Positions 1-53,476 of a stretch of DNA of 53,476 nucleotides are shown in pieces. This DNA is from a virus. Made by a program: the position numbers and the translations under genes. The stretch covers positions 1 to 53,476 of the IMG/VR virus record IMGVR_UViG_3300017741_000006. One strand, given 5' to 3'. The notes under the pieces are model-generated. The model saw only the letters and a list, made by a program, of their open reading frames with translations, did not search any database and had not been told where the DNA came from. Numbering within the stretch: the first letter of the stretch is position 1; each line of letters starts with the position of its first letter.

Positions 1-2
1 GT

Positions 3-122
3 AGATATGCTGGCGGCGGAGTTGATAGAACTATTAAAGGATACATTTCTAATTTTAGAATTGTAAAAAGTGCACTATATGCTAATTCATTTACACCGCC
101 CACTGATGAGCTAGAAGGTTAA
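3..122 (+). CDS. C-terminal end of a LamG/concanavalin-like fibre protein (partial)
   Basis: The open frame enters from the left edge and gives 39 residues before TAA. The visible end contains GYISNFRIVKSALY followed by FTPPTDEL, which is the usual last strand and tail of LamG/concanavalin A-like lectin domains in phage fibre and virion proteins. The rest of the gene lies outside the window. It sits 23 bases before another fibre-like gene, so this end of the window is probably an adhesin locus. Function beyond carbohydrate or surface binding is inference from the fold. Confidence 0.7.
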   Translation, partial: RYAGGGVDRTIKGYISNFRIVKSALYANSFTPPTDELEG

Positions 123-145
123 AGAGTAATGAGAGGATTTAACAA

Positions 146-1345
146 ATGACAAGAAACAGAGACATTGCTCAGATTCTAGGTTTAACAGAAGCTGAAAATA
201 CTACTAATGCTTCACTAGGCGACGGATCTGGTGGTGGAGGTAGCGTAACTACGCATGATTTATCAGATACAGCTGATGTATTTTCTTTAGATACTTCTAC
301 TTTTGAAGATGGTTCGTTTCATTATCTATCTGGAAGTAGTACAATGCTTTATTTTGATAGTGATGGAGATACCTTTTTTACATTAGATGGTACCGCGATC
401 GAAGCTTGGTCTAGTAATGGTGAAACCTATGGTTATTCAGTAGGTGGTTATACGCCAAATACTGCAAATAAACAAATACAAAGGTTTGCTTTTGCATCAG
501 ACGGAAATGCTACAGATATCGGTGATTTAGCTTCTGGTAGACGTGCCGCAGCAGGAGCGTCTTCATCTACACATTCATACGCCGCGGGTGGACGTGTTCC
601 AAGCCCGAGCGGGGTGAATACTATTTCGAAATTTGCATTTGCAAATGAAGCAACTCAAAACAATTTGTCTACTACTCTACCTAAAGTTGTCACTCAGACT
701 AGTGGAGCAATGAGTGAGACCCATGGATTTTCTTTAGCTGGTAATATGCCAAGCTTCGATCGTGATATCTTTAGATGGTCTTTTTCTAGTGATACTGAAA
801 CAGCAACGACTCATGCACAAACAGGTGCGTATTATAATACATATACACTAGGAATCTCTGGTCCAGATTATGGATATGTAGTATCAGGTAACCAACCTAG
901 TAACTCTCCAAATAATTCTCCTACAAATAATCCGTCCTTATTTCCAAATGCAAATAAAGCGATTGAAAAGTTTTCATACGCATCAGAAAATACAATTAAT
1001 CTTCATGGTAAACTAGATCAGCAACATGGGGTTGGGCCATCAGGAGGTACATCGTCTACACACGGTTATGTTGCAGGAGGAAAGGGTATTCCTGGAACAG
1101 GACAAGTTAACTTTATTAGTAAGTTTCCATTTGCTAGTGAAGATGTTGCATCCGATATTGGTGACTTGACTAACGCGCGCGGTACCTCGGCAAGCTCAAA
1201 CAGTACAGTATCTGGTTATGTAGCAGGTGGCTCGCCAAATTATAGTAATACCATCGATAAATATTCTTTCTCTACTGACGGTAATGCTACTGATGTTGGA
1301 GATCTAGTATATGACACGTATCAAGCACATGGTGCACAAGTTTAA
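146..1345 (+). CDS. Kelch-like repeat tail fibre/adhesin
   Basis: A 399-residue protein. After a short N-terminus with a glycine-rich linker near residues 25-33, about six repeats of roughly 48 residues run from residue 95 to the end. Each has a core like GYxxGG...I.KF.FAS followed by DIGDL or a variant and a Ser/Thr/Gly stretch. This pattern resembles the kelch-like repeats of marine phage fibre proteins and could close into a six-bladed propeller. The start is preceded by GAGAGGA. Location between a LamG-type protein and a holin suggests a virion surface or receptor-binding role. No catalytic motif is visible. The repeat structure is seen directly; the binding role is inferred. Confidence 0.75.
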   Translation: MTRNRDIAQILGLTEAENTTNASLGDGSGGGGSVTTHDLSDTADVFSLDTSTFEDGSFHYLSGSSTMLYFDSDGDTFFTLDGTAIEAWSSNGETYGYSVGGYTPNTANKQIQRFAFASDGNATDIGDLASGRRAAAGASSSTHSYAAGGRVPSPSGVNTISKFAFANEATQNNLSTTLPKVVTQTSGAMSETHGFSLAGNMPSFDRDIFRWSFSSDTETATTHAQTGAYYNTYTLGISGPDYGYVVSGNQPSNSPNNSPTNNPSLFPNANKAIEKFSYASENTINLHGKLDQQHGVGPSGGTSSTHGYVAGGKGIPGTGQVNFISKFPFASEDVASDIGDLTNARGTSASSNSTVSGYVAGGSPNYSNTIDKYSFSTDGNATDVGDLVYDTYQAHGAQV

Positions 1346-1361
1346 TAAGGATATATAAATT

Positions 1362-1820
1362 ATGTTAGCATTATTAGGATCATTATTAGGATTTGCTGGT
1401 TCGGCAGTTCCTGCAATTACAGATCATTTTGCATCGAAAGAAGATCGCAAACATGAACTTGACAAAATGCGAATGCACGCTGAGCTTCGTAAAGAAGGAT
1501 ATGACTTTGATCTAAAGATTCATGAAGCAATGGGTGCAGATACAGAGCATCAAAGGTTAATCGATCATGATATTTCAATTAACAAAGGAACTGGGTTTAT
1601 CTCTGGTTTACAAAAGTCAGTTAGACCCGTTATCACTTATGCATTCTTTGGATTATTTGCTACTATTGAAATTACCCTTTTAATGGATGCTATAGATAAA
1701 GGTACAGAGTTTAATGAAGCAATTCAGTTACTCTGGGATGACGACACAAAGGCGATATTCGCCGCAATTATATCATTCTGGTTTGGATCCAGAGCAATTG
1801 ATAAGGCAAGAAGAAAATGA
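1362..1820 (+). CDS. Three-TM holin (GTA/3TM holin family)
   Basis: A 152-residue membrane protein. It starts with a hydrophobic segment (LLGSLLGFAGSAVPAI), continues with a charged helical region rich in Lys, Glu, His and Arg, and ends with two further hydrophobic segments (YAFFGLFATIEITLLM near 105-120 and AIFAAIISFWFG near 130-142) and a basic tail. This arrangement matches the 3TM holin family found in phages and gene transfer agents, which form the membrane lesion that times lysis. No endolysin or spanin gene is visible beside it. The next gene overlaps its end by four bases, so the two are translationally coupled. Confidence 0.75.
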   Translation: MLALLGSLLGFAGSAVPAITDHFASKEDRKHELDKMRMHAELRKEGYDFDLKIHEAMGADTEHQRLIDHDISINKGTGFISGLQKSVRPVITYAFFGLFATIEITLLMDAIDKGTEFNEAIQLLWDDDTKAIFAAIISFWFGSRAIDKARRK

Positions 1821-2023
1821 GAGAAATGATTTTAGACGCTTTAGTAAAGAATGCTGAAGGTTGCATTGCTTTACATAAAGCAAATATTGAAGTATATTTA
1901 AATTCATCAACAGGAATCGGTGAGCATAGTGATGTCCTTGAGGCGATTCAAAGCGAACTAGATAAAATTGCAGAACATCAAGATAGATTAGATGTTCTCT
2001 ATACACATTTTAAAGAGGTATAA
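1817..2023 (+). CDS. Small conserved phage protein, unknown function
   Basis: A 68-residue acidic protein, mostly helical by composition (ALVKNAEGCIALHKANIEVYL, then a second amphipathic stretch around ELDKIAEHQDRLDVLY). It overlaps the end of the holin gene by four bases (ATGA), which indicates coupled translation. Two-helix proteins of this size often sit beside holins or baseplate genes in marine T4-like phages. No recognisable domain, signal peptide or membrane segment. An antisense frame here is a shadow. Confidence 0.7.
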   Translation: MREMILDALVKNAEGCIALHKANIEVYLNSSTGIGEHSDVLEAIQSELDKIAEHQDRLDVLYTHFKEV

Positions 2024-2025
2024 TA

Positions 2026-2274
2026 ATGGCACTTACACCTAAAGGTAAGAGAGTTAAAGAACTAGTTCTCACCAATTTAGCAGTTTATGCTGATGCAAAA
2101 TTTAAAGCAGCAAAACTACAATTAGAAAATGAATTTAATAATCATGCAACTGAGCAGAGTGATAAGAACATTAAAATCGGCTCATCTAATGAAATTAGAG
2201 AAAAATATGATCCAAGAATTTCAGAACTTTTAACTTGGAAAAGATATAAAGAAATTCTAGAAGACCTCTCATAG
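2026..2274 (+). CDS. Small hypothetical protein
   Basis: An 82-residue basic, helical protein (N-terminal ALTPKGKRVKELVLTN, then a Lys/Glu-rich middle, then PRISELLTWKRYKEIL). It begins two bases after the previous stop and has an upstream AAGAGG, so it is the last gene of the fibre-holin operon. I do not recognise the family. Its stop lies inside an AT-only hairpin at 2272-2291. Confidence 0.65.
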   Translation: MALTPKGKRVKELVLTNLAVYADAKFKAAKLQLENEFNNHATEQSDKNIKIGSSNEIREKYDPRISELLTWKRYKEILEDLS

Positions 2275-2309
2275 TAAAAAATATTTTACTACTATATGTC
2301 ATTTAACTG

Positions 2310-2338
2310 TTTACAAAACTTGCGTTTTGATATATAAT
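2310..2338 (+). promoter_or_regulatory. Early promoter P1 (nrdJ)
   Basis: The -35 is TTTACA (2310-2315) and the -10 is TATAAT (2333-2338), with 17 bases between them. It is preceded by TTAACTG, as in several of the other eight copies of this promoter family in the window. It sits 43 bases before the nrdJ start and should be read by host sigma-70 RNA polymerase. Confidence 0.85.
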
Positions 2339-2381
2339 AGTATCATAATCAAAAATTTCTATTTTACACAGAGGTATTCGG

Positions 2382-4598
2382 ATGGCATCAACATATGTTG
2401 ACACAAGAAAGTTTTTGTCCGAGACCAAGTTCTATGAAGGCTATTCTCGATACGTCGAGAATGAAGGTCGTTATGAGACTTGGAATGAAGCAGTCGACCG
2501 TGTTATCGACATGCATAGCAAAAACTATAATCAAAAAAGCAATGAACTAGCTTCATATTTAGAAGAAGCTAGACAAGCATATTCAGAACAACGTGTACTT
2601 GGTGCACAGCGCGCGTTACAATTTGGTGGTGATCAATTAATGAAACACCAAATGCGCATGTATAATTGTACGTCATCGTATGCAGATCGCGCAGAATTTT
2701 TTGGCGAGATCTTTTATATTCTATTATGTGGTGCAGGTGCAGGATTCTCTGTACAAAAGCATCACATTAAAAAATTACCGAAACTTACGGCTCGCACAAA
2801 GCAAGCAAAGGGATATGTTGTAGAAGATTCTATTGAAGGCTGGGCTTCAGCTCTTGATGTTCTTATGTCATCCTATTTCGTTGGTGGAGGAAAGTTTTCT
2901 GACTATGAAGGTCGTCGCGTATTCTTCGATCTAAGTCAAATTAGACCTAAAGGTGCTAAAATCTCTGGTGGTTTTAAAGCACCTGGTCCAGAGGGCCTTC
3001 GTCGCTCTTTGGATAAAATCGAACATTTACTTCAAGGTATTGTACTGGATTCTAAAGACCCGGTATCGATAAGACCGATCGATGTATATGATATTGCTAT
3101 GCATGCAGCAGATGCTGTATTGTCTGGCGGTGTACGTCGTTCAGCTACTATCTGTTTATTTTCTCCTGATGATGAAGAAATGATGACAGCTAAAACTGGT
3201 AATTGGTTTGTCGATAATCCACAAAGAGGTCGATCCAATAACTCCGCAGTTATCGTTAGAGATAAGACTTCACCTGAACAGTTTGGCAAGATCATGGAAT
3301 CTGTAAAACAGTTTGGTGAGCCAGGATTTGTCTTCGTTGAATCAACTGAACATACTACCAACCCATGTGTTGAAATCGGTATGTTCCCTCAGATTGGTAA
3401 AAAGTCTGGTTGGCAAGGTTGTAATCTTACAGAGATTAACGGAGGCATGTGCAATACCAAGGAAGACTTCTTTAAGGCATGCCGAGCAGCGTCTATCCTT
3501 GGTACCCTACAAGCTGGGTACACAGACTTCAAGTTTTTGTCAGACACATCAAAGAAAATCTTTGATCGTGAAGCACTTCTTGGAGTATCTATTACCGGAT
3601 GGATGAATAATCCAGGTATTCTTTTTGATGCTAAAATCCTAGAAAAAGGAGCACAGATCGTTAAAGACACTAATAAACAAGTTGCAGAAATTATTGGTAT
3701 TAATCCTGCAGCTCGTACGACTTGTGTAAAGCCAAGCGGTAATGCTTCAGTATTACTTCAAACTGCATCAGGAATACATGCAGAGCATTCAGAAATGTAT
3801 ATTCGAAATGTGCAGCTCAATAAAGAGTCAGAAATAACACAAGCTATCATTAAGTCTAATCCATATATGGTTGAAGAATCTGTATGGTCGTCTAATGGTA
3901 CTGATGTTGTAGTATCATTTCCAATTCTTCCTAATAAAGAATCGATTATCAAAGACGATTTAATAGGAGTTAAACATCTAGAGCTTGTAAAGAAAGCACA
4001 AAAACACTGGGTAGATGCAGGCACAAATGAAGATCTATGTGCTGACAAAGGCGTAAGACATAACGTTTCAAACACCATTCTTGTTGATGATTGGGATGAA
4101 GTAGAAAAGTATGTTTTTGAGAATAGACATTCATTTGCTGGTATCTCATTCCTATCAATGATGGGCGATAAAGACTTTAATCAAGCTCCTAACACCGCAG
4201 TAATTACGTCGAAAGAAATGGTAAAGAAATATAATGATGCTGCCATTTTTGCATCAGGCTTGGTTGTTGATGCTCTTAAAGTATTCCCAAATCTTTGGGA
4301 TGCCTGTTCAACGGCACAAGGATTTGGATTAGATATTAGTTTGGAGTCTTCGGAAAATGCTGCAAGGCAGGATTGGGTACGTCGATTTAATAACTTCTCA
4401 GAAAATTATCTTAAGGGTGATGTTAAAAAAGCTGAATATTGTCTTAAAGACTCATATCTTCTTCATAAGTGGAATAAAATTCAAACTAATATGAAGCAAG
4501 TTAATTGGATAGAAGATCTTACGGAAAAGAAATATACAGACGTTGATACACTGGGTGCAGCTGCTTGTGCAGGTGGTGCTTGTGAAATCGATTTCTAA
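2382..4598 (+). CDS. nrdJ: Class II (adenosylcobalamin-dependent) ribonucleoside-triphosphate reductase
   Basis: A 738-residue enzyme, the length of monomeric Lactobacillus-type RTPR (739). It reduces ribonucleotides to deoxyribonucleotides with vitamin B12 and so feeds phage DNA synthesis without oxygen or an NrdB partner. Visible signatures: MYNC near residue 94 for one redox cysteine; NPCVE near 328, which fits the radical-bearing cysteine and glutamate of the active site; ARTTCVKPSGNAS; and the C-terminal CAGGAC pair (Cys729, Cys734), matching the thiol-relay cysteines at the tail of RTPR. The start follows an AGAGG. A strong early promoter lies just upstream. A phage glutaredoxin at 18.9 kb could regenerate the thiols (inference). 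Confidence 0.95.
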   Translation: MASTYVDTRKFLSETKFYEGYSRYVENEGRYETWNEAVDRVIDMHSKNYNQKSNELASYLEEARQAYSEQRVLGAQRALQFGGDQLMKHQMRMYNCTSSYADRAEFFGEIFYILLCGAGAGFSVQKHHIKKLPKLTARTKQAKGYVVEDSIEGWASALDVLMSSYFVGGGKFSDYEGRRVFFDLSQIRPKGAKISGGFKAPGPEGLRRSLDKIEHLLQGIVLDSKDPVSIRPIDVYDIAMHAADAVLSGGVRRSATICLFSPDDEEMMTAKTGNWFVDNPQRGRSNNSAVIVRDKTSPEQFGKIMESVKQFGEPGFVFVESTEHTTNPCVEIGMFPQIGKKSGWQGCNLTEINGGMCNTKEDFFKACRAASILGTLQAGYTDFKFLSDTSKKIFDREALLGVSITGWMNNPGILFDAKILEKGAQIVKDTNKQVAEIIGINPAARTTCVKPSGNASVLLQTASGIHAEHSEMYIRNVQLNKESEITQAIIKSNPYMVEESVWSSNGTDVVVSFPILPNKESIIKDDLIGVKHLELVKKAQKHWVDAGTNEDLCADKGVRHNVSNTILVDDWDEVEKYVFENRHSFAGISFLSMMGDKDFNQAPNTAVITSKEMVKKYNDAAIFASGLVVDALKVFPNLWDACSTAQGFGLDISLESSENAARQDWVRRFNNFSENYLKGDVKKAEYCLKDSYLLHKWNKIQTNMKQVNWIEDLTEKKYTDVDTLGAAACAGGACEIDF

Positions 4599-4791
4599 AA
4601 TTGCTTCTCCTTGTATAAGTGTGTGTAAACTTGAGAACGGTCACTGCGTCGGTTGTGGCCGTTCTCAGGATGAAATAAGAGAATGGTTTTATGTAAATGA
4701 TCAAAGAAAAAAAGAGATAAGGGATCAAAGTGCAAAACGAATTCCGAGTAGAATGCGAAGAGTGCGACGCAGTCACGATTGTACTGGTTGA
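4582..4791 (+). CDS. DUF1289 small cysteine-rich protein
   Basis: A 69-residue protein if started at GTG 4582, which lies inside the end of nrdJ and follows AGGTGG at good spacing. Residues 9-30 read SPCISVC...HCVGCGR followed by EIREW, the hallmark of the DUF1289 family: four cysteines at about 11, 15, 22 and 25 that probably bind a metal. The function of the family is unknown. The frame is open further upstream to 4543, but that would place more of it inside nrdJ without a better start. Overlap with nrdJ and with the next gene suggests a coupled three-gene unit. Confidence 0.75.
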   Translation: MKSISKIASPCISVCKLENGHCVGCGRSQDEIREWFYVNDQRKKEIRDQSAKRIPSRMRRVRRSHDCTG

Positions 4792-4867
4792 AGATGGTGA
4801 AGAACCAAAATATTGCTCAGTATGTGGAAGTCAAGCTAATATAGAAGATATATCCGAATTAGACTAA
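4730..4867 (+). CDS. Mini zinc-ribbon protein, 45 residues
   Basis: A short frame starting at GTG 4730 inside the end of the DUF1289 gene. It has CEEC at residues 9-12 and CSVC at 29-32, the two knuckles of a zinc ribbon, with an acidic tail. Comparable small ribbons occur near nucleotide-metabolism genes in marine T4-like phages. An AAGGGATCAA stretch upstream provides a ribosome-binding site. Role is unknown; a nucleic-acid or protein adaptor is possible. Confidence 0.7.
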   Translation: MQNEFRVECEECDAVTIVLVEDGEEPKYCSVCGSQANIEDISELD

Positions 4868-4879
4868 TATACATATTAT

Positions 4880-5281
4880 ATGTGGCACTATAAAAATGAA
4901 CAATTTGATACAACACCAGATGAATACCAAGGGTTTGTCTACCTCATTACAGAGCTCGACACCAACAAAAAGTATATTGGAAAAAAGAATTTTTGGAAAC
5001 CAAAAATCTTACCGATCACTAAGAAGCGTAAGAGAAGAGTACGTACGCGTACAGAATCTGACTGGAGAACATATTGCGGTTCCTCCGAAAAGGTCATGGT
5101 TTTGGTTGAATCAAAAGGCTTAGATGCCTTTAAAAGAGAAATCCTATATCTTTGTAAAACAAAGGGAGAAATGTCATACTATGAAGCTAAGCTTCAATTT
5201 CAGTATGATGTTCTTCTTTCTGATGAATATTACAACGAGTTTATTGGATGCAAAATACATTCCCGTCACATAAAAAAGTAG
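4880..5281 (+). CDS. GIY-YIG-like nuclease, marine T4-like phage family
   Basis: A 133-residue basic protein. The segment FVYLITELDTNKKYIGKK (about residues 19-36) has the Y-x-I...Y-I-G-K pattern of the GIY-YIG endonuclease core. It is followed by a basic loop (KKRKRRVRTRT) and WRTYCGSSE, then YYEAKLQ, which could supply the metal-binding Glu. The protein is about the size of a bare GIY-YIG domain, with no added DNA-binding module, so it may be a host-DNA-degradation or repair nuclease rather than a homing enzyme. No strong ribosome-binding site precedes the ATG; MWHY matches what I know of related phage proteins. Confidence 0.7.
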   Translation: MWHYKNEQFDTTPDEYQGFVYLITELDTNKKYIGKKNFWKPKILPITKKRKRRVRTRTESDWRTYCGSSEKVMVLVESKGLDAFKREILYLCKTKGEMSYYEAKLQFQYDVLLSDEYYNEFIGCKIHSRHIKK

Positions 5282-5310
5282 TGTACATTTGCTTAAAAAT
5301 AGTATATAAT
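5282..5310 (+). promoter_or_regulatory. Early promoter P2 (rnh)
   Basis: TGTACA (5282-5287), 17 bases, TATAAT (5305-5310). It overlaps the stop of the upstream nuclease gene and stands 28 bases before the RNase H start, with AAGGA as ribosome-binding site. It shares the spacer TTTGCTTAAAAATAGTA with other copies. Confidence 0.88.
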
Positions 5311-5338
5311 ATATCTACAATTAAAAAGGATCTACATT

Positions 5339-6190
5339 ATGATTATTGTTGACTACAGCGGTATCTGTCTCGCTTCTATTATTGTAAACAAAACTCTAGA
5401 CGAAGATATGATTCGTCATATGACTCTTAATTCTCTTCGTATGTACAAGCAAAAATTCGGTGAAAAATATGGTGATATGGTCTTAGCTTGCGATGGACCA
5501 GGCAATTGGCGCCGCAGTGCATTCCCACAATATAAAGCAAATCGCAAAAAAGGTCGTAGTGAATCTGACTTCGATTGGAATACTGCTTTTACTATTATGA
5601 ATCGTATACGTGAAGAAATTAAAGAAAACTTTCCTTATCACGTGGTACATATTGAAGGTTGTGAAGCAGACGACATCATTGGTACTCTAGTAGAACGTAC
5701 ACAAGACTTTGGTAACTTTGAAGATGTAATGATTGTTTCTTCTGATGGCGACTTTAAGCAATTGCAAAAGTATGATAATGTTTCTCAGTTTTCTCCACTT
5801 ACTAAAAAGTTTGTAGAAGAAACTCATCCTCGTCAAAATCTTAAGCTTAAAATTCTTCAAGGCGATGCAGGCGATGGTATTCCGAATGTACTATCAGATG
5901 ATAACGTATTTGTTGAAGGCCTTCGTCAAACACCTTTATCAAAGAAAAAGAAAGAAGCTATTCTAGAAGATCTTGCTGAAGGTGAACTTCTTTATGCCGC
6001 ATCATGGTATCGTAATTTTCAACGCAACGAATTACTCATTGATTTAACTAATACGCCTCAAGATCTAAAGCGAAATATTATAAATAATTATGAGGCACAG
6101 GATCCTTGGCATAATAAAGGTAAGGTGTTTCCATATCTTGTTGCAAAAAGAATGAATAGGCTAATTGAAAGCGCACAGGAGTTTATTTAA
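5339..6190 (+). CDS. rnh: T4-type RNase H (5'-3' exonuclease, FEN-1 family)
   Basis: A 283-residue protein close to T4 Rnh (305). It removes RNA primers and adjacent DNA from lagging-strand fragments. The N-terminal IIVDYSG carries the first acidic metal ligand; YKANRKKGR lies in the arch; CEADDIIG near residue 108-115 and SSDGDFKQL near 135 carry further metal-binding Asp/Glu; GDAGDGIPNV resembles the helix-hairpin-helix DNA-binding turn. The arrangement of these motifs and the flanking sequence (HMTLNSL, NWRRSAFPQY) follows T4 Rnh closely. The gene overlaps the next by one base (TAATG). Confidence 0.93.
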   Translation: MIIVDYSGICLASIIVNKTLDEDMIRHMTLNSLRMYKQKFGEKYGDMVLACDGPGNWRRSAFPQYKANRKKGRSESDFDWNTAFTIMNRIREEIKENFPYHVVHIEGCEADDIIGTLVERTQDFGNFEDVMIVSSDGDFKQLQKYDNVSQFSPLTKKFVEETHPRQNLKLKILQGDAGDGIPNVLSDDNVFVEGLRQTPLSKKKKEAILEDLAEGELLYAASWYRNFQRNELLIDLTNTPQDLKRNIINNYEAQDPWHNKGKVFPYLVAKRMNRLIESAQEFI

Positions 6191-6606
6191 TGATTAAGTT
6201 TGTATATGAAGTTTTGTCTGAAATGGGCAAAAAGCGAACTAAAGAAGACAAAGTGAAGGTGCTTAAATCTAATGAAAGTTGGGCACTAAAGGATATTATC
6301 AGAGGGTCGATCGACTCTACTGTTAAATGGAATCTACCTCCCGGTGTTCCACCTTACACGGCATCTCAAGAACACAATCATCCATCTAATTTACTTAGAG
6401 AAAATACAAAGTTTAAATACTTTGTAAAAGGCGGCGAAGGCGACAATTTGCCGGCTGTCAAACGCGAAAAGATTTTCATCGGTTTGATCGAAAGCGTGCA
6501 TCCAAAAGATGCAGAGCTTGTTATTGCTATGGTAAATAAAGAGAAACCATACGGTCTTACACGGCCAATCGTAGAGGAGGCTTTCCCTGGTTTGCTAAAG
6601 GACTAA
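6190..6606 (+). CDS. DUF6433-like conserved T4-type protein
   Basis: A 138-residue protein translationally coupled to rnh. The pattern KVKVLKSNESWALKDIIRGSID followed by KWNLPPGVPPYTAS is typical of a conserved T4-family protein of unknown function (DUF6433) found beside replication genes. No catalytic residues are evident. The family name is from memory of the motif; the gene itself is certain from its frame and position. Confidence 0.75.
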   Translation: MIKFVYEVLSEMGKKRTKEDKVKVLKSNESWALKDIIRGSIDSTVKWNLPPGVPPYTASQEHNHPSNLLRENTKFKYFVKGGEGDNLPAVKREKIFIGLIESVHPKDAELVIAMVNKEKPYGLTRPIVEEAFPGLLKD

Positions 6607-6625
6607 GTGGTTTAAACTTCAACTC

Positions 6626-6823
6626 ATGGAGAATATTCCAATGGTATTAAATCAACTGGACAGACTTAAGCAGGATTCTGCTGAATTAGAAATTTACGCA
6701 CAAAAATTAGAGAAAAGAGGCGACATGAATAGAAAATCCCTTATTATCGATAAGCTTAATTTCCTTAATCAAAGAATCCAATATATCCAGTCGAAAACGT
6801 TCACTCGAACTATTACCACATAG
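6626..6823 (+). CDS. Small coiled-coil protein, unknown function
   Basis: A 65-residue protein consisting largely of heptad-like helix (LNQLDRLKQDSAELEIYAQKL, then LNFLNQRIQYIQS). It starts 20 bases after the previous gene; an in-frame ATG five codons downstream could also serve. It ends just before promoter P3. I do not recognise it. Confidence 0.6.
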   Translation: MENIPMVLNQLDRLKQDSAELEIYAQKLEKRGDMNRKSLIIDKLNFLNQRIQYIQSKTFTRTITT

Positions 6824-6837
6824 GAGTAAAATAAGTG

Positions 6838-6866
6838 TGTACTATCTCTGCATTCTATGATATAAT
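6838..6866 (+). promoter_or_regulatory. Early promoter P3
   Basis: TGTACT (6838-6843), 17 bases, TATAAT (6861-6866). It has the same spacing as the other members but a diverged spacer sequence, so it is the most divergent copy. It drives the gene at 6918 through a leader of about 45 bases that contains a palindrome. Confidence 0.75.
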
Positions 6867-6884
6867 TAATTATTCAATGGTGCA

Positions 6885-6899
6885 GAGGTAGTATACCTC
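6885..6899 (+). promoter_or_regulatory. Palindrome/hairpin in the 5' leader
   Basis: GAGGTA, a GTA centre and TACCTC form a perfect six-base inverted repeat about 12-26 bases after the expected transcription start of P3. It could be a repressor operator or an RNA hairpin near the ribosome-binding site AAGGTG at 6905. Which of the two is not decidable from the sequence. Confidence 0.5.
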
Positions 6900-6917
6900 A
6901 TTACAAGGTGTTATATT

Positions 6918-7487
6918 ATGAATCTTTTTATTCTCGATCAAAATCCAATTACTGCTGCACAATTGCAATGCGACAAACATGTACCTAAAATGATTGTCGA
7001 ATCTGCACAAATGCTATCGACCGCTCATCGTATTCTAGACGGCGAGCTAGGTAGGCGCAGGTCTAAATCAGGTAAAACTATGGTTAGATACTGGGAGCAC
7101 CCTAGCAGCAACTGGGAAAATATTCTATATAAAGCTGTACACACTGGTCATCCATGCACTGTATGGACAATGGAGAGCAGTGATAACTACTTCTGGCATT
7201 ACAATCACTTTGTTGCTCTTTGTGACGAATATACATATAGGTATGATAAGCTTCATAAATCAGACCGCGAGTTACGTGAAATACTTAGTCATTTACCTGA
7301 TAATATTCCGCGGGGCAACCAAACTGCATTTAAGTTAGCTATGAAATCTAATCCTGAATGCATGTTCGAAGATGCTGTTAAATCTTACCGTGCATTCTAT
7401 CAAACTAAACAACATCGCTTTAATATGATATGGACAAAGCGATCAGTACCAGAATGGTTTCAATATGCCGATTTACACGCTGCGTAG
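6918..7487 (+). CDS. Conserved marine-phage protein, unknown (about 190 residues)
   Basis: A 189-residue protein beginning MNLFILDQNPITAAQLQCDKH. The pattern CDKHVPKMIVESAQMLSTAHR, then YWEHPSSNW, HTGHPCTVW and NHFVALCDEYTYRY, is shared by a family I recognise from marine T4-like phages, rich in conserved His, Trp and Cys. I cannot attach a proven activity. It does not resemble T4 endonuclease V. It has its own promoter and a good AAGGTG ribosome-binding site, and the next gene starts inside its end. Confidence 0.7.
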   Translation: MNLFILDQNPITAAQLQCDKHVPKMIVESAQMLSTAHRILDGELGRRRSKSGKTMVRYWEHPSSNWENILYKAVHTGHPCTVWTMESSDNYFWHYNHFVALCDEYTYRYDKLHKSDRELREILSHLPDNIPRGNQTAFKLAMKSNPECMFEDAVKSYRAFYQTKQHRFNMIWTKRSVPEWFQYADLHAA

Positions 7488-7695
7488 AATTTCAACTAAA
7501 GAAGAATGGGATGTTAATTGTACGTTTCATGAGTTGGCTCCTATGCTAGAAGATGATGATGTTATTAAAGTATTATCAGTACCAAAGATTGTAACCGGTG
7601 TCGGAAATCTAAACTCTAAAACTGATGATGGATGGAAAGATACTTTAAGTAGAATTAAAAAGGGTGCTGGTAGAGGCAATACCATAAACATATGA
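7465..7695 (+). CDS. Small conserved phage protein, FmdB-like without zinc ligands
   Basis: A 76-residue protein (PIYTLRRISTKEEWDVNCTF..., then DDVIKVLSVPKIVTGVGN and KDTLSRIKKGAGRG). The start P-I/T-Y-T, the VLSVPKIV segment and the F/W-KD-x-L-x-x-I tail are shared by short marine-phage proteins related to FmdB-type regulatory proteins, but the CxxC pairs of true FmdB are absent. It overlaps its upstream neighbour by 23 bases and phoH by four. Function unknown. Confidence 0.65.
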   Translation: MPIYTLRRISTKEEWDVNCTFHELAPMLEDDDVIKVLSVPKIVTGVGNLNSKTDDGWKDTLSRIKKGAGRGNTINI

Positions 7696-8369
7696 GAAGT
7701 ACAGTTAAAATTGATGATCTTGAAACTTATGATCCTATTACGGCAAATCAAAAGATTGCGTACGAGGCATGGGATGATGGAGATCATCTAGCATTGGTTG
7801 GATCTGCAGGTACAGGTAAGACCTTTATTGCCATGTACCTAGGACTTGAAGCTGTACTAGAAAAGCAATCTCCGTACGATAGTATTACTATCTTTCGATC
7901 TGTTGTGCCTACCAGAGATATGGGTTATTTGCCCGGATCTCTCGAAGAAAAGCAAGAAGTGTTTGAAACACCATATAAGAACATTGCTATGGAACTAATA
8001 GGGGGTGACCAGCCATATAAGCGTTTAGTGCAAAATCATATGGTCAAATTTTTGACTACATCTTATATTCGTGGAATGACTATTGACAATTCTATTGTGA
8101 TTGTCGATGAGTGTCAAAATTTGAGCTTCCATGAGTTAGATTCTGTAATTACTCGTATTGGTAACAATTGTAGGATAATTTTCTGTGGCGATTATCATCA
8201 ATCAGATTTCACTAATGAATCCGAAAAGGATGGTGTAATCAAGTTCATGAGAGTAGTCGAGCATCTTAAAAACTTCTCTGTCATTACCTTTAACTGGGAT
8301 GACATCGTAAGATCTGATTTTGTGCGTGACTACATCATGGCCAAAGAAATGTTAGGAATCAAACTATGA
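7692..8369 (+). CDS. phoH: PhoH-family P-loop ATPase
   Basis: A 225-residue ATPase. Walker A is GSAGTGKT at residues 37-44; Walker B is IVIVDE with Asp139-Glu140, followed by CQN; a third conserved motif is FCGDYHQSDF near residue 166. Together these define the PhoH family, which is widespread in marine phages. Its role in infection is unproven; in bacteria it is linked to phosphate stress and RNA metabolism. The ATG overlaps the upstream stop, and the downstream gene overlaps its own stop by four bases. Confidence 0.92.
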   Translation: MRSTVKIDDLETYDPITANQKIAYEAWDDGDHLALVGSAGTGKTFIAMYLGLEAVLEKQSPYDSITIFRSVVPTRDMGYLPGSLEEKQEVFETPYKNIAMELIGGDQPYKRLVQNHMVKFLTTSYIRGMTIDNSIVIVDECQNLSFHELDSVITRIGNNCRIIFCGDYHQSDFTNESEKDGVIKFMRVVEHLKNFSVITFNWDDIVRSDFVRDYIMAKEMLGIKL

Positions 8370-8737
8370 AGAACTTTTTAATTGCTGTATTATTTACAAT
8401 GTTGCCGTGCACTGCGTACAGTCAGGTAACTGAAGGTCCATCAAAAAATGAGCCTCCATCTTTTCGAAATAAACCCGTACTATGTATGGATAAAGATCAG
8501 ATGATTGAAAACAGTAAACGTAATGAACTCGTGCCTCTTGTAGGATCAATTGGCAACACCTTTAATGGAGAAACAGACACGTTTCCAGCATTCTTTTTAG
8601 TTGTATATAATCAACAAGCAGGTACATACAGCTTCTTAGAATTTCATAAAGATGGATGGGCGTGCTTACTTGGTGGCGGCCGCAATGGTCTTATATTTGA
8701 TTATGAAGAAATTGATAGACAACTAGGGTGGGAATAG
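8366..8737 (+). CDS. Exported small protein, unknown function
   Basis: A 123-residue protein with a clear signal peptide (MKNFLIAVLFTMLPCTAYSQ, probable cleavage after TAYS). The mature part carries two cysteines (CMDKDQM and WACLLGG) that could form a disulphide in the periplasm, with a hydrophobic core FPAFFLVVYN. It is translationally coupled to phoH. I recognise it only as a marine-phage type of secreted hypothetical protein. Confidence 0.7.
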   Translation: MKNFLIAVLFTMLPCTAYSQVTEGPSKNEPPSFRNKPVLCMDKDQMIENSKRNELVPLVGSIGNTFNGETDTFPAFFLVVYNQQAGTYSFLEFHKDGWACLLGGGRNGLIFDYEEIDRQLGWE

Positions 8738-8740
8738 TAA

Positions 8741-9412
8741 TTGGGAAACTTTGTTCATGAAGAAATTGATCTCGGATATAATGATTTGGTGGCTAACACT
8801 TCCAAATCAGGCAGAACTTATATTGATCCTAATGGTAATCGGTATCCTAGTATCACAACGGTTTTATCTATTCTAAGCGAAGAGTCAATCGCCAAATGGA
8901 GAGCTCGTGTAGGAGAAGATGAAGCCAATCGAGTGGGCCATAGAGCTTCTAGTAGAGGCACATTAGTCCATTCAATTATAGAAAGGTACTTACTCAATGA
9001 AAGCACTGATGATTTTTTACCGCATATACGGCAAAGCTTGGAAAACGTTAGGCCTATCCTTGATAACCGTATCGGGAAGATATTCAATCTCGAAGCTCCT
9101 CTTTATTCTCGCCATCTTGGCCTTGCCGGCCGCGTTGACTGTGTTGCCGAATTTGATGGCGTACCTTCCATTGTAGACTTTAAAACTTCAAAGCGAGTTA
9201 AAAAGAAAGAATGTATATCTAGTTATTTTGCACAAATGGCTGGTTATGCTGTTATGTGGGAAGAGCGTACAGGTATGCCAATTACAAATACTGTTATTAT
9301 TATGGATGTTGATGATAATGAGCCTCTAGTATTTAAAGAACACCGTGACAATCATATACAACTACTTATCGATACTAAGAAAGAATATGACAGACGTCAA
9401 TTATTCCACTGA
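8741..9412 (+). CDS. PD-(D/E)XK (Cas4-like) nuclease
   Basis: A 223-residue protein. Core motifs: HRASSRGTLVHSIIERY near residue 66-82 (RecB/Cas4-type first helix with His), GRVDCVAEFDGVPSIVDFKTSK near 132-153 carrying the Asp, Asp-x-Lys catalytic set, and YFAQMAGYAVMWEE near 163-176 with the Gln-x-x-x-Tyr motif. This is the RecB-like exonuclease family used by phages for recombination or DNA processing. No iron-sulphur cysteines are visible, unlike Cas4. The start codon appears to be TTG at 8741, four bases after the previous stop; no better in-frame ATG exists before the first motif. Confidence 0.85.
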   Translation: MGNFVHEEIDLGYNDLVANTSKSGRTYIDPNGNRYPSITTVLSILSEESIAKWRARVGEDEANRVGHRASSRGTLVHSIIERYLLNESTDDFLPHIRQSLENVRPILDNRIGKIFNLEAPLYSRHLGLAGRVDCVAEFDGVPSIVDFKTSKRVKKKECISSYFAQMAGYAVMWEERTGMPITNTVIIMDVDDNEPLVFKEHRDNHIQLLIDTKKEYDRRQLFH

Positions 9413-9578
9413 GTTTAAGCATAAAGCTCGCGTATTTTGGATGGTTAAAGGATATCTTCCGAATAGTAAAACTATTGAAGATGCATATCCAGGCTATCTA
9501 AAAAGATTATGGTGGAATGAAGAAGCTTACATTAGAGCCGAAGGGTTTGAAGAAGCTTTTGAAAAAAAATTCAATTAA
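9387..9578 (+). CDS. Small conserved phage protein, unknown
   Basis: A 63-residue protein beginning MTDVNYSTEFKHKARVFW; the frame also stays open upstream to 9345, but the ATG at 9387 leaves less overlap with the nuclease gene and gives a sensible N-terminus. Aromatic and charged residues alternate (RLWWNEEAYIRAEGFEEAFEKKF). No domain recognised. Confidence 0.6.
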   Translation: MTDVNYSTEFKHKARVFWMVKGYLPNSKTIEDAYPGYLKRLWWNEEAYIRAEGFEEAFEKKFN

Positions 9579-9592
9579 AGTGAAATTAACTG

Positions 9593-9621
9593 TGTACATT
9601 TACTAGAAAATAGTGTATAAT
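9593..9621 (+). promoter_or_regulatory. Early promoter P4
   Basis: TGTACA (9593-9598), 17 bases, TATAAT (9616-9621), preceded by GTGAAATTAACTG. The leader then carries AAAAAGAGGAG before the ATG at 9653. This copy is one of the cleanest examples of the promoter-leader cassette. Confidence 0.9.
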
Positions 9622-9652
9622 ATATCTATAAAATAAAAAGAGGAGATATATT

Positions 9653-9829
9653 ATGATTAAGTTTGAATTTCAAAATCCGGATCACAATGATACATGGAAA
9701 TTTATCATTGCGTTTTGTATGACAAAGCCTGAAGGTACCCCTACGGTAGATCTTCAACGTATGTTAGCAGAACAATTCGGTATCGAAGCTAGTGAAACTG
9801 CCTGTGCACTAGCAGCGATACGGTTCTAG
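9653..9829 (+). CDS. Short early protein, 58 residues
   Basis: ATG 9653 follows a strong AGAGGAG site directly behind promoter P4. The protein reads MIKFEFQNPDHNDTWKFIIA with a C-terminal helix ending in ALAAIRF. It is acidic to neutral, soluble-looking and has no known domain. Small proteins expressed from strong early promoters in T4-like phages often redirect host functions; that is inference here. Confidence 0.7.
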   Translation: MIKFEFQNPDHNDTWKFIIAFCMTKPEGTPTVDLQRMLAEQFGIEASETACALAAIRF

Positions 9830-9839
9830 GAGATATATA

Positions 9840-10016
9840 ATGACTAAGCAAGAATCAAGATTAGAATCATCAATTGCATACGAAAAATATATTGCAAATA
9901 ATGGTAAGATTACTCAATGTCGACCATCAAATAAAATGCCTGAGCCTAGGCGCTATTCTTACAGTGTCTCTAATAAAGGTCGCAAATCTTTCACACTTGC
10001 AGGAGAAGCAATATGA
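9840..10016 (+). CDS. Short early protein, 58 residues
   Basis: ATG 9840 follows AGGAGATATATA and the frame ends at TGA 10014-10016, overlapping the next gene's ATG. The product is basic, begins MTKQESRLESSIAYEKYIAN and ends with RKSFTLAGEAI. No domain recognised. Coupling with the nucleotidase gene indicates one operon from P4. Confidence 0.65.
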   Translation: MTKQESRLESSIAYEKYIANNGKITQCRPSNKMPEPRRYSYSVSNKGRKSFTLAGEAI

Positions 10017-10552
10017 CAGTATATTTAGATATGGATGGAGTGATTGCAGATTTCTTTGGAGGTCTTGCAAAAAAGTATGATGTTGATCATTGGAAAAGCA
10101 TTCAAGATAAAGAAGTTGCTTTAGCCAAACTTGCAAACACAGACTTCTTCTATCAAATTCCTACATTTCGAGAAGACGCTGGACCTAAACGTTCAGGCGC
10201 CTGTTTATCACAAGTCATAGTCAATTTCGTAAAAGAAATTTCTGATGGTGATTGGGGTATTTGTTCATCACCTTTAAGAGGTGATAATAATAACTCTGCC
10301 TATTGGAAACGTAGATGGCTAGAAGATAAAGGCTTTATGCCTTCAGTTGAAAAATGTATCTTTACTGCTAATAAGCATAAGTATGCATGGAGTATGCTCG
10401 ATCATCTTCCAAATATTCTCATCGACGATAGACCACAAAATATTATAAAGTGGGAAAACGCCGGTGGTATTGGTATTCTTTTTCAAACAGATCAAAATGA
10501 CATTGAAGAAGAATTATTTCCTGAACTTGAACGAGCAATGAGGATACGTTAA
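10013..10552 (+). CDS. HAD-family 5'(3')-deoxyribonucleotidase
   Basis: A 179-residue protein. HAD motif I is YLDMDGVIADF, with catalytic Asp6 and Asp8; motif II is SSPLRGD near residue 85; a conserved Lys follows in TANKHK near 122; motif IV is LIDDRPQNI near 136, with two Asp for magnesium. This matches the NT5C-type deoxyribonucleotidases of phages and bacteria, which dephosphorylate deoxynucleoside monophosphates. It probably adjusts deoxynucleotide pools together with nrdJ (inference). Confidence 0.85.
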   Translation: MTVYLDMDGVIADFFGGLAKKYDVDHWKSIQDKEVALAKLANTDFFYQIPTFREDAGPKRSGACLSQVIVNFVKEISDGDWGICSSPLRGDNNNSAYWKRRWLEDKGFMPSVEKCIFTANKHKYAWSMLDHLPNILIDDRPQNIIKWENAGGIGILFQTDQNDIEEELFPELERAMRIR

Positions 10553-10794
10553 TGCTATCAATTGGCACTATTTGTGGTCTTAAAACAGAATTCGAAGAAA
10601 TTGTTGAATCTTTTAGTATGCCTAGCAACTATGGGTCTGATATAAATACACTTGAGTGGTTCGTTGAGAATGGTCATAGATCTAATTCTCTTCGCAGTGG
10701 TTATGAAAGAGCAAAAGAAATAGCAGTCATAATCACGGAGGATTACTATGGAGCAAAAGAAACTGGAACCTGGGTCAGTACACAACGAAGCTGA
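10552..10794 (+). CDS. Hypothetical protein, 80 residues
   Basis: The ATG shares one base with the upstream stop (TAATG). The protein contains EWFVENGHRSNSLRSGYERAKEIAVIITED, which looks helical. No domain is recognised. Its last 47 bases overlap the next gene in another frame. A TATAAATA late-promoter sequence lies inside the gene. Confidence 0.65.
   Translation: MLSIGTICGLKTEFEEIVESFSMPSNYGSDINTLEWFVENGHRSNSLRSGYERAKEIAVIITEDYYGAKETGTWVSTQRS
10641..10648 (+). promoter_or_regulatory. Possible T4-type late promoter
   Basis: An exact TATAAATA lies 100 bases before the EF-hand membrane gene at 10748. In an AT-rich genome this octamer also arises by chance inside genes, so the call rests on orientation and on the downstream gene being membrane/lysis-like. 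Confidence 0.3.
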
Positions 10795-11104
10795 CTTAGA
10801 TAAAGACGGTGTAGTTACTGATAAAGAGTTATTGGCTATGGAAAAGTTGCACGAAATTGAAAGAGCTGATAAATTAGCAGAACGACAAGATCGTAAACAA
10901 AAGCAACAGCGCTATATGGCATGGACTGCTATATGGTCAATGGTAGCTTTTACTGCCGTTATTCTTAGTCCTATTATACCAGACACTAAATTAGAACTAT
11001 TAGGTACGCTCTTAAGCACATTCTATATTGCGCAAGCTGGCATTGTAGGTGCATTTATGGGCTTTGCTACTATTGCAGATAAAAACCAAACTAAATTAAA
11101 ATAA
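10748..11104 (+). CDS. EF-hand membrane protein with two TM segments
   Basis: A 118-residue protein. Residues 16-27 (DLDKDGVVTDKE) form a complete canonical EF-hand calcium loop with Asp at positions 1, 3 and 5, Gly at 6 and Glu at 12. A charged helix follows, then two hydrophobic segments: about 57-77 (MAWTAIWSMVAFTAVILSP) and about 85-111 (LLGTLLSTFYIAQAGIVGAFM). A calcium-responsive membrane protein, possibly holin-like, is an attractive reading but unproven. The upstream GGAGGATTACT gives a good ribosome-binding site. Confidence 0.75.
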   Translation: MEQKKLEPGSVHNEADLDKDGVVTDKELLAMEKLHEIERADKLAERQDRKQKQQRYMAWTAIWSMVAFTAVILSPIIPDTKLELLGTLLSTFYIAQAGIVGAFMGFATIADKNQTKLK

Positions 11105-11120
11105 ATGAAAGTTTTTTATT

Positions 11121-11894
11121 ATGAAAAATTTGGTATTTCAATACTATATTCCATATGAAATGGGCGATAGAGATTTAGGCGGAGTTGATTTACCAGATTG
11201 GGCTCAAGCAGGAAGAAGATCAGCGCAGGCATATGCAAAGTATTGTGGTGCTGAATACGTTTTAGATCATACTAGATATTTTGAAGAATTAGATCCTCGT
11301 CTAGATTCAATAAAAATCATATTTGATCCTAAATATGATGAATACGATCATATCCTTTCTGTTGACTTGGATATGCTTATGCATTCCCAAATAAAAGATA
11401 ATATCTTCAATTTTGATATTGGGGACGTAGCGATGGTGCACGAGCTAGGCGTTCACACTGGAACGCCCAGTGGATGGATGAGAAGAGTAATGGATGCGCC
11501 GCTATATCAAAGAGGAATACTTGCATACGGTAAACATATATTTGGAAAAGATTGGATGTTTCCAAAATCAAAACTTTATCCCGATGAAAGATTTAGATAT
11601 CTAAATGGCGGTTTGCAATTATGGTCACGTGAAGGAAGACAAAAGGCTAGAAAACACTTTACTTCAGTTGATCACTACGTATTGCATACAAGATATACCG
11701 AACAAATGTATATTAACTTACAGCTTTCACAACCAATATTTAACGTTGTAGAATTAGATACATATTGGAATAGAATGCCGTATCAATGGAAAAATAGTAA
11801 ACCTGATGGCAAAATCAATCATTTTCTTGCCCGTACTAAATTTACTATGCCTAAACTTGAAAAAACGGAGATGAGTATATGGGACAATTCCTAG
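11121..11894 (+). CDS. GT-A-fold glycosyltransferase, paralogue A
   Basis: A 257-residue protein starting MKNLVFQYYIP. It has YDHILSVDLDML (metal-binding DxD near residue 83), RYLNGGLQLWSREG (acceptor/nucleotide region) and a late INHFLARTKF with a conserved His. These are features of GT-A-fold transferases that use nucleotide-sugars. It shares its layout with the genes at 12803 and 13481. It is the first gene of the sugar-transfer cassette. Donor and acceptor are unknown. Confidence 0.75.
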   Translation: MKNLVFQYYIPYEMGDRDLGGVDLPDWAQAGRRSAQAYAKYCGAEYVLDHTRYFEELDPRLDSIKIIFDPKYDEYDHILSVDLDMLMHSQIKDNIFNFDIGDVAMVHELGVHTGTPSGWMRRVMDAPLYQRGILAYGKHIFGKDWMFPKSKLYPDERFRYLNGGLQLWSREGRQKARKHFTSVDHYVLHTRYTEQMYINLQLSQPIFNVVELDTYWNRMPYQWKNSKPDGKINHFLARTKFTMPKLEKTEMSIWDNS

Positions 11895-12478
11895 AAATTG
11901 CTGCAGAAAAAACTAGAGGCTTAAATTGGACTTCAGCAAATATTGCATCACATAGCGGTGTCGATAAAGTTGACTTTAGAGATCTTCCTACTAAGTATAA
12001 AGAAAATTCATTTGATGGAATTTACTCAGAACATTTTATTGAACATGTATACAAATATCAAGGGATTAATTATTTTAAAGAATGCTATAGAATTTTAAAG
12101 CCACATGGTACTATTCGTACAGTTTGGCCTCCAAATGAGTTCGTTAATAAGCTAGTTAGTGATGAACCTCTAACCGAACAAGAAGAAAACTTTTGTAAAT
12201 CATATCATCAATTCTATGTTGTTAAGCATAAATTCGCTGCAGCTGGAAATAGTCATAGAAGTATACGTGAGCAATGCGCACTTGGCTTGCTTTATCAAAA
12301 TGGCCAGCATCTTTATCTTTGGGGTATTCAAGAGATGATAGATACTCTTAAATCTTTAGGATTTAAGAATGTAAAACAGCACAAGTATATGGACAGCCGT
12401 GTATTAGAATTCAAAAGCATCGATACTCCCGGTGTAATTCGTGCTTTACACTCTGCAGTTGTTGAAGCTACAAAATGA
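11879..12478 (+). CDS. SAM-dependent methyltransferase-like protein (type 11), short N-terminus
   Basis: A 199-residue protein. FDGIYSEHFIEHV...YFKECYRILKPHGTIRTVWPP matches the second half of the class I methyltransferase fold (motif after strand 4 and the RxLKPGG turn). The usual glycine-rich SAM-binding loop is not evident; the N-terminus has only LNWTSANIASHSG. Such shortened forms are common in sugar-biosynthesis clusters. Start overlaps the previous gene by 16 bases. Possibly methylates a sugar or is a non-catalytic partner. Confidence 0.7.
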   Translation: MGQFLEIAAEKTRGLNWTSANIASHSGVDKVDFRDLPTKYKENSFDGIYSEHFIEHVYKYQGINYFKECYRILKPHGTIRTVWPPNEFVNKLVSDEPLTEQEENFCKSYHQFYVVKHKFAAAGNSHRSIREQCALGLLYQNGQHLYLWGIQEMIDTLKSLGFKNVKQHKYMDSRVLEFKSIDTPGVIRALHSAVVEATK

Positions 12479-12810
12479 AAATTTTACTTAAATTTGATGG
12501 TAGACAGCAGATGTTTCATTACTATTGGCTACCTCTTATATACAAGCATACTGAATGCACATTTTTTGTAGAAGATAAAAGTGGTAAATTGATTACACCT
12601 AATGGAATAAAAAACCTAAAAGTTATATCTAACTTTAAATCATTAAATGTAAATGATGCTAAGCTTTGTTACATAGATGAAATTCCTACTTATAAAACTA
12701 TGGCTAATTTTAATCATAACACTTTTTATAAAGTTTATTCAACGCCGAAGGAAACGCCTATTGGCAAAATCGAAATTGCAAATAAGAAGGGAACTATAGA
12801 CTGTGTCTAA
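12475..12810 (+). CDS. Hypothetical protein in sugar-transfer cassette
   Basis: A 111-residue protein, coupled by ATGA overlap to the methyltransferase gene and ending inside the next gene's start. It begins MKILLKFDGRQQMFHYYWLP and has alternating hydrophobic strands (CTFFVED, LKVISNF, AKLCYIDE). It may be a truncated glycosyltransferase-like Rossmann domain, but no motif supports a firm call. Confidence 0.6.
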   Translation: MKILLKFDGRQQMFHYYWLPLIYKHTECTFFVEDKSGKLITPNGIKNLKVISNFKSLNVNDAKLCYIDEIPTYKTMANFNHNTFYKVYSTPKETPIGKIEIANKKGTIDCV

Positions 12811-13468
12811 GAATATTATTCTACAGCATATGGATGGTAAACTGCGCGAATTAGATAAGCTTTCAGTTGAAAACATGCAAAGATACGCTGAGTTTGTAAA
12901 AGCAGATTATGAATTAATACGTGGTCGCCCTTTTAGAGAGCATTTAACAGGCGCTTGTCAAAAAATTTATATGTTAGACAAAAAATATGATAACTACGAC
13001 CATGTGCTTATGGTTGATATTGATATGTTTGCCAGAAAAGGTATGATGACAAATGTATTTAAAGTACCTGGCATAGGCCTATATGCTGATGTACAAAAGT
13101 CTTTACATCGTAAAATGATACCACACGGCGGAAGCCTTAACCATCCTTACTGGGGTGGAGCAATATATAAAATGAATTTAAAAACTAGGCAAACGCTTAG
13201 AGCCGGCTTAGGTGGTGATGAATCTTGGATGGACAAATTTAACGAAGCATATAAATTTGAAGACGAAGGTATTATGCATATACTTGCTAAGATGTCAAAT
13301 TTTAGACCGGATGAGCCATATATGCATAGGAAATGGTGTCAGTGTTCTTTCTTACCTAATCCTGAAAAAGCGGGATTTATTCATGTTCGAACAAAAATAA
13401 CACCTCAAGGGCCTAAAAGAGAAAAGATCGAGAATTATTATGATCTTACTCTTAAAGGAATAATATAA
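12803..13468 (+). CDS. GT-A-fold glycosyltransferase, paralogue B
   Basis: A 221-residue protein starting at GTG 12803 within the end of the upstream frame. It has YDHVLMVDIDMF (DxD near residue 73), YWGGAIYKMN near 116 and a late GFIHVRTK with His. The order and spacing match paralogues A and C, so the three probably arose by duplication. It has GESWMDKF-like and EDEGIMH segments that could bind acceptor. Confidence 0.75.
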   Translation: MSKNIILQHMDGKLRELDKLSVENMQRYAEFVKADYELIRGRPFREHLTGACQKIYMLDKKYDNYDHVLMVDIDMFARKGMMTNVFKVPGIGLYADVQKSLHRKMIPHGGSLNHPYWGGAIYKMNLKTRQTLRAGLGGDESWMDKFNEAYKFEDEGIMHILAKMSNFRPDEPYMHRKWCQCSFLPNPEKAGFIHVRTKITPQGPKREKIENYYDLTLKGII

Positions 13469-13480
13469 AGGAAACAGATT

Positions 13481-14359
13481 ATGAAAAATATTATATACCA
13501 ATACTGGAAAGGCGATATGAAGCCTGGTGTAGAATACAGCTGTAAGCTTATGAAAGAATATGCCGATCGTATTGGTGCTGAATACAAGTTTGATTTTAAT
13601 AAAACGATTGCTGGTAAAGTAGTTGATGTTCCAATATATTATGAACCTGCCAATCCATTAGTTGATGAATCATTTGATGACTATGATAATGTTATGCTAT
13701 GTGATGTTGATGTTTTTCCAACCGAAGGGTTATCAGATAATATTTTTGATCTATTAGATGGAGAAGATGCTGGTATATGTACGGAACCAAAGCAACCATA
13801 CTTTAGAACAATATACAACTCTGGTGGAATCAATAGTGTAATTGATAAAAAATGGGCTGAGGTTTGTAATAAACGATGGGGTGTAGAATATCCTGTAGAT
13901 GATAAGCAAAGACCTGAAGTATTTAACACAGGAGTTGTTGTTATCTCTAAAGCAGGTCTTAAAAAAATGAAGACTGAATGGCCATCTTTCCAGGAATATG
14001 TAAATGAAGTAAACGGGTTTCCTAAATTCTATAGACTATTTCAAGACTACTTTTCAGCGTTTATTCATTTACCAGGATTTAAATTAAAAAGATTGCCAAA
14101 TGAATGGAATTGTTATATGCATAAGGTAGGCTCTCATCCTAATGCAACTATTGGCGATAATAGACCGGATAATGCTAAATTAGTTCATATTATGTTTCGT
14201 ACTGCTGATGACTGGTCGACTGATGTTCTTTGGAGAATAACAAATAAGCCAATTGCAGAATGGAATTTGCATTTACATAAAGAATGGCCTAATGATCCTC
14301 CTAAACAAGACAATAGTTTATTAAATCAGTTAAAGGATATTAATAATGCTAACAGCTAA
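13481..14359 (+). CDS. GT-A-fold glycosyltransferase, paralogue C
   Basis: A 292-residue protein, the longest of the three relatives. It has YDNVMLCDVDVF (DxD near residue 76), VFNTGVVVISKAG near 147 and LVHIMFRTADDW near 236 with the late His. AAAGGAAACAG precedes the ATG. The FNTGV motif is characteristic of GT8-like enzymes. Substrate unknown. Confidence 0.77.
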   Translation: MKNIIYQYWKGDMKPGVEYSCKLMKEYADRIGAEYKFDFNKTIAGKVVDVPIYYEPANPLVDESFDDYDNVMLCDVDVFPTEGLSDNIFDLLDGEDAGICTEPKQPYFRTIYNSGGINSVIDKKWAEVCNKRWGVEYPVDDKQRPEVFNTGVVVISKAGLKKMKTEWPSFQEYVNEVNGFPKFYRLFQDYFSAFIHLPGFKLKRLPNEWNCYMHKVGSHPNATIGDNRPDNAKLVHIMFRTADDWSTDVLWRITNKPIAEWNLHLHKEWPNDPPKQDNSLLNQLKDINNANS

Positions 14360-14936
14360 AGTAGATAATGTAACATCTGTTGAAGAGTTTTACAGTGAAA
14401 TCAGATCTCAACAAGAAGCCTTTCATGGTGACTACTATTGTGCAATGCATGATTCTATTAGAAAATGTATGAAAGATTGTAGCTCATATAAAGAATTAGG
14501 TACACATCAAGGTGGAAGTGCTGCGGCAGTCATGACAGGTAAGTATAAACCAAAGTATATGGAATTAATTGATATTGATCATGTCAAATATAGAGCTAAA
14601 CTTAAATCATTAGCAGAACCTTATTGTAAAAGCCATGGCATTGAATTAGTAGTTCGTGAAGCAGATTCTGGCAGCTTAAGTTCTATGTCGACAAAAAATG
14701 TTGATATGCTTATGATAGATTCGATTCATAAAAGATATCACATGGAAAAAGAGTTACAGATTCATGGACAAATGGTAAATAAGTATATTGTAGCTCATGA
14801 CACTAGTATTGCGCAGTCAAGTAATTTAGTTGAGTTATATGAATGCTTACGAGACTTTTGTAATAATAATCCATCATGGAATATTATTGAGCGCGGAGTT
14901 GAAAATGTTGGCTACACGGTATTGAAAAAAAATTAA
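14346..14936 (+). CDS. CmcI-like hydroxylase/methyltransferase-fold protein
   Basis: A 196-residue protein. YKELGTHQGGSAAAVM (about 51-66) looks like a SAM-binding loop after strand 1; MELIDIDHVK near 76 matches the acidic end of strand 2; DMLMIDSIHKRYHMEKELQ near 119 resembles the metal/substrate-binding segment of the CmcI/methyltransferase-24 group; YIVAHDTS follows. Such proteins often methylate sugars or accompany them in polysaccharide clusters. Overlaps paralogue C by 14 bases. Confidence 0.7.
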   Translation: MLTAKVDNVTSVEEFYSEIRSQQEAFHGDYYCAMHDSIRKCMKDCSSYKELGTHQGGSAAAVMTGKYKPKYMELIDIDHVKYRAKLKSLAEPYCKSHGIELVVREADSGSLSSMSTKNVDMLMIDSIHKRYHMEKELQIHGQMVNKYIVAHDTSIAQSSNLVELYECLRDFCNNNPSWNIIERGVENVGYTVLKKN

Positions 14937-15632
14937 ATGCTAGCTTCAATAATCACAATTCCAGACCATCCAGTATCTCAGAAAGCTGCTGCCATATGTA
15001 TGGAATCAAGTGAGGTTGTTGGTAATCATTTTAAAATATATCAACATTCAGCTACTACACCTGATGATGTGGACGCAAAGATGAAAGAATATGGTTTAAA
15101 GTGGAATTATCCGTGGGAAGGCACTGTACTTGACTTTGCCACAGGTCTTAAAAAGTCTGCATATAGAACTGCTAACCAGAAGGCCAGGGTTGCATGTAGT
15201 GTGAGCCACTACACCCTGTGGCGATCAACGGCTTCTGGTTCACAGTCACACTTAATATTAGAACATGATTCTAAATTTACATCTAAATTTGATACATCTA
15301 TAATAGATCGTACTAAGTTTTTGATATATGGTATCAACAATCCGATAGGTGCCACGAGAAAAGCTAGAGAGTTTAAAGAACTAGTTTCTAAATCTAATAA
15401 AGAAGTGACATATGTGCCGTGGATTGACGATATGTCTGTTCCTCAAGGTTTAGCCGGAAACTCAGCATATATAATTACACCTGAAGGAGCTAAGAAGATG
15501 CTTAAGCTAGTTGATGAATTTGGATTATGGCCTAATGACGCTATTATGTGCCGACAGCTTATTCCTCAGCTTGGAGTGACTACTAAGTTTTATACTACAG
15601 TTCAAGGTACACCATCAACAACGAGTGATTAA
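14937..15632 (+). CDS. GT25-like glycosyltransferase
   Basis: A 231-residue protein. ASIITIPDHPVSQKAA at the start, ARVACSVSHYTLWRS near 83 and SHLILEHDSKF near 103 (acidic-His-Asp in place of DxD) followed by AYIITPEGAKKML near 180 fit the glycosyltransferase family 25 layout of LPS-modifying enzymes. It begins directly after the upstream stop. It is related to the next gene, so GT25 is also duplicated here. Confidence 0.75.
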   Translation: MLASIITIPDHPVSQKAAAICMESSEVVGNHFKIYQHSATTPDDVDAKMKEYGLKWNYPWEGTVLDFATGLKKSAYRTANQKARVACSVSHYTLWRSTASGSQSHLILEHDSKFTSKFDTSIIDRTKFLIYGINNPIGATRKAREFKELVSKSNKEVTYVPWIDDMSVPQGLAGNSAYIITPEGAKKMLKLVDEFGLWPNDAIMCRQLIPQLGVTTKFYTTVQGTPSTTSD

Positions 15633-15633
15633 A

Positions 15634-16284
15634 ATGAAAGCCTTTGTTATTGCAATTGAAGACCATGCTAAGTCTCAACAAGTAGCAGATAGATGTATTA
15701 AGTCGGCATCACGATTTGATATTAAAGTAAAAAAATGGAAAGCTACTACACCACATGATATGCCAATCGATAAATTATTAACAGAAAATGTTAACATTGC
15801 TGGCTTACATGAAACATATTCTCGCATTGCTAATTGCGCTGCAGCATTTCATTCACATTTTTCTATTTGGAAAAATGTAGTAGAAACTCAAGAAATGCAT
15901 ATGATTTTCGAGCATGACGCAGTTGTCATAAATGATATTCCCAAAACAATTCAATTCGATAAAGTATTATCTATTGGTGCACCATCATATGGTAAGTTTA
16001 ATACACCTAGTGTATTAGGCGTTGGACCACTAGTATCTAAAGGATATTTTCCTGGAGCACATGGTTATCTGATAAAGCCAGAAGGTGCTAAGTTACTAAT
16101 AAAACAGGCACAAGAAATTGCAAGACCTACAGATGTATTCTTAAATAAAAATACATTTCCATGGCTACAGGAATATTATCCATGGCCAGTAGAAGCTCGT
16201 GATAGTTTTACTACTATTCAGAATGTAAATGGTTGTTATGCAAAGCATACTTATGGAGAAGCGTATCGTGTCGAAGAAGTATAA
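15634..16284 (+). CDS. GT25 glycosyltransferase
   Basis: A 216-residue protein if started at ATG 15634; GTG 15625 is an alternative. It has MKAFVIAIEDHAKSQQ, NCAAAFHSHFSIWKNVV near 70, MHMIFEHDAVV near 90 and GAHGYLIKPEGAKLLI near 143, the expected order for GT25 (LPS core galactosyl/glucosyl transferases). It ends within the start of the next gene. The target could be host LPS, a virion glycan, or another acceptor. Confidence 0.78.
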   Translation: MKAFVIAIEDHAKSQQVADRCIKSASRFDIKVKKWKATTPHDMPIDKLLTENVNIAGLHETYSRIANCAAAFHSHFSIWKNVVETQEMHMIFEHDAVVINDIPKTIQFDKVLSIGAPSYGKFNTPSVLGVGPLVSKGYFPGAHGYLIKPEGAKLLIKQAQEIARPTDVFLNKNTFPWLQEYYPWPVEARDSFTTIQNVNGCYAKHTYGEAYRVEEV

Positions 16285-16915
16285 CCAAGCATTCTTAACT
16301 GGCTGCGATGAAAATAATGCCTGGATGCTTCCATGGTTTGTGGAAAACTATAAGAAACATAATTCAACTCCTTTAGTTTTTGCTAATTTTGGTGTAAGTC
16401 AAAACACATTAAAATATATAAAAAATAATTTTCATGCTGTTATTGATATGAGTAAAACAAAAGAAAGAGGCTGGTTTAAAAAGCCAAGAGCGATGTTATA
16501 CTCACCTTCGATTAAGACTGTATGGCTTGATACTGATTGTCAAATTTGTGATAATATTGAATCAGTATTTAATTTACTTAAACCTAATAAGCTAGCAATG
16601 GTTGAAGATAAGCCATGGACAAAACGGCGGCAAGAAGTATGGCACAATTCAGGCGTAGTGGGAATTATAGATAAGCCTATAATACTTCATCAATGGTGTC
16701 AAGAAGTGCACGATAACCCGAACGTAGGTGATCAAGAAGTGTTACATAATATGCTTAATCCTATTACAAAGTTAAGTCATATCGAAGATTTACCAAACGA
16801 ATATAATGTCCTTCGGATACAAGTTGAGTTAGATGGATATACAGGTAAAAAGAAGATTGTACATTGGACTGGAGCTAAAGGTAAGGATAAGATTAGGAGT
16901 ATGATGAATGTCTAA
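16268..16915 (+). CDS. GT-A-fold glycosyltransferase, fourth type
   Basis: A 215-residue protein. GTG 16268 is chosen because GGAG at 16255-16258 lies nine bases upstream and the protein then starts SKKYNQAFLTGCDEN; an upstream ATG at 16229 is less likely. It has IKTVWLDTDCQI (DxD near residue 87), WHNSGVVGI, GDQEVLHNM and a late IVHWTGAKGK, the classic pattern of GT8-like enzymes. It is not a close copy of paralogues A-C. Confidence 0.77.
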   Translation: MSKKYNQAFLTGCDENNAWMLPWFVENYKKHNSTPLVFANFGVSQNTLKYIKNNFHAVIDMSKTKERGWFKKPRAMLYSPSIKTVWLDTDCQICDNIESVFNLLKPNKLAMVEDKPWTKRRQEVWHNSGVVGIIDKPIILHQWCQEVHDNPNVGDQEVLHNMLNPITKLSHIEDLPNEYNVLRIQVELDGYTGKKKIVHWTGAKGKDKIRSMMNV

Positions 16916-17516
16916 AGTTGTGCACATTGTTGGTAATGGTGATCAGGCCGTTTTATATCAGAAAGCCGAAAGAAAAGGCCTAAAGATATGCTGTAATCTT
17001 CCACCCTTTGCTGTGCCTAACACATATGCATCGGTTATTGTGGACTTTAAATTTATGAAAGCAATGACTGAAGGTAGTATTGTATTGCCTGGTGATTGGA
17101 TTCTAGGAATGCGTCCTAAGATTTGGATGGATAAGCATCCTAACTACTACACAAAAGTAGCACATCAAGTAAAAGAATTTTATACTCCTCTTCCTAAATA
17201 TGCTGGTAACTATACTAACTTTAACTGTGGTCATGTTGCCGTACATTATGCAGCAAGTAAGCTAAAGGCAGATAGGATTCACATGTATGGATTTGATTCT
17301 ATCTTTGACTTTAACCTTAGAAGCTATTCAGACCTGGTACTTAATTCTGACAGAGAGAATATGAATAATCATAGACTGTCTAGTAATTGGAGACCAATTT
17401 GGACAGCGATGTTTAAGGAGTTTGAGAATACGGAATTTATTCTTCATCATGTACACGGTGACTTTAAGATTCCTATTTCAAAAAACGTAAGAGCACAAAT
17501 TTATCCTAAAAAGTAA
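16908..17516 (+). CDS. Rossmann-like protein of marine phages, possible sugar-modifying enzyme
   Basis: A 202-residue protein with an N-terminal VHIVGNGDQAVLYQ (Rossmann-like glycine turn) and NCGHVAVHYAASKLKADRIHMYGFDSIFD in the centre, reminiscent of DUF115/sialyltransferase-like proteins. It is the last gene of the cassette, overlapping the upstream one by eight bases. I cannot assign a reaction. Confidence 0.65.
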   Translation: MSKVVHIVGNGDQAVLYQKAERKGLKICCNLPPFAVPNTYASVIVDFKFMKAMTEGSIVLPGDWILGMRPKIWMDKHPNYYTKVAHQVKEFYTPLPKYAGNYTNFNCGHVAVHYAASKLKADRIHMYGFDSIFDFNLRSYSDLVLNSDRENMNNHRLSSNWRPIWTAMFKEFENTEFILHHVHGDFKIPISKNVRAQIYPKK

Positions 17517-17525
17517 AAATAACTG

Positions 17526-17554
17526 TGTACATTCTCTTAAAAATAGTGTATAAT
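17526..17554 (+). promoter_or_regulatory. Early promoter P5
   Basis: TGTACA (17526-17531), 17 bases, TATAAT (17549-17554), preceded by TAACTG and followed by a leader with AAAAGAGGAG. It separates the sugar-transfer cassette from the next early operon. Confidence 0.9.
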
Positions 17555-17584
17555 ATATCTATTAAATGAAAAGAGGAGTTCATT

Positions 17585-17770
17585 ATGCAGTATCGTTATC
17601 AGGTTCTAGAATCAGTTCTTAAAAATATCGCTAAGGATGGTTCAACTGAAAACATCTTTGACGAAATTGCTCGTCTTACAAGTGACGAGCGTCGTCACCT
17701 TTCATCTCTCATGACTGTTATGGAAGATGCATCTCATCAAGTTGCTAAAGATTTGGGAGAATATGCATGA
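17585..17770 (+). CDS. Small early protein, 61 residues
   Basis: First gene behind promoter P5, with AGAGGAG nine bases upstream of ATG. The product is acidic and helical (LESVLKNIAKDGSTENIFDEIARLTSDERRHLSSLM...). No domain recognised. Ends with an ATGA overlap into the next gene. Confidence 0.7.
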   Translation: MQYRYQVLESVLKNIAKDGSTENIFDEIARLTSDERRHLSSLMTVMEDASHQVAKDLGEYA

Positions 17771-17973
17771 GCCATCCATCAGAAATTGTCAATACTAAAG
17801 GTCACTGGGCTGTTGGAATAAAATGGCCAGTAATTGGTAGTAAAGGTGATAAATATTTAGTAGAGATGTTTGATTCCGGTTTTGATTGTAATTGCATTGC
17901 GTATCGCAAGTGTAAGCACATTAAATCTGTAGAGGAGAGGTTCGATGATTGTAGTGAAGGGTGGACGGTCTAA
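17767..17973 (+). CDS. SWIM-type zinc-finger protein, 68 residues
   Basis: FDCNCIAYRKCKH places Cys41, Cys43, Cys49 and His51 in the C-x-C-x(n)-C-x-H spacing of the SWIM zinc finger, a small DNA- or protein-binding domain. Upstream lies a strand-rich segment (GHWAVGIKWPVIGSKGDKYLVE). Coupled with both neighbours. Role in infection unknown; an adaptor for host or phage proteins is possible. Confidence 0.7.
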   Translation: MSHPSEIVNTKGHWAVGIKWPVIGSKGDKYLVEMFDSGFDCNCIAYRKCKHIKSVEERFDDCSEGWTV

Positions 17974-18349
17974 GCAACGTTCAACGATCTATAAGGCTGC
18001 TGAGTTTGCATGGGATTATCTCATGCCAAGAATTAAAAATTGTGATATATGGATCGACTTAAATAAGATAGATGATGCACATGGATATTGTTTAAAGATT
18101 GATAAAAGAGAATTTGAAATAGAAATCGATCGACGCTTAAAGGGCGATGATTTATTAACTACAGTTTTTCATGAAATGGTACATGTAAAACAAGGCGTTA
18201 GAAAAGAATGGGAATTTGACGAAGTAAAGTATAGTACTCATGATGAATATTTAAATTTGCCATGGGAAGTGGAAGCTTACAAATTACAAGAGGAAATATT
18301 AGATGCCTATGTACGGCAGGATCGGAAAAAAGGCAGTCGATCAGACTGA
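17945..18349 (+). CDS. SprT-like zinc metalloprotease
   Basis: A 134-residue protein with LTTVFHEMVHVKQ: the HExxH motif at His76-Glu77-His80, and downstream PWEVEAYKLQEE that could provide the third ligand, as in SprT/M48-like proteases. A GAGAGG ribosome-binding site precedes ATG 17945. Such small SprT-like proteins are frequent in marine phages; the substrate is unknown. Confidence 0.75.
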   Translation: MIVVKGGRSKQRSTIYKAAEFAWDYLMPRIKNCDIWIDLNKIDDAHGYCLKIDKREFEIEIDRRLKGDDLLTTVFHEMVHVKQGVRKEWEFDEVKYSTHDEYLNLPWEVEAYKLQEEILDAYVRQDRKKGSRSD

Positions 18350-18557
18350 TAAAGAAGCTGAGTTCTATCGCAATATTGTAATAGCTCAAGGCAATGAAAT
18401 TGAGATTTTACGTAATAACGTAAAGGAATTGCAGGGGCAACTGCAAGGCGCATATCGTCGTATTGGTGAGTTGAGAGAAGCTTTAGACATTGAAGTAAAG
18501 GAAAATAGAAATGAACCGGAAATTATTGTTGATCGCACCATTTTTCCTGCTGTCTAG
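18303..18557 (+). CDS. Coiled-coil small protein
   Basis: An 84-residue protein starting inside the SprT gene end behind AAGAGG. Residues 18-65 (EAEFYRNIVIAQGNEIEILRNN, then LQGQLQGAYRRIGELREAL) have heptad spacing of a coiled coil. No signal peptide. It overlaps both neighbours. Possibly a partner of either. Confidence 0.65.
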   Translation: MPMYGRIGKKAVDQTDKEAEFYRNIVIAQGNEIEILRNNVKELQGQLQGAYRRIGELREALDIEVKENRNEPEIIVDRTIFPAV

Positions 18558-18918
18558 TGCAGCAGTTGCAAATGAAATTGTAGATTATAACAAAACTGTT
18601 ATTGTACAAACTCCATACGTAGTCGAAGTTTGTAGGGATGAAAATGTATCTGGTGATAGAACCGGTGATACGCTGAAAGGTGCATTACTAGGAGGTATCA
18701 TTGGAAATAATATTAAAGGAGAGCAAGATGGTGGAGCTATTGGAGCTATTATCGGTGGTATGCTCGGTCATGCCAATTCTAATTCTACTGTGGCTACTCG
18801 CAATGTATGTACTTCCGAAACGAGATATAAAGAAACCGAAAAGACAATATACTCACATTCGACCATCACATTTTCACATGAAGGAGTAACTTACATGTTA
18901 AGGTTTAATAAGAAGTAA
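18511..18918 (+). CDS. Exported glycine-zipper 2TM protein
   Basis: A 135-residue protein with a signal peptide (MNRKLLLIAPFFLLSSAAVA). Residues about 57-87 carry LLGGIIGNNI...GGAIGAIIGGMLGH, a double glycine zipper as in Rick_17kDa/SlyB-type envelope proteins, flanked by two cysteines (VCRDEN and VCTSE). It is predicted to act in the outer membrane or periplasm. Phage use could be envelope remodelling, superinfection exclusion or lysis; none is proven. Confidence 0.78.
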   Translation: MNRKLLLIAPFFLLSSAAVANEIVDYNKTVIVQTPYVVEVCRDENVSGDRTGDTLKGALLGGIIGNNIKGEQDGGAIGAIIGGMLGHANSNSTVATRNVCTSETRYKETEKTIYSHSTITFSHEGVTYMLRFNKK

Positions 18919-19145
18919 TGTGGAAAATATACTCTAGACCTCACTGTTCGTTTTGCGAGTTAGCTAAGATTATAATGACAGAACGCGGTATCGATTATGA
19001 AGATGTTGGGTTAACCGAAAATAAAGATCGTGAGTGGTTTAAGTCACAGGGATATAAAACTGTACCACAGATTTTCGATAGTGAAGGTAATCACATTGGA
19101 GGATATACTGAGCTTCGAAAATATTTTAATAATTTATCAAATTAA
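18918..19145 (+). CDS. Glutaredoxin
   Basis: A 75-residue protein with the active-site CSFC (Cys10, Cys13), the cis-proline segment TVPQIF near residue 51, and GGYTELRKYF near the C-terminus: a complete small glutaredoxin like T4 NrdC. It reduces ribonucleotide reductase disulphides and could serve NrdJ here (inference). The ATG overlaps the upstream stop (TAATG). Confidence 0.92.
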   Translation: MWKIYSRPHCSFCELAKIIMTERGIDYEDVGLTENKDREWFKSQGYKTVPQIFDSEGNHIGGYTELRKYFNNLSN

Positions 19146-19148
19146 CTG

Positions 19149-19177
19149 TGTACATTTGCATAAAAGTAGTGTATAAT
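19149..19177 (+). promoter_or_regulatory. Early promoter P6
   Basis: TGTACA (19149-19154), 17 bases, TATAAT (19172-19177), preceded by AATTAACTG and followed by AAAAAGAGGAG before ATG 19209. Confidence 0.9.
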
Positions 19178-19208
19178 ATTATTAATGATTGAAAAAGAGG
19201 AGCAAATC

Positions 19209-19520
19209 ATGTCTTATATTATGGAACAAGATCTTAAAGACTACATCAACAACCAGCGTGCTGAGGCTGAAGAGTTCTCAAAGCAACCTGGTTGCTGGAT
19301 GGGATCATTCCCTCACCCCGATGAAATTGGATATTGGAGTGGTCGTGTACCTACCGGTAAACTTAAGCAATTTATGCGACAACAGCTTGTTGAGGACGCG
19401 TATTACCTCACCGCTGAGAAGACTAGCAAGAGCTATGCTCGTTCGCTAAACTTCGCTAACTGGACCGATGAGCGCATTCAGCGGCACATCGACAACATGT
19501 GTCAAAGGGAGGCTTCATAA
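19209..19520 (+). CDS. Small early protein, 103 residues
   Basis: ATG 19209 is chosen because it follows AGAGGAG at ideal distance; the frame opens earlier at 19185 but that lies in the leader. The protein is rich in charged and aromatic residues (CWMGSFPHPDEIGYWSGRVPTGKL). Codon use is more GC-rich than its neighbours. No domain recognised. It ends in a TAATG overlap with the next gene. Confidence 0.7.
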   Translation: MSYIMEQDLKDYINNQRAEAEEFSKQPGCWMGSFPHPDEIGYWSGRVPTGKLKQFMRQQLVEDAYYLTAEKTSKSYARSLNFANWTDERIQRHIDNMCQREAS

Positions 19521-19738
19521 TGGATTTTCCACAATATACAACCTATGAATATAAAGGTTATGTGTATGTCGGAGACTATGATGAGGATCCTGATGACCGC
19601 ACGCGTAAGATGTGGCATCAAATGACTTCACCAACTGGCGACATATATCATCTAGATAATACATGGGGTCCTTATAAAGTCCCATCTCGAGAAGAGTTCG
19701 CAACAGTTGTTGAAAATTGGATTGACTGGAGCTCCTAA
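19520..19738 (+). CDS. Small conserved phage protein, 72 residues
   Basis: ATG 19520 overlaps the previous stop and follows GGGAGG. The product (MDFPQYTTYEYKGYVYVGDYDEDPDD...) is acidic and aromatic with a W/Y-rich core and ends FATVVENWIDWSS. No known domain. It shares one base with the next gene. Confidence 0.7.
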   Translation: MDFPQYTTYEYKGYVYVGDYDEDPDDRTRKMWHQMTSPTGDIYHLDNTWGPYKVPSREEFATVVENWIDWSS

Positions 19739-19938
19739 TGCCCACACTAATCGAGATACAACAGGCGCTGCCTCTATATGCACAGCTCCTCTTTTATGCA
19801 GTAGCTGGCGCGCTTGTTGTAGGTACCTTCTTTTCAATTGTTGGATTTATGTTTAGACATGCTCTTGCGATTATTGCTATAGCTACTATATGGTTTATAA
19901 TGAAATATGGGAGTGAATTAACTTTATTGGTTCCGTAG
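19738..19938 (+). CDS. Two-TM membrane protein, 66 residues
   Basis: Hydrophobic stretches at about 14-36 (AQLLFYAVAGALVVGTFFSIVGF) and 41-56 (ALAIIAIATIWFIM) are separated by a short basic turn (MFRH). Length and topology fit small phage inner-membrane proteins. Its last ten bases overlap the first ten bases of the tRNA-Arg gene. Confidence 0.65.
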   Translation: MPTLIEIQQALPLYAQLLFYAVAGALVVGTFFSIVGFMFRHALAIIAIATIWFIMKYGSELTLLVP

Positions 19939-20005
19939 CTCAGCTGGATAGAGCAACTGACTTCTAATCAGTAGGTCGGGGGTTCGAGTCCTCCCGGAAT
20001 CGCCA
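19929..20005 (+). tRNA. tRNA-Arg(TCT)
   Basis: A full cloverleaf can be drawn: acceptor GGTTCCG pairs with CGGAATC, D arm GCTC/GAGC, anticodon stem ACTGA/TCAGT around loop CTTCTAA (anticodon TCT), T arm with TTCGAGT, discriminator G and encoded CCA. It reads AGA codons, frequent in this AT-rich genome. Confidence 0.95.
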
Positions 20006-20007
20006 AT

Positions 20008-20092
20008 GCCCCTGTGATGGAATGGTAGACATAACGGACTTAAAATCCGTGGGCCTTAGGCCGTGCGAGTTCGAGTCTCGCTGGGGGCACCA
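20008..20092 (+). tRNA. tRNA-Leu(TAA)
   Basis: An 85-base class II tRNA: acceptor GCCCCTG pairs with TGGGGGC, anticodon stem ACGGA/TCCGT around CTTAAAA (anticodon TAA), long variable arm GGGCCTTAGGCCG, T loop TTCGAGT and encoded CCA. It reads TTA, the main leucine codon in AT-rich genes. Confidence 0.95.
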
Positions 20093-20110
20093 AAAATTTA
20101 GGAGAGGTCG

Positions 20111-20245
20111 ATGAAAACGAAGGCAGATCGTATACATAAAAGTAAGACAGCTCGTAAAAAAAGAAAAGAAATCAAAGAAATAGTTTTTAAGCGAACTGTT
20201 AACTTTTTTTCTAAGATGAGAAGAAAAAGACGGAGAATCTCATGA
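20111..20245 (+). CDS. Very basic 44-residue peptide between tRNA genes
   Basis: ATG 20111 follows GGAGAGG and the frame ends at TGA 20243-20245, overlapping the next ATG. The product is almost all Lys/Arg with a short hydrophobic centre (MKTKADRIHKSKTARKKRKE, then FKRTVNFFSKMRRKRR). It may bind nucleic acid. Its good ribosome-binding site and coupling support a real gene. Confidence 0.55.
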   Translation: MKTKADRIHKSKTARKKRKEIKEIVFKRTVNFFSKMRRKRRRIS

Positions 20246-20433
20246 TTGTATTAGCATTTGTTTCTGCACTTTGGTTTGCAGGTAACACGGAATTCGTAAA
20301 GACAACAGAAGCACAAAGAGAAGAAGGGTTTAGATGGCATCAGATTGAATGTCGCGATCGTAATCCTGATTTACCTGCTATTGTGATATCTACACCAACC
20401 GGTCGCGAGATCGTTTGTCATAAGCTGCAGTAG
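20242..20433 (+). CDS. Small exported or membrane-anchored protein
   Basis: A 63-residue protein with an N-terminal hydrophobic stretch (MIVLAFVSALWFAG) that looks like a signal or anchor, followed by an acidic-basic domain with two cysteines (IECRDRN and IVCHKLQ). Its last ten bases, including the stop codon, lie inside the tRNA-Thr gene. No family recognised. Confidence 0.6.
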   Translation: MIVLAFVSALWFAGNTEFVKTTEAQREEGFRWHQIECRDRNPDLPAIVISTPTGREIVCHKLQ

Positions 20434-20499
20434 CTCAGTTGGTAGAGCAGCTGATTTGTAATCAGCAGGTCCGCGGTTCGAGTCCGTGTTGCAGCACCA
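20424..20499 (+). tRNA. tRNA-Thr(TGT)
   Basis: Acceptor GCTGCAG pairs with TTGCAGC (one G-T), D arm GCTC/GAGC, anticodon stem GCTGA/TCAGC around TTTGTAA (anticodon TGT), T loop TTCGAGT, encoded CCA. Its 5' end overlaps the end of a coding gene. Confidence 0.95.
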
Positions 20500-20503
20500 C
20501 ATT

Positions 20504-20579
20504 TGGGATGTAGCTCAGTTGGTAGAGCAGGTGACTGTTAATCACCTTGTCGGGGGTTCGAGCCCCTCCATCCCAGCCA
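20504..20579 (+). tRNA. tRNA-Asn(GTT)
   Basis: Acceptor TGGGATG pairs with CATCCCA, D arm GCTC/GAGC, anticodon stem GGTGA/TCACC around CTGTTAA (anticodon GTT), T arm GGGGGTTCGAGCCCCTC, discriminator G and encoded CCA. Confidence 0.95.
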
Positions 20580-20585
20580 TTGGAG

Positions 20586-20593
20586 TATAAATA
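20586..20593 (+). promoter_or_regulatory. Possible T4-type late promoter
   Basis: An exact TATAAATA directly after the tRNA block. Transcription would start near 20600, so it could serve the genes at 20750 and 21010. It falls in a non-coding gap, which makes it more credible than the copies inside genes. Confidence 0.5.
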
Positions 20594-20598
20594 AATCT

Positions 20599-20757
20599 AT
20601 GAATGGAAACGTTACACTAGCTGATGTCATAATTATTTCTCCATTTGCATGGATTATGGCACAGTCAGCTATGACTGGTCAATATTTTTGGCTGTTCTTG
20701 TCATGGTGGTTGTTTAATATCTATGCAAATAAACGTAGGAGTTGGATCAGTGTCTGA
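20599..20757 (+). CDS. Small hydrophobic peptide, 52 residues
   Basis: ATG 20599 gives MNGNVTLADVIIISPFAWIM, then a Trp/Phe-rich stretch (YFWLFLSWWLFNIY) and a basic end (NKRRSWISV). Two short membrane segments are likely. There is no nearby ribosome-binding site and the start would coincide with the expected late transcription start, so the gene call is moderate. It overlaps the next gene's GTG. Confidence 0.45.
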   Translation: MNGNVTLADVIIISPFAWIMAQSAMTGQYFWLFLSWWLFNIYANKRRSWISV

Positions 20758-21010
20758 TTTTTTTGACTTTGGCTTTACTGCAGTAGATGAAACTGAACTA
20801 AAAGTTGTGCAGGATGCAGCTCGTGAAGCAGAGGTGATAGCCAATACTGCTAACGATGCCCAGCTTAAGCTAGATGCACTATTTAATGCAGTACAACCTC
20901 TTCTTAATAATCTAAAAGCTAATCCTGAAAAAGAATATATTCTTTGGCCTAATCGAGTACAAAAGGTTGAGGCATTTGAGGCTAAACTTTTAGAGATCTA
21001 TACAAAATAA
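20750..21010 (+). CDS. Conserved marine-phage protein, 86 residues (GTG start)
   Basis: GTG 20750 is preferred over the in-frame ATG 20723 because AGGAG (20738-20742) lies eight bases upstream and because relatives start directly at SDFFDFGFTAVDE. The rest is helical and Ala-rich (LKVVQDAAREAEVIANTANDAQ) and ends with a helix of Lys/Glu. The short N-terminal FFDFGFT motif is a conserved hallmark in marine T4-like phages. Function unknown. Shares one base with the next gene. Confidence 0.75.
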   Translation: MSDFFDFGFTAVDETELKVVQDAAREAEVIANTANDAQLKLDALFNAVQPLLNNLKANPEKEYILWPNRVQKVEAFEAKLLEIYTK

Positions 21011-21651
21011 TGTCATTCCTTGTTCATCCTCTTCCTCCTATTGATGTAATGGTTCGTAAAGAATACCTTTACGATCTAGAAAAAGGGCATGGTGAATATA
21101 CACCAGGCGTTTGGATATCAGTTAAATCTACACAATACAAAGCTCTCTATTTCGAAACGCTACTAACTGATTATGGTGCACTATATGATAAGCTTCCGCT
21201 ATCGGCGTTCGTATGGAAAACCCCGCATGGCAATCTTCCTTTAGATACATTACAGCTTTGGGATTGTTTCGATTATCATTTAACTGTTATTGAAAAACCT
21301 ATTCTAGCTCGCTGTGAATTCTTTGGTAAAGATAAGAATATGCACGGTGGTGAATATATGTTTACTATTGACAACGCACATCCGGATGCAAGTGTACTTG
21401 ACGTCAATTACTCTGAGCATGATCCCGAGCACAAATCATTTAATATCATTAAATTAGATAATGGACAATTTGCTGCTCAACCAAACAATCGTGTTATCTT
21501 TAGAGATTCAAGTCTTACTCCGTCTAAGCTCTTACAGCCAGATTTTAAGGTATGTACGCAAAATTATGCTGTTGAAGTAGAGCCTAAATGGTCTGTAGGT
21601 CATACAGATGAGTGGCAATACAAAACTGAAGAAGAAAAAAAATCTATGTGA
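21010..21651 (+). CDS. Conserved marine-phage protein, 213 residues
   Basis: It starts one base within the previous stop (TAATG). The pattern MSFLVHPLPPIDVMVRKEYLYDL, PGVWISVKSTQYKALYFETLL, AFVWKT and LARCEFFGKDKNMHGGEYMFTIDNAHPD describes a conserved family of marine T4-like phages with no known function. Rich in Tyr and Trp, no membrane segment. Confidence 0.72.
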   Translation: MSFLVHPLPPIDVMVRKEYLYDLEKGHGEYTPGVWISVKSTQYKALYFETLLTDYGALYDKLPLSAFVWKTPHGNLPLDTLQLWDCFDYHLTVIEKPILARCEFFGKDKNMHGGEYMFTIDNAHPDASVLDVNYSEHDPEHKSFNIIKLDNGQFAAQPNNRVIFRDSSLTPSKLLQPDFKVCTQNYAVEVEPKWSVGHTDEWQYKTEEEKKSM

Positions 21652-21684
21652 TTGATTTGATTCAGTAATCCCCGCATTTTTTAG

Positions 21685-21713
21685 TGTACATTTACTAAAA
21701 AATAGTGTATAAT
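21685..21713 (+). promoter_or_regulatory. Early promoter P7
   Basis: TGTACA (21685-21690), 17 bases, TATAAT (21708-21713), followed by GGAAAAGAGGAG before ATG 21745. The spacer TTTACTAAAAAATAGTG is nearly identical to that of P4. Confidence 0.9.
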
Positions 21714-21744
21714 AGATATAACAATTGGAAAAGAGGAGTATTCC

Positions 21745-22005
21745 ATGTCTAAATTTATTATCACTAAGAATTCAACTACATCTGAGCGTATGGCTGCTAT
21801 TAAAGAAGCTGCCGATCGTTTCAATGCTAAGATGCAGCGCAACTTCAAAGTTCGCGATTATACCACTACACCTAAAGAAGAGCGTAGCGAGTACGATACG
21901 CACAACATCAATGCTTACACTGATGGTTCTAAATACCTCAATGAGCATTATGGTGATCGTGTTCGCGATCAAAATTCTTATGAATCAAATGATGGGTGGA
22001 ACTAA
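21745..22005 (+). CDS. Small early protein, 86 residues
   Basis: First gene behind P7 with AGAGGAG nine bases upstream. The protein is hydrophilic (SKFIITKNSTTSERMAAIKEA at the start, DRVRDQNSYESNDGWN at the end). No domain recognised. Ends with a TAATG overlap. Confidence 0.72.
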   Translation: MSKFIITKNSTTSERMAAIKEAADRFNAKMQRNFKVRDYTTTPKEERSEYDTHNINAYTDGSKYLNEHYGDRVRDQNSYESNDGWN

Positions 22006-22223
22006 TGGAAAACATTTACACAATCGAACTTGATGTTTACGATGTAACTGATTTGGCTCAGGACTGTCGTAATTATGGAATTAATGGCCGGCTTGTTAAT
22101 CCTAAAGGAATTAACGGTCTTCCTATTTGGCAGTACACTGGTACTTTCTCTAAGCTTTCGAAATTTGTCGAAGAAGTTTATTTAGATGATCTTACAGATT
22201 ATTTTGAGAAGGTAGTGGCATAA
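22005..22223 (+). CDS. Small early protein, 72 residues
   Basis: ATG 22005 overlaps the upstream stop; the frame opens three codons earlier at 21996 but that is less likely. Product MENIYTIELDVYDVTDLAQD... is acidic with mixed strand and helix character. No domain recognised. Shares one base with the next gene. Confidence 0.7.
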   Translation: MENIYTIELDVYDVTDLAQDCRNYGINGRLVNPKGINGLPIWQYTGTFSKLSKFVEEVYLDDLTDYFEKVVA

Positions 22224-22420
22224 TGCCCAGTTTTAGTAACATGTCATCTGATCGTATAATGGCATGTAGAGTCTTTGATGGTGAGATTAGAAAGATTGAA
22301 GATATGATTGCTCGCGGTGATCATGATGCAGAATTTCTTCAAACAGTAGCTAACTATCTTTCTTATCGCATTCAAGATATGGAAGCTAAATGTCACGGTA
22401 CTAGTGAGGATATAAAATGA
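22223..22420 (+). CDS. Small early protein, 65 residues
   Basis: It begins MPSFSNMSSDRIMACRVFDG and continues with an amphipathic helix (IRKIEDMIARGDHDAEFLQT). No domain recognised. It overlaps its downstream neighbour by ATGA. Confidence 0.7.
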   Translation: MPSFSNMSSDRIMACRVFDGEIRKIEDMIARGDHDAEFLQTVANYLSYRIQDMEAKCHGTSEDIK

Positions 22421-22773
22421 CTATGCATCTTGTGCGTGGAATGACCACGCTTTCAACTCGTAAACGTAAATCTAACCGTAAGCCGGGTCAAGCAAAAGCT
22501 CAGGCTGCTCACGATGCATGGCTTCGCAAAATGGGTCTACATCCTTCTCAACTTAAGCATAAGGAAAAATCAAGTGGCAATTGTATTCCGAACTATTCAA
22601 CGCAGAGTACAACAGTCCCAACGTCAGACCGTGTTGTTGCCATCCAAGGGAAGCGAAAAGTACAAGAGTACTCGGGAGACTACATCGTTGGAATCGCAAC
22701 GATGCATAAGTCCAACCTTGTTCCAGTGGGCAGAGGACAAAGCCCAGAAGAACTAGCAAAGATGAGACGTTAA
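22417..22773 (+). CDS. Widely conserved T4-like phage protein, 118 residues
   Basis: A basic protein: MHLVRGMTTLSTRKRK at the N-terminus, AQAAHDAWLRKMGLHPSQLK near 30-50, and IVGIATMHKSNLVPVGRG near 89-106 followed by a C-terminal KMRR. These blocks are strongly conserved among marine and enterobacterial T4-like phages, yet no function is established. The basic N-terminus suggests DNA or RNA binding. Ends the P7 operon; a long stem-loop begins at its stop codon. Confidence 0.75.
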   Translation: MTMHLVRGMTTLSTRKRKSNRKPGQAKAQAAHDAWLRKMGLHPSQLKHKEKSSGNCIPNYSTQSTTVPTSDRVVAIQGKRKVQEYSGDYIVGIATMHKSNLVPVGRGQSPEELAKMRR

Positions 22774-22830
22774 ACCTGGTTAAGTTGGATGTATAGACAT
22801 ACACTAACATTTGACCAGCTTAACCTGGTT
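22773..22830 (+). repeat. Long imperfect hairpin upstream of promoter P8
   Basis: Arms at 22773-22788 and 22815-22830 pair over 15 of 16 positions (AACC, a T-T mismatch, then GGTTAAGTTGG with CCAGCTTAACC). The loop holds a second small hairpin (TGTAT, AGAC, ATACA). There is no immediate T-run, so it is not a standard terminator; it may stabilise the upstream mRNA, slow polymerase, or be part of a mobile regulatory cassette. Confidence 0.7.
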
Positions 22831-22862
22831 CCAACTATTTTTCAAATTAGTGAAATTAACTG

Positions 22863-22891
22863 TGTACATTTGCTTAAAACTGTGATAGAAT
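22863..22891 (+). promoter_or_regulatory. Early promoter P8
   Basis: TGTACA (22863-22868), 17 bases, TAGAAT (22886-22891), preceded by GTGAAATTAACTG exactly as P4. The -10 differs at one base from consensus. Transcription is expected near 22898, only a few bases before ATG 22901. Confidence 0.82.
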
Positions 22892-22900
22892 ATATACAAG

Positions 22901-23125
22901 ATGGAAAAAGTACTACTCACTGGAAAAACTCGTCACGGCAAAAACCGTATTCAACAGCATGGTAAAGTCTGGCTTATAAAAGACCTAGGAACATTCAAAG
23001 GTTCACCTGCAATGCTTTTGCGCAGCGAGTTTAGAACTGAAGGTCCTAAAGACCATAAAGGTTTTGACGGTCGGTGGGTACTTCTTCAAAATGATCCCAA
23101 CTTTATTATCGAGGAGCAACGATAA
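22901..23125 (+). CDS. Small basic early protein, 74 residues
   Basis: MEKVLLTGKTRHGKNRIQQH, then VWLIKDLGTFKGSPAMLLRS and a WVLLQNDPNF end. Strand-rich and basic. No ribosome-binding site precedes the ATG, and promoter P8 would start the mRNA almost at the ATG, so it may be read from a leaderless message. It overlaps the next gene (TAATG). Confidence 0.7.
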   Translation: MEKVLLTGKTRHGKNRIQQHGKVWLIKDLGTFKGSPAMLLRSEFRTEGPKDHKGFDGRWVLLQNDPNFIIEEQR

Positions 23126-24249
23126 TGCCATTAGTAAAACGTAAGAAGAAAACTATTCGTGCACGCCGCCGTACTGGCGCAGGTGCAGCACCAGTCGAAA
23201 AAGGTTTTGATAGTGTACTATATTACTTTCAAAACGAAGTTGATCGCAAAGAAACAATTGAATGTACTAAATCATTTATTCGTACTACATTCAATAAAAC
23301 CGATGCAAAGCATATCCTTGCTAATCCAGATTATAACTTCGGTCACTCTTATATGGGCGCTACGAGTTACTGGTATACGTCAGGTCAAGAAGTAAATGAA
23401 AGATCGACGTATTGGCATGACAGTCTTGTTAATCGATTTAAAGGCTATATCGATGCTGGCAAAGCTATCGTAAAAGAGAAAGCTCTTGAGAAGAAAGTAG
23501 AAAAGAATATTGTTACTCTTTCTCCAATGCAGCGTCTACAAAACAAGATTAGTAATACCATTATGCAAGACCTTCTTAATCTAGAAGATCAATGGATCGA
23601 AGGTGAAAAGACCGACATTGATATTTACAGTTTGTTTAAAAAGCACGGCCTGCCTAACTCGGCTACTCTGCCAGTAAGGCAACTAATTGAAGGATGGTTG
23701 CTAGACTATGATGATGCTCTTCATGCTAGGTGTGACCAGGCAGTCGAAGGGTATTCGCACTTGAAAAAACCAGAACTCAAGCGCCGTGTAAAAGCTTGTC
23801 AGGACATGCTCCTCGATCTTGACAAGCTTAAGTCCGCAGCTAAGGCACAACGTAAGACAAGAGTCAAACAGCCTAAAGCTGCGGACAAACAAGTTTCGAA
23901 AGTAAAGTACAAGAAGGAAGATAGTGAATTTAAATTAGCTTCTATTAATCCTGTACAAATAGTCGGTAAAACCAGACTATATACTTTCAATACAAAGTCT
24001 CGAATGCTTACAGAGTATATTACTCAAAGTGTTGGAGGTTTTGAAATCTCAGGTACATCGATTAAAAATATCGATAGTATTAATAGTAGAACAGTCAAGC
24101 TTCGTAAGCCTAATGAATTTCTAGCTTTAGTCCTTACAAAGTCTGTAAAACAAATACATATTGCTTGGGATACTCTAACTACTAAGAGCAGTGTACCAAA
24201 CGGTAGACTGAATGACGATACAATTCTATTGAAAGCACTAGATAAATGA
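23125..24249 (+). CDS. Conserved marine T4-like phage protein, 374 residues
   Basis: An N-terminal run of Lys/Arg (MPLVKRKKKTIRARRRTGAG) precedes a helical domain (FDSVLYYFQNEVDRKETIEC..., YNFGHSYMGATSYWYTSGQE), a Lys-rich linker near 235-265, and a C-terminal strand-rich domain (FKLASINPVQIVGKTRLYTF...). The position directly before gp33 and gp32 suggests a replication or transcription role, and the basic start suggests nucleic-acid binding. Related proteins occur at the same place in marine phages without a known function. Confidence 0.7.
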   Translation: MPLVKRKKKTIRARRRTGAGAAPVEKGFDSVLYYFQNEVDRKETIECTKSFIRTTFNKTDAKHILANPDYNFGHSYMGATSYWYTSGQEVNERSTYWHDSLVNRFKGYIDAGKAIVKEKALEKKVEKNIVTLSPMQRLQNKISNTIMQDLLNLEDQWIEGEKTDIDIYSLFKKHGLPNSATLPVRQLIEGWLLDYDDALHARCDQAVEGYSHLKKPELKRRVKACQDMLLDLDKLKSAAKAQRKTRVKQPKAADKQVSKVKYKKEDSEFKLASINPVQIVGKTRLYTFNTKSRMLTEYITQSVGGFEISGTSIKNIDSINSRTVKLRKPNEFLALVLTKSVKQIHIAWDTLTTKSSVPNGRLNDDTILLKALDK

Positions 24250-24485
24250 TAGAGGAACAATTTCTTACTAAGTCTAAGTTTACTAAACTCATTGAAGGAA
24301 CAGTGAATGAACTTCATATACCATACATGGACGCTATTCTTCATGTATGTGATAAGAATAACATTGAACCTGAAGATGTTAAAAAGTTTATCTCACCAAT
24401 TATTAAAGATAAACTTGAAGCTGAGGCAATGCAGCTTAATTTCTTGCCAAAAGGTAATACTCTTGATTCGGCGTTTTTCGAATGA
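24246..24485 (+). CDS. 33: gp33, late-transcription coactivator
   Basis: A 79-residue acidic protein. FLTKSKFTKLIEGTVNELHIPYMDAILHVCDKNNIEPEDVKKFISPIIKDKLEAEAMQLNFL is the conserved gp33 core that bridges the sliding clamp and RNA polymerase at T4-type late promoters. T4 gp33 is 112 residues, so this is a shorter form. Placement directly before gp32 and overlap with the upstream gene (ATGA) support the call. Its presence agrees with the TATAAATA promoters further along. Confidence 0.82.
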   Translation: MIEEQFLTKSKFTKLIEGTVNELHIPYMDAILHVCDKNNIEPEDVKKFISPIIKDKLEAEAMQLNFLPKGNTLDSAFFE

Positions 24486-24501
24486 TGGGTATATATAATA
24501 G

Positions 24502-24530
24502 TGTACAACAACGCATGAATGTTGTATAAT
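24502..24530 (+). promoter_or_regulatory. Early promoter P9 (gene 32)
   Basis: TGTACA (24502-24507), 17 bases, TATAAT (24525-24530). The spacer differs from the other copies. It gives gene 32 its own strong transcript with a leader of about 35 bases ending in AAGGAAC. Confidence 0.85.
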
Positions 24531-24570
24531 ATATTTCAGTTAATACTACAGCAATACAAGGAACATATAA

Positions 24571-25476
24571 ATGTCTTTTGCAAATCTAAAGCGTAATCGC
24601 GACCAAATCTCCAAACTAGTTCAAGCAGCAGAAGCCACCGGTGGTGGTGAAAAGAAGTCATATGACGATGAACGTATTTGGAAACCAACAGTAGATAAAG
24701 CCGGTAACGGTTATGCTGTTCTCCGTTTTCTTCCAGCATCTGAAGGTTCTGATCTTCCATGGGTTCGTTATTGGGACCATGGCTTTAAAGGTCCAACTGG
24801 TCTATGGTATATTGAAAACTCTCTTACTTCTATTGGTCAAGCAGATCCGGTTGGCGAGCTTAATTCTCGTCTGTGGAATTCTGGACATGAAGAAGATAAA
24901 GAAACTGCACGTAAACAAAAGCGTCGTCTACACTATGTAGTTAATGCTCTCGTTGTACAAGATCCTGGTAATCCACAGAATGAAGGTCGTGTAGTACTAT
25001 ATAAATTCGGTAAGAAGATCTTTGATAAGATTATGGATGTTATGCAGCCATCATTTGCCGATGAAACGCCTGTTAATCCTTTCGACTTTTGTGAAGGTGC
25101 AGACTTTAAATTGAAAATCCGTCAGGTTGAAGGATATCGTAATTATGATAAGTCAGAGTTTGCAAGCGCATCTGCTCTCTATGATGCAGAAGAATCCAAG
25201 TTGGAAGAAGTCTATAACCAACTACATTCACTCAGTGAGTTTACCGAACCAAGTAACTACAAAAGCTACGATGACCTCAAAGCAAAACTAAGTCGAGTGT
25301 TGGGTGAAGATACAGTTGCAATGGGTGCACCAACTATGGCACAGACCGTTCAAATGAATGAGCCGGCTCCTGCTCCCGCAGCTCCTGCACAAGCACCTGT
25401 TACTGCAGAACAAGTATCATCTACGGATGATGATGACACAATGTCCTACTTTGCACGTCTTGCAAATGATGAATAG
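24571..25476 (+). CDS. 32: gp32 single-stranded DNA-binding protein, without zinc site
   Basis: A 301-residue protein, the same length as T4 gp32. N-terminal basic segment (MSFANLKRNRDQISKLVQ) for cooperative binding, core with GNGYAVLRFLP, WVRYWDHGFKG, LWYIENSLTS, LVVQDPGNPQNEGRVVLYKFGKKIFDKI, and ADFKLKIRQVEGYRNYDKSEF, then a Pro/Ala-rich linker and an acidic tail ending DDDDTMSYFARLANDE. The three cysteines that bind zinc in T4 gp32 are replaced in the segment after WYIE, so the fold must be stabilised otherwise. It protects ssDNA in replication and recombination. Confidence 0.93.
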   Translation: MSFANLKRNRDQISKLVQAAEATGGGEKKSYDDERIWKPTVDKAGNGYAVLRFLPASEGSDLPWVRYWDHGFKGPTGLWYIENSLTSIGQADPVGELNSRLWNSGHEEDKETARKQKRRLHYVVNALVVQDPGNPQNEGRVVLYKFGKKIFDKIMDVMQPSFADETPVNPFDFCEGADFKLKIRQVEGYRNYDKSEFASASALYDAEESKLEEVYNQLHSLSEFTEPSNYKSYDDLKAKLSRVLGEDTVAMGAPTMAQTVQMNEPAPAPAAPAQAPVTAEQVSSTDDDDTMSYFARLANDE

Positions 25477-25560
25477 GAATAAGGTATGCCAACCTCATGT
25501 GGGCCTTGTCGCTGAATAAGATTCGGACAAAAGTTGGAGCAACAATGACTAAAGACTGAT

Positions 25561-25590
25561 AGGGGGACTTCGGTCCCCTTATTCTATTTT
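25561..25590 (+). terminator. Rho-independent terminator after gene 32
   Basis: GGGGAC (25563-25568), a TTCG tetraloop, GTCCCC (25573-25578), extendable by two pairs, then TTATTCTATTTT. It separates gene 32 from the convergent tail operon and would work mainly for the plus strand. Confidence 0.92.
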
Positions 25591-27400
25591 AATGAGCGAG
25601 TGACCCGACTACCATATCATTAAAGTCGATGGCTCCGCCTGGACTTACAACAAGAGGCTGAGATTGGCTTACATTAGTATTATTTGAATTATTATCGCCT
25701 ACTTGACCTATATTTGTAGATCCGGCAGATCTAAATGCCATTGCAGTTTGTTGAGCAGTCATAGTTTGTACTCCTCCGGCGACACCGCTATCAGCTCGAG
25801 GAGTATTTACAGTAGCAGACGGTTGACCATTTCTTCTTCGATCACCTCTTTTTCCAGGCCCAGAAGAATTTTCTACGTCGGCATTTATACTTTTCATAAT
25901 GTCGGATTCACTAGTTTTACCTAAAAGATATTCAGCTAATTTAGTACCAACATATCCACCTCCAAAGTATCCACCTAGTGCACCAAGAGTCGCACCGAAT
26001 GGTCCTCCTACAGCAAGTCCTAATGCTCCAAATCCAAGGGTTCCTACTGAACCTCCAATAAGTGGTCCTAATTCACTAATTTTTTGTTCTCTAGATTTTG
26101 TTTCATCTAGCATAATTGATGCTGCCATAGCGCTATCAATCGCTGCAAATAATAGACTAGTTCCAGGAATTCCTTTTAATGCAGTTAATCTAGGAAATTT
26201 ACTCCACCATTTACTCTTATTTAATTTTTTAATTTCGGCTTCACTTAGTACGTTTGTTGTAGCTTTTCCATCTACGCCTTGAAAGGCTAATTTACCACTA
26301 TTAGATCTAACAACATTTTTACCGTCTACTTTGCCAATTACATTTGATGGAGGTGGTGCAGCTGTCGTTGTGGCACCAGTTCGAGCGCCACTGTTTCTAC
26401 CTCTTCGTACTGCCTGTACGGCTTTTGTTGCGCCTATAGCTAAAGCTGTTGTTACTCCGGCAGCTGCACCTATGTCTTCAGTAGTTAAATCTCCATCAGT
26501 GAAATCGCCATTCAGTGCTTTGTATGCAGCAACAAGAGCAATACCGGCTGCCATAGTTCTAAATTTTGCTAGTCTTTTAATAACTCTAAATATAGGACCT
26601 CTAAAGAAAAATGCAAAAGCGCCTAAAACACCGGCCGCTTCTCCCATATTTTCTTGAAATTTTTCACTATCAGTACCTTCTTCAATTAGTCCTGTTAATC
26701 CTTCTAATCCATCACCAACTCCAGTTTGCACACGAGATAAAACCTCGGAAGCAGCTGGCAAGTTAGTAGCAAAATCTCTTAATTTTTCGCCTATTGAACC
26801 AAACCTTTCCGCAAACGCTGCTCCTTGTTCACTTTCAGCCCAATTCTTAATGCCTTGCCTAGCTTCCTCAACTTTTGTTAAAATTGCATTACCTAGATTT
26901 TCAGCCTGTTTTATATTTTCTTCTGTTGCTAATCCACCTACAGCTGCGCCTATTAAGCCAAACTTTTTACCTAAAAGCAAGCCAAATGTACCACCTAGTG
27001 TAGCTCTTTCAGCAGCAGCACCTAATTCAGCTGATCCGGTTTTGCTGTTAACCCATTTACCGATATCGTCAGCAAAGGCCGTAGCCAATGCAGCGGGTAA
27101 ACCTCTTTTAAGTAATCCTTTTGCTAATCCTAAACTTAAATCTTTTAATGCAGCACCAGTTAAAAGCGCAGTAGGTAATGAAAATCCACTTCCACTTTTG
27201 CCGGCGTCTGATGAGCTACTACTATTATTATTACTAGTCTTAGCAGATACTATTTGTGCTTTTCTTTCTCTTTCAGCTTCGAGGTCATCTCCCCTTTTCT
27301 GTTCCATAGAACGAATAAAGCGATCTAGGCTATTACTAGAACGATTAGTATTATCTACTACTGCAGCAAGCGTTTGATTAATATCAGCTAAAGTTGTCAT
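25589..27400 (-). CDS. 29: Tail tape-measure candidate (gp29-like)
   Basis: A 603-residue protein, near T4 gp29 (590). The N-terminus is hydrophilic and helical (MTTLADINQTLAAVVDNTNR), followed by a Ser/Asn linker and long Ala/Gly-rich hydrophobic helices (LGGTFGLLLGKKFGLIGAAVGG near 130-155; LGFGALGLAVGGPFGATLGALGGYFGG near 455-485), as expected of tape measures that pass through membranes. It starts inside the stop of the frameshifted chaperone frame (ATGA), the standard place for a tape-measure gene. At about 1.5 angstrom per residue it would set a tail near 90 nm. No clear residue-level match to T4 gp29 is claimed. Confidence 0.72.
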   Translation of the reverse strand: MTTLADINQTLAAVVDNTNRSSNSLDRFIRSMEQKRGDDLEAERERKAQIVSAKTSNNNSSSSSDAGKSGSGFSLPTALLTGAALKDLSLGLAKGLLKRGLPAALATAFADDIGKWVNSKTGSAELGAAAERATLGGTFGLLLGKKFGLIGAAVGGLATEENIKQAENLGNAILTKVEEARQGIKNWAESEQGAAFAERFGSIGEKLRDFATNLPAASEVLSRVQTGVGDGLEGLTGLIEEGTDSEKFQENMGEAAGVLGAFAFFFRGPIFRVIKRLAKFRTMAAGIALVAAYKALNGDFTDGDLTTEDIGAAAGVTTALAIGATKAVQAVRRGRNSGARTGATTTAAPPPSNVIGKVDGKNVVRSNSGKLAFQGVDGKATTNVLSEAEIKKLNKSKWWSKFPRLTALKGIPGTSLLFAAIDSAMAASIMLDETKSREQKISELGPLIGGSVGTLGFGALGLAVGGPFGATLGALGGYFGGGYVGTKLAEYLLGKTSESDIMKSINADVENSSGPGKRGDRRRNGQPSATVNTPRADSGVAGGVQTMTAQQTAMAFRSAGSTNIGQVGDNNSNNTNVSQSQPLVVSPGGAIDFNDMVVGSLAH

Positions 27401-27573
27401 TGTTGTGCAAGTCTTTCGTTTTGCTCTTTAATGTGATCGTTAAGTAGTATAATATAAATGTCCCTCTCCCAGGGTATCATAGTTTCTAAATCGTTCAATG
27501 AATAATTAAAATGTTGCATCATTGTAAAATTAGTGCGATAATAGTTTTCTAGTGATTCATGTGAGAGGGCCAC
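27397..27573 (-). CDS. 51: gp51-like/tail chaperone extension read by -1 frameshift from gp26
   Basis: A 58-codon open frame that begins on the last base of the gp26 stop codon and ends in an ATGA overlap with the tape-measure gene. It encodes FNYSLNDLETMIPWERDIYI then LLNDHIKEQNERL, close in pattern to the second-frame domain of phage tail-assembly chaperones (hydrophobic-W-E-R-E-x-Y-I). The gp26 frame ends GAT TTT TTT TAG, so a slip on T TTT TTT continues through TTA GTG into this frame, giving a 296-residue fusion. GTG initiation is an alternative. Position fits T4 gene 51. Confidence 0.72.
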   Translation of the reverse strand: MALSHESLENYYRTNFTMMQHFNYSLNDLETMIPWERDIYIILLNDHIKEQNERLAQQ

Positions 27574-28286
27574 TAAAAAAAATCTTGTATTCCCTTAAGA
27601 GTTAATGAGTTATTATGTGCACAAGACTGACAGGTATAATCTATAGTATGTTCTAAACTTGGCATAGAGTCTACAAAAATAGAAAGCTTTTCTAATTGTT
27701 CATTTGTTAACGAATTAATAAAAGTTTCAACTTCAGCCTTTGGCTCATCTTTTAATGAAATGTTATTGTCTTGTGTTTGTACGCTTTCAATGCATGAAGT
27801 AATAGTTTCAAATAATAATTCAACCGAAGTTTTATCCTCATTAAATACCGAATCATTTTTCATTAGATCATCATATGTAGGATATTTCATTACAATATTA
27901 ATATCTTTGGTAATAGGAATAATATTATCTACATGTTTATGGTCAATTTTAATATCATCTAAATTTAGATTTATAGTATGCTCATGCCCACATTCTGTAC
28001 ATTCAGATAAAATTTTGGTTGTTTCACCCACAGATTTACCACGAATTTGTGTAAAGATATAATCTACATCAAAGGTAGATAGCTTTGATGCATTAATATT
28101 TGGAGAACAAGATTCGATACACGTTAGTACAGCATTTAAAACCATTTTGGGATCTTTAGATTCAAGTGCAATCAAAAGGTTACGCTGCTCTTTTACTAAA
28201 AACGGACGATAGTTAATTGTCTTTTTAGTAGAAGGTACAGTTAAACTGTATGATGGTGCATCATTGTTTAGTTTAGGTAATGCCAT
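27573..28286 (-). CDS. 26: gp26 baseplate hub assembly protein
   Basis: A 237-residue protein starting at ATG 28286 (MALPKLNNDAPSYSLTVPST), which overlaps the upstream stop. TKKTINYRPFLVKEQRNLLIALESKD is the conserved N-terminal block of the T4 gp26 family. Four cysteines in two pairs (Cys96/Cys99 in ECTECGH, Cys219/Cys222 in CQSCAH) probably bind zinc. T4 gp26 is 208 residues. It acts in assembly of the central hub. In this phage it also serves as the first half of a frameshift fusion. Confidence 0.88.
   Translation of the reverse strand: MALPKLNNDAPSYSLTVPSTKKTINYRPFLVKEQRNLLIALESKDPKMVLNAVLTCIESCSPNINASKLSTFDVDYIFTQIRGKSVGETTKILSECTECGHEHTINLNLDDIKIDHKHVDNIIPITKDINIVMKYPTYDDLMKNDSVFNEDKTSVELLFETITSCIESVQTQDNNISLKDEPKAEVETFINSLTNEQLEKLSIFVDSMPSLEHTIDYTCQSCAHNNSLTLKGIQDFF
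27575..27596 (-). promoter_or_regulatory. Programmed -1 frameshift signal (slippery T-run plus Shine-Dalgarno-like element)
   Basis: On the minus strand AAGGGA (27596-27591) is followed after eight bases by eight Ts (27582-27575), which contain the heptamer T TTT TTT in the gp26 frame immediately before TAG. The layout resembles dnaX of E. coli, where an upstream AGGGAG stimulates slipping. No strong downstream hairpin is seen. Confidence 0.72.
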
Positions 28287-28525
28287 TATGCATTTCTCCA
28301 CACTTCTTTTGCATTCACTCGAATAAATTTCTTATTCGTTTCATTTTTATTAGGATTAGGAACAGTCAACATTACATTTTTACCAGCCATAAACGCTTGC
28401 AACTTTGCATAATGCTGTGCATCTGACCCATTCCATTCTCTACGCCTTGCTTTAGCAAGTGGGCATCTATTTTGATGTGTAACACCTTTAGATACTTGCT
28501 TAGCTCTCGATCTCTTTTTTCCCAT
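28286..28525 (-). CDS. Small basic conserved protein between tube and hub genes
   Basis: A 79-residue protein (MGKKRSRAKQVSKGVTHQNR then CPLAKARRREWNGSDAQHYAKLQAFM). Strongly basic N-terminus, no membrane segment. It is conserved in position in marine T4-like phages. Its stop overlaps the gp26 start (TAATG), so both are probably translated together. Function unknown; RNA or protein chaperoning is possible. Confidence 0.7.
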   Translation of the reverse strand: MGKKRSRAKQVSKGVTHQNRCPLAKARRREWNGSDAQHYAKLQAFMAGKNVMLTVPNPNKNETNKKFIRVNAKEVWRNA

Positions 28526-28543
28526 TTCATTTTCCTTATAAAG

Positions 28544-29167
28544 TTATAATAAATCAACACTACCAAGAGGTGTTGAAAGACTAGCATTTAAGAAGTTTTG
28601 TGAAGCTTCTGCGTTATACCAGTTTGTATAAGATAATTGAACAGATAATTCAACTAATCCATCTAATTCGTTATTTAATTCAATTGCTGTCATTGTTGTA
28701 GGAAATGCTTCTCGTAACTCTACACTGTAAACACTTCCTCCACCTATGCCTATATTTGCTCTAAGCGGACCAATAGCTTTTGATAAACCTACAAGAGGTT
28801 TTCTGAGCTGATGTATAGTAACACTTTTAGCATAATCATTTTTATACTTTAATTCACCCAGTTCTTCACCAACTGTTATAGATCTCCATGCATCAAAATA
28901 TTTTTTAACACCATAATCATTCATACAATAAAATGTCATACTGACATCATCGACGGCGTATCCATATGCAACCTTTTGAAATTCCATTCCAATACGGCGA
29001 TCTGATGTCAAAACTTGTTTACCAGGTAATGTCGTGGACTTGCATAACACATTTAGCTCTCTACCTGATACACCACCAAGATCAGGCAATGTAACAAGAA
29101 AGTTATTAGGTCGTGCAAAACCAAGTTTTACAGATGCAATAGCTTTTAACTCATCTACGCTTGACAT
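28544..29167 (-). CDS. 54: Tail-tube-fold baseplate protein (gp54/gp19 family)
   Basis: A 207-residue protein. ARPNNFLVTLPDLGG, STTLPGKQVLTSDRRIGMEFQKVAYGYAVDDVSMTFYCMNDYGVKKYFDAWRSIT and LSVQLSYTNWYN follow the T4 gp19/gp54 tail-tube fold. T4 gp54 (320 residues) caps the baseplate and starts tube growth. The location among baseplate genes argues for the gp54 role rather than gp19, but the short length leaves room for a tube-like protein of another name. Confidence 0.75.
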   Translation of the reverse strand: MSSVDELKAIASVKLGFARPNNFLVTLPDLGGVSGRELNVLCKSTTLPGKQVLTSDRRIGMEFQKVAYGYAVDDVSMTFYCMNDYGVKKYFDAWRSITVGEELGELKYKNDYAKSVTIHQLRKPLVGLSKAIGPLRANIGIGGGSVYSVELREAFPTTMTAIELNNELDGLVELSVQLSYTNWYNAEASQNFLNASLSTPLGSVDLL

Positions 29168-29700
29168 TACATCTTGCTCCTAGAATCTTTATATACTGTA
29201 GTCTTTGTTGCGCCTCTAAAGTCTGCCGTTGGTAAGAATGTAGCAATCTCCCATTCAGGCTTATCGACTAATGCAAACCTACTACGAACTTGCTTAAACA
29301 AATATCTATGTATCATTGGTGCAACATACTTTGATGGTAAGCTACCTTCACCAAGTAATGCATCAAGTGCCTTTGCTCTAAGAGGTAAAGGTAAATAATG
29401 TAAGTTAAGACCATAGAAACCGCCTGCAGCAGGACCGACTGGAATAACTAAAGGAAATGCATCATAGTACGGTAGTGTGTCTTTATGCTTAGCATCATAG
29501 AAATACATGTACATATTACCATACGGCTTAGTGATAGGTCTATTACGTAACTCAATAGAATCATCTTGCATTACACCTGTACGACTAACCTTACCCATTT
29601 GAGATGCTTTCTTCTGAAACCATCGAATAGATTCTTTAGTCCGCGGCGTAATACCTTTACGGAATGCTTCGATTTCTAACTGCTGAAATAAACTTGCCAT
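29167..29700 (-). CDS. Conserved T4-like structural/maturation protein, possible gp2
   Basis: A 177-residue basic protein. MASLFQQLEIEAFRKGITPRTKESIRWFQKKA, then GNMYMYFYDAKHKDTLPYYDAFPLVIPVGPAAGGFYGLNLHYLPLPLRAKALDALL is a strongly conserved block in marine T4-like phages. It stands directly after the gene 4 homologue, as gene 2 (DNA end protector) does next to gene 4 in T4. On that basis gp2 is possible, but the sequence alone does not prove it. Overlaps its downstream neighbour by one base. Confidence 0.65.
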   Translation of the reverse strand: MASLFQQLEIEAFRKGITPRTKESIRWFQKKASQMGKVSRTGVMQDDSIELRNRPITKPYGNMYMYFYDAKHKDTLPYYDAFPLVIPVGPAAGGFYGLNLHYLPLPLRAKALDALLGEGSLPSKYVAPMIHRYLFKQVRSRFALVDKPEWEIATFLPTADFRGATKTTVYKDSRSKM

Positions 29701-29708
29701 ACGAGTAT

Positions 29709-30212
29709 TTATATCTTTTTCTTAGACTTTTTACGATACGGCTTCATAGGTTTTAGAGGTTTTAGTTTACCTGGTACAGGTTTAGTTAATAGTTTCATTT
29801 CCTGTAGAGTATGCTCTGTCCATATTTGAAACTCCCACCCTCTATCTCTTGCATATTCATTTGCTGCTTCCCACTTATTCATATTCTTTACATAAGTCAA
29901 ACCTTCATTAATATATTTTTTAGTTCTTCTCTGACCAGTAGGAGGTTTAGTTTCTTTGTCTGGTTTAATTTCTACTAATATAGTTTTTTCTTTCATTACA
30001 ATTTTAAGATCTACAAAGTAACGATGGTATTTTTTATCAACATCATAGTAATATGGTATTACAACTTCTTCTGAGGACCATCCTTTTACAGCAGGATTTG
30101 CATCACACCACTGAAATGCAGCACGTTCCCATAAAGAACGATAAACTACTGCACTTGGATCTCCTAAATACTTCTTAGGATTCTTAACTTGATATCTGCC
30201 TGAATATGCCAT
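29709..30212 (-). CDS. 4: gp4 head completion protein
   Basis: A 167-residue protein. MAYSGRYQVKNPKKYLGDPSAVVYRSLWERAAFQWCDANP, WSSEEVVIPYYYDVDKKYHRYFVDLKIVMKEKTILVEIKPDKE match T4 gp4/gp50 almost block for block, including the nuclease-like E-V-V-I-P...F-V-D...L-V-E-I-K-P core. It acts in head completion before tail joining. The C-terminus is strongly basic. First gene of the minus-strand operon. Confidence 0.92.
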   Translation of the reverse strand: MAYSGRYQVKNPKKYLGDPSAVVYRSLWERAAFQWCDANPAVKGWSSEEVVIPYYYDVDKKYHRYFVDLKIVMKEKTILVEIKPDKETKPPTGQRRTKKYINEGLTYVKNMNKWEAANEYARDRGWEFQIWTEHTLQEMKLLTKPVPGKLKPLKPMKPYRKKSKKKI

Positions 30213-30219
30213 ATTTTGA

Positions 30220-30227
30220 TATAAATA
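30220..30227 (+). promoter_or_regulatory. T4-type late promoter for the gp48 operon
   Basis: Exact TATAAATA in the 50-base divergent gap, 36 bases before the gp48 start. Position, orientation and the presence of gp33 all support it. Confidence 0.75.
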
Positions 30228-30239
30228 GAAAGAGTTAAC

Positions 30240-30247
30240 TAGTTATA
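30240..30247 (-). promoter_or_regulatory. Possible degenerate late promoter for the gp4 operon
   Basis: On the minus strand TATAACTA lies 27 bases before the gp4 start, one base from TATAAATA. It is the best candidate in the gap for the minus-strand operon. Confidence 0.4.
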
Positions 30248-30262
30248 TCTATAGGACATAAA

Positions 30263-31204
30263 ATGGAACCTGGATTTCACTCATCAAAAGAAACAATATC
30301 GTATCCGATATCTAATAGAGAAGCATATCAATCAAGAATTCGATTTGTTGTTAAAGAAGCCAGTAGTCTCAGAGAAGAATTTAATAGCATTATGAATGCG
30401 CCTCAGGCTGTTGCCGATGTCGACGCTCCAGGATTGCAAGCAGAGATCGAGGCTCAGGCCGCCTTAGATAAAGAAAGACAAGCAACAAAATTAGCTCAAG
30501 CTGGGCCAACTTATACACAAAGTGAAACCGCACCAGTAATTGCTTTATTTGCTCCAATTTCTATGCAGTTTAATGACGCTGTCGACTATGGTAATACTAT
30601 TAACTTAGGCGTGCTTGGAGCAGATACCTCTGCGGCTGTAGCTGGTGGAAAAACTCTTGGAGCGGCCGCTCTAGGAGCTGTCGGAAAAACTGGAACGTCA
30701 ATTGTTGATCTCTTTAAAACAGGTATCGATATTGGAAGCGAAACTGCAGCGGTTGCAGCAACTCGTTTTACTCCTACAGACTTTGGTAAAAATATAGTTA
30801 GAGCTATAACACAAGTTACGGCAAATCCTAATACTCGTGTACTTTTTAATAATGTAAATATTAGACAGTTTAATTTCACATTTAAAATGATTCCTACATC
30901 ACGTAATGAATCAATTGTAATTGAAAATATAGTAAAGCATTTTAGAAAAGAGATGTATCCGGAACTGATTGCCGCTAACGTTGGATTTAAATTCCCTAAC
31001 GCTTTTGGTATTGAAGTAAAACACAAAAATAACGAAGTTAAGTTTCAAAAATTTCCGGACTGTTTTTTAATGGCTGTCGACACGGTATACAATTCCACTA
31101 GCGGAGTGTTTCATGCTGAAGGATATCCCTCAGAGGTTGATATGACTCTTCGATTTATTGAAATGAGACAGCTGAATAAAAAGGATATTGAGGAAGGACT
31201 GTAG
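30263..31204 (+). CDS. 48: gp48 baseplate tail-tube cap
   Basis: A 313-residue protein; T4 gp48 has 364. The N-terminal PISNREAYQSRIRFVV, APVIALFAPISMQFNDAVDYGN near 92-113, a Gly/Ala-rich central region, and TRVLFNNVNIRQFNFTFKMIPTSRNES near 192-218 followed by FRKEMYPE are typical of gp48. It sits at the top of the central hub below the tube, with gp54. First gene after the late promoter. Confidence 0.88.
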   Translation: MEPGFHSSKETISYPISNREAYQSRIRFVVKEASSLREEFNSIMNAPQAVADVDAPGLQAEIEAQAALDKERQATKLAQAGPTYTQSETAPVIALFAPISMQFNDAVDYGNTINLGVLGADTSAAVAGGKTLGAAALGAVGKTGTSIVDLFKTGIDIGSETAAVAATRFTPTDFGKNIVRAITQVTANPNTRVLFNNVNIRQFNFTFKMIPTSRNESIVIENIVKHFRKEMYPELIAANVGFKFPNAFGIEVKHKNNEVKFQKFPDCFLMAVDTVYNSTSGVFHAEGYPSEVDMTLRFIEMRQLNKKDIEEGL

Positions 31205-31205
31205 A

Positions 31206-31940
31206 ATGCAATATTTTAATTCATTCAACGACGTTTTATATAAATTTGGTGACGAGGCCTCAACTGTATTAACACAAGATTTATCGGCATACGTAAGTCT
31301 TATCGATGATATTAAAGATGATGCATCAACATATGAAAAAGGATATATTCCTGAAGGTATGAGGCCTGATCAGCTATCGTTTCAATTATATGGAACTACA
31401 ATATATCATTGGACGTTTTATTTACTTAATGATGAACTAAGGCTACAAGGTTGGCCTTTGACTACAACAGAATTAGATGAAACAATTAAACATGAATTTA
31501 GTCATACTACTCTTACTACACGCGCAGATATAACTTCTAAATTTAAGGAAGGCCAAACAGTTAGTGGATCTGCTTCAGGCGCTACCGGTACCATAGTACA
31601 TAGAGTTTTAGATTTTGGCCAAATACTTTTAAAGGATACTGTTGGAACATTTAGAGCTGGTGAGGCAGTAACGTCTGTTAACTCTAGTGCGGTAACAGAA
31701 TCTATAGTGATTGTAAGTGGTGAAAAAGAATACAATGCTGCACATCATTATATCTCAAATAGTTTATCTGATACAATTGTAGATATTGATCCAGCAATTG
31801 GACCAGGTCAGTTAGTTACAGAAGTAACTAATTATGAATGGTACACAGAAGAAAATAATAAATTAAGAAACATCAAAGTTATTCGTCCTAATATTATTAA
31901 TACTTTAGTTTCATCATACAAGCAGGCGCTTAAAAAATGA
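31206..31940 (+). CDS. 53: gp53 baseplate wedge protein with inserted module
   Basis: A 244-residue protein started at ATG 31206 behind GGAAGG; an upstream in-frame start at 31188 is less likely. N-terminal FNSFNDVLYKFGDEAST, MRPDQLSFQLYGTTIYHWTFYLLNDEL (the P-x-x-L-A/S-x-x-x-Y-G-x-x-x-Y-W wedge motif of gp53) and C-terminal YEWYTEENNKLRNIKVIRPNII match T4 gp53 (196 residues). The extra length comes from an insertion at about 111-162 (VSGSASGATGTIV...GTFRAGEAVTSV), a module also seen in other virion proteins here. Confidence 0.87.
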   Translation: MQYFNSFNDVLYKFGDEASTVLTQDLSAYVSLIDDIKDDASTYEKGYIPEGMRPDQLSFQLYGTTIYHWTFYLLNDELRLQGWPLTTTELDETIKHEFSHTTLTTRADITSKFKEGQTVSGSASGATGTIVHRVLDFGQILLKDTVGTFRAGEAVTSVNSSAVTESIVIVSGEKEYNAAHHYISNSLSDTIVDIDPAIGPGQLVTEVTNYEWYTEENNKLRNIKVIRPNIINTLVSSYKQALKK

Positions 31941-33268
31941 GCACTATTGATAGCCAACGTGGGTTTACGATACTTTCTGCTATACTAAGTACAGATCGTA
32001 ATGATGCATCAATTGATCTTGCGGCTGCTATAACTGACATTGATATATACGAACATTTAGATAAACCGTATCTAACCGGTAATTTTGTATTTGTTGATAC
32101 TCATGCAATTGTACAACAAATTAATATGATGGGAATAGAAAAATTAGAACTAAAATTAGAAACTGTTACTAAAAATGTTATTGAAAAAACGTTTCGTATC
32201 GTAAAAATAAATAAGGCTATAAAGACTAATGACCGTAGTGAATTAATTGTCCTTGATGTAGTTGAAGAGCATGCATTTATTTCAAATGCTATTAATGTAA
32301 ATAAGGCTTATACAGGAACTCCTGCAACGATTATAAGTAACATCGCTAGTAGCTTTTTAGAAAAAGATGTGCAAGGTACCTTTGATACATTTCAAGGTAA
32401 TATGAAAGTTATTGTGCCGAATATGACTCCTATTGCAGCCATAAAGTGGATGCAACAAAGAGCCACAAATAAAGATGGTATGCCATATTATGTGTATTCT
32501 CTTTTAACAAGCAATTTTTTGCAGCTTAATCATTTAGGAACTTTATTACAAAGAGAACCAAATAATAAAGACAGACCCTTTGTTTATTCACAAGCAGGCA
32601 TACATAATCCAGTAGATGTTACAAAATACCATGTAATTGAATCTTATAAACAAGAAAATACGGAAAACTTATTTCAATTAATATCAGACGGATATGTGGG
32701 TGCAAGATATAATTTTCTAAATGTATCTGATGGCTATCCAGAGCCCGTAGATTTTGATGTTAAAAAAGATGTATTTGACATGATGAAGAATAAAAATTAT
32801 TTAGGAAAAAATCAAGACAATTATAATTTTCCTACTAATACAAAAATCAAATCTAATACTTTAAACGAGCAGAGATCAAAGGTTATTTCTCGTATTACGT
32901 CAAGTAATTTATATGAAGGATTTGGTGATTTTAAATCATATGGCGAAGAAATAAAAAAATCTGATTATAATAAGCAAATATGTGGAGAGGCAATTAAAAA
33001 GCATTTGGCTAAATCTCCATTATCTATTAGTGTTAATGGTGCACCATTTTTAATAACTGGTAGTAACTTAACTACAGGAACTGTATTAAGATTAAAATTC
33101 TTTGATTCGAATACATTTGATGATGCTGAAAATAAAGAGTTAGGCATAGATAAAAAGAAGTCTGGCGATTATATAGTATACGCAACGAGACATTCGTTTA
33201 AGATTGAAAAATATGATTTAAATTTATTATGTACTAAAATTGCAGACTACACTGGAGAAAACTTGTGA
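31937..33268 (+). CDS. 27: gp27 baseplate hub protein
   Basis: A 443-residue protein; T4 gp27 is 391. AAAITDIDIYEHLDKPYLTGNFVFVDTHAIVQQINMMG, FRIVKINKAIKTNDRSELIVLDVVEEHAFISNAINVNKAY, VPNMTPIAAIKWMQQRATNKDGMPYYVYS follow the hub layout in which two tube-like domains form the trimeric ring that holds gp5. It overlaps gp53 by four bases and gp5 by four bases. Confidence 0.83.
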   Translation: MSTIDSQRGFTILSAILSTDRNDASIDLAAAITDIDIYEHLDKPYLTGNFVFVDTHAIVQQINMMGIEKLELKLETVTKNVIEKTFRIVKINKAIKTNDRSELIVLDVVEEHAFISNAINVNKAYTGTPATIISNIASSFLEKDVQGTFDTFQGNMKVIVPNMTPIAAIKWMQQRATNKDGMPYYVYSLLTSNFLQLNHLGTLLQREPNNKDRPFVYSQAGIHNPVDVTKYHVIESYKQENTENLFQLISDGYVGARYNFLNVSDGYPEPVDFDVKKDVFDMMKNKNYLGKNQDNYNFPTNTKIKSNTLNEQRSKVISRITSSNLYEGFGDFKSYGEEIKKSDYNKQICGEAIKKHLAKSPLSISVNGAPFLITGSNLTTGTVLRLKFFDSNTFDDAENKELGIDKKKSGDYIVYATRHSFKIEKYDLNLLCTKIADYTGENL

Positions 33269-34077
33269 TTGATTATTACGGTGACAATAATCGCTGGTTC
33301 ATTGGTAAGGTCATGTCTATTGATGATCCTCAACAATTGGGCAGAGTGCAAATTCGTATCTTCGGTATACATGGTGACGAAAAAACTGATATTGCACAAT
33401 CTGATTTACCATGGGCTCAAGTAGTAGTACCAGTAACAGAAGGTCAATCTTCAGGTATTGGTGCAACAACTGGTATTAAAAATCAAACTCAAGTTTATGG
33501 AATCTTTTTAGACGGAAAAGATTCACAGCTTCCTCTTGTACTTGGAGGTATACCAAAAATTGAGTCTATAAAAGAGAGAAGAGATAAACCTTTAACACTA
33601 ATTGGCGGAAGTAACACAGAGCGCGCATTTAATTTCTTTATATCAGCTGAAGGTGGGGAATTTACTCCTCAACAGGCCTGTGGAATTATAGGTAATTTAC
33701 TTGCAGAATCTGGATCAGGCGTTGAGACTGATATTAATCCTCTTGCACAGAATGCTGAAGAAGGATCTTTTGGTATAGCACAATGGAATCCTGCAGAAGC
33801 CGCAGGTTATAGATTAAACGTATTAAAATTATTTTGTGATGAAAGAGGATATAATTACCAAGAACTGTATCCTCAACTAGAATATATTAAATATGAATTA
33901 CATCGCTATAGCTATCTTGGTTTAGCAGAGCTACGCGAAGCAAATACGCCACGTGAAGCATCAATTGTATTTGAGAAGAAGTATGAGCGACCTGCAGAAG
34001 GAAGCACACAAAGACGTATTAACTATGCTGAAGAAATATTCGAAAAAATGACCAGTGAGCCGGTTGGACCAAGATGA
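33265..34077 (+). CDS. 5: gp5-like hub protein: OB domain plus tail lysozyme
   Basis: A 270-residue protein starting at GTG 33265. Residues 1-110 (WFIGKVMSIDDPQQLGRVQIRIFG..., DLPWAQVVVP, VYGIFLDG, LVLGGIP) form the gp5 OB domain. Residues 115-265 (AFNFFISAEGGEFTPQQACGI, GNLLAESG with a likely catalytic Glu near 148, SFGIAQWN) match the phage tail lysozyme family that cuts peptidoglycan glycan strands, a different lysozyme from that of T4 gp5. No needle domain is present; it is encoded two genes downstream. Confidence 0.87.
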   Translation: MIDYYGDNNRWFIGKVMSIDDPQQLGRVQIRIFGIHGDEKTDIAQSDLPWAQVVVPVTEGQSSGIGATTGIKNQTQVYGIFLDGKDSQLPLVLGGIPKIESIKERRDKPLTLIGGSNTERAFNFFISAEGGEFTPQQACGIIGNLLAESGSGVETDINPLAQNAEEGSFGIAQWNPAEAAGYRLNVLKLFCDERGYNYQELYPQLEYIKYELHRYSYLGLAELREANTPREASIVFEKKYERPAEGSTQRRINYAEEIFEKMTSEPVGPR

Positions 34078-36116
34078 TACAAAGAGCAAAAAATACTAAT
34101 ATTATACATCTGTCAGCAGTACCACTAGAAATTAATAGTGTTACTGTAAAATCTGCTGGTAAAAATTTCTTTACCAATATTAATAACTATACACTAACTG
34201 GTAAGACAATTACTCTAAAGAAAGTGTATACAGAAATTAAAGTAGATTTTCTTACTCAGCAAGAAAAACAAGATTCTCAAGCAGTAGATAAAGGTGATTT
34301 TAATTTTAAACTATTAAATATAGGTAAAACAAATCCACTTGATCTTATTACTGCATCATCGAAGACTGCACAGTCAAATCGAATTGCGGTACAAGGATCA
34401 AAAGCTATTGATGTAAATCAGTTACTTGGTGGTTTCCTCACACTTTCAAAGAACACTAAACAAAATCAAACTGTTACTGATGAGCCGGTTGTTTCTATTA
34501 TTACTGACGGTGTACCAAATGTTACTGTTAAAAAGACATCAGACGAAAAAGGTAATATTTCAATTTTAACTAATACTACCACAGAAGATGGTTTACTTAA
34601 TACGACTATTGTAACAGCAAATCCTGCTGGCATCAAAGCTGCATTAACTGATGTAATCGGTGTTTCAGAAAATCAAACAAAACTTGTGTTGCAACAAACA
34701 TCAACATCACCGGATAAAGTAACTACGGTTATTAATAAAGATATATCAACCGAAGTAATCAAAGATGCACAAACTATCATTAAAAAATCAAATCGTACTT
34801 TAGGTAATCCAGTTGGAAGTGATTTACCTTTCGGTTCATTAGGTAATAGTTTTGGTAATATATTAGGTGCAGTACTTGGTGCAATTAAAGGAATTCCTGC
34901 CGCAAAAAAATTCGGTGATGTTATGCCTGGCACACCTCCAGGACTTATAATTCCAGAAAATGTTACACCTCCTCAAAACATCATTGAGAAATCAGGTAAT
35001 ACTAACATAGCAGCAACTACTAAACCTACAAATAATGCTAGTCCTAACATTAAACCTACAAACAAACCCTATATTGTTTCATCAGCTGTATCTGGCTGGA
35101 AAGGAGTTACAACTCCTTTATCTACTGGTGAATATGTATTTGAGATCGTGCACACTACTGAAGAACTAGAAGCTGAATTAAGAAATAGTATACGTGATAT
35201 CACAACTGCTATTGTGCACTGGAGTAAGACACATAGTGATACTCCTCTTAATGCTAGAGACGTACATAAGCTACATATGGCTGAACAATGGGAAGCACTT
35301 GGTGCTGACGAAGATGCTCTTAAGATCTTAGTTGATCAGGGAGCTAAGAACGGTATCAATTGGCATTATGTTATTAAAAAAGATGGTACTATTCAAAGAG
35401 GCCGACCCCTTGATATAGAATCAGGAGAAACTGTTGGATTTACGGCTAATACGATACATATTGGATTTGTTGCGGGATACTCAGTTCCGTTTGGAACTCC
35501 TAATTCAGAGCTAACACTCGGGTCAGCATCTATTACATCTGAGCAATGGAAATCATTTGATCAGTTCTTAGAGGCATTCTATAAGGCTTATCCTGGAGGA
35601 GAAGTATTAGGCTATAGAGAAATAGATAAAACTACTTCTGCACCTGGATTTGATGTAAGTGCATATGCCGCAAGTAAATATGATAAGACATCTATATATG
35701 ATGATGCATCAACGTTGCATCAAGCTTATTCGCCAGAAGAGCAGATTAACGTAAAGCCAAAAACTGTGAAAAAGCCTTCGGCAACTACTATTGACATACC
35801 ACCTGATCCTGCAGAATTATCAGTAGCAGATGTAGATACTAAGCCTACTGATGCTAAACTTGAGCAAAATAGCAAAAGCTATTCTAAACTAGATCGCGAT
35901 CTAAAATCTCTACAAAGAGATATTGTTAATAATAAGTCATCGATTGAAGAATTAGAGAATTCTCCTGGCGCTGATCGATTAAAACTTATTACAAGAGTGA
36001 AGAACGATACAATACGTTTAGACGCAAAGCGTAATGAGTTAAATCAAATTAGAAAAGATTTAATAAATGATGGTTATACATATGATCATAAGAATGACAC
36101 TTGGAGTAAGACATAA
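34074..36116 (+). CDS. Hub-associated protein with degenerate amidase domain
   Basis: A 680-residue protein between the OB-lysozyme and needle genes. Residues 1-330 are Thr/Asn/Lys-rich and low in complexity. A PGRP/T7-type amidase fold follows: TTAIVHWSKTHSD with His382, INWHYVIKKDGTIQRGRPL near 427-445, and LGYREIDKTTSAPGFDVSAY near 512-531. In active enzymes the second and third zinc ligands are His in GHR and Cys in CPG; here they are Tyr514 and Ala523. The C-terminus is a charged coiled coil. It probably binds peptidoglycan rather than cutting it. Confidence 0.78.
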   Translation: MIQRAKNTNIIHLSAVPLEINSVTVKSAGKNFFTNINNYTLTGKTITLKKVYTEIKVDFLTQQEKQDSQAVDKGDFNFKLLNIGKTNPLDLITASSKTAQSNRIAVQGSKAIDVNQLLGGFLTLSKNTKQNQTVTDEPVVSIITDGVPNVTVKKTSDEKGNISILTNTTTEDGLLNTTIVTANPAGIKAALTDVIGVSENQTKLVLQQTSTSPDKVTTVINKDISTEVIKDAQTIIKKSNRTLGNPVGSDLPFGSLGNSFGNILGAVLGAIKGIPAAKKFGDVMPGTPPGLIIPENVTPPQNIIEKSGNTNIAATTKPTNNASPNIKPTNKPYIVSSAVSGWKGVTTPLSTGEYVFEIVHTTEELEAELRNSIRDITTAIVHWSKTHSDTPLNARDVHKLHMAEQWEALGADEDALKILVDQGAKNGINWHYVIKKDGTIQRGRPLDIESGETVGFTANTIHIGFVAGYSVPFGTPNSELTLGSASITSEQWKSFDQFLEAFYKAYPGGEVLGYREIDKTTSAPGFDVSAYAASKYDKTSIYDDASTLHQAYSPEEQINVKPKTVKKPSATTIDIPPDPAELSVADVDTKPTDAKLEQNSKSYSKLDRDLKSLQRDIVNNKSSIEELENSPGADRLKLITRVKNDTIRLDAKRNELNQIRKDLINDGYTYDHKNDTWSKT

Positions 36117-37537
36117 TGGCTGATATTCCTGAAATTAAACAGTTAACAGCTGTTGAGATCTCATCGATGAGTGATGAAAAATCGGCGTTTGATGATGCAT
36201 CAGGTGTAATGCCTAAACGCGACTATCTTAACGTTGCTAGTACTAACTTAGCATCACGTGGACTTAAGCGAAATTCTTTATATATTGGAGGAGGTGATCA
36301 TAATCTTAATTTAGATCTTCCTCCACAACTTAATTCTCAATATCCTTTAAATCAAGTAAGAGAAACTATATCAGGTCATGTCACAGAAATTGATGACACA
36401 CCTGGTAATGAACGAATGCTGTTTAAGCATAAGTCTGGATCAGGCGTAGAGTTTAGAGCAGATGGTTCATGTGTAATTTCATCAACAAACAATTCAGTAA
36501 GAGTAACGGTCGGTGATGATAAAGTAATTGTAGAAGGCGATGCACACTTATCGTATAATGGCAATTTAACAATGGATGTTACTGGTGACTTTGACCTAAA
36601 AGTTGGAGGAGATTATAATGTCCGCGTTGGTGGTGATAATACTGAAGAAGTAATTGGTTCTGTAAAGCAAAGAGTCCATCGAGATAAAGAATCAAATGTG
36701 CATCAGAATAGATCTGAGTATATCCTAGGTGTCACCACAGAGACGCGGTTAGGAGATCATAATACTATTGTTAAGGGTAACGTAAGAAATTATACAGAAG
36801 GATCTGTAGAGTTTCTTAATAGTGGTACGCTAACAATGACCGCTGAAAAAGAAATTATAATGTCTTCTCCTAATATCAATATTGGCGCTAACTCTTTAAC
36901 AGTTGTAGGTGATAGTGGCACAATTGGAGGCGAGAATATTATTGGATATGATTATAATCACTATACTGGCCACTCATTAACTGCTGGAGATACTATTTCA
37001 ACTAATACTGCAATTATAGAAGAACGAACAACTTGCACGGAGTTTGTAGGTTCATTAACCGGTAAGGCGTCATTTGCGGCTAAAGCTGACCAAGCAGCTT
37101 CTGCTCCTCTTGGTCCAGGATCGGGCGGAGGTTCACAGTCAACTGGTACACCTACTCCTGTAGATCCTAAGGCAACAGTATTACCTACGCCCGTAATTAT
37201 GACAGATTATATAACAAAGTCGAGTAAGGGTGCACGAATTGTAACTATCGATACTGGTGACGTTATGAAGAAACAATTAAATAAAAATGATGATTATGGT
37301 GGAGTTTCTGATCGTAAGTTGTCGACCGCTGAAATACGATCTAAGATGAGAGATACAAACACTTCATCAAATACGAAGTTTGTAGGGGCACAAATCGCAG
37401 AAGGTAAGCTATCTCCTACATATATTAATCAAATACCTCCTAAAATTGGTAGAACTGCAACTTTAGAAACACAACCTAGACGTGGTAAAAATCGTATAGG
37501 TCAATCTGACGGACAAATTGCAAGGTTCTTAACATGA
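36116..37537 (+). CDS. 5: gp5 C-terminal needle (beta-helix) as a separate protein
   Basis: A 473-residue protein. Residues 80-280 (ETISGHVTEIDDTPGNERMLFKHKSGSGVEF..., then short repeats such as GDFDLKVGGDYNVRVGGDN and GDHNTIVKGNVRNY, ending EIIMSSPNINIGANSLTV) form the intertwined beta-helix of the membrane-piercing needle of T4 gp5 and VgrG spikes. The remaining part has linkers and a Pro/Gly region. It shares one base with the upstream gene. In T4 this domain is fused to the lysozyme protein. Confidence 0.85.
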   Translation: MADIPEIKQLTAVEISSMSDEKSAFDDASGVMPKRDYLNVASTNLASRGLKRNSLYIGGGDHNLNLDLPPQLNSQYPLNQVRETISGHVTEIDDTPGNERMLFKHKSGSGVEFRADGSCVISSTNNSVRVTVGDDKVIVEGDAHLSYNGNLTMDVTGDFDLKVGGDYNVRVGGDNTEEVIGSVKQRVHRDKESNVHQNRSEYILGVTTETRLGDHNTIVKGNVRNYTEGSVEFLNSGTLTMTAEKEIIMSSPNINIGANSLTVVGDSGTIGGENIIGYDYNHYTGHSLTAGDTISTNTAIIEERTTCTEFVGSLTGKASFAAKADQAASAPLGPGSGGGSQSTGTPTPVDPKATVLPTPVIMTDYITKSSKGARIVTIDTGDVMKKQLNKNDDYGGVSDRKLSTAEIRSKMRDTNTSSNTKFVGAQIAEGKLSPTYINQIPPKIGRTATLETQPRRGKNRIGQSDGQIARFLT

Positions 37538-38157
37538 TATATTTACCAGATCAATCATATAATCCAGAGTATCAACCAAAGATTACTTCACGGGTTAAGT
37601 TAGCACCAGGTATAACTATAGCTAAATTTCTTGGCGGCTATGGCGATCAAGTTACATTAGCTCATATTGAAACTGAAGCAGAAAAGCTAAACATTGCAAA
37701 GCATTTGTATATGCATGCACAAGCGATGCGCACGATCGATACTCACCAAGGTGAGTTTGCCGATTTTAGATTAATTGTAGCTGAAGGTTTATATCGTAAA
37801 GCGCCGGATGAAGTGCTTGACATTAATAGCATTAATTATAAAATGACTTTAGGTCAAGCAGTAGTATATGAATTACTTGATTTTAGTGGTCAAACAAATT
37901 TAGAAAAAGTATTTGACCTTGCAGTGTTTTGGAAAGATAATTTACAATTTGAAAAGCTTATTTTAGATTATGACACATATAACCCAGATGGATCAGTAAA
38001 TGGCCAAGTTATTTTAATTATGCCTGAAATTTCTGCTAACTGGGAATTACAATATAAAAATAAAATAGAAACGCGCTTCAATAATTTTGTACAAAGTACA
38101 AATGAATTGATTGAAATTAAAAACGATGAAACTGAAGAAAACGTAAAAGTTTACTAA
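37534..38157 (+). CDS. Conserved baseplate-operon protein, unknown
   Basis: A 207-residue protein (MIYLPDQSYNPEYQPKITSR, APGITIAKFLGGYGDQVTLAHIETEAEKLNIAKHLYMHAQAMR, VVYELLDFSGQTNLEKVFDLAVFWK). Mixed helix and strand, no membrane segment. The position between the needle and gp25 is kept in marine T4-like phages and suggests a hub or wedge accessory role or a chaperone. I recognise no domain. Overlaps the needle gene by four bases. Confidence 0.72.
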   Translation: MIYLPDQSYNPEYQPKITSRVKLAPGITIAKFLGGYGDQVTLAHIETEAEKLNIAKHLYMHAQAMRTIDTHQGEFADFRLIVAEGLYRKAPDEVLDINSINYKMTLGQAVVYELLDFSGQTNLEKVFDLAVFWKDNLQFEKLILDYDTYNPDGSVNGQVILIMPEISANWELQYKNKIETRFNNFVQSTNELIEIKNDETEENVKVY

Positions 38158-38171
38158 TAAATAGATAAGTT

Positions 38172-38615
38172 ATGCCAGTACGTTCATTTGCAATCGAAGA
38201 TGGAAATATCAACTCTTCAACGTTAGTTGTAGCGCGCAAACGCGTCTATAAAGATCTAGATTTGTCTTTTGCAAAAAAACCTGACAATGATGTGTATAAA
38301 AAAATAGATGCTGCAGCAGTTAAGCAGTCGGTAAAAAATATTTTATTAACTAATAGTACTGAAAAGCCGTTCGCACCTAACTTTGGAGGTAATCTAAATA
38401 ATTTTCTATTTAATTTAGATACCGAATTTGATTTAGATTTACTTGAAGATCAAATTATACAAAGGGTGGATATGTTTGAGCCGCGCGCAAAGATTGTAAA
38501 TGTGGATTTGCGAGTTAGTGGAAACTACAACACTGTTAATGCGTCCGTAACATTTAGAATTTTAAGTACTAATGAAGAAGATACAATTGAATTAAATTTA
38601 ACGAGGTTAAGATAA
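38172..38615 (+). CDS. 25: gp25 baseplate wedge protein
   Basis: A 147-residue protein of the gp25/GpW-like family (T4 gp25 is 132). KQSVKNILLTNSTEKPFAPNFGGNLNNFLF is the conserved core and VDMFEPRAKIVNVDLRV holds the EPR motif used to attach the sheath. The C-terminus VTFRILSTNEEDTIELNL is the last sheet. It connects wedge and sheath in all contractile systems. The next gene starts directly after its stop. Confidence 0.92.
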   Translation: MPVRSFAIEDGNINSSTLVVARKRVYKDLDLSFAKKPDNDVYKKIDAAAVKQSVKNILLTNSTEKPFAPNFGGNLNNFLFNLDTEFDLDLLEDQIIQRVDMFEPRAKIVNVDLRVSGNYNTVNASVTFRILSTNEEDTIELNLTRLR

Positions 38616-40448
38616 ATGGCCACTACAATTAAATCAGCTGATCTTGATTTTAACACGATTAAAACTCGATTAAAAGATTATCTGAAATCTAAAACAGAAT
38701 TTGCTGACTATGATTTTGAGGCGGCCGGTCTTTCTAATTTGTTAGATGTATTGGCGTATAATACACATGTAAATGGTCTAACAGCTAACTTTGCTCTTAA
38801 CGAATCGTTTCTTAATACTGCACAGCTAAGATCTTCTGTAGTATCTCATGCAGAAATGTTAGGCTATGTGCCTCTTTCTATGGTTTCTTCAAGAGCATTT
38901 CTTAATCTTTCTCTTTTAGTATCTGCCGCAGTTAGGCCGACGACTATTACACTTCCTAAAGGTACCTCTTTTTCTGCTGATGCAGGTGGTGTTTCATATA
39001 CATTTAGTACGCTAGAAGCATATACTGGAATTGATAATGGCAGTGGAGTATATGAATTTCTTACAAGCACTGGTGACAATTCTATTCCTGTACATGAAGG
39101 TGAAAAAAGAACTAAAACATTTTTTGTGGGTGAAAAAACAGAACAACAAGTTTATGTGATTCCAGATTTAACAATGGATACTCAAACGCTTGATGTACAG
39201 GTATTTGAAACCTCTTCAAGTTCTGGATTTGAAGTATATACGAATGTAAATACAGCTATTCGCATTGATGAAACATCGAGACATTACCAAATTAAAGAAG
39301 TGCCTAACGGATACTATGAAATTATATTTAGTGATGGACACACTATTGGTAAAGCTCCAGAAGCCGGTAATAAAATTGTAGTTACGTATTTGTCATCATC
39401 CGGTGAAACAGCAAATACTGCTACAGTCTTTTCACCTTCTGCCAATGTTGTTATTGATGGAATAGATTATCCACTTACTGTAGTAACAGAAGCCGGATCA
39501 GCTTCTGGTTCTCAAAGAGAAGAAATAGAATCAATAAGAGCAAATGCTCCACTTCTATTTTTGTCACAACAAAGATTAGTTACTGCACAAGATTATACTG
39601 CACAAATTTTAGCAAAATATAATCATGTAGTTGATGATGTTGTTTCATGGGGCGGAGAAGACAATAGCCCACCTGAATATGGTAAAGTATACGTTAGTCT
39701 TAAATTTAAAGATGGTACATCAACAATAGTGCAAGAAGCAACAAAAAGTGACATAATCACTACGTTAACTGACAATCTTTCTGTTATGTCAATTAGTACT
39801 GAATATGTAGATGTAGTCGAAACATTCCTTGAAGTGGAAACAATTTTCAACTTCGATCCGGATCTTACTACAGCGTCTCCGAAAGCTACAGAAAATGCCG
39901 TGTTTGCTACAGTACAAAATTATTTTGAAGACAATTTAAACTTATTTGATAAAGTATTTAGAAGGTCTAATCTTTTATCTCTTATTGATGTACTTGATGA
40001 GTCAATTTTAAATACAAAAATTAATGTTAAAATGCAGCAGCGTTTTACTCCTGTCGTTGGCCAACCTCTTACATATACTACAACTTTTCCTGCTGCCATT
40101 GCGACTCCAGATGATGAATTAGTAAGAGTATCAACGAGTAGATTTACTTTTAATTCTAGGCCTTGTTTTATCCGTAATAAGTTAGGCTCTAATAAACTAC
40201 AAATTATTAACGCCGACGGTCAAGTTGAAGTAGATAATATTGGTACATATTTTCCAGGATTTGGTATTGTTAGATTAGAAGGATTTAATCCTATTTCTAT
40301 AGAAGGCGGTACAAGTATTAAAATTTCAGTTACACCTGGAAATCAAAGTACAGTCAGACCTCTTCGTAACTATGTTCTTAAGATTGATACTCAACTATCT
40401 AGTGCAATTGCTCAAATAGATTATCAGAACACTCAAACGTCATTATAA
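38616..40448 (+). CDS. 6: gp6 baseplate wedge protein
   Basis: A 610-residue protein (T4 gp6, 660). The N-terminus FNTIKTRLKDYLKSKTEFADYDFEAAGLSNLLDVLAYNTHVNGLTANFALNESFLNTAQLRSSVVSHAEMLGYVP is the highly conserved gp6/BaseplateJ start. APLLFLSQQRLVTAQDYTAQI and the C-terminal GFNPISIEGGTSIKISVTP follow. It forms the ring that holds the wedges together in the baseplate. Confidence 0.92.
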   Translation: MATTIKSADLDFNTIKTRLKDYLKSKTEFADYDFEAAGLSNLLDVLAYNTHVNGLTANFALNESFLNTAQLRSSVVSHAEMLGYVPLSMVSSRAFLNLSLLVSAAVRPTTITLPKGTSFSADAGGVSYTFSTLEAYTGIDNGSGVYEFLTSTGDNSIPVHEGEKRTKTFFVGEKTEQQVYVIPDLTMDTQTLDVQVFETSSSSGFEVYTNVNTAIRIDETSRHYQIKEVPNGYYEIIFSDGHTIGKAPEAGNKIVVTYLSSSGETANTATVFSPSANVVIDGIDYPLTVVTEAGSASGSQREEIESIRANAPLLFLSQQRLVTAQDYTAQILAKYNHVVDDVVSWGGEDNSPPEYGKVYVSLKFKDGTSTIVQEATKSDIITTLTDNLSVMSISTEYVDVVETFLEVETIFNFDPDLTTASPKATENAVFATVQNYFEDNLNLFDKVFRRSNLLSLIDVLDESILNTKINVKMQQRFTPVVGQPLTYTTTFPAAIATPDDELVRVSTSRFTFNSRPCFIRNKLGSNKLQIINADGQVEVDNIGTYFPGFGIVRLEGFNPISIEGGTSIKISVTPGNQSTVRPLRNYVLKIDTQLSSAIAQIDYQNTQTSL

Positions 40449-40451
40449 GAT

Positions 40452-41381
40452 ATGTCACATAAACTTAAAGATCTAGGCCGTAGAACTATAAACTTCAGAA
40501 AAAGAAGTGTAAAAGAAGTTCTGCCTGAATATTTTGTATCAGAATACCCAGACTTTATTAAAGTGTTAGAATACTATTATGATTTTCTTGATTCAGACGG
40601 CGCTCATGCATTCGATACAGAAATTAGACAATTAAACTCTATTAGAGATATTGGAGAAACTCCTGAAGAATATCTAAATTTACTTATTAATGAAACGACA
40701 TCGTTGCAAGGTGGAGGATTATTTAAAGATCCGCGCTTTACAATGCGCAGATTTGCTGATAGCTATCGAAATAAAGGTTCTCGCTTTTCACTTGAAGAAT
40801 TCTTTCAGGCTTTTTATCAAAAAACTGCAGAAGTAGAATATCCTAAGAAAGATATTTTCCAGGTAGGTGAATCTAAGATTGGTTATGATTCTGAAAAATA
40901 TATTACAAATAATAAAAAATATCAAATATTTTCAATTTTGGTTAAAGTTGGGTTAGGTACATCTCAATACGAAAGCTTATATAAAAAGTTTGTACATCCG
41001 GCTGGATTTTATTTCGAAGGTGAGGTAACTACTGAAGATGAAGCAAAATTGAATAGTATACAAATTACGTCTGAAGCTGGATCGTTTATTGGGCTGATTC
41101 AATCAGAGGCTACCGTTGCTCCGGAAATCTTTGTATCAACAACTGGGCTGGTTGATTCTGATAATAGAACATATCGCTACGATTTAACTACACTAATTTC
41201 AGCGTATAGCACAGCAACAGCAGCTCAGCTTGATGCACAATACGAATCAATTGCTCAACTTATTACACCTAACTCGTTTACGTTTGATGATAGTGATACG
41301 ATTAGACCTTCTCTCGATAATGTTATTGAGACAATGGACAATGATATGTTCACTAGATACCTTAGTGATTCATCATTCTAG
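40452..41381 (+). CDS. 7: gp7-like baseplate wedge protein, C-terminal core only
   Basis: A 309-residue protein. LPEYFVSEYPDFIKVLEYYYDFLDSD, LNSIRDIGETPEEYLNLLINE, RRFADSYRNKGSRFSLEEFFQAFYQKTAEVEYPK and YKKFVHPAGFYFEGEV have the order of the last third of T4 gp7 (1032 residues), where LSDGYGTQ, KGIEASYKFLFKVLYNEEVEIE and RFVHPVGFGF occur. The large N-terminal part of T4 gp7 is missing. It lies between gp6 and gp8 as gene 7 does in T4. Confidence 0.75.
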   Translation: MSHKLKDLGRRTINFRKRSVKEVLPEYFVSEYPDFIKVLEYYYDFLDSDGAHAFDTEIRQLNSIRDIGETPEEYLNLLINETTSLQGGGLFKDPRFTMRRFADSYRNKGSRFSLEEFFQAFYQKTAEVEYPKKDIFQVGESKIGYDSEKYITNNKKYQIFSILVKVGLGTSQYESLYKKFVHPAGFYFEGEVTTEDEAKLNSIQITSEAGSFIGLIQSEATVAPEIFVSTTGLVDSDNRTYRYDLTTLISAYSTATAAQLDAQYESIAQLITPNSFTFDDSDTIRPSLDNVIETMDNDMFTRYLSDSSF

Positions 41382-41389
41382 TATAAATA
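41382..41389 (+). promoter_or_regulatory. T4-type late promoter for the fibre/gp8 operon
   Basis: Exact TATAAATA directly after the gp7-like gene and 30 bases before the next start, in an intergenic gap. Confidence 0.75.
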
Positions 41390-41418
41390 GAAACAAGAAG
41401 TTTATATAGGACTAAATA

Positions 41419-42420
41419 ATGACTAGACAAAATTTATCGACAGGCACTACTGCAAATGATGGTACAGGTGATACCTTACGAAGCGGCGCGACTAAAATTA
41501 ACGCTAATTTTGTAGAGCTGTACAAAGCCTTTGGAGGTGATAGTAATATCCTAGCTCCAGGTATTGCCTTTGATAGTAACGGTATTATTTTTGAAGGTAC
41601 GGTTGTTGATGCAAATCAGCTTACATTGAGTGCTGCAACATTATCGGCTGATCATACGCAGGTATTACCTAATGCGTCTGGTAATATCGTAGTTGATACT
41701 GCTACTCAAACGCTGACTAATAAAACAATTACTACCCCAACTATGACAAACCCTACAATTGAAGACGCAACTTCAAGCTATAACTATAATGTTACTGCAT
41801 CAGCACTAAGTGGTAATCGTACAGTCACACTTCCAGCACTGTCTACAAATGACACGATTACATTTAATGCGCAAACACAAACATTGACAAATAAAACATT
41901 AACTTCACCAACAATAACTACTCCTACAGTTGCAACTCATATTAAAGATACTAATGGCGCCATACTCTTAACGACTACACCAGGCACATCGGCAGTTAAT
42001 AACTTAGCTATTGAAAACGCGGGATATAGTAATAATCCTAAGTTAAGTGTAGAAGGTGCAGATCCTAATATTAGTATGAGTGTATCTTCAAAAGGTACAG
42101 GTGCGGTCTTTACTACAAAGCTAGCATATGATACTGCTGTCATGACAAACAATGGTACTGCTGATCAAACAAAGACATATATACAATTTAATAGAGCAAC
42201 AGCTCTTTCTGCTACTCTTGCAGACGGTACAATAATTGGTGAAATTAAAATCTTTACAAATAAAAATACTGGAACTGCAACAGTAATTCCAACTAATTTT
42301 GCTCAAGGTACATCATTTACGGTCACACAATATGGATCGGCTCAATGTATTTGGGATGGTACAAACTGGTATATGGTAGGTGGTGCTAGCGCGGCTCACG
42401 GCTATCTTGCAATTACATAA
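41419..42420 (+). CDS. Short tail fibre-like protein
   Basis: A 333-residue protein. The N-terminus QNLSTGTTANDGTGDTLRSGATKINANFVELY is the common attachment motif of phage fibre proteins. Two repeats (TQTLTNKTITTPTM and TQTLTNKTLTSPTI) and Thr/Asn-rich beta segments follow, and a compact C-terminal domain ends GTNWYMVGGASAAHGYLAIT. It sits between gp7-like and gp8, so it could be a short fibre or a wedge-attached spike. Confidence 0.78.
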   Translation: MTRQNLSTGTTANDGTGDTLRSGATKINANFVELYKAFGGDSNILAPGIAFDSNGIIFEGTVVDANQLTLSAATLSADHTQVLPNASGNIVVDTATQTLTNKTITTPTMTNPTIEDATSSYNYNVTASALSGNRTVTLPALSTNDTITFNAQTQTLTNKTLTSPTITTPTVATHIKDTNGAILLTTTPGTSAVNNLAIENAGYSNNPKLSVEGADPNISMSVSSKGTGAVFTTKLAYDTAVMTNNGTADQTKTYIQFNRATALSATLADGTIIGEIKIFTNKNTGTATVIPTNFAQGTSFTVTQYGSAQCIWDGTNWYMVGGASAAHGYLAIT

Positions 42421-42432
42421 TAGGAAATAGAA

Positions 42433-43809
42433 ATGGCTGCTACTGTAACAAACAAACTTAAATTTCAATTACTTAATACACTGTATGATGAAGTTGTAAA
42501 TTCAACAAATCGGTATTATGTAGCGATTGGTAGATCAGAGGCATGGGATAGTGCTGAAACTGTACCTGCACCTCTTAATAGCCTAAGAGAAATTCGTAAC
42601 TTTAAGTTATCTGCACAATCAATTAAGCAAGTAACTGATGTATCATTTGTTATCCCTAGATATAATTGGTTAAGTGGCACAGTTTACTCATCATGGGATG
42701 ATAACTTATCAGCAATTCCTTCTAATTCATACTACGTAATTACAGAAGATAATCAAGTTTACATTTGCTTAAAGCAGGGTAAAACAGCTTTAGGTGCAGC
42801 AGTACAATCTACTGAAAAGCCGAGCGGTACAGGCACTAACCCAGTTAAAATGGCTGACGGTTACATTTGGAAATTTATGTACTCAATTTCTGGTGCATCT
42901 AGTGCTAAGTTTCTATCTGCGAACTTTATGCCAGTTGCTAAAATTTATGATTCTTCAGGTACACCCGGTATTATTGTAGGAGAACGAGAGCAAGCATTAA
43001 TTCAAGAAGCTGCAACTGGTGGACAAGTTTTAGGTATCTCTATTACTGACCAAGGTAATGGCTATACATCTGCACCTACTGTTACTATTGTAGGAAACGG
43101 TAAAAATGCTGCAGCCACTGCAACAGTATCAGCTGGTAAAGTAATTAACATTGAGCTTGATTCAAGTGCTGATAGTGCAATGACAATGGGATTTGGTTAT
43201 GACTTTGCTAGTATTACTATGACAGGTGGTGGTGGCGCGGGAGCAACCGCTAGAGCAATTCTTTCTACTGACTCAGGTATAGGTGGTAATGCAATTTCTG
43301 ATCTTCGCTCGTCATCTTTAATGTTTAACGTAAAGCCATCTGGTATTGAAAACGGTGACTTTATTGTTGCTAATCAAGATTTCAGGCAGGTTGCTTTAAT
43401 GAAGCGTCCTCGTAGGTATGCAGATTCTGATTATACAAATTCAACTGGAAGGTTATTAAGATATATTTCGCTTACCTCAGTTGCTGACACTGAAGCATTT
43501 GTAAGAGACGTTGTAATTACCGGCGCAACATCGGGTGCAAAGGCAATTATTGATGATATAGATAGTGATAGACTTTATGCACATCAAACTGAAATTACTG
43601 GTTTCTTACCATTTAATGAAGGTGAAACAATCACGGGTGGTGGCCAAACAGGCACATTAGTAGCCTCAGGTGTTGACGCCGACTCAGATGCATTTAGTAA
43701 TGATGATGTTGAAAGATTTAAGAATGACATTATCTACATTGAAAATAGAGCTCCTGTCGAAAGAACTCTTACACAGACCGAAGACATTAAAGCTGTAATT
43801 ACGCTATAG
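42433..43809 (+). CDS. 8: gp8 baseplate wedge protein with inserted modules
   Basis: A 458-residue protein (T4 gp8, 334). RYYVAIGRSEAWDSAETVPAP, FVIPRYNW, YYVITEDNQVYICLKQ, MADGYIWKFMYSIS and the C-terminal IIYIENRAPVERTLTQTEDIKAVITL match T4 gp8 block for block. Two insertions explain the extra length: a GNGYTSAPTVTIVG type sheet module near 200-280 and a GATSGAKAIIDDIDSDRLY...GETITGGGQTG module near 357-415. gp8 links gp7 and gp10 in the wedge. Confidence 0.9.
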   Translation: MAATVTNKLKFQLLNTLYDEVVNSTNRYYVAIGRSEAWDSAETVPAPLNSLREIRNFKLSAQSIKQVTDVSFVIPRYNWLSGTVYSSWDDNLSAIPSNSYYVITEDNQVYICLKQGKTALGAAVQSTEKPSGTGTNPVKMADGYIWKFMYSISGASSAKFLSANFMPVAKIYDSSGTPGIIVGEREQALIQEAATGGQVLGISITDQGNGYTSAPTVTIVGNGKNAAATATVSAGKVINIELDSSADSAMTMGFGYDFASITMTGGGGAGATARAILSTDSGIGGNAISDLRSSSLMFNVKPSGIENGDFIVANQDFRQVALMKRPRRYADSDYTNSTGRLLRYISLTSVADTEAFVRDVVITGATSGAKAIIDDIDSDRLYAHQTEITGFLPFNEGETITGGGQTGTLVASGVDADSDAFSNDDVERFKNDIIYIENRAPVERTLTQTEDIKAVITL

Positions 43810-43819
43810 GATAATTCAA

Positions 43820-46800
43820 ATGGCAACTACGATCACCAGTTCAACCTTTCCTAATACCTATAAGGATGATTACTTAGATAGTGATAATTATCATAAGATC
43901 CTCTTTAATAGTGGTGTTGCTCTTCAAGCAAGAGAATTAACGCAGCTACAGACTATTATCCAAAATCAAATTAAAAGATTTGGTGATAATATCTTTTTGG
44001 AAGGTGCTGTCGTAAAACCAGGTGGTGCAAACTTAAACTCTAAGTATGAGTTTATTAAGCTGAACACTAGTGTCTATAGTCTTCCTGGAACACCATCTAG
44101 TCTCGTAGGTACATCATTTACTGGCCAATCGTCAGGTGTTGTTGCAAAGGTTTTAGAAGTAGTAGCGGCTGCGGGTTCAGACCCTGCTACACTGTATGTA
44201 CAATATACTTCTACACTTGCCTCAGCATCAACAACTTCTGATCCTATTCGTATGAATGCCGGTGAAACAATGGATAATGGTAGTACGACCTTAGTTGTAC
44301 AAACTACAAATACTATAGATGATCCAGCGACCGGTACTGGTTCCCGTTTTTCTATTGGTGAAGGTATTTACTATGCAAATGGTAATTTTATATTCGTTGA
44401 AACGCAATCAAAAATAATTTCGAAATACTCAGATGCACCAAATGCTGAGTGTGGGTTTAAGATTATTGAAGAAGTTGTGACGACAGCTGACGATACTGCA
44501 CTATTTGATAATCAAGGTGTTACGCCAAACCTGTCAGCACCTGGTGCTGATCGTTATCGTATTCGTCTTCAAATTGCCACAAAAGCAGAAATTGCTTCTG
44601 ATGAAAATTTTGTACACGTTGCAAATATCGTAGATGGTCGTATTCAGTCTGCAGTCAAGACAATTGATTCTTATAATGTGCCTAATGAATTAATTGCAAA
44701 AAGAATATCTGAAAATTCAGGCGATTACATAGTAGAACCATTTACAATTAATTTCGAAACCGACTCTGCAACTGGATTTTTAAATCTTAAAATTTCTGAC
44801 GGCATAGCGGTTGTTGAAGGATATAGAGCCGCAAAATATACCCCTACAAGTCTTAGAGTTGAAAAGGCTACAACAACAACTACAATTAATAACGACGTAA
44901 CAGCAGCTAATTATGGTAATTATGTGTTAGTAGACCCAGCCGAAGTCAAAGGCCTTCCTAACATTAATGAACTTGAGTTAGTAAATCTTAGAACAGTTGC
45001 TGATTATGGAGGATCTACTATTGGTACCGCTCGAGTGAGAGGTGTAGCTGAAGACGGAGCAAACTATAGATATTACCTCTTTGATATTGTAATGAATACT
45101 GGTCAAGCATTTAGAGATGTTAAAAGTCTTGGTACCACTAGTACAAACTATTTTAATCCTACGCTTGAGTTAGGTAAAGCTGTACTTAAAGAAACCGGAA
45201 GTACGGTTCTTTTCCCGCTTCCTCATGATAGACCTAGCACTATTGCAGATATTTCTTTAGTAACCCAGCGAAGATTCACCACTACTACTAATAGCTCTGG
45301 ACAAACAACAATTACAGTTTCAGCCAGTGGTGAAGATTTTACGAATACCGGAGATTGGGTATTTGCTAAAGCAAATGACGCAATTATTACTACTTCAGTT
45401 AGTGTAACTGGTGCTGGTACACAATCTGCTACAATCAGCGGATTACCTGCTAGTGTTACAAACTTAGAAATATTGGCTTATGTTAATAAAGGCAATGGCA
45501 TTGTTAGAGCTAAAACATTGACCGATATGTCTAGATCTATTACACCTGATGCAAGTGGAAATCTTCCTTTAGGTAAAGCTGACATTTATAGTATTACGGA
45601 AATTGTAGATGATGCCGATAGCTCAATTGACTATTCTGGTAGGTATTCACTTGACAGAGGACAAAGAGATAATTTTTATGCTTTAGGTAAGTTAGCATTA
45701 AACGGCGGTATGACAGCGCCGAGTGGATCAGTTCATGTTAAATACAAGTATTTTGAGCATGGTGTTAACGGAGATTTCTTTGCAGTTAATTCTTATACTG
45801 GTCAAGTAGAATACGGTGATATTCCTTCACACACTTTATCAAATGGAAGAACTGTTAATTTAAGATCTGTATTAGATTTTAGATCTGTACAAGACTCTGA
45901 TGGTAATTATTCCGGAATATCAACTGGAGGAAGAGTAGTAGAATTACCGCAGCCTTCAGACTTAATTAGATTTGATGGTACATATTATCAATCTTCATCT
46001 GCGCGGCTGGTAATTGATACTGAAGGAGTCATTCAATACATTAAAGGACCCACAGGATTTAATCCTTCATTACCAGAAAAGCCAGAAAGAACTTTAGGAC
46101 TATATAATATTACTCTAAATCCTAATACTATTAGTCCAAGAGATGTTAATATTAATAAGGTTGAAAACAAACGATTTACAATGGCTGATATCGCACGACT
46201 TGAAGATCGAGTTGATAAGATTGAAGAACTTACATCACTTAGTTTACTAGAATTAGATACAAATAATTTCGAAGTACTTGATTCGGCTGGAGTTAACAGA
46301 ACTAAGTCTGGCGTTGTTGTAGATAATTTCTCTACACAAGCTTTGTCTGATACTAGATCAAGAGAATATAGAGCATCAATTAATCCTTTGCGACAGATAA
46401 TGCGCCCTTGGTTTTATGAAGATAATATTAAATTAATGTATGATTCAGATGCTTCTACAAATACAATTAAGAAAGGTGATAATATATATCTTAAATATAC
46501 TGATGAAGTTTATATGGATCAAAGCTTAGCTAGTCAATCTGTTGTTATTAATCCGTTTCAAGTGGTAGTTCATGAAGGCATAATTACACTTTCTCCTGGC
46601 ACTGATGAATGGAGAGACACTGAATATATTGCAAATAAAATTATTGACGGTGGCTCTAAATTAGACACTAATCAGGCATTACTTTGGGATAATTGGACAT
46701 GGAATTGGGGCGGCACTCCTATTGAAGAATTAAAGGTAGGATCTACAACAAACTCTAAAGTTACTAATAGCGGTAATGTAACAACTACAGTAGTAAATAA

Positions 46801-47560
46801 GGTGGTGTCAGATGAAGTTGTACAAAAACTCGTAGGTGAACGGGTGATAAATGTTGCACTATTACCATTTATGAGATCTCGTAAAATTTTCTTCAAGGCT
46901 GAAGGCTTAAGACCTAACTCAAAGGTATTTGCATTTTTTGATGGACAACCAGTTGCAAGTTGGGTAAGAACCGAATCATTTACATATCATTCAGATAATG
47001 CAGTTGATTATGGCAACTTACACAGGAATGCTACTGGGCATCCTGAAACAGCAAGTACTCTTGAAACTGATGCCAACGGAATGGTTGAAGGATCGTTCTT
47101 TATTCCTCGAGGTCCAACTCTTAGCTTTAAAACAGGCACTAGAGAATTTAAGATTTTAGACATAAGTGTACCTAATGATAATGATTCATTAAGTATTGCT
47201 CGAGCGCTTTATTCATCAGTAGGTCACTTAGATACAAAACAAAAAGATTATTTATCAACAAGAATGTTAACAGTCGAAGGCACCAGCTCTACTATTCACA
47301 GACCTTATTACAGTAGCGGTGACGGTAAGTCTCATTACATAGATCCAGCTGGAAATCGTCATTTTGCTACATTACAAGACTGGATAAATGCCATGAATTC
47401 CCCGGGGCATCAGCCAGTAAGCGATCCACACCATGACTTTGCCGTTTCTCCAAATAGCAACATTAATGTAGGTACTGGTGGTATGACAGATGCTGAAAGA
47501 GACGCTATGGCAGGAAATTTCAATTCTTATTCTGGGGGTCATCACCCCACCGCGCGCTAA
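43820..47560 (+). CDS. DUF4815-type virion protein (giant baseplate/fibre component)
   Basis: A 1246-residue protein, the longest in the window. The N-terminus (DDYLDSDNYHKILFNSGVALQARELTQLQTIIQNQIKRFGDNIFLEGAVVKPGG) is the DUF4815 signature common in marine T4-like phages. A TGQSSGVVAKVL module lies near 96-153. Further on NISLVTQRRFTTTT and KYKYFEHG lie in beta-rich segments; the C-terminus is hydrophilic with HHPTAR. It follows gp8 where T4 has gp9 and gp10, so a fibre-holding role is plausible but unproven. Confidence 0.8.
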   Translation: MATTITSSTFPNTYKDDYLDSDNYHKILFNSGVALQARELTQLQTIIQNQIKRFGDNIFLEGAVVKPGGANLNSKYEFIKLNTSVYSLPGTPSSLVGTSFTGQSSGVVAKVLEVVAAAGSDPATLYVQYTSTLASASTTSDPIRMNAGETMDNGSTTLVVQTTNTIDDPATGTGSRFSIGEGIYYANGNFIFVETQSKIISKYSDAPNAECGFKIIEEVVTTADDTALFDNQGVTPNLSAPGADRYRIRLQIATKAEIASDENFVHVANIVDGRIQSAVKTIDSYNVPNELIAKRISENSGDYIVEPFTINFETDSATGFLNLKISDGIAVVEGYRAAKYTPTSLRVEKATTTTTINNDVTAANYGNYVLVDPAEVKGLPNINELELVNLRTVADYGGSTIGTARVRGVAEDGANYRYYLFDIVMNTGQAFRDVKSLGTTSTNYFNPTLELGKAVLKETGSTVLFPLPHDRPSTIADISLVTQRRFTTTTNSSGQTTITVSASGEDFTNTGDWVFAKANDAIITTSVSVTGAGTQSATISGLPASVTNLEILAYVNKGNGIVRAKTLTDMSRSITPDASGNLPLGKADIYSITEIVDDADSSIDYSGRYSLDRGQRDNFYALGKLALNGGMTAPSGSVHVKYKYFEHGVNGDFFAVNSYTGQVEYGDIPSHTLSNGRTVNLRSVLDFRSVQDSDGNYSGISTGGRVVELPQPSDLIRFDGTYYQSSSARLVIDTEGVIQYIKGPTGFNPSLPEKPERTLGLYNITLNPNTISPRDVNINKVENKRFTMADIARLEDRVDKIEELTSLSLLELDTNNFEVLDSAGVNRTKSGVVVDNFSTQALSDTRSREYRASINPLRQIMRPWFYEDNIKLMYDSDASTNTIKKGDNIYLKYTDEVYMDQSLASQSVVINPFQVVVHEGIITLSPGTDEWRDTEYIANKIIDGGSKLDTNQALLWDNWTWNWGGTPIEELKVGSTTNSKVTNSGNVTTTVVNKVVSDEVVQKLVGERVINVALLPFMRSRKIFFKAEGLRPNSKVFAFFDGQPVASWVRTESFTYHSDNAVDYGNLHRNATGHPETASTLETDANGMVEGSFFIPRGPTLSFKTGTREFKILDISVPNDNDSLSIARALYSSVGHLDTKQKDYLSTRMLTVEGTSSTIHRPYYSSGDGKSHYIDPAGNRHFATLQDWINAMNSPGHQPVSDPHHDFAVSPNSNINVGTGGMTDAERDAMAGNFNSYSGGHHPTAR

Positions 47561-47572
47561 GGAGCCTTAATA

Positions 47573-49141
47573 ATGGCAACCTCATTAGGTTACAAACTAA
47601 ATAAACATCCAATTGCACAATCGTTTTTTGTGGATAAAATATCTGGTATATACGTTACAAAAATTGATTTGTTTTTTGCGCAAAAAGATGTAGATTTTCC
47701 AGTTACTTTACAGCTAAGGCCGATGGATAATGGATATCCTTCAGCTACAGAAATTATTCCGGGATCACAAGTAGTAACTGCCGGATCAAGTGTCAACACT
47801 TCTACCGATGCTACATCTGCTACTACGTTTACTTTTCCTGAGCCAGTATACTTAAAAGGCCTAACAGATTATGCTATAGTATTGACTGCAGATTCAATTG
47901 ATTATGAAGTTTACATTGCTCAAACAAATGAATTCTTAGTAGGATCTACTGAAAAAAGAGTAGATCGCCAACCCACATCCGGATCATTGTTTTATTCTCA
48001 AAATAATGTTACCTTTACTGCTGCACAAAACCAAGATTTAACATTCAAAATACATAAAGCTAAATTCTTACATTCAACTGGAACTGCGGTTCTTAATAAT
48101 GCAGATGTACCTAGGTATTTACTGACTGAAAACGCTTTGACATTTACTCAAGGCAGCAGTACCGTAAGAGTAAAACACGTTAATTGTGGCTTACATGTAG
48201 GAGAAGACATTACTATTGCAGGTGTAGATTCGGGTGGATTTGCCGGTATTGATGAATCACATTTAAATGGTACTCACACAGTTACTGCTGTTGATTGGAC
48301 TGGTTATTCGTTTACTGCAGGTGCTACAGCTACGGCAACGGCTGATGCAGGAAATAATGCAATTACTGCCACTACAAATATTCCATATACCATTATTTAT
48401 CCTCATGTGCAAACTCTCATGCCTAATAATACATCTATTAGCGCTGGCTTAAAGGCAACAACAGGTAAATCATTTGCTGGAACAGAGACTGCGTTTCAAA
48501 AAAGCGCATCATTTGCGAATGTTCAATTAAATTCAAATAATTTAGCAGCTGTGCCATATGTAGTTGCTAATGCTGGAAGTGAGGCATCAGAGTTAGGGTC
48601 TAATCAAAAATCATTAGATCTTTCCCTTAATATGTCTTCATCAGATAGTAACGTTTCTCCTATGATTGACATGCAGAGAGTATCAGCAACTCTTGTTAAT
48701 AATCTTGTAGATAGACCAGCTTCAGCAGCCACATCTGGATTTAATTCACAATTTAATTTTGTTGATGAAACTTCTGCTTCAGGCGGATCGGCGGCCGCGA
48801 AGCACGTTTCTACACCTGTTACTTTACAACAAGATGCCGTGGGTCTTAAGATCATCTTAACTGCAAATAGACCATCAACGACAGACTTTCAAGTTTATTA
48901 TAGAACAGCTACAGATGATCAAAATTTGTATGAGCAAGATTATAGTTTGTTATTAGAGGAAACAAATAATCCTACTGATGAGTCTCCGAGAATATTTAGA
49001 GAATATCGATATCTTGCTGGTGGGCTTGGTGGAGACTTACTAGCCTTTACTCAATTCCAAACTAAGATTGTACTTAGATCTACAAATGCTGCTAAAGTTC
49101 CAGTTATAAAAGATTTAAGAGCAATCGCGATGAGCGTATAA
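47573..49141 (+). CDS. Virion structural protein, 522 residues
   Basis: It begins MATSLGYKLNKHPIAQSFFVDKISGIYVTKIDLFFAQKD, then LQLRPMDNGYPSATEIIPGS and LKGLTDYAIVLTADSIDYEVYIAQ, a block that in other phages is fused to DUF4815 proteins. The middle is Ala/Thr-rich beta and the C-terminus (QTKIVLRSTNAAKVPVIKDLRAIAMSV) resembles a structural domain that closes a sandwich. It is translated right behind the 1246-residue protein and probably binds it. Confidence 0.78.
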   Translation: MATSLGYKLNKHPIAQSFFVDKISGIYVTKIDLFFAQKDVDFPVTLQLRPMDNGYPSATEIIPGSQVVTAGSSVNTSTDATSATTFTFPEPVYLKGLTDYAIVLTADSIDYEVYIAQTNEFLVGSTEKRVDRQPTSGSLFYSQNNVTFTAAQNQDLTFKIHKAKFLHSTGTAVLNNADVPRYLLTENALTFTQGSSTVRVKHVNCGLHVGEDITIAGVDSGGFAGIDESHLNGTHTVTAVDWTGYSFTAGATATATADAGNNAITATTNIPYTIIYPHVQTLMPNNTSISAGLKATTGKSFAGTETAFQKSASFANVQLNSNNLAAVPYVVANAGSEASELGSNQKSLDLSLNMSSSDSNVSPMIDMQRVSATLVNNLVDRPASAATSGFNSQFNFVDETSASGGSAAAKHVSTPVTLQQDAVGLKIILTANRPSTTDFQVYYRTATDDQNLYEQDYSLLLEETNNPTDESPRIFREYRYLAGGLGGDLLAFTQFQTKIVLRSTNAAKVPVIKDLRAIAMSV

Positions 49142-49344
49142 TGAGTCGATTAAAGGTTGAAGGGCATACTAATCTAGTACGAGATACAAATTCAGGTGCT
49201 ATACTGAATATAAATAAATCAGAAGTAGAAATTGCAAGAGCACGAAAAGAAGCTCGTAGAAAAAAAGATAAAGAGTTCGAAGATCTAAAAAATGAAGTTG
49301 GTGAGATTAAAGATCTGCTTCACAAACTTATAGAGAAGATGTAA
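49141..49344 (+). CDS. Small charged coiled-coil protein
   Basis: A 67-residue protein (MSRLKVEGHTNLVRDTNSGA, then a helix of Lys/Arg/Glu: EIARARKEARRKKDKEFEDLKN). The TNLVRDTNSGAI start is kept in several marine phages. It overlaps both neighbours by one base. Possibly an assembly chaperone for fibre proteins; no direct evidence. Confidence 0.7.
   Translation: MSRLKVEGHTNLVRDTNSGAILNINKSEVEIARARKEARRKKDKEFEDLKNEVGEIKDLLHKLIEKM
49209..49216 (+). promoter_or_regulatory. Possible internal late promoter
   Basis: Exact TATAAATA inside the small coiled-coil gene, 128 bases before the fibre gene at 49344. May be a chance match in AT-rich coding sequence. Confidence 0.3.
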
Positions 49345-50051
49345 TGGCAAAGACAGTTGTAAATTTATCAGACCAAATGGCGGTGTTTGTTCAAAAAACA
49401 AACCTAATTTCAACGCATGTCGGTGATCTAGTCACTCTTACAACAACACATGATTCTGATCTAGTTGGAGCCATTAATGAACTTGACAGCGCGCAAGGCA
49501 CTATAGCATCTTTATCTACTACAGATAAGTCCAGTTTAGTTGCTGCTGTTAATGAAGTAAAAGGCGAAGTAAATAACTTTGGTTCTGGATTTTCTGGATT
49601 TTTAAGATCAAATGCAGATGACGTAGTAACTGCAGGTTCTATTCGCTTTGACGATGCAGTTCCGTTAGTGATTGGTTCTGATAGTGACTTTACTATTACT
49701 CATAGTGGTGGTACAACAACTGCTGCTGGCGATATTACATTTACTGGTGCTATTACTGGTAATGCTGCAACGGCATCTCAATTACAAACTGCTCGTACTA
49801 TTTCATTAACTGGTGCAGTAAGTGGTTCAGTGTCTTTTGACGGATCATCAACTGTTTCTATGACAACGTCATTTGCAGGTGGTGGTAGCGGTGGAATTGG
49901 TACTGCTAACTTAGATGATAGTTGTATTACGACTGATAAAATTGTTCTTGGAGCTATAACAGCTCCAAAGCTTCACGATCCGGTACTTCTTATTATTTAC
50001 AATTCAAGCGGTTCTATAGTTAAAGCGCTTCACGGTATTGGAATGAATTAA
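49344..50051 (+). CDS. Tail fibre-like protein, 235 residues
   Basis: Early repeats of the type DSDLVGAINELDSAQGTIASL and DKSSLVAAVNEVKGEV are typical of phage fibre stalks. A beta segment FTITHSGGTTTAAGDITFTG and TGNAATASQLQTARTISLTGAVSGS follow, and the end LDDSCITTDKIVLGAITAPKLHD is a common fibre terminus motif. It is near the end of the baseplate operon. The host receptor is unknown. Confidence 0.8.
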   Translation: MAKTVVNLSDQMAVFVQKTNLISTHVGDLVTLTTTHDSDLVGAINELDSAQGTIASLSTTDKSSLVAAVNEVKGEVNNFGSGFSGFLRSNADDVVTAGSIRFDDAVPLVIGSDSDFTITHSGGTTTAAGDITFTGAITGNAATASQLQTARTISLTGAVSGSVSFDGSSTVSMTTSFAGGGSGGIGTANLDDSCITTDKIVLGAITAPKLHDPVLLIIYNSSGSIVKALHGIGMN

Positions 50052-50056
50052 ATACA

Positions 50057-50983
50057 ATGGCAGTTAGAACTCCGCTTTATCTTGATGGCACTGATTTAAA
50101 GGAAATGTCTTCTAGTATGATCTCGAATATTAAATCGAGGTGTGTATACATGTATGGAGCCAATCCTTCAGTAGATATAGCTGTAGTAGGATCTGGTGGT
50201 AACATTTCTCCAAACATGACTGATACTCGAACTCAAGCAGGCGCTGCTGGATCAAGTTATTCTAATTTTTCGTTTAGCATAGCTGGTGTGTCTACTGTTA
50301 CAGTTAATTATGATAGAATTACACAGAATGTTGAATCAGTATCTCAAGATAACGACACAAATAATATAAGAAACTTTATTTACCAAAGTAGTGGTAACTT
50401 ATATGCTATGTCTCATACTGATATGTATGACACTTTTTATAATGATGTACTTAATACCATTGTAGATGGCTCTGATAGACCTGGTACATATAGAGTTGCA
50501 ACTTCTACTTCTCAAAGTAACATGACTCTTATGTCAAGTACACCTGTTTTTCAAGATACTCGAGCAAACACGGGGGCATACACTTCAGGAGGAATTCCCG
50601 AAACTTTAGATCAGCCTACTACTATTGCAAATTATTACGTGCATAGAGTTAATCAAAGTATTATGTCAAATCCTAGTATTACTGCTCCAATGTATATTAG
50701 ATCAGACGGAAATATCCAGCAATATACTGACAGTCAAATAAATACTATATTACAAAATGACATTAGATATTGGGGAAACCAAAAGATTAGATATAGTGTA
50801 AATGGCACAGGTAACAACAGAGGATCTGGTATGTCAAATACTAAATTAAATAGTAGCACTAGATCAAATAGACAAGATGGTACAACAGGGTACCCATCTA
50901 CTCAATATAGATCTCAACAGTTCCCTTCTGGTAGCGCAGTTACTAATAATACTTATTATTTACGAATTTATAGGAATTCATAA
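50057..50983 (+). CDS. Virion structural protein, 308 residues
   Basis: VRTPLYLDGTDLKEMSSSMISNIKSRCVYMYGANPSVDIAVV begins a beta-rich protein with Asn/Ser/Thr repeats and a C-terminal TQYRSQQFPSGSAVTNNTYYLRIYRNS. Related proteins occur at the end of baseplate/fibre operons in marine T4-like phages and are found in virions. Five bases after the previous stop. The exact part of the particle is unknown. Confidence 0.75.
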   Translation: MAVRTPLYLDGTDLKEMSSSMISNIKSRCVYMYGANPSVDIAVVGSGGNISPNMTDTRTQAGAAGSSYSNFSFSIAGVSTVTVNYDRITQNVESVSQDNDTNNIRNFIYQSSGNLYAMSHTDMYDTFYNDVLNTIVDGSDRPGTYRVATSTSQSNMTLMSSTPVFQDTRANTGAYTSGGIPETLDQPTTIANYYVHRVNQSIMSNPSITAPMYIRSDGNIQQYTDSQINTILQNDIRYWGNQKIRYSVNGTGNNRGSGMSNTKLNSSTRSNRQDGTTGYPSTQYRSQQFPSGSAVTNNTYYLRIYRNS

Positions 50984-50984
50984 A

Positions 50985-51476
50985 ATGCAAGGACACAAAT
51001 TTTTAAATGCTTATTTTACTGATGAAGAAAGAACTACAGTTGAGTCGTTGTGGGAAGAAGAGTCTACAGGAACAGTAAGAGCTGAAATAATCGAATGTAA
51101 AGAAGGTGATGTTGCTTGGGAAGATCTTCTGACTCATGTGGATATTGACACCCTACATGAGATGACATTCAAGCGAATCAGAGCTCTTGATAATGAATAC
51201 AAAGATCAAGTTATAGCCATTGCGAAAGAACGTGGAATGGTTTATGATATTGATTCAGTTAACACTGATGTCTACAAGGCGATCGCTGCTACACTGTTTG
51301 CATCTTTTGACCCTACTGAAGATAAAGAAAAGTTGTTCATGTTTAAGCTACAGTTATTTGAAGTTGAACAGATTCGGGACTCAAAAGATAAAGAAGGAAA
51401 GAAAAAGATTAGACAAGCTAAAACAATGTTAACAGCTTGCCAGGCAGCAATCAGTGTTTATCAAGGAAATACTTAG
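50985..51476 (+). CDS. Conserved hypothetical at the end of the baseplate operon
   Basis: A 163-residue protein from ATG 50985 (MQGHKFLNAYFTDEERTTVE). The frame opens earlier but only inside the previous gene. It is acidic and helical, with EMTFKRIRALDNEYKDQVIAIAKERGMVYDIDS in the centre and KIRQAKTMLTACQAAISVY at the end. Its last 26 bases overlap the 3' end of the opposing glycosyltransferase gene. Function unknown; an assembly or chaperone role is possible. Confidence 0.72.
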   Translation: MQGHKFLNAYFTDEERTTVESLWEEESTGTVRAEIIECKEGDVAWEDLLTHVDIDTLHEMTFKRIRALDNEYKDQVIAIAKERGMVYDIDSVNTDVYKAIAATLFASFDPTEDKEKLFMFKLQLFEVEQIRDSKDKEGKKKIRQAKTMLTACQAAISVYQGNT

Positions 51477-52008
51477 TCCACCATCCTTCTTGCTGCATAA
51501 ACTCATATCTTTGATTAAACAGATAAACCTCATACTCTTGCTCTTCTTGGATTGTTTGATAAGAACAAAATCCATTACTATATGTTAATGGCTGAAACAA
51601 TTCATACAGGTATTGATCTATTCCAAGATTATAAATGAGCATATACTTATCTGGATTGTATTTAAACTTATCATAGATGTGTGAGTAATCTCCATTCCAA
51701 GATATGATACTTGAATTAAGAGGTGTGTGGTATGGTTTCCTCCACCACGCATGACATACTGTCAGTTCATTTCTCATAAACTGATTACAATCTCCTTTAA
51801 TTAGAACATCCAAATCAAAATAAATGTTTTGGCCATCTCTAAACTTGTCAAACATTAACAACTTGTCATAGACCCCTCCATACTCTTCTTGGTCTATGAC
51901 TTCAAATGAAGTATAGTTTAGCTGAGAATAATTATCAATCATATGCTTTAAGTTATCGGTATACCACTGACTATACTTGTCACCTGTATTAACGCACACT
52001 ACTCTCAT
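51451..52008 (-). CDS. Small GT-A-fold glycosyltransferase
   Basis: A 185-residue protein from ATG 52008 (MRVVCVNTGDKYSQWYTDNL), which overlaps the upstream stop (ATGA). DKLLMFDKFRDGQNIYFDLDVLIKGD has the DxD near residue 70; ELTVCHAWWRKPYHTPLNSSIISWN contains the usual NSSI acceptor region. The frame opens to 52068 but that part is inside the neighbour. It is the last gene of a minus-strand unit with a radical SAM protein. Confidence 0.72.
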   Translation of the reverse strand: MRVVCVNTGDKYSQWYTDNLKHMIDNYSQLNYTSFEVIDQEEYGGVYDKLLMFDKFRDGQNIYFDLDVLIKGDCNQFMRNELTVCHAWWRKPYHTPLNSSIISWNGDYSHIYDKFKYNPDKYMLIYNLGIDQYLYELFQPLTYSNGFCSYQTIQEEQEYEVYLFNQRYEFMQQEGWWTKYFLDKH

Positions 52009-52427
52009 AATAAACACACATTTTTGGCAAAAGATCTTTTTCTTTCGTCTATAGAGGAATGATAACAATCATTCAAATCAATGAAATAAATATCTTTTGA
52101 ATCTTGACATCTAATAAAATTGTATCTGTCATAATTGTTGATAGTGAACCTATCTTCTCTCATAACACACAAAGGCCATACAATAGATTCCATTTCTAAA
52201 TTTGATATAGGAAGACCTTTGATAAAGACAGATTCATACCATATAATATTATCGTTTAGTTCAAAATTGAAGTCTGGTATAATTATATCACCAAAAGTAT
52301 CTTTTTTCTGTTGAAGTTCTTTCAAATTTTTATTAGCAAAATGCGCTAACTCATCATTTCTGTATTCAATAACTTTTTTGATGGTAAATGACACTATCAT
52401 TGTTTTTTGTTTATTTGTGTAGTACAT
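52005..52427 (-). CDS. Unknown protein between radical SAM and glycosyltransferase genes
   Basis: A 140-residue protein; ATG 52400 nine codons in is an alternative start just after the radical SAM stop. NDNIIWYESVFIKGLPISNLEMESIVWPLCVMREDRFTINNYDRYNFIRCQDSKDIYFIDLNDCY has a faint look of a small kinase-like or nucleotide-binding fold (…NFIRC…FIDLND), but I see no complete motif and make no call. Coupled to the glycosyltransferase. Confidence 0.6.
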   Translation of the reverse strand: MYYTNKQKTMIVSFTIKKVIEYRNDELAHFANKNLKELQQKKDTFGDIIIPDFNFELNDNIIWYESVFIKGLPISNLEMESIVWPLCVMREDRFTINNYDRYNFIRCQDSKDIYFIDLNDCYHSSIDERKRSFAKNVCLL

Positions 52428-53476
52428 CTATAAAATCTTGCCACATAGGCCGCCAATCTAAGTTTCTATACAACGATAGTTTATCACAATAAGCCATGAA
52501 GTCACTCAAAGGTCTAACAGGATCTCTTACAAGTTCAGCTACAATATAAGGATGTTGTTCACTATACATCTCAACGTATTTTTGTTTTAGATGATCAGGT
52601 AAATTTCTTATACTTAAATATTTTGGACCTCTTACAATATTATCAAAATCTATACGAGATCTCAAGTTAAATTTATTCATGTAATATTTTCTTATTTCAA
52701 ACACATCAGCAATGTTTAGAAGAGAGATAGTACAGTCTAACTTAAATTCTATCTTAGGATAGTATTCTGAAATTTCTGCTAGGTTGTTTTCAAATTGACT
52801 AACATCAATGGGATATCTCATATAGCTTAGTTTATCTTGATAGTGATCTACAGAAACACCTAAATGAAATATTTTAAACTTTTCAGCTAAATCTAAAATA
52901 CTTTTATTTTTATAACGTATTTCAGTAAGATTTGTTGATTGTCCCACTGTTATATTTTTAGCGTGCTCATCTGGTATGCGTTCAAGTAACTCCCAATACT
53001 TAGGAAGCTGTAAAGTCTCTCCTCCCATCATTTGAAATTTAGAAACTAGATGAATATTTTCTATTAAATGATCGACATATTTATGCCAGTCGCTGTATTT
53101 TACATTAACATTTGCAATTTGATCTAGTTCACCTCCAATAAATCTTTTATAATTATCATCATTTGTATACGGAAATATTTTTGATAATTCTTGTTGTCTA
53201 GTAGTTGAGTTATATGGATGACACATATAACAAGATAAGTTGCAGTAGTTTCCAAGATATCTGACTTTAATTGTGACTTTTCCTACTTCAGGATCATATC
53301 CATGTTTTCCAAATGATTTAATCCGATACGAAGTACCTGAAGCCTCTTCCATCTGATAACAAGTAGCACAAGCAGGAATTTTTTCTCCTTCAAACATTTT
53401 TTGTCTTATATCTTCCATCTCATCAGATAAGAAATATTCAAACGGCAAAGTTTTATCTTCTTTAAATCTAATCATA
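52411..53476 (-). CDS. Radical SAM protein, N-terminally cut by the window
   Basis: The frame is open to the window edge; 354 residues are visible. LGNYCNLSCYMCHP near residue 74 carries C-x3-C-x2-C for the SAM-binding 4Fe-4S cluster. FQMMGGETLQLPKYWELL and GVSVDHYQDKLSYMRYP are the following radical SAM strands. The visible N-terminus (EMEDIRQKMFEGEKIPACATCYQMEEASGTSYR) is normally the end of an upstream cysteine-containing domain of phage twitch-type radical SAM proteins, so the true start probably lies outside. Substrate unknown; peptide or sugar-related modification is possible. Confidence 0.82.
   Translation of the reverse strand, partial: MIRFKEDKTLPFEYFLSDEMEDIRQKMFEGEKIPACATCYQMEEASGTSYRIKSFGKHGYDPEVGKVTIKVRYLGNYCNLSCYMCHPYNSTTRQQELSKIFPYTNDDNYKRFIGGELDQIANVNVKYSDWHKYVDHLIENIHLVSKFQMMGGETLQLPKYWELLERIPDEHAKNITVGQSTNLTEIRYKNKSILDLAEKFKIFHLGVSVDHYQDKLSYMRYPIDVSQFENNLAEISEYYPKIEFKLDCTISLLNIADVFEIRKYYMNKFNLRSRIDFDNIVRGPKYLSIRNLPDHLKQKYVEMYSEQHPYIVAELVRDPVRPLSDFMAYCDKLSLYRNLDWRPMWQDFIDVLHK

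Follow-up and report, generated by a model that had tools for sequence, protein, structure and literature searches.

Three genes at one end of a viral sequence of 53,476 nucleotides (the window, meaning the whole stretch of DNA analysed) are read against a T4-type baseplate and tail operon, and the question raised by this locus is what they make and on what they act. The original prediction saw in them a coupled unit for a radical SAM protein, a small protein and a GT-A glycosyltransferase, which would modify a peptide, a glycan or tRNA. We addressed this question by revising the gene layout, assigning families and folds to the three products and comparing the unit with related loci.

Three overlapping genes oppose the baseplate operon

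The minus-strand open reading frames occupy positions 53475-52411, 52427-52005 and 52068/52008-51451, opposed to the baseplate/tail operon on the plus strand. The features discussed here, with the evidence for each, are the following:

52411..53475, minus strand: radical SAM gene, 5' end cut (NF033640, Pfam Radical_SAM, alignment)
52005..52400, minus strand: gene for a predicted mini-kinase-like protein, 131 aa, with a longer frame to 52427 possible (AlphaFold, PDB fold matches, 15-member family)
51451..52008, minus strand: compact GT-A glycosyltransferase, 185 aa, FDLD (AlphaFold, PDB fold matches, DxD invariance)
50877..51476, plus strand: gene of family c1, last of the structural operon and convergent (adjoins the glycosyltransferase in relatives)
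43820..49141, plus strand: split VrlC-like protein (1246 + 522 aa), which marks the boundary of the host recognition cluster (DUF4815, phrog_358, homology to Mosig VrlC)

The radical SAM frame is cut by the window end, which at 53,476 is also the end of the record; 354 residues are readable, and about 40 N-terminal residues, where relatives and the NF033640 profile place further cysteines, lie outside the window. For the middle gene, the ATG at 52427 would give 140 residues and a 17 bp overlap with the radical SAM gene, but the most likely start is the internal ATG at 52400, giving 131 residues, because relatives align from there. The glycosyltransferase gene starts at ATG 52008 (185 residues) and not at TTG 52068, so that its start overlaps the stop of the middle gene by 4 bp (ATGA), an overlap repeated in the related loci L017 and L019. 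Its 3' end overlaps the convergent c1 gene by 26 bp (51451-51476), and the true start of c1 is probably near 50984, since starting it at the listed 50877 would make it overlap with the gene before it. The plus-strand operon ends with the split VrlC-like protein, a small virion protein, a tail-fibre-like protein and two unknown genes; the VrlC-like protein matches DUF4815 and phrog_358 and is homologous to VrlC of the cultured Pelagibacter phage Mosig EXVC030M. Neither a promoter excess nor a terminator-like site was seen in the region.

Relatives of the radical SAM protein are mostly 40-64% identical and those of the glycosyltransferase 40-70%, near full length and with invariant motifs, a conservation that excludes chance reading frames. 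The three genes originally predicted are real and tightly coupled, with corrected starts. The suspicion that the unit continues outside the window is also very probably right, as the radical SAM gene itself is cut at the edge and a close relative (L003) carries further genes upstream.

The outer genes encode an N-twitch radical SAM protein and a divergent GT-A glycosyltransferase

The radical SAM protein could be placed in a subgroup, NCBIfam NF033640 (N-twitch), with an E-value of 8.5e-68 and 229 bits against a cut-off of 170, matching profile positions 41-375 of 398; Pfam Radical_SAM is also matched (E 2.7e-8). The C-x3-C-x2-C site read from the window is indeed complete: it corresponds to CNLSCYMC (CxxxCxxC) at residues 78-85, and C78, C82 and C85 are invariant in 16 aligned sequences, all of which match NF033640. 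Also shared are the motif GGE and another pair of cysteines, which reads CATC in the window protein, while the first cysteines of the N-terminal twitch lie beyond the window here and are present in the relatives, whose full-length forms have about 370-420 residues. PDB searches with the sequence or its profile gave no usable match and no solved relative. Some relatives (L002 and L011-L013) stand outside the island context described below.

The last gene had been called a GT-A transferase, and both its fold model and its motif bear this out. The AlphaFold model (pLDDT 96, pTM 0.92) has a GT-A fold and matches 141 PDB chains with E-values below 1e-3 (best 1.6e-5), among them GlyE, LgtC, glycogenin and the PBCV-1 capsid glycosyltransferase, the best matches being GT8 enzymes. 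The DxD-type motif FDLD occupies residues 64-67, with D65 and D67 invariant in 31 sequences. None of the 31 members of this family matches Pfam Glyco_transf_8, for which the terminal glycosyltransferase is too divergent, and PDB searches with its sequence or profile returned no usable match. A match to a poxvirus Bcl-2-like family (E 0.013) was judged to be due to chance.

The middle gene encodes a predicted minimal kinase-like protein

Searched as a single sequence, the middle protein retrieved nothing from Pfam, PHROGs, NCBIfam or viral contigs, PDB searches with its sequence or profile gave no usable match, and a match to phrog_8646 (E 0.11) was judged to be chance. The earlier description of this protein as lacking a clear match thus holds for sequence families but not for structure: a confident AlphaFold model (pLDDT 92, pTM 0.83) points to a clear kinase-like fold, and each of its 50 best PDB fold matches is a kinase fold, including COQ8A, ASK1, Bud32 of KEOPS, APH(2'')-IVa and lanthipeptide synthetases. 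Foldseek E-values are individually modest (best 4.7e-3), and the assignment draws on the unanimity of the matches and on conserved residues, not on any single E-value. A profile of the middle protein and its relatives at the same operon position (L017/L043 and L019) found 14 viral loci, and the family has 15 members; scanning again with the enlarged alignment brought in no further contigs.

The predicted order of elements is the K9 strand, a long helix, two strands, IKG, a helix, the N94 loop, two short strands and D108, which, mapped by eye, follows a kinase from beta3 to DFG with IKG as a hinge-like segment. K9 and I60-K61-G62 are invariant in 15 of 15 rows, and N94 and D108 in every one of the 14 rows that extend so far. 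The likeness to COQ8A, Bud32/KEOPS and aminoglycoside phosphotransferase therefore consists of the order from the beta3 Lys to the DFG-like Asp, with the Lys, the catalytic-loop Asn and the Asp kept. In contrast to the protein-kinase-like fold, the 131-residue protein is without the strands of the Gly-rich loop and most of the C-lobe, and the position of the HRD Asp, which holds Asn in the window protein, varies among N, D, T and G across the family, with a residue other than Asp in the majority.

The nearest viral structure is a 141-residue uncharacterised protein of S-TIP37, a cultured T7-like Synechococcus phage. Its gene (L116 5004-5429) lies directly after tail-fibre genes and overlaps a downstream 2OG-Fe(II) oxygenase gene. 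Longer relatives are found in T4-like replication modules between regA and an Hsp20 gene (L107 6078-6794, also L105, L108 and L111), where they share a C-terminal extension and reach about 238 residues (L107). The family is not confined to the radical SAM/glycosyltransferase operon and is optional in it. We tentatively propose that the middle gene represents a new viral family: kinase-fold proteins of about 130 residues, perhaps among the smallest such folds, in which the ATP/Mg residues Lys, Asn and Asp would have been kept while the Gly-rich loop, and in most cases the catalytic Asp, would have disappeared; its members might act as nucleotide-binding partners or non-canonical transferases in radical SAM/glycosyltransferase operons, with longer forms beside the translation repressor gene regA. 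The role of a 131-residue kinase fold without the catalytic Asp is a clear target for biochemistry.

Related loci hold variable runs of sugar enzymes in a fixed slot

To describe the neighbourhood, the reading frames of the fetched loci were clustered, with only those of at least 50 residues mapped. The loci were gathered through the window glycosyltransferase, so the fractions below describe loci carrying this gene and not all viruses; the family forms 50 clusters at 95% identity, 46 of which have at least 3 kb upstream and were used for the content of the run. In the relatives the glycosyltransferase occupies a fixed slot beside the tail/baseplate operon, and the c1 gene lies convergent and downstream of it in 34 of 48 distinct loci, always overlapping. 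Phage C48C1 has a gene annotated as a tail assembly chaperone at this slot, but c1 is not similar to it, which rules out that identity for c1; nor does any C48C1 protein score above the N-twitch radical SAM cut-off.

One or more radical SAM genes share an unbroken same-strand run with the glycosyltransferase in 36 of the 46 distinct loci, and the cluster to which the window's own radical SAM protein belongs (c13) is in this run in 12. Two further families are about as frequent, c2 (36/46), which is homologous to the terminal glycosyltransferase (hhalign probability 97, E 2.7e-11), and c3 (35/46), 7 of whose 23 members match Glyco_transf_8. Pfam also places a carbamoyltransferase, nitroreductases and further radical SAM proteins in the runs; PP-loop proteins are weakly matched, one family resembling QueC weakly (E 0.006), and families like DegT aminotransferases and methyltransferases were judged from sequence and from the Mosig annotation. 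Gene content varies strongly among loci, and the middle-gene cluster is in the run in only 2 of the other 46 distinct loci, which makes the exact three-gene set rare. The close relative L003 has the overlapping order c3, c3, radical SAM, glycosyltransferase. Throughout the window part of the unit and ten relatives the genes overlap and leave no room for a precursor peptide among mapped frames of at least 50 residues. No gene for sugar-nucleotide synthesis is visible in the short part of the unit within the window.

A search of genome contigs returned only two contigs from metagenome-assembled genomes (MAGs), with the same phage gene order, and one distant Mesorhizobium protein, and because these matches are so few the reaction cannot be inferred from cellular context. 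The two contigs (L117 and L118) were deposited under Gammaproteobacteria and Muricauda but are probably viral sequences that binning placed among bacteria, and L118 has the middle gene together with radical SAM and c2 genes. Additionally, the window holds at 11121-17516 a second run of about ten plus-strand genes of 110-290 residues plus a methyltransferase-like gene. Several contain DxD-like glycosyltransferase motifs (SVDLDML, MVDIDMF, LCDVDVF, WLDTDCQ) and one (13481-14359) matches the c3 glycosyltransferase family (E 3.9e-7); this run is probably a second glycan cluster.

Several members of the runs are fused to one another. A radical SAM protein joined to a carbamoyltransferase was found at six loci, some near-identical, the radical SAM part belonging to c14, a sister cluster of the window's c13. 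A SPASM-only domain (c20) is fused to a c2 glycosyltransferase at three loci (L008 and L010/L042), a c12 radical SAM protein is fused to c20 in L019, and a PP-loop protein is fused to a radical SAM protein in L035-L037, which are apparently copies of one sequence. By tying radical SAM and SPASM domains to sugar transfer and carbamoylation, the fusions are the main reason for choosing a glycan over a peptide or tRNA.

As to their architecture, the proteins at L077, L084, L090 and L094 have about 960 residues and join a twitch-type radical SAM domain to a NodU-like carbamoyltransferase, and SPASM plus glycosyltransferase-like fusions lie at L010 8924-9982 and L008 11669-12796. At other loci the SPASM domain has a small gene of its own next to that of a short radical SAM protein, a split radical SAM/SPASM arrangement.

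The unit is best read as a glycan operon

We favour, with a probability of about 0.6, a phage operon for making or altering a glycan, placed where the host recognition cluster of a marine T4-like myovirus (pelagimyophage/cyanomyophage type) borders the baseplate genes. Besides the fusions, this preference comes from the GT8-type and other glycosyltransferases, the carbamoyltransferase and the aminotransferase in the same operons, and from the lack of room for a precursor peptide. A modification system was therefore a sound initial reading, and its choice among peptide, glycan and tRNA narrows to glycan. Counting against this are the rarity of the exact three-gene set, the incomplete state of its radical SAM gene, the relatives that stand outside the island context, the lack of a visible sugar-nucleotide synthesis gene in the short window part, and the fact that a substrate is known for none of these enzymes.

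In the mechanism that we envisage, the three genes would form one translationally coupled operon acting during infection, which by analogy with L003 (GT8-like, GT8-like, radical SAM, glycosyltransferase) would probably begin beyond the window with one or two more glycosyltransferases, the mini-kinase being inserted into that order. The N-twitch enzyme would generate a 5'-deoxyadenosyl radical at the CxxxCxxC cluster, assisted by an auxiliary Fe-S cluster in its N-terminal domain, and would act on a sugar, candidate reactions being dehydrogenation, epimerisation and deoxygenation, which radical SAM enzymes carry out in aminoglycoside pathways. GT-A enzymes would then move sugars onto a glycan of the host surface or of virion proteins, and the 131-residue kinase-like protein would bind a nucleotide and phosphorylate a sugar or tune a partner enzyme. 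We infer the glycan product, the action of the radical SAM enzyme on a sugar and nucleotide binding by the mini-kinase from this context. The acceptor may be the host surface or the virion, and the latter stays in play because the glycosyltransferase resembles the PBCV-1 capsid enzyme and has tail-fibre genes as neighbours.

Were the three proteins to act on a peptide or virion protein, in a RiPP-like or tail-fibre side-chain chemistry, glycosylation would be only one of the marks. Peptides are frequent substrates of twitch and SPASM radical SAM enzymes, the radical SAM proteins cross-match peptide-modifying families weakly, the middle protein has lanthipeptide synthetases among its fold matches and tail-fibre genes adjoin the unit; however, the overlapping genes leave a precursor no space, RRE and PqqD were not matched in the Pfam search and the partner genes are mostly sugar enzymes, and we consider this reading unlikely. 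It is likewise improbable that a hypervariable slot has simply gathered unrelated auxiliary genes with no common pathway: the variable content and a middle gene that is optional and also lies elsewhere (beside regA, and in S-TIP37) would fit such cargo, but the joint presence of overlapping radical SAM and glycosyltransferase genes in most distinct loci and the recurrent fusions between members do not.

T4-type phages can glucosylate DNA, and one PP-loop family of the islands is weakly QueC-like, so we also weighed a nucleic-acid target, with DNA glycosylated as protection from host nucleases or tRNA edited by the radical SAM enzyme. We rate this as very improbable, given that the glycosyltransferase resembles GT8/LgtC/glycogenin-type enzymes, that no tRNA-modification radical SAM family was over the cut-off in Pfam and NCBIfam searches, and that the genes lie in the tail/host-recognition slot; moreover, passages of the pelagimyophage study discussed below report a restriction-modification system in only 1 of more than 100 SAR11 genomes (PMC7029224).

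Comparison with known systems

At the level of single proteins, the radical SAM enzyme resembles NF033640 in its over-cut-off match, its CxxxCxxC site and the further conserved cysteines of its family; it differs in that its N-terminal part is absent from the window, and we found no member of NF033640 with a known reaction. The terminal glycosyltransferase shares the GT-A fold and the invariant FDLD with LgtC, GlyE, glycogenin and the PBCV-1 enzyme (2p72), which is near it in size and gives the match most balanced in length (TM 0.68/0.62), whereas identity to the PDB matches is only 10-14% and no Pfam glycosyltransferase family is reached.

At the level of the locus, the closest known system is the host recognition cluster of pelagimyophages, which the relevant sections of Zaragoza-Solas et al. 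2020 (PMC7029224) place between VrlC and gp14 and describe as containing GT8 glycosyltransferases together with cassettes of radical SAM genes, the host O-chain being the target that the authors favour. The slot by VrlC beside tail/baseplate genes, the GT8-type glycosyltransferases and the radical SAM genes are common to both. However, those sections do not name the mini-kinase, the N-twitch family, the split or fused SPASM or the conserved terminal glycosyltransferase, and just the edge of the island falls within the window, with the VrlC side inside and the gp14 side, visible in Mosig, beyond it. Elsewhere, 12 radical SAM genes have been reported from one environmental T4-like genome (PMC5332604), and a study of viromes from the Tasman Sea noted both radical SAM and glycosyltransferase genes among the leading auxiliary genes (PMC7150976). 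The fusions and the fixed operon slot now tie both kinds of gene to one pathway.

Mosig carries its island in the same slot, with a terminal glycosyltransferase 41% identical to that of the window, the c3 and c2 glycosyltransferase-like families and radical SAM proteins. That island is longer, with a carbamoyltransferase, an aminotransferase and nitroreductases, and has neither the window's radical SAM family nor a mini-kinase; outside it no gene is annotated as MoaA-like or radical SAM in the genome, except for short stretches near 50-52 and 89-91 kb that this statement does not cover. The window unit is thus a partial member of a known hypervariable island type and not a free-standing new system, and what is new is the mini-kinase family and the evidence from fusions. 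Since both Mosig and its SAR11 host are in culture, that phage allows a direct test of the glycan hypothesis.
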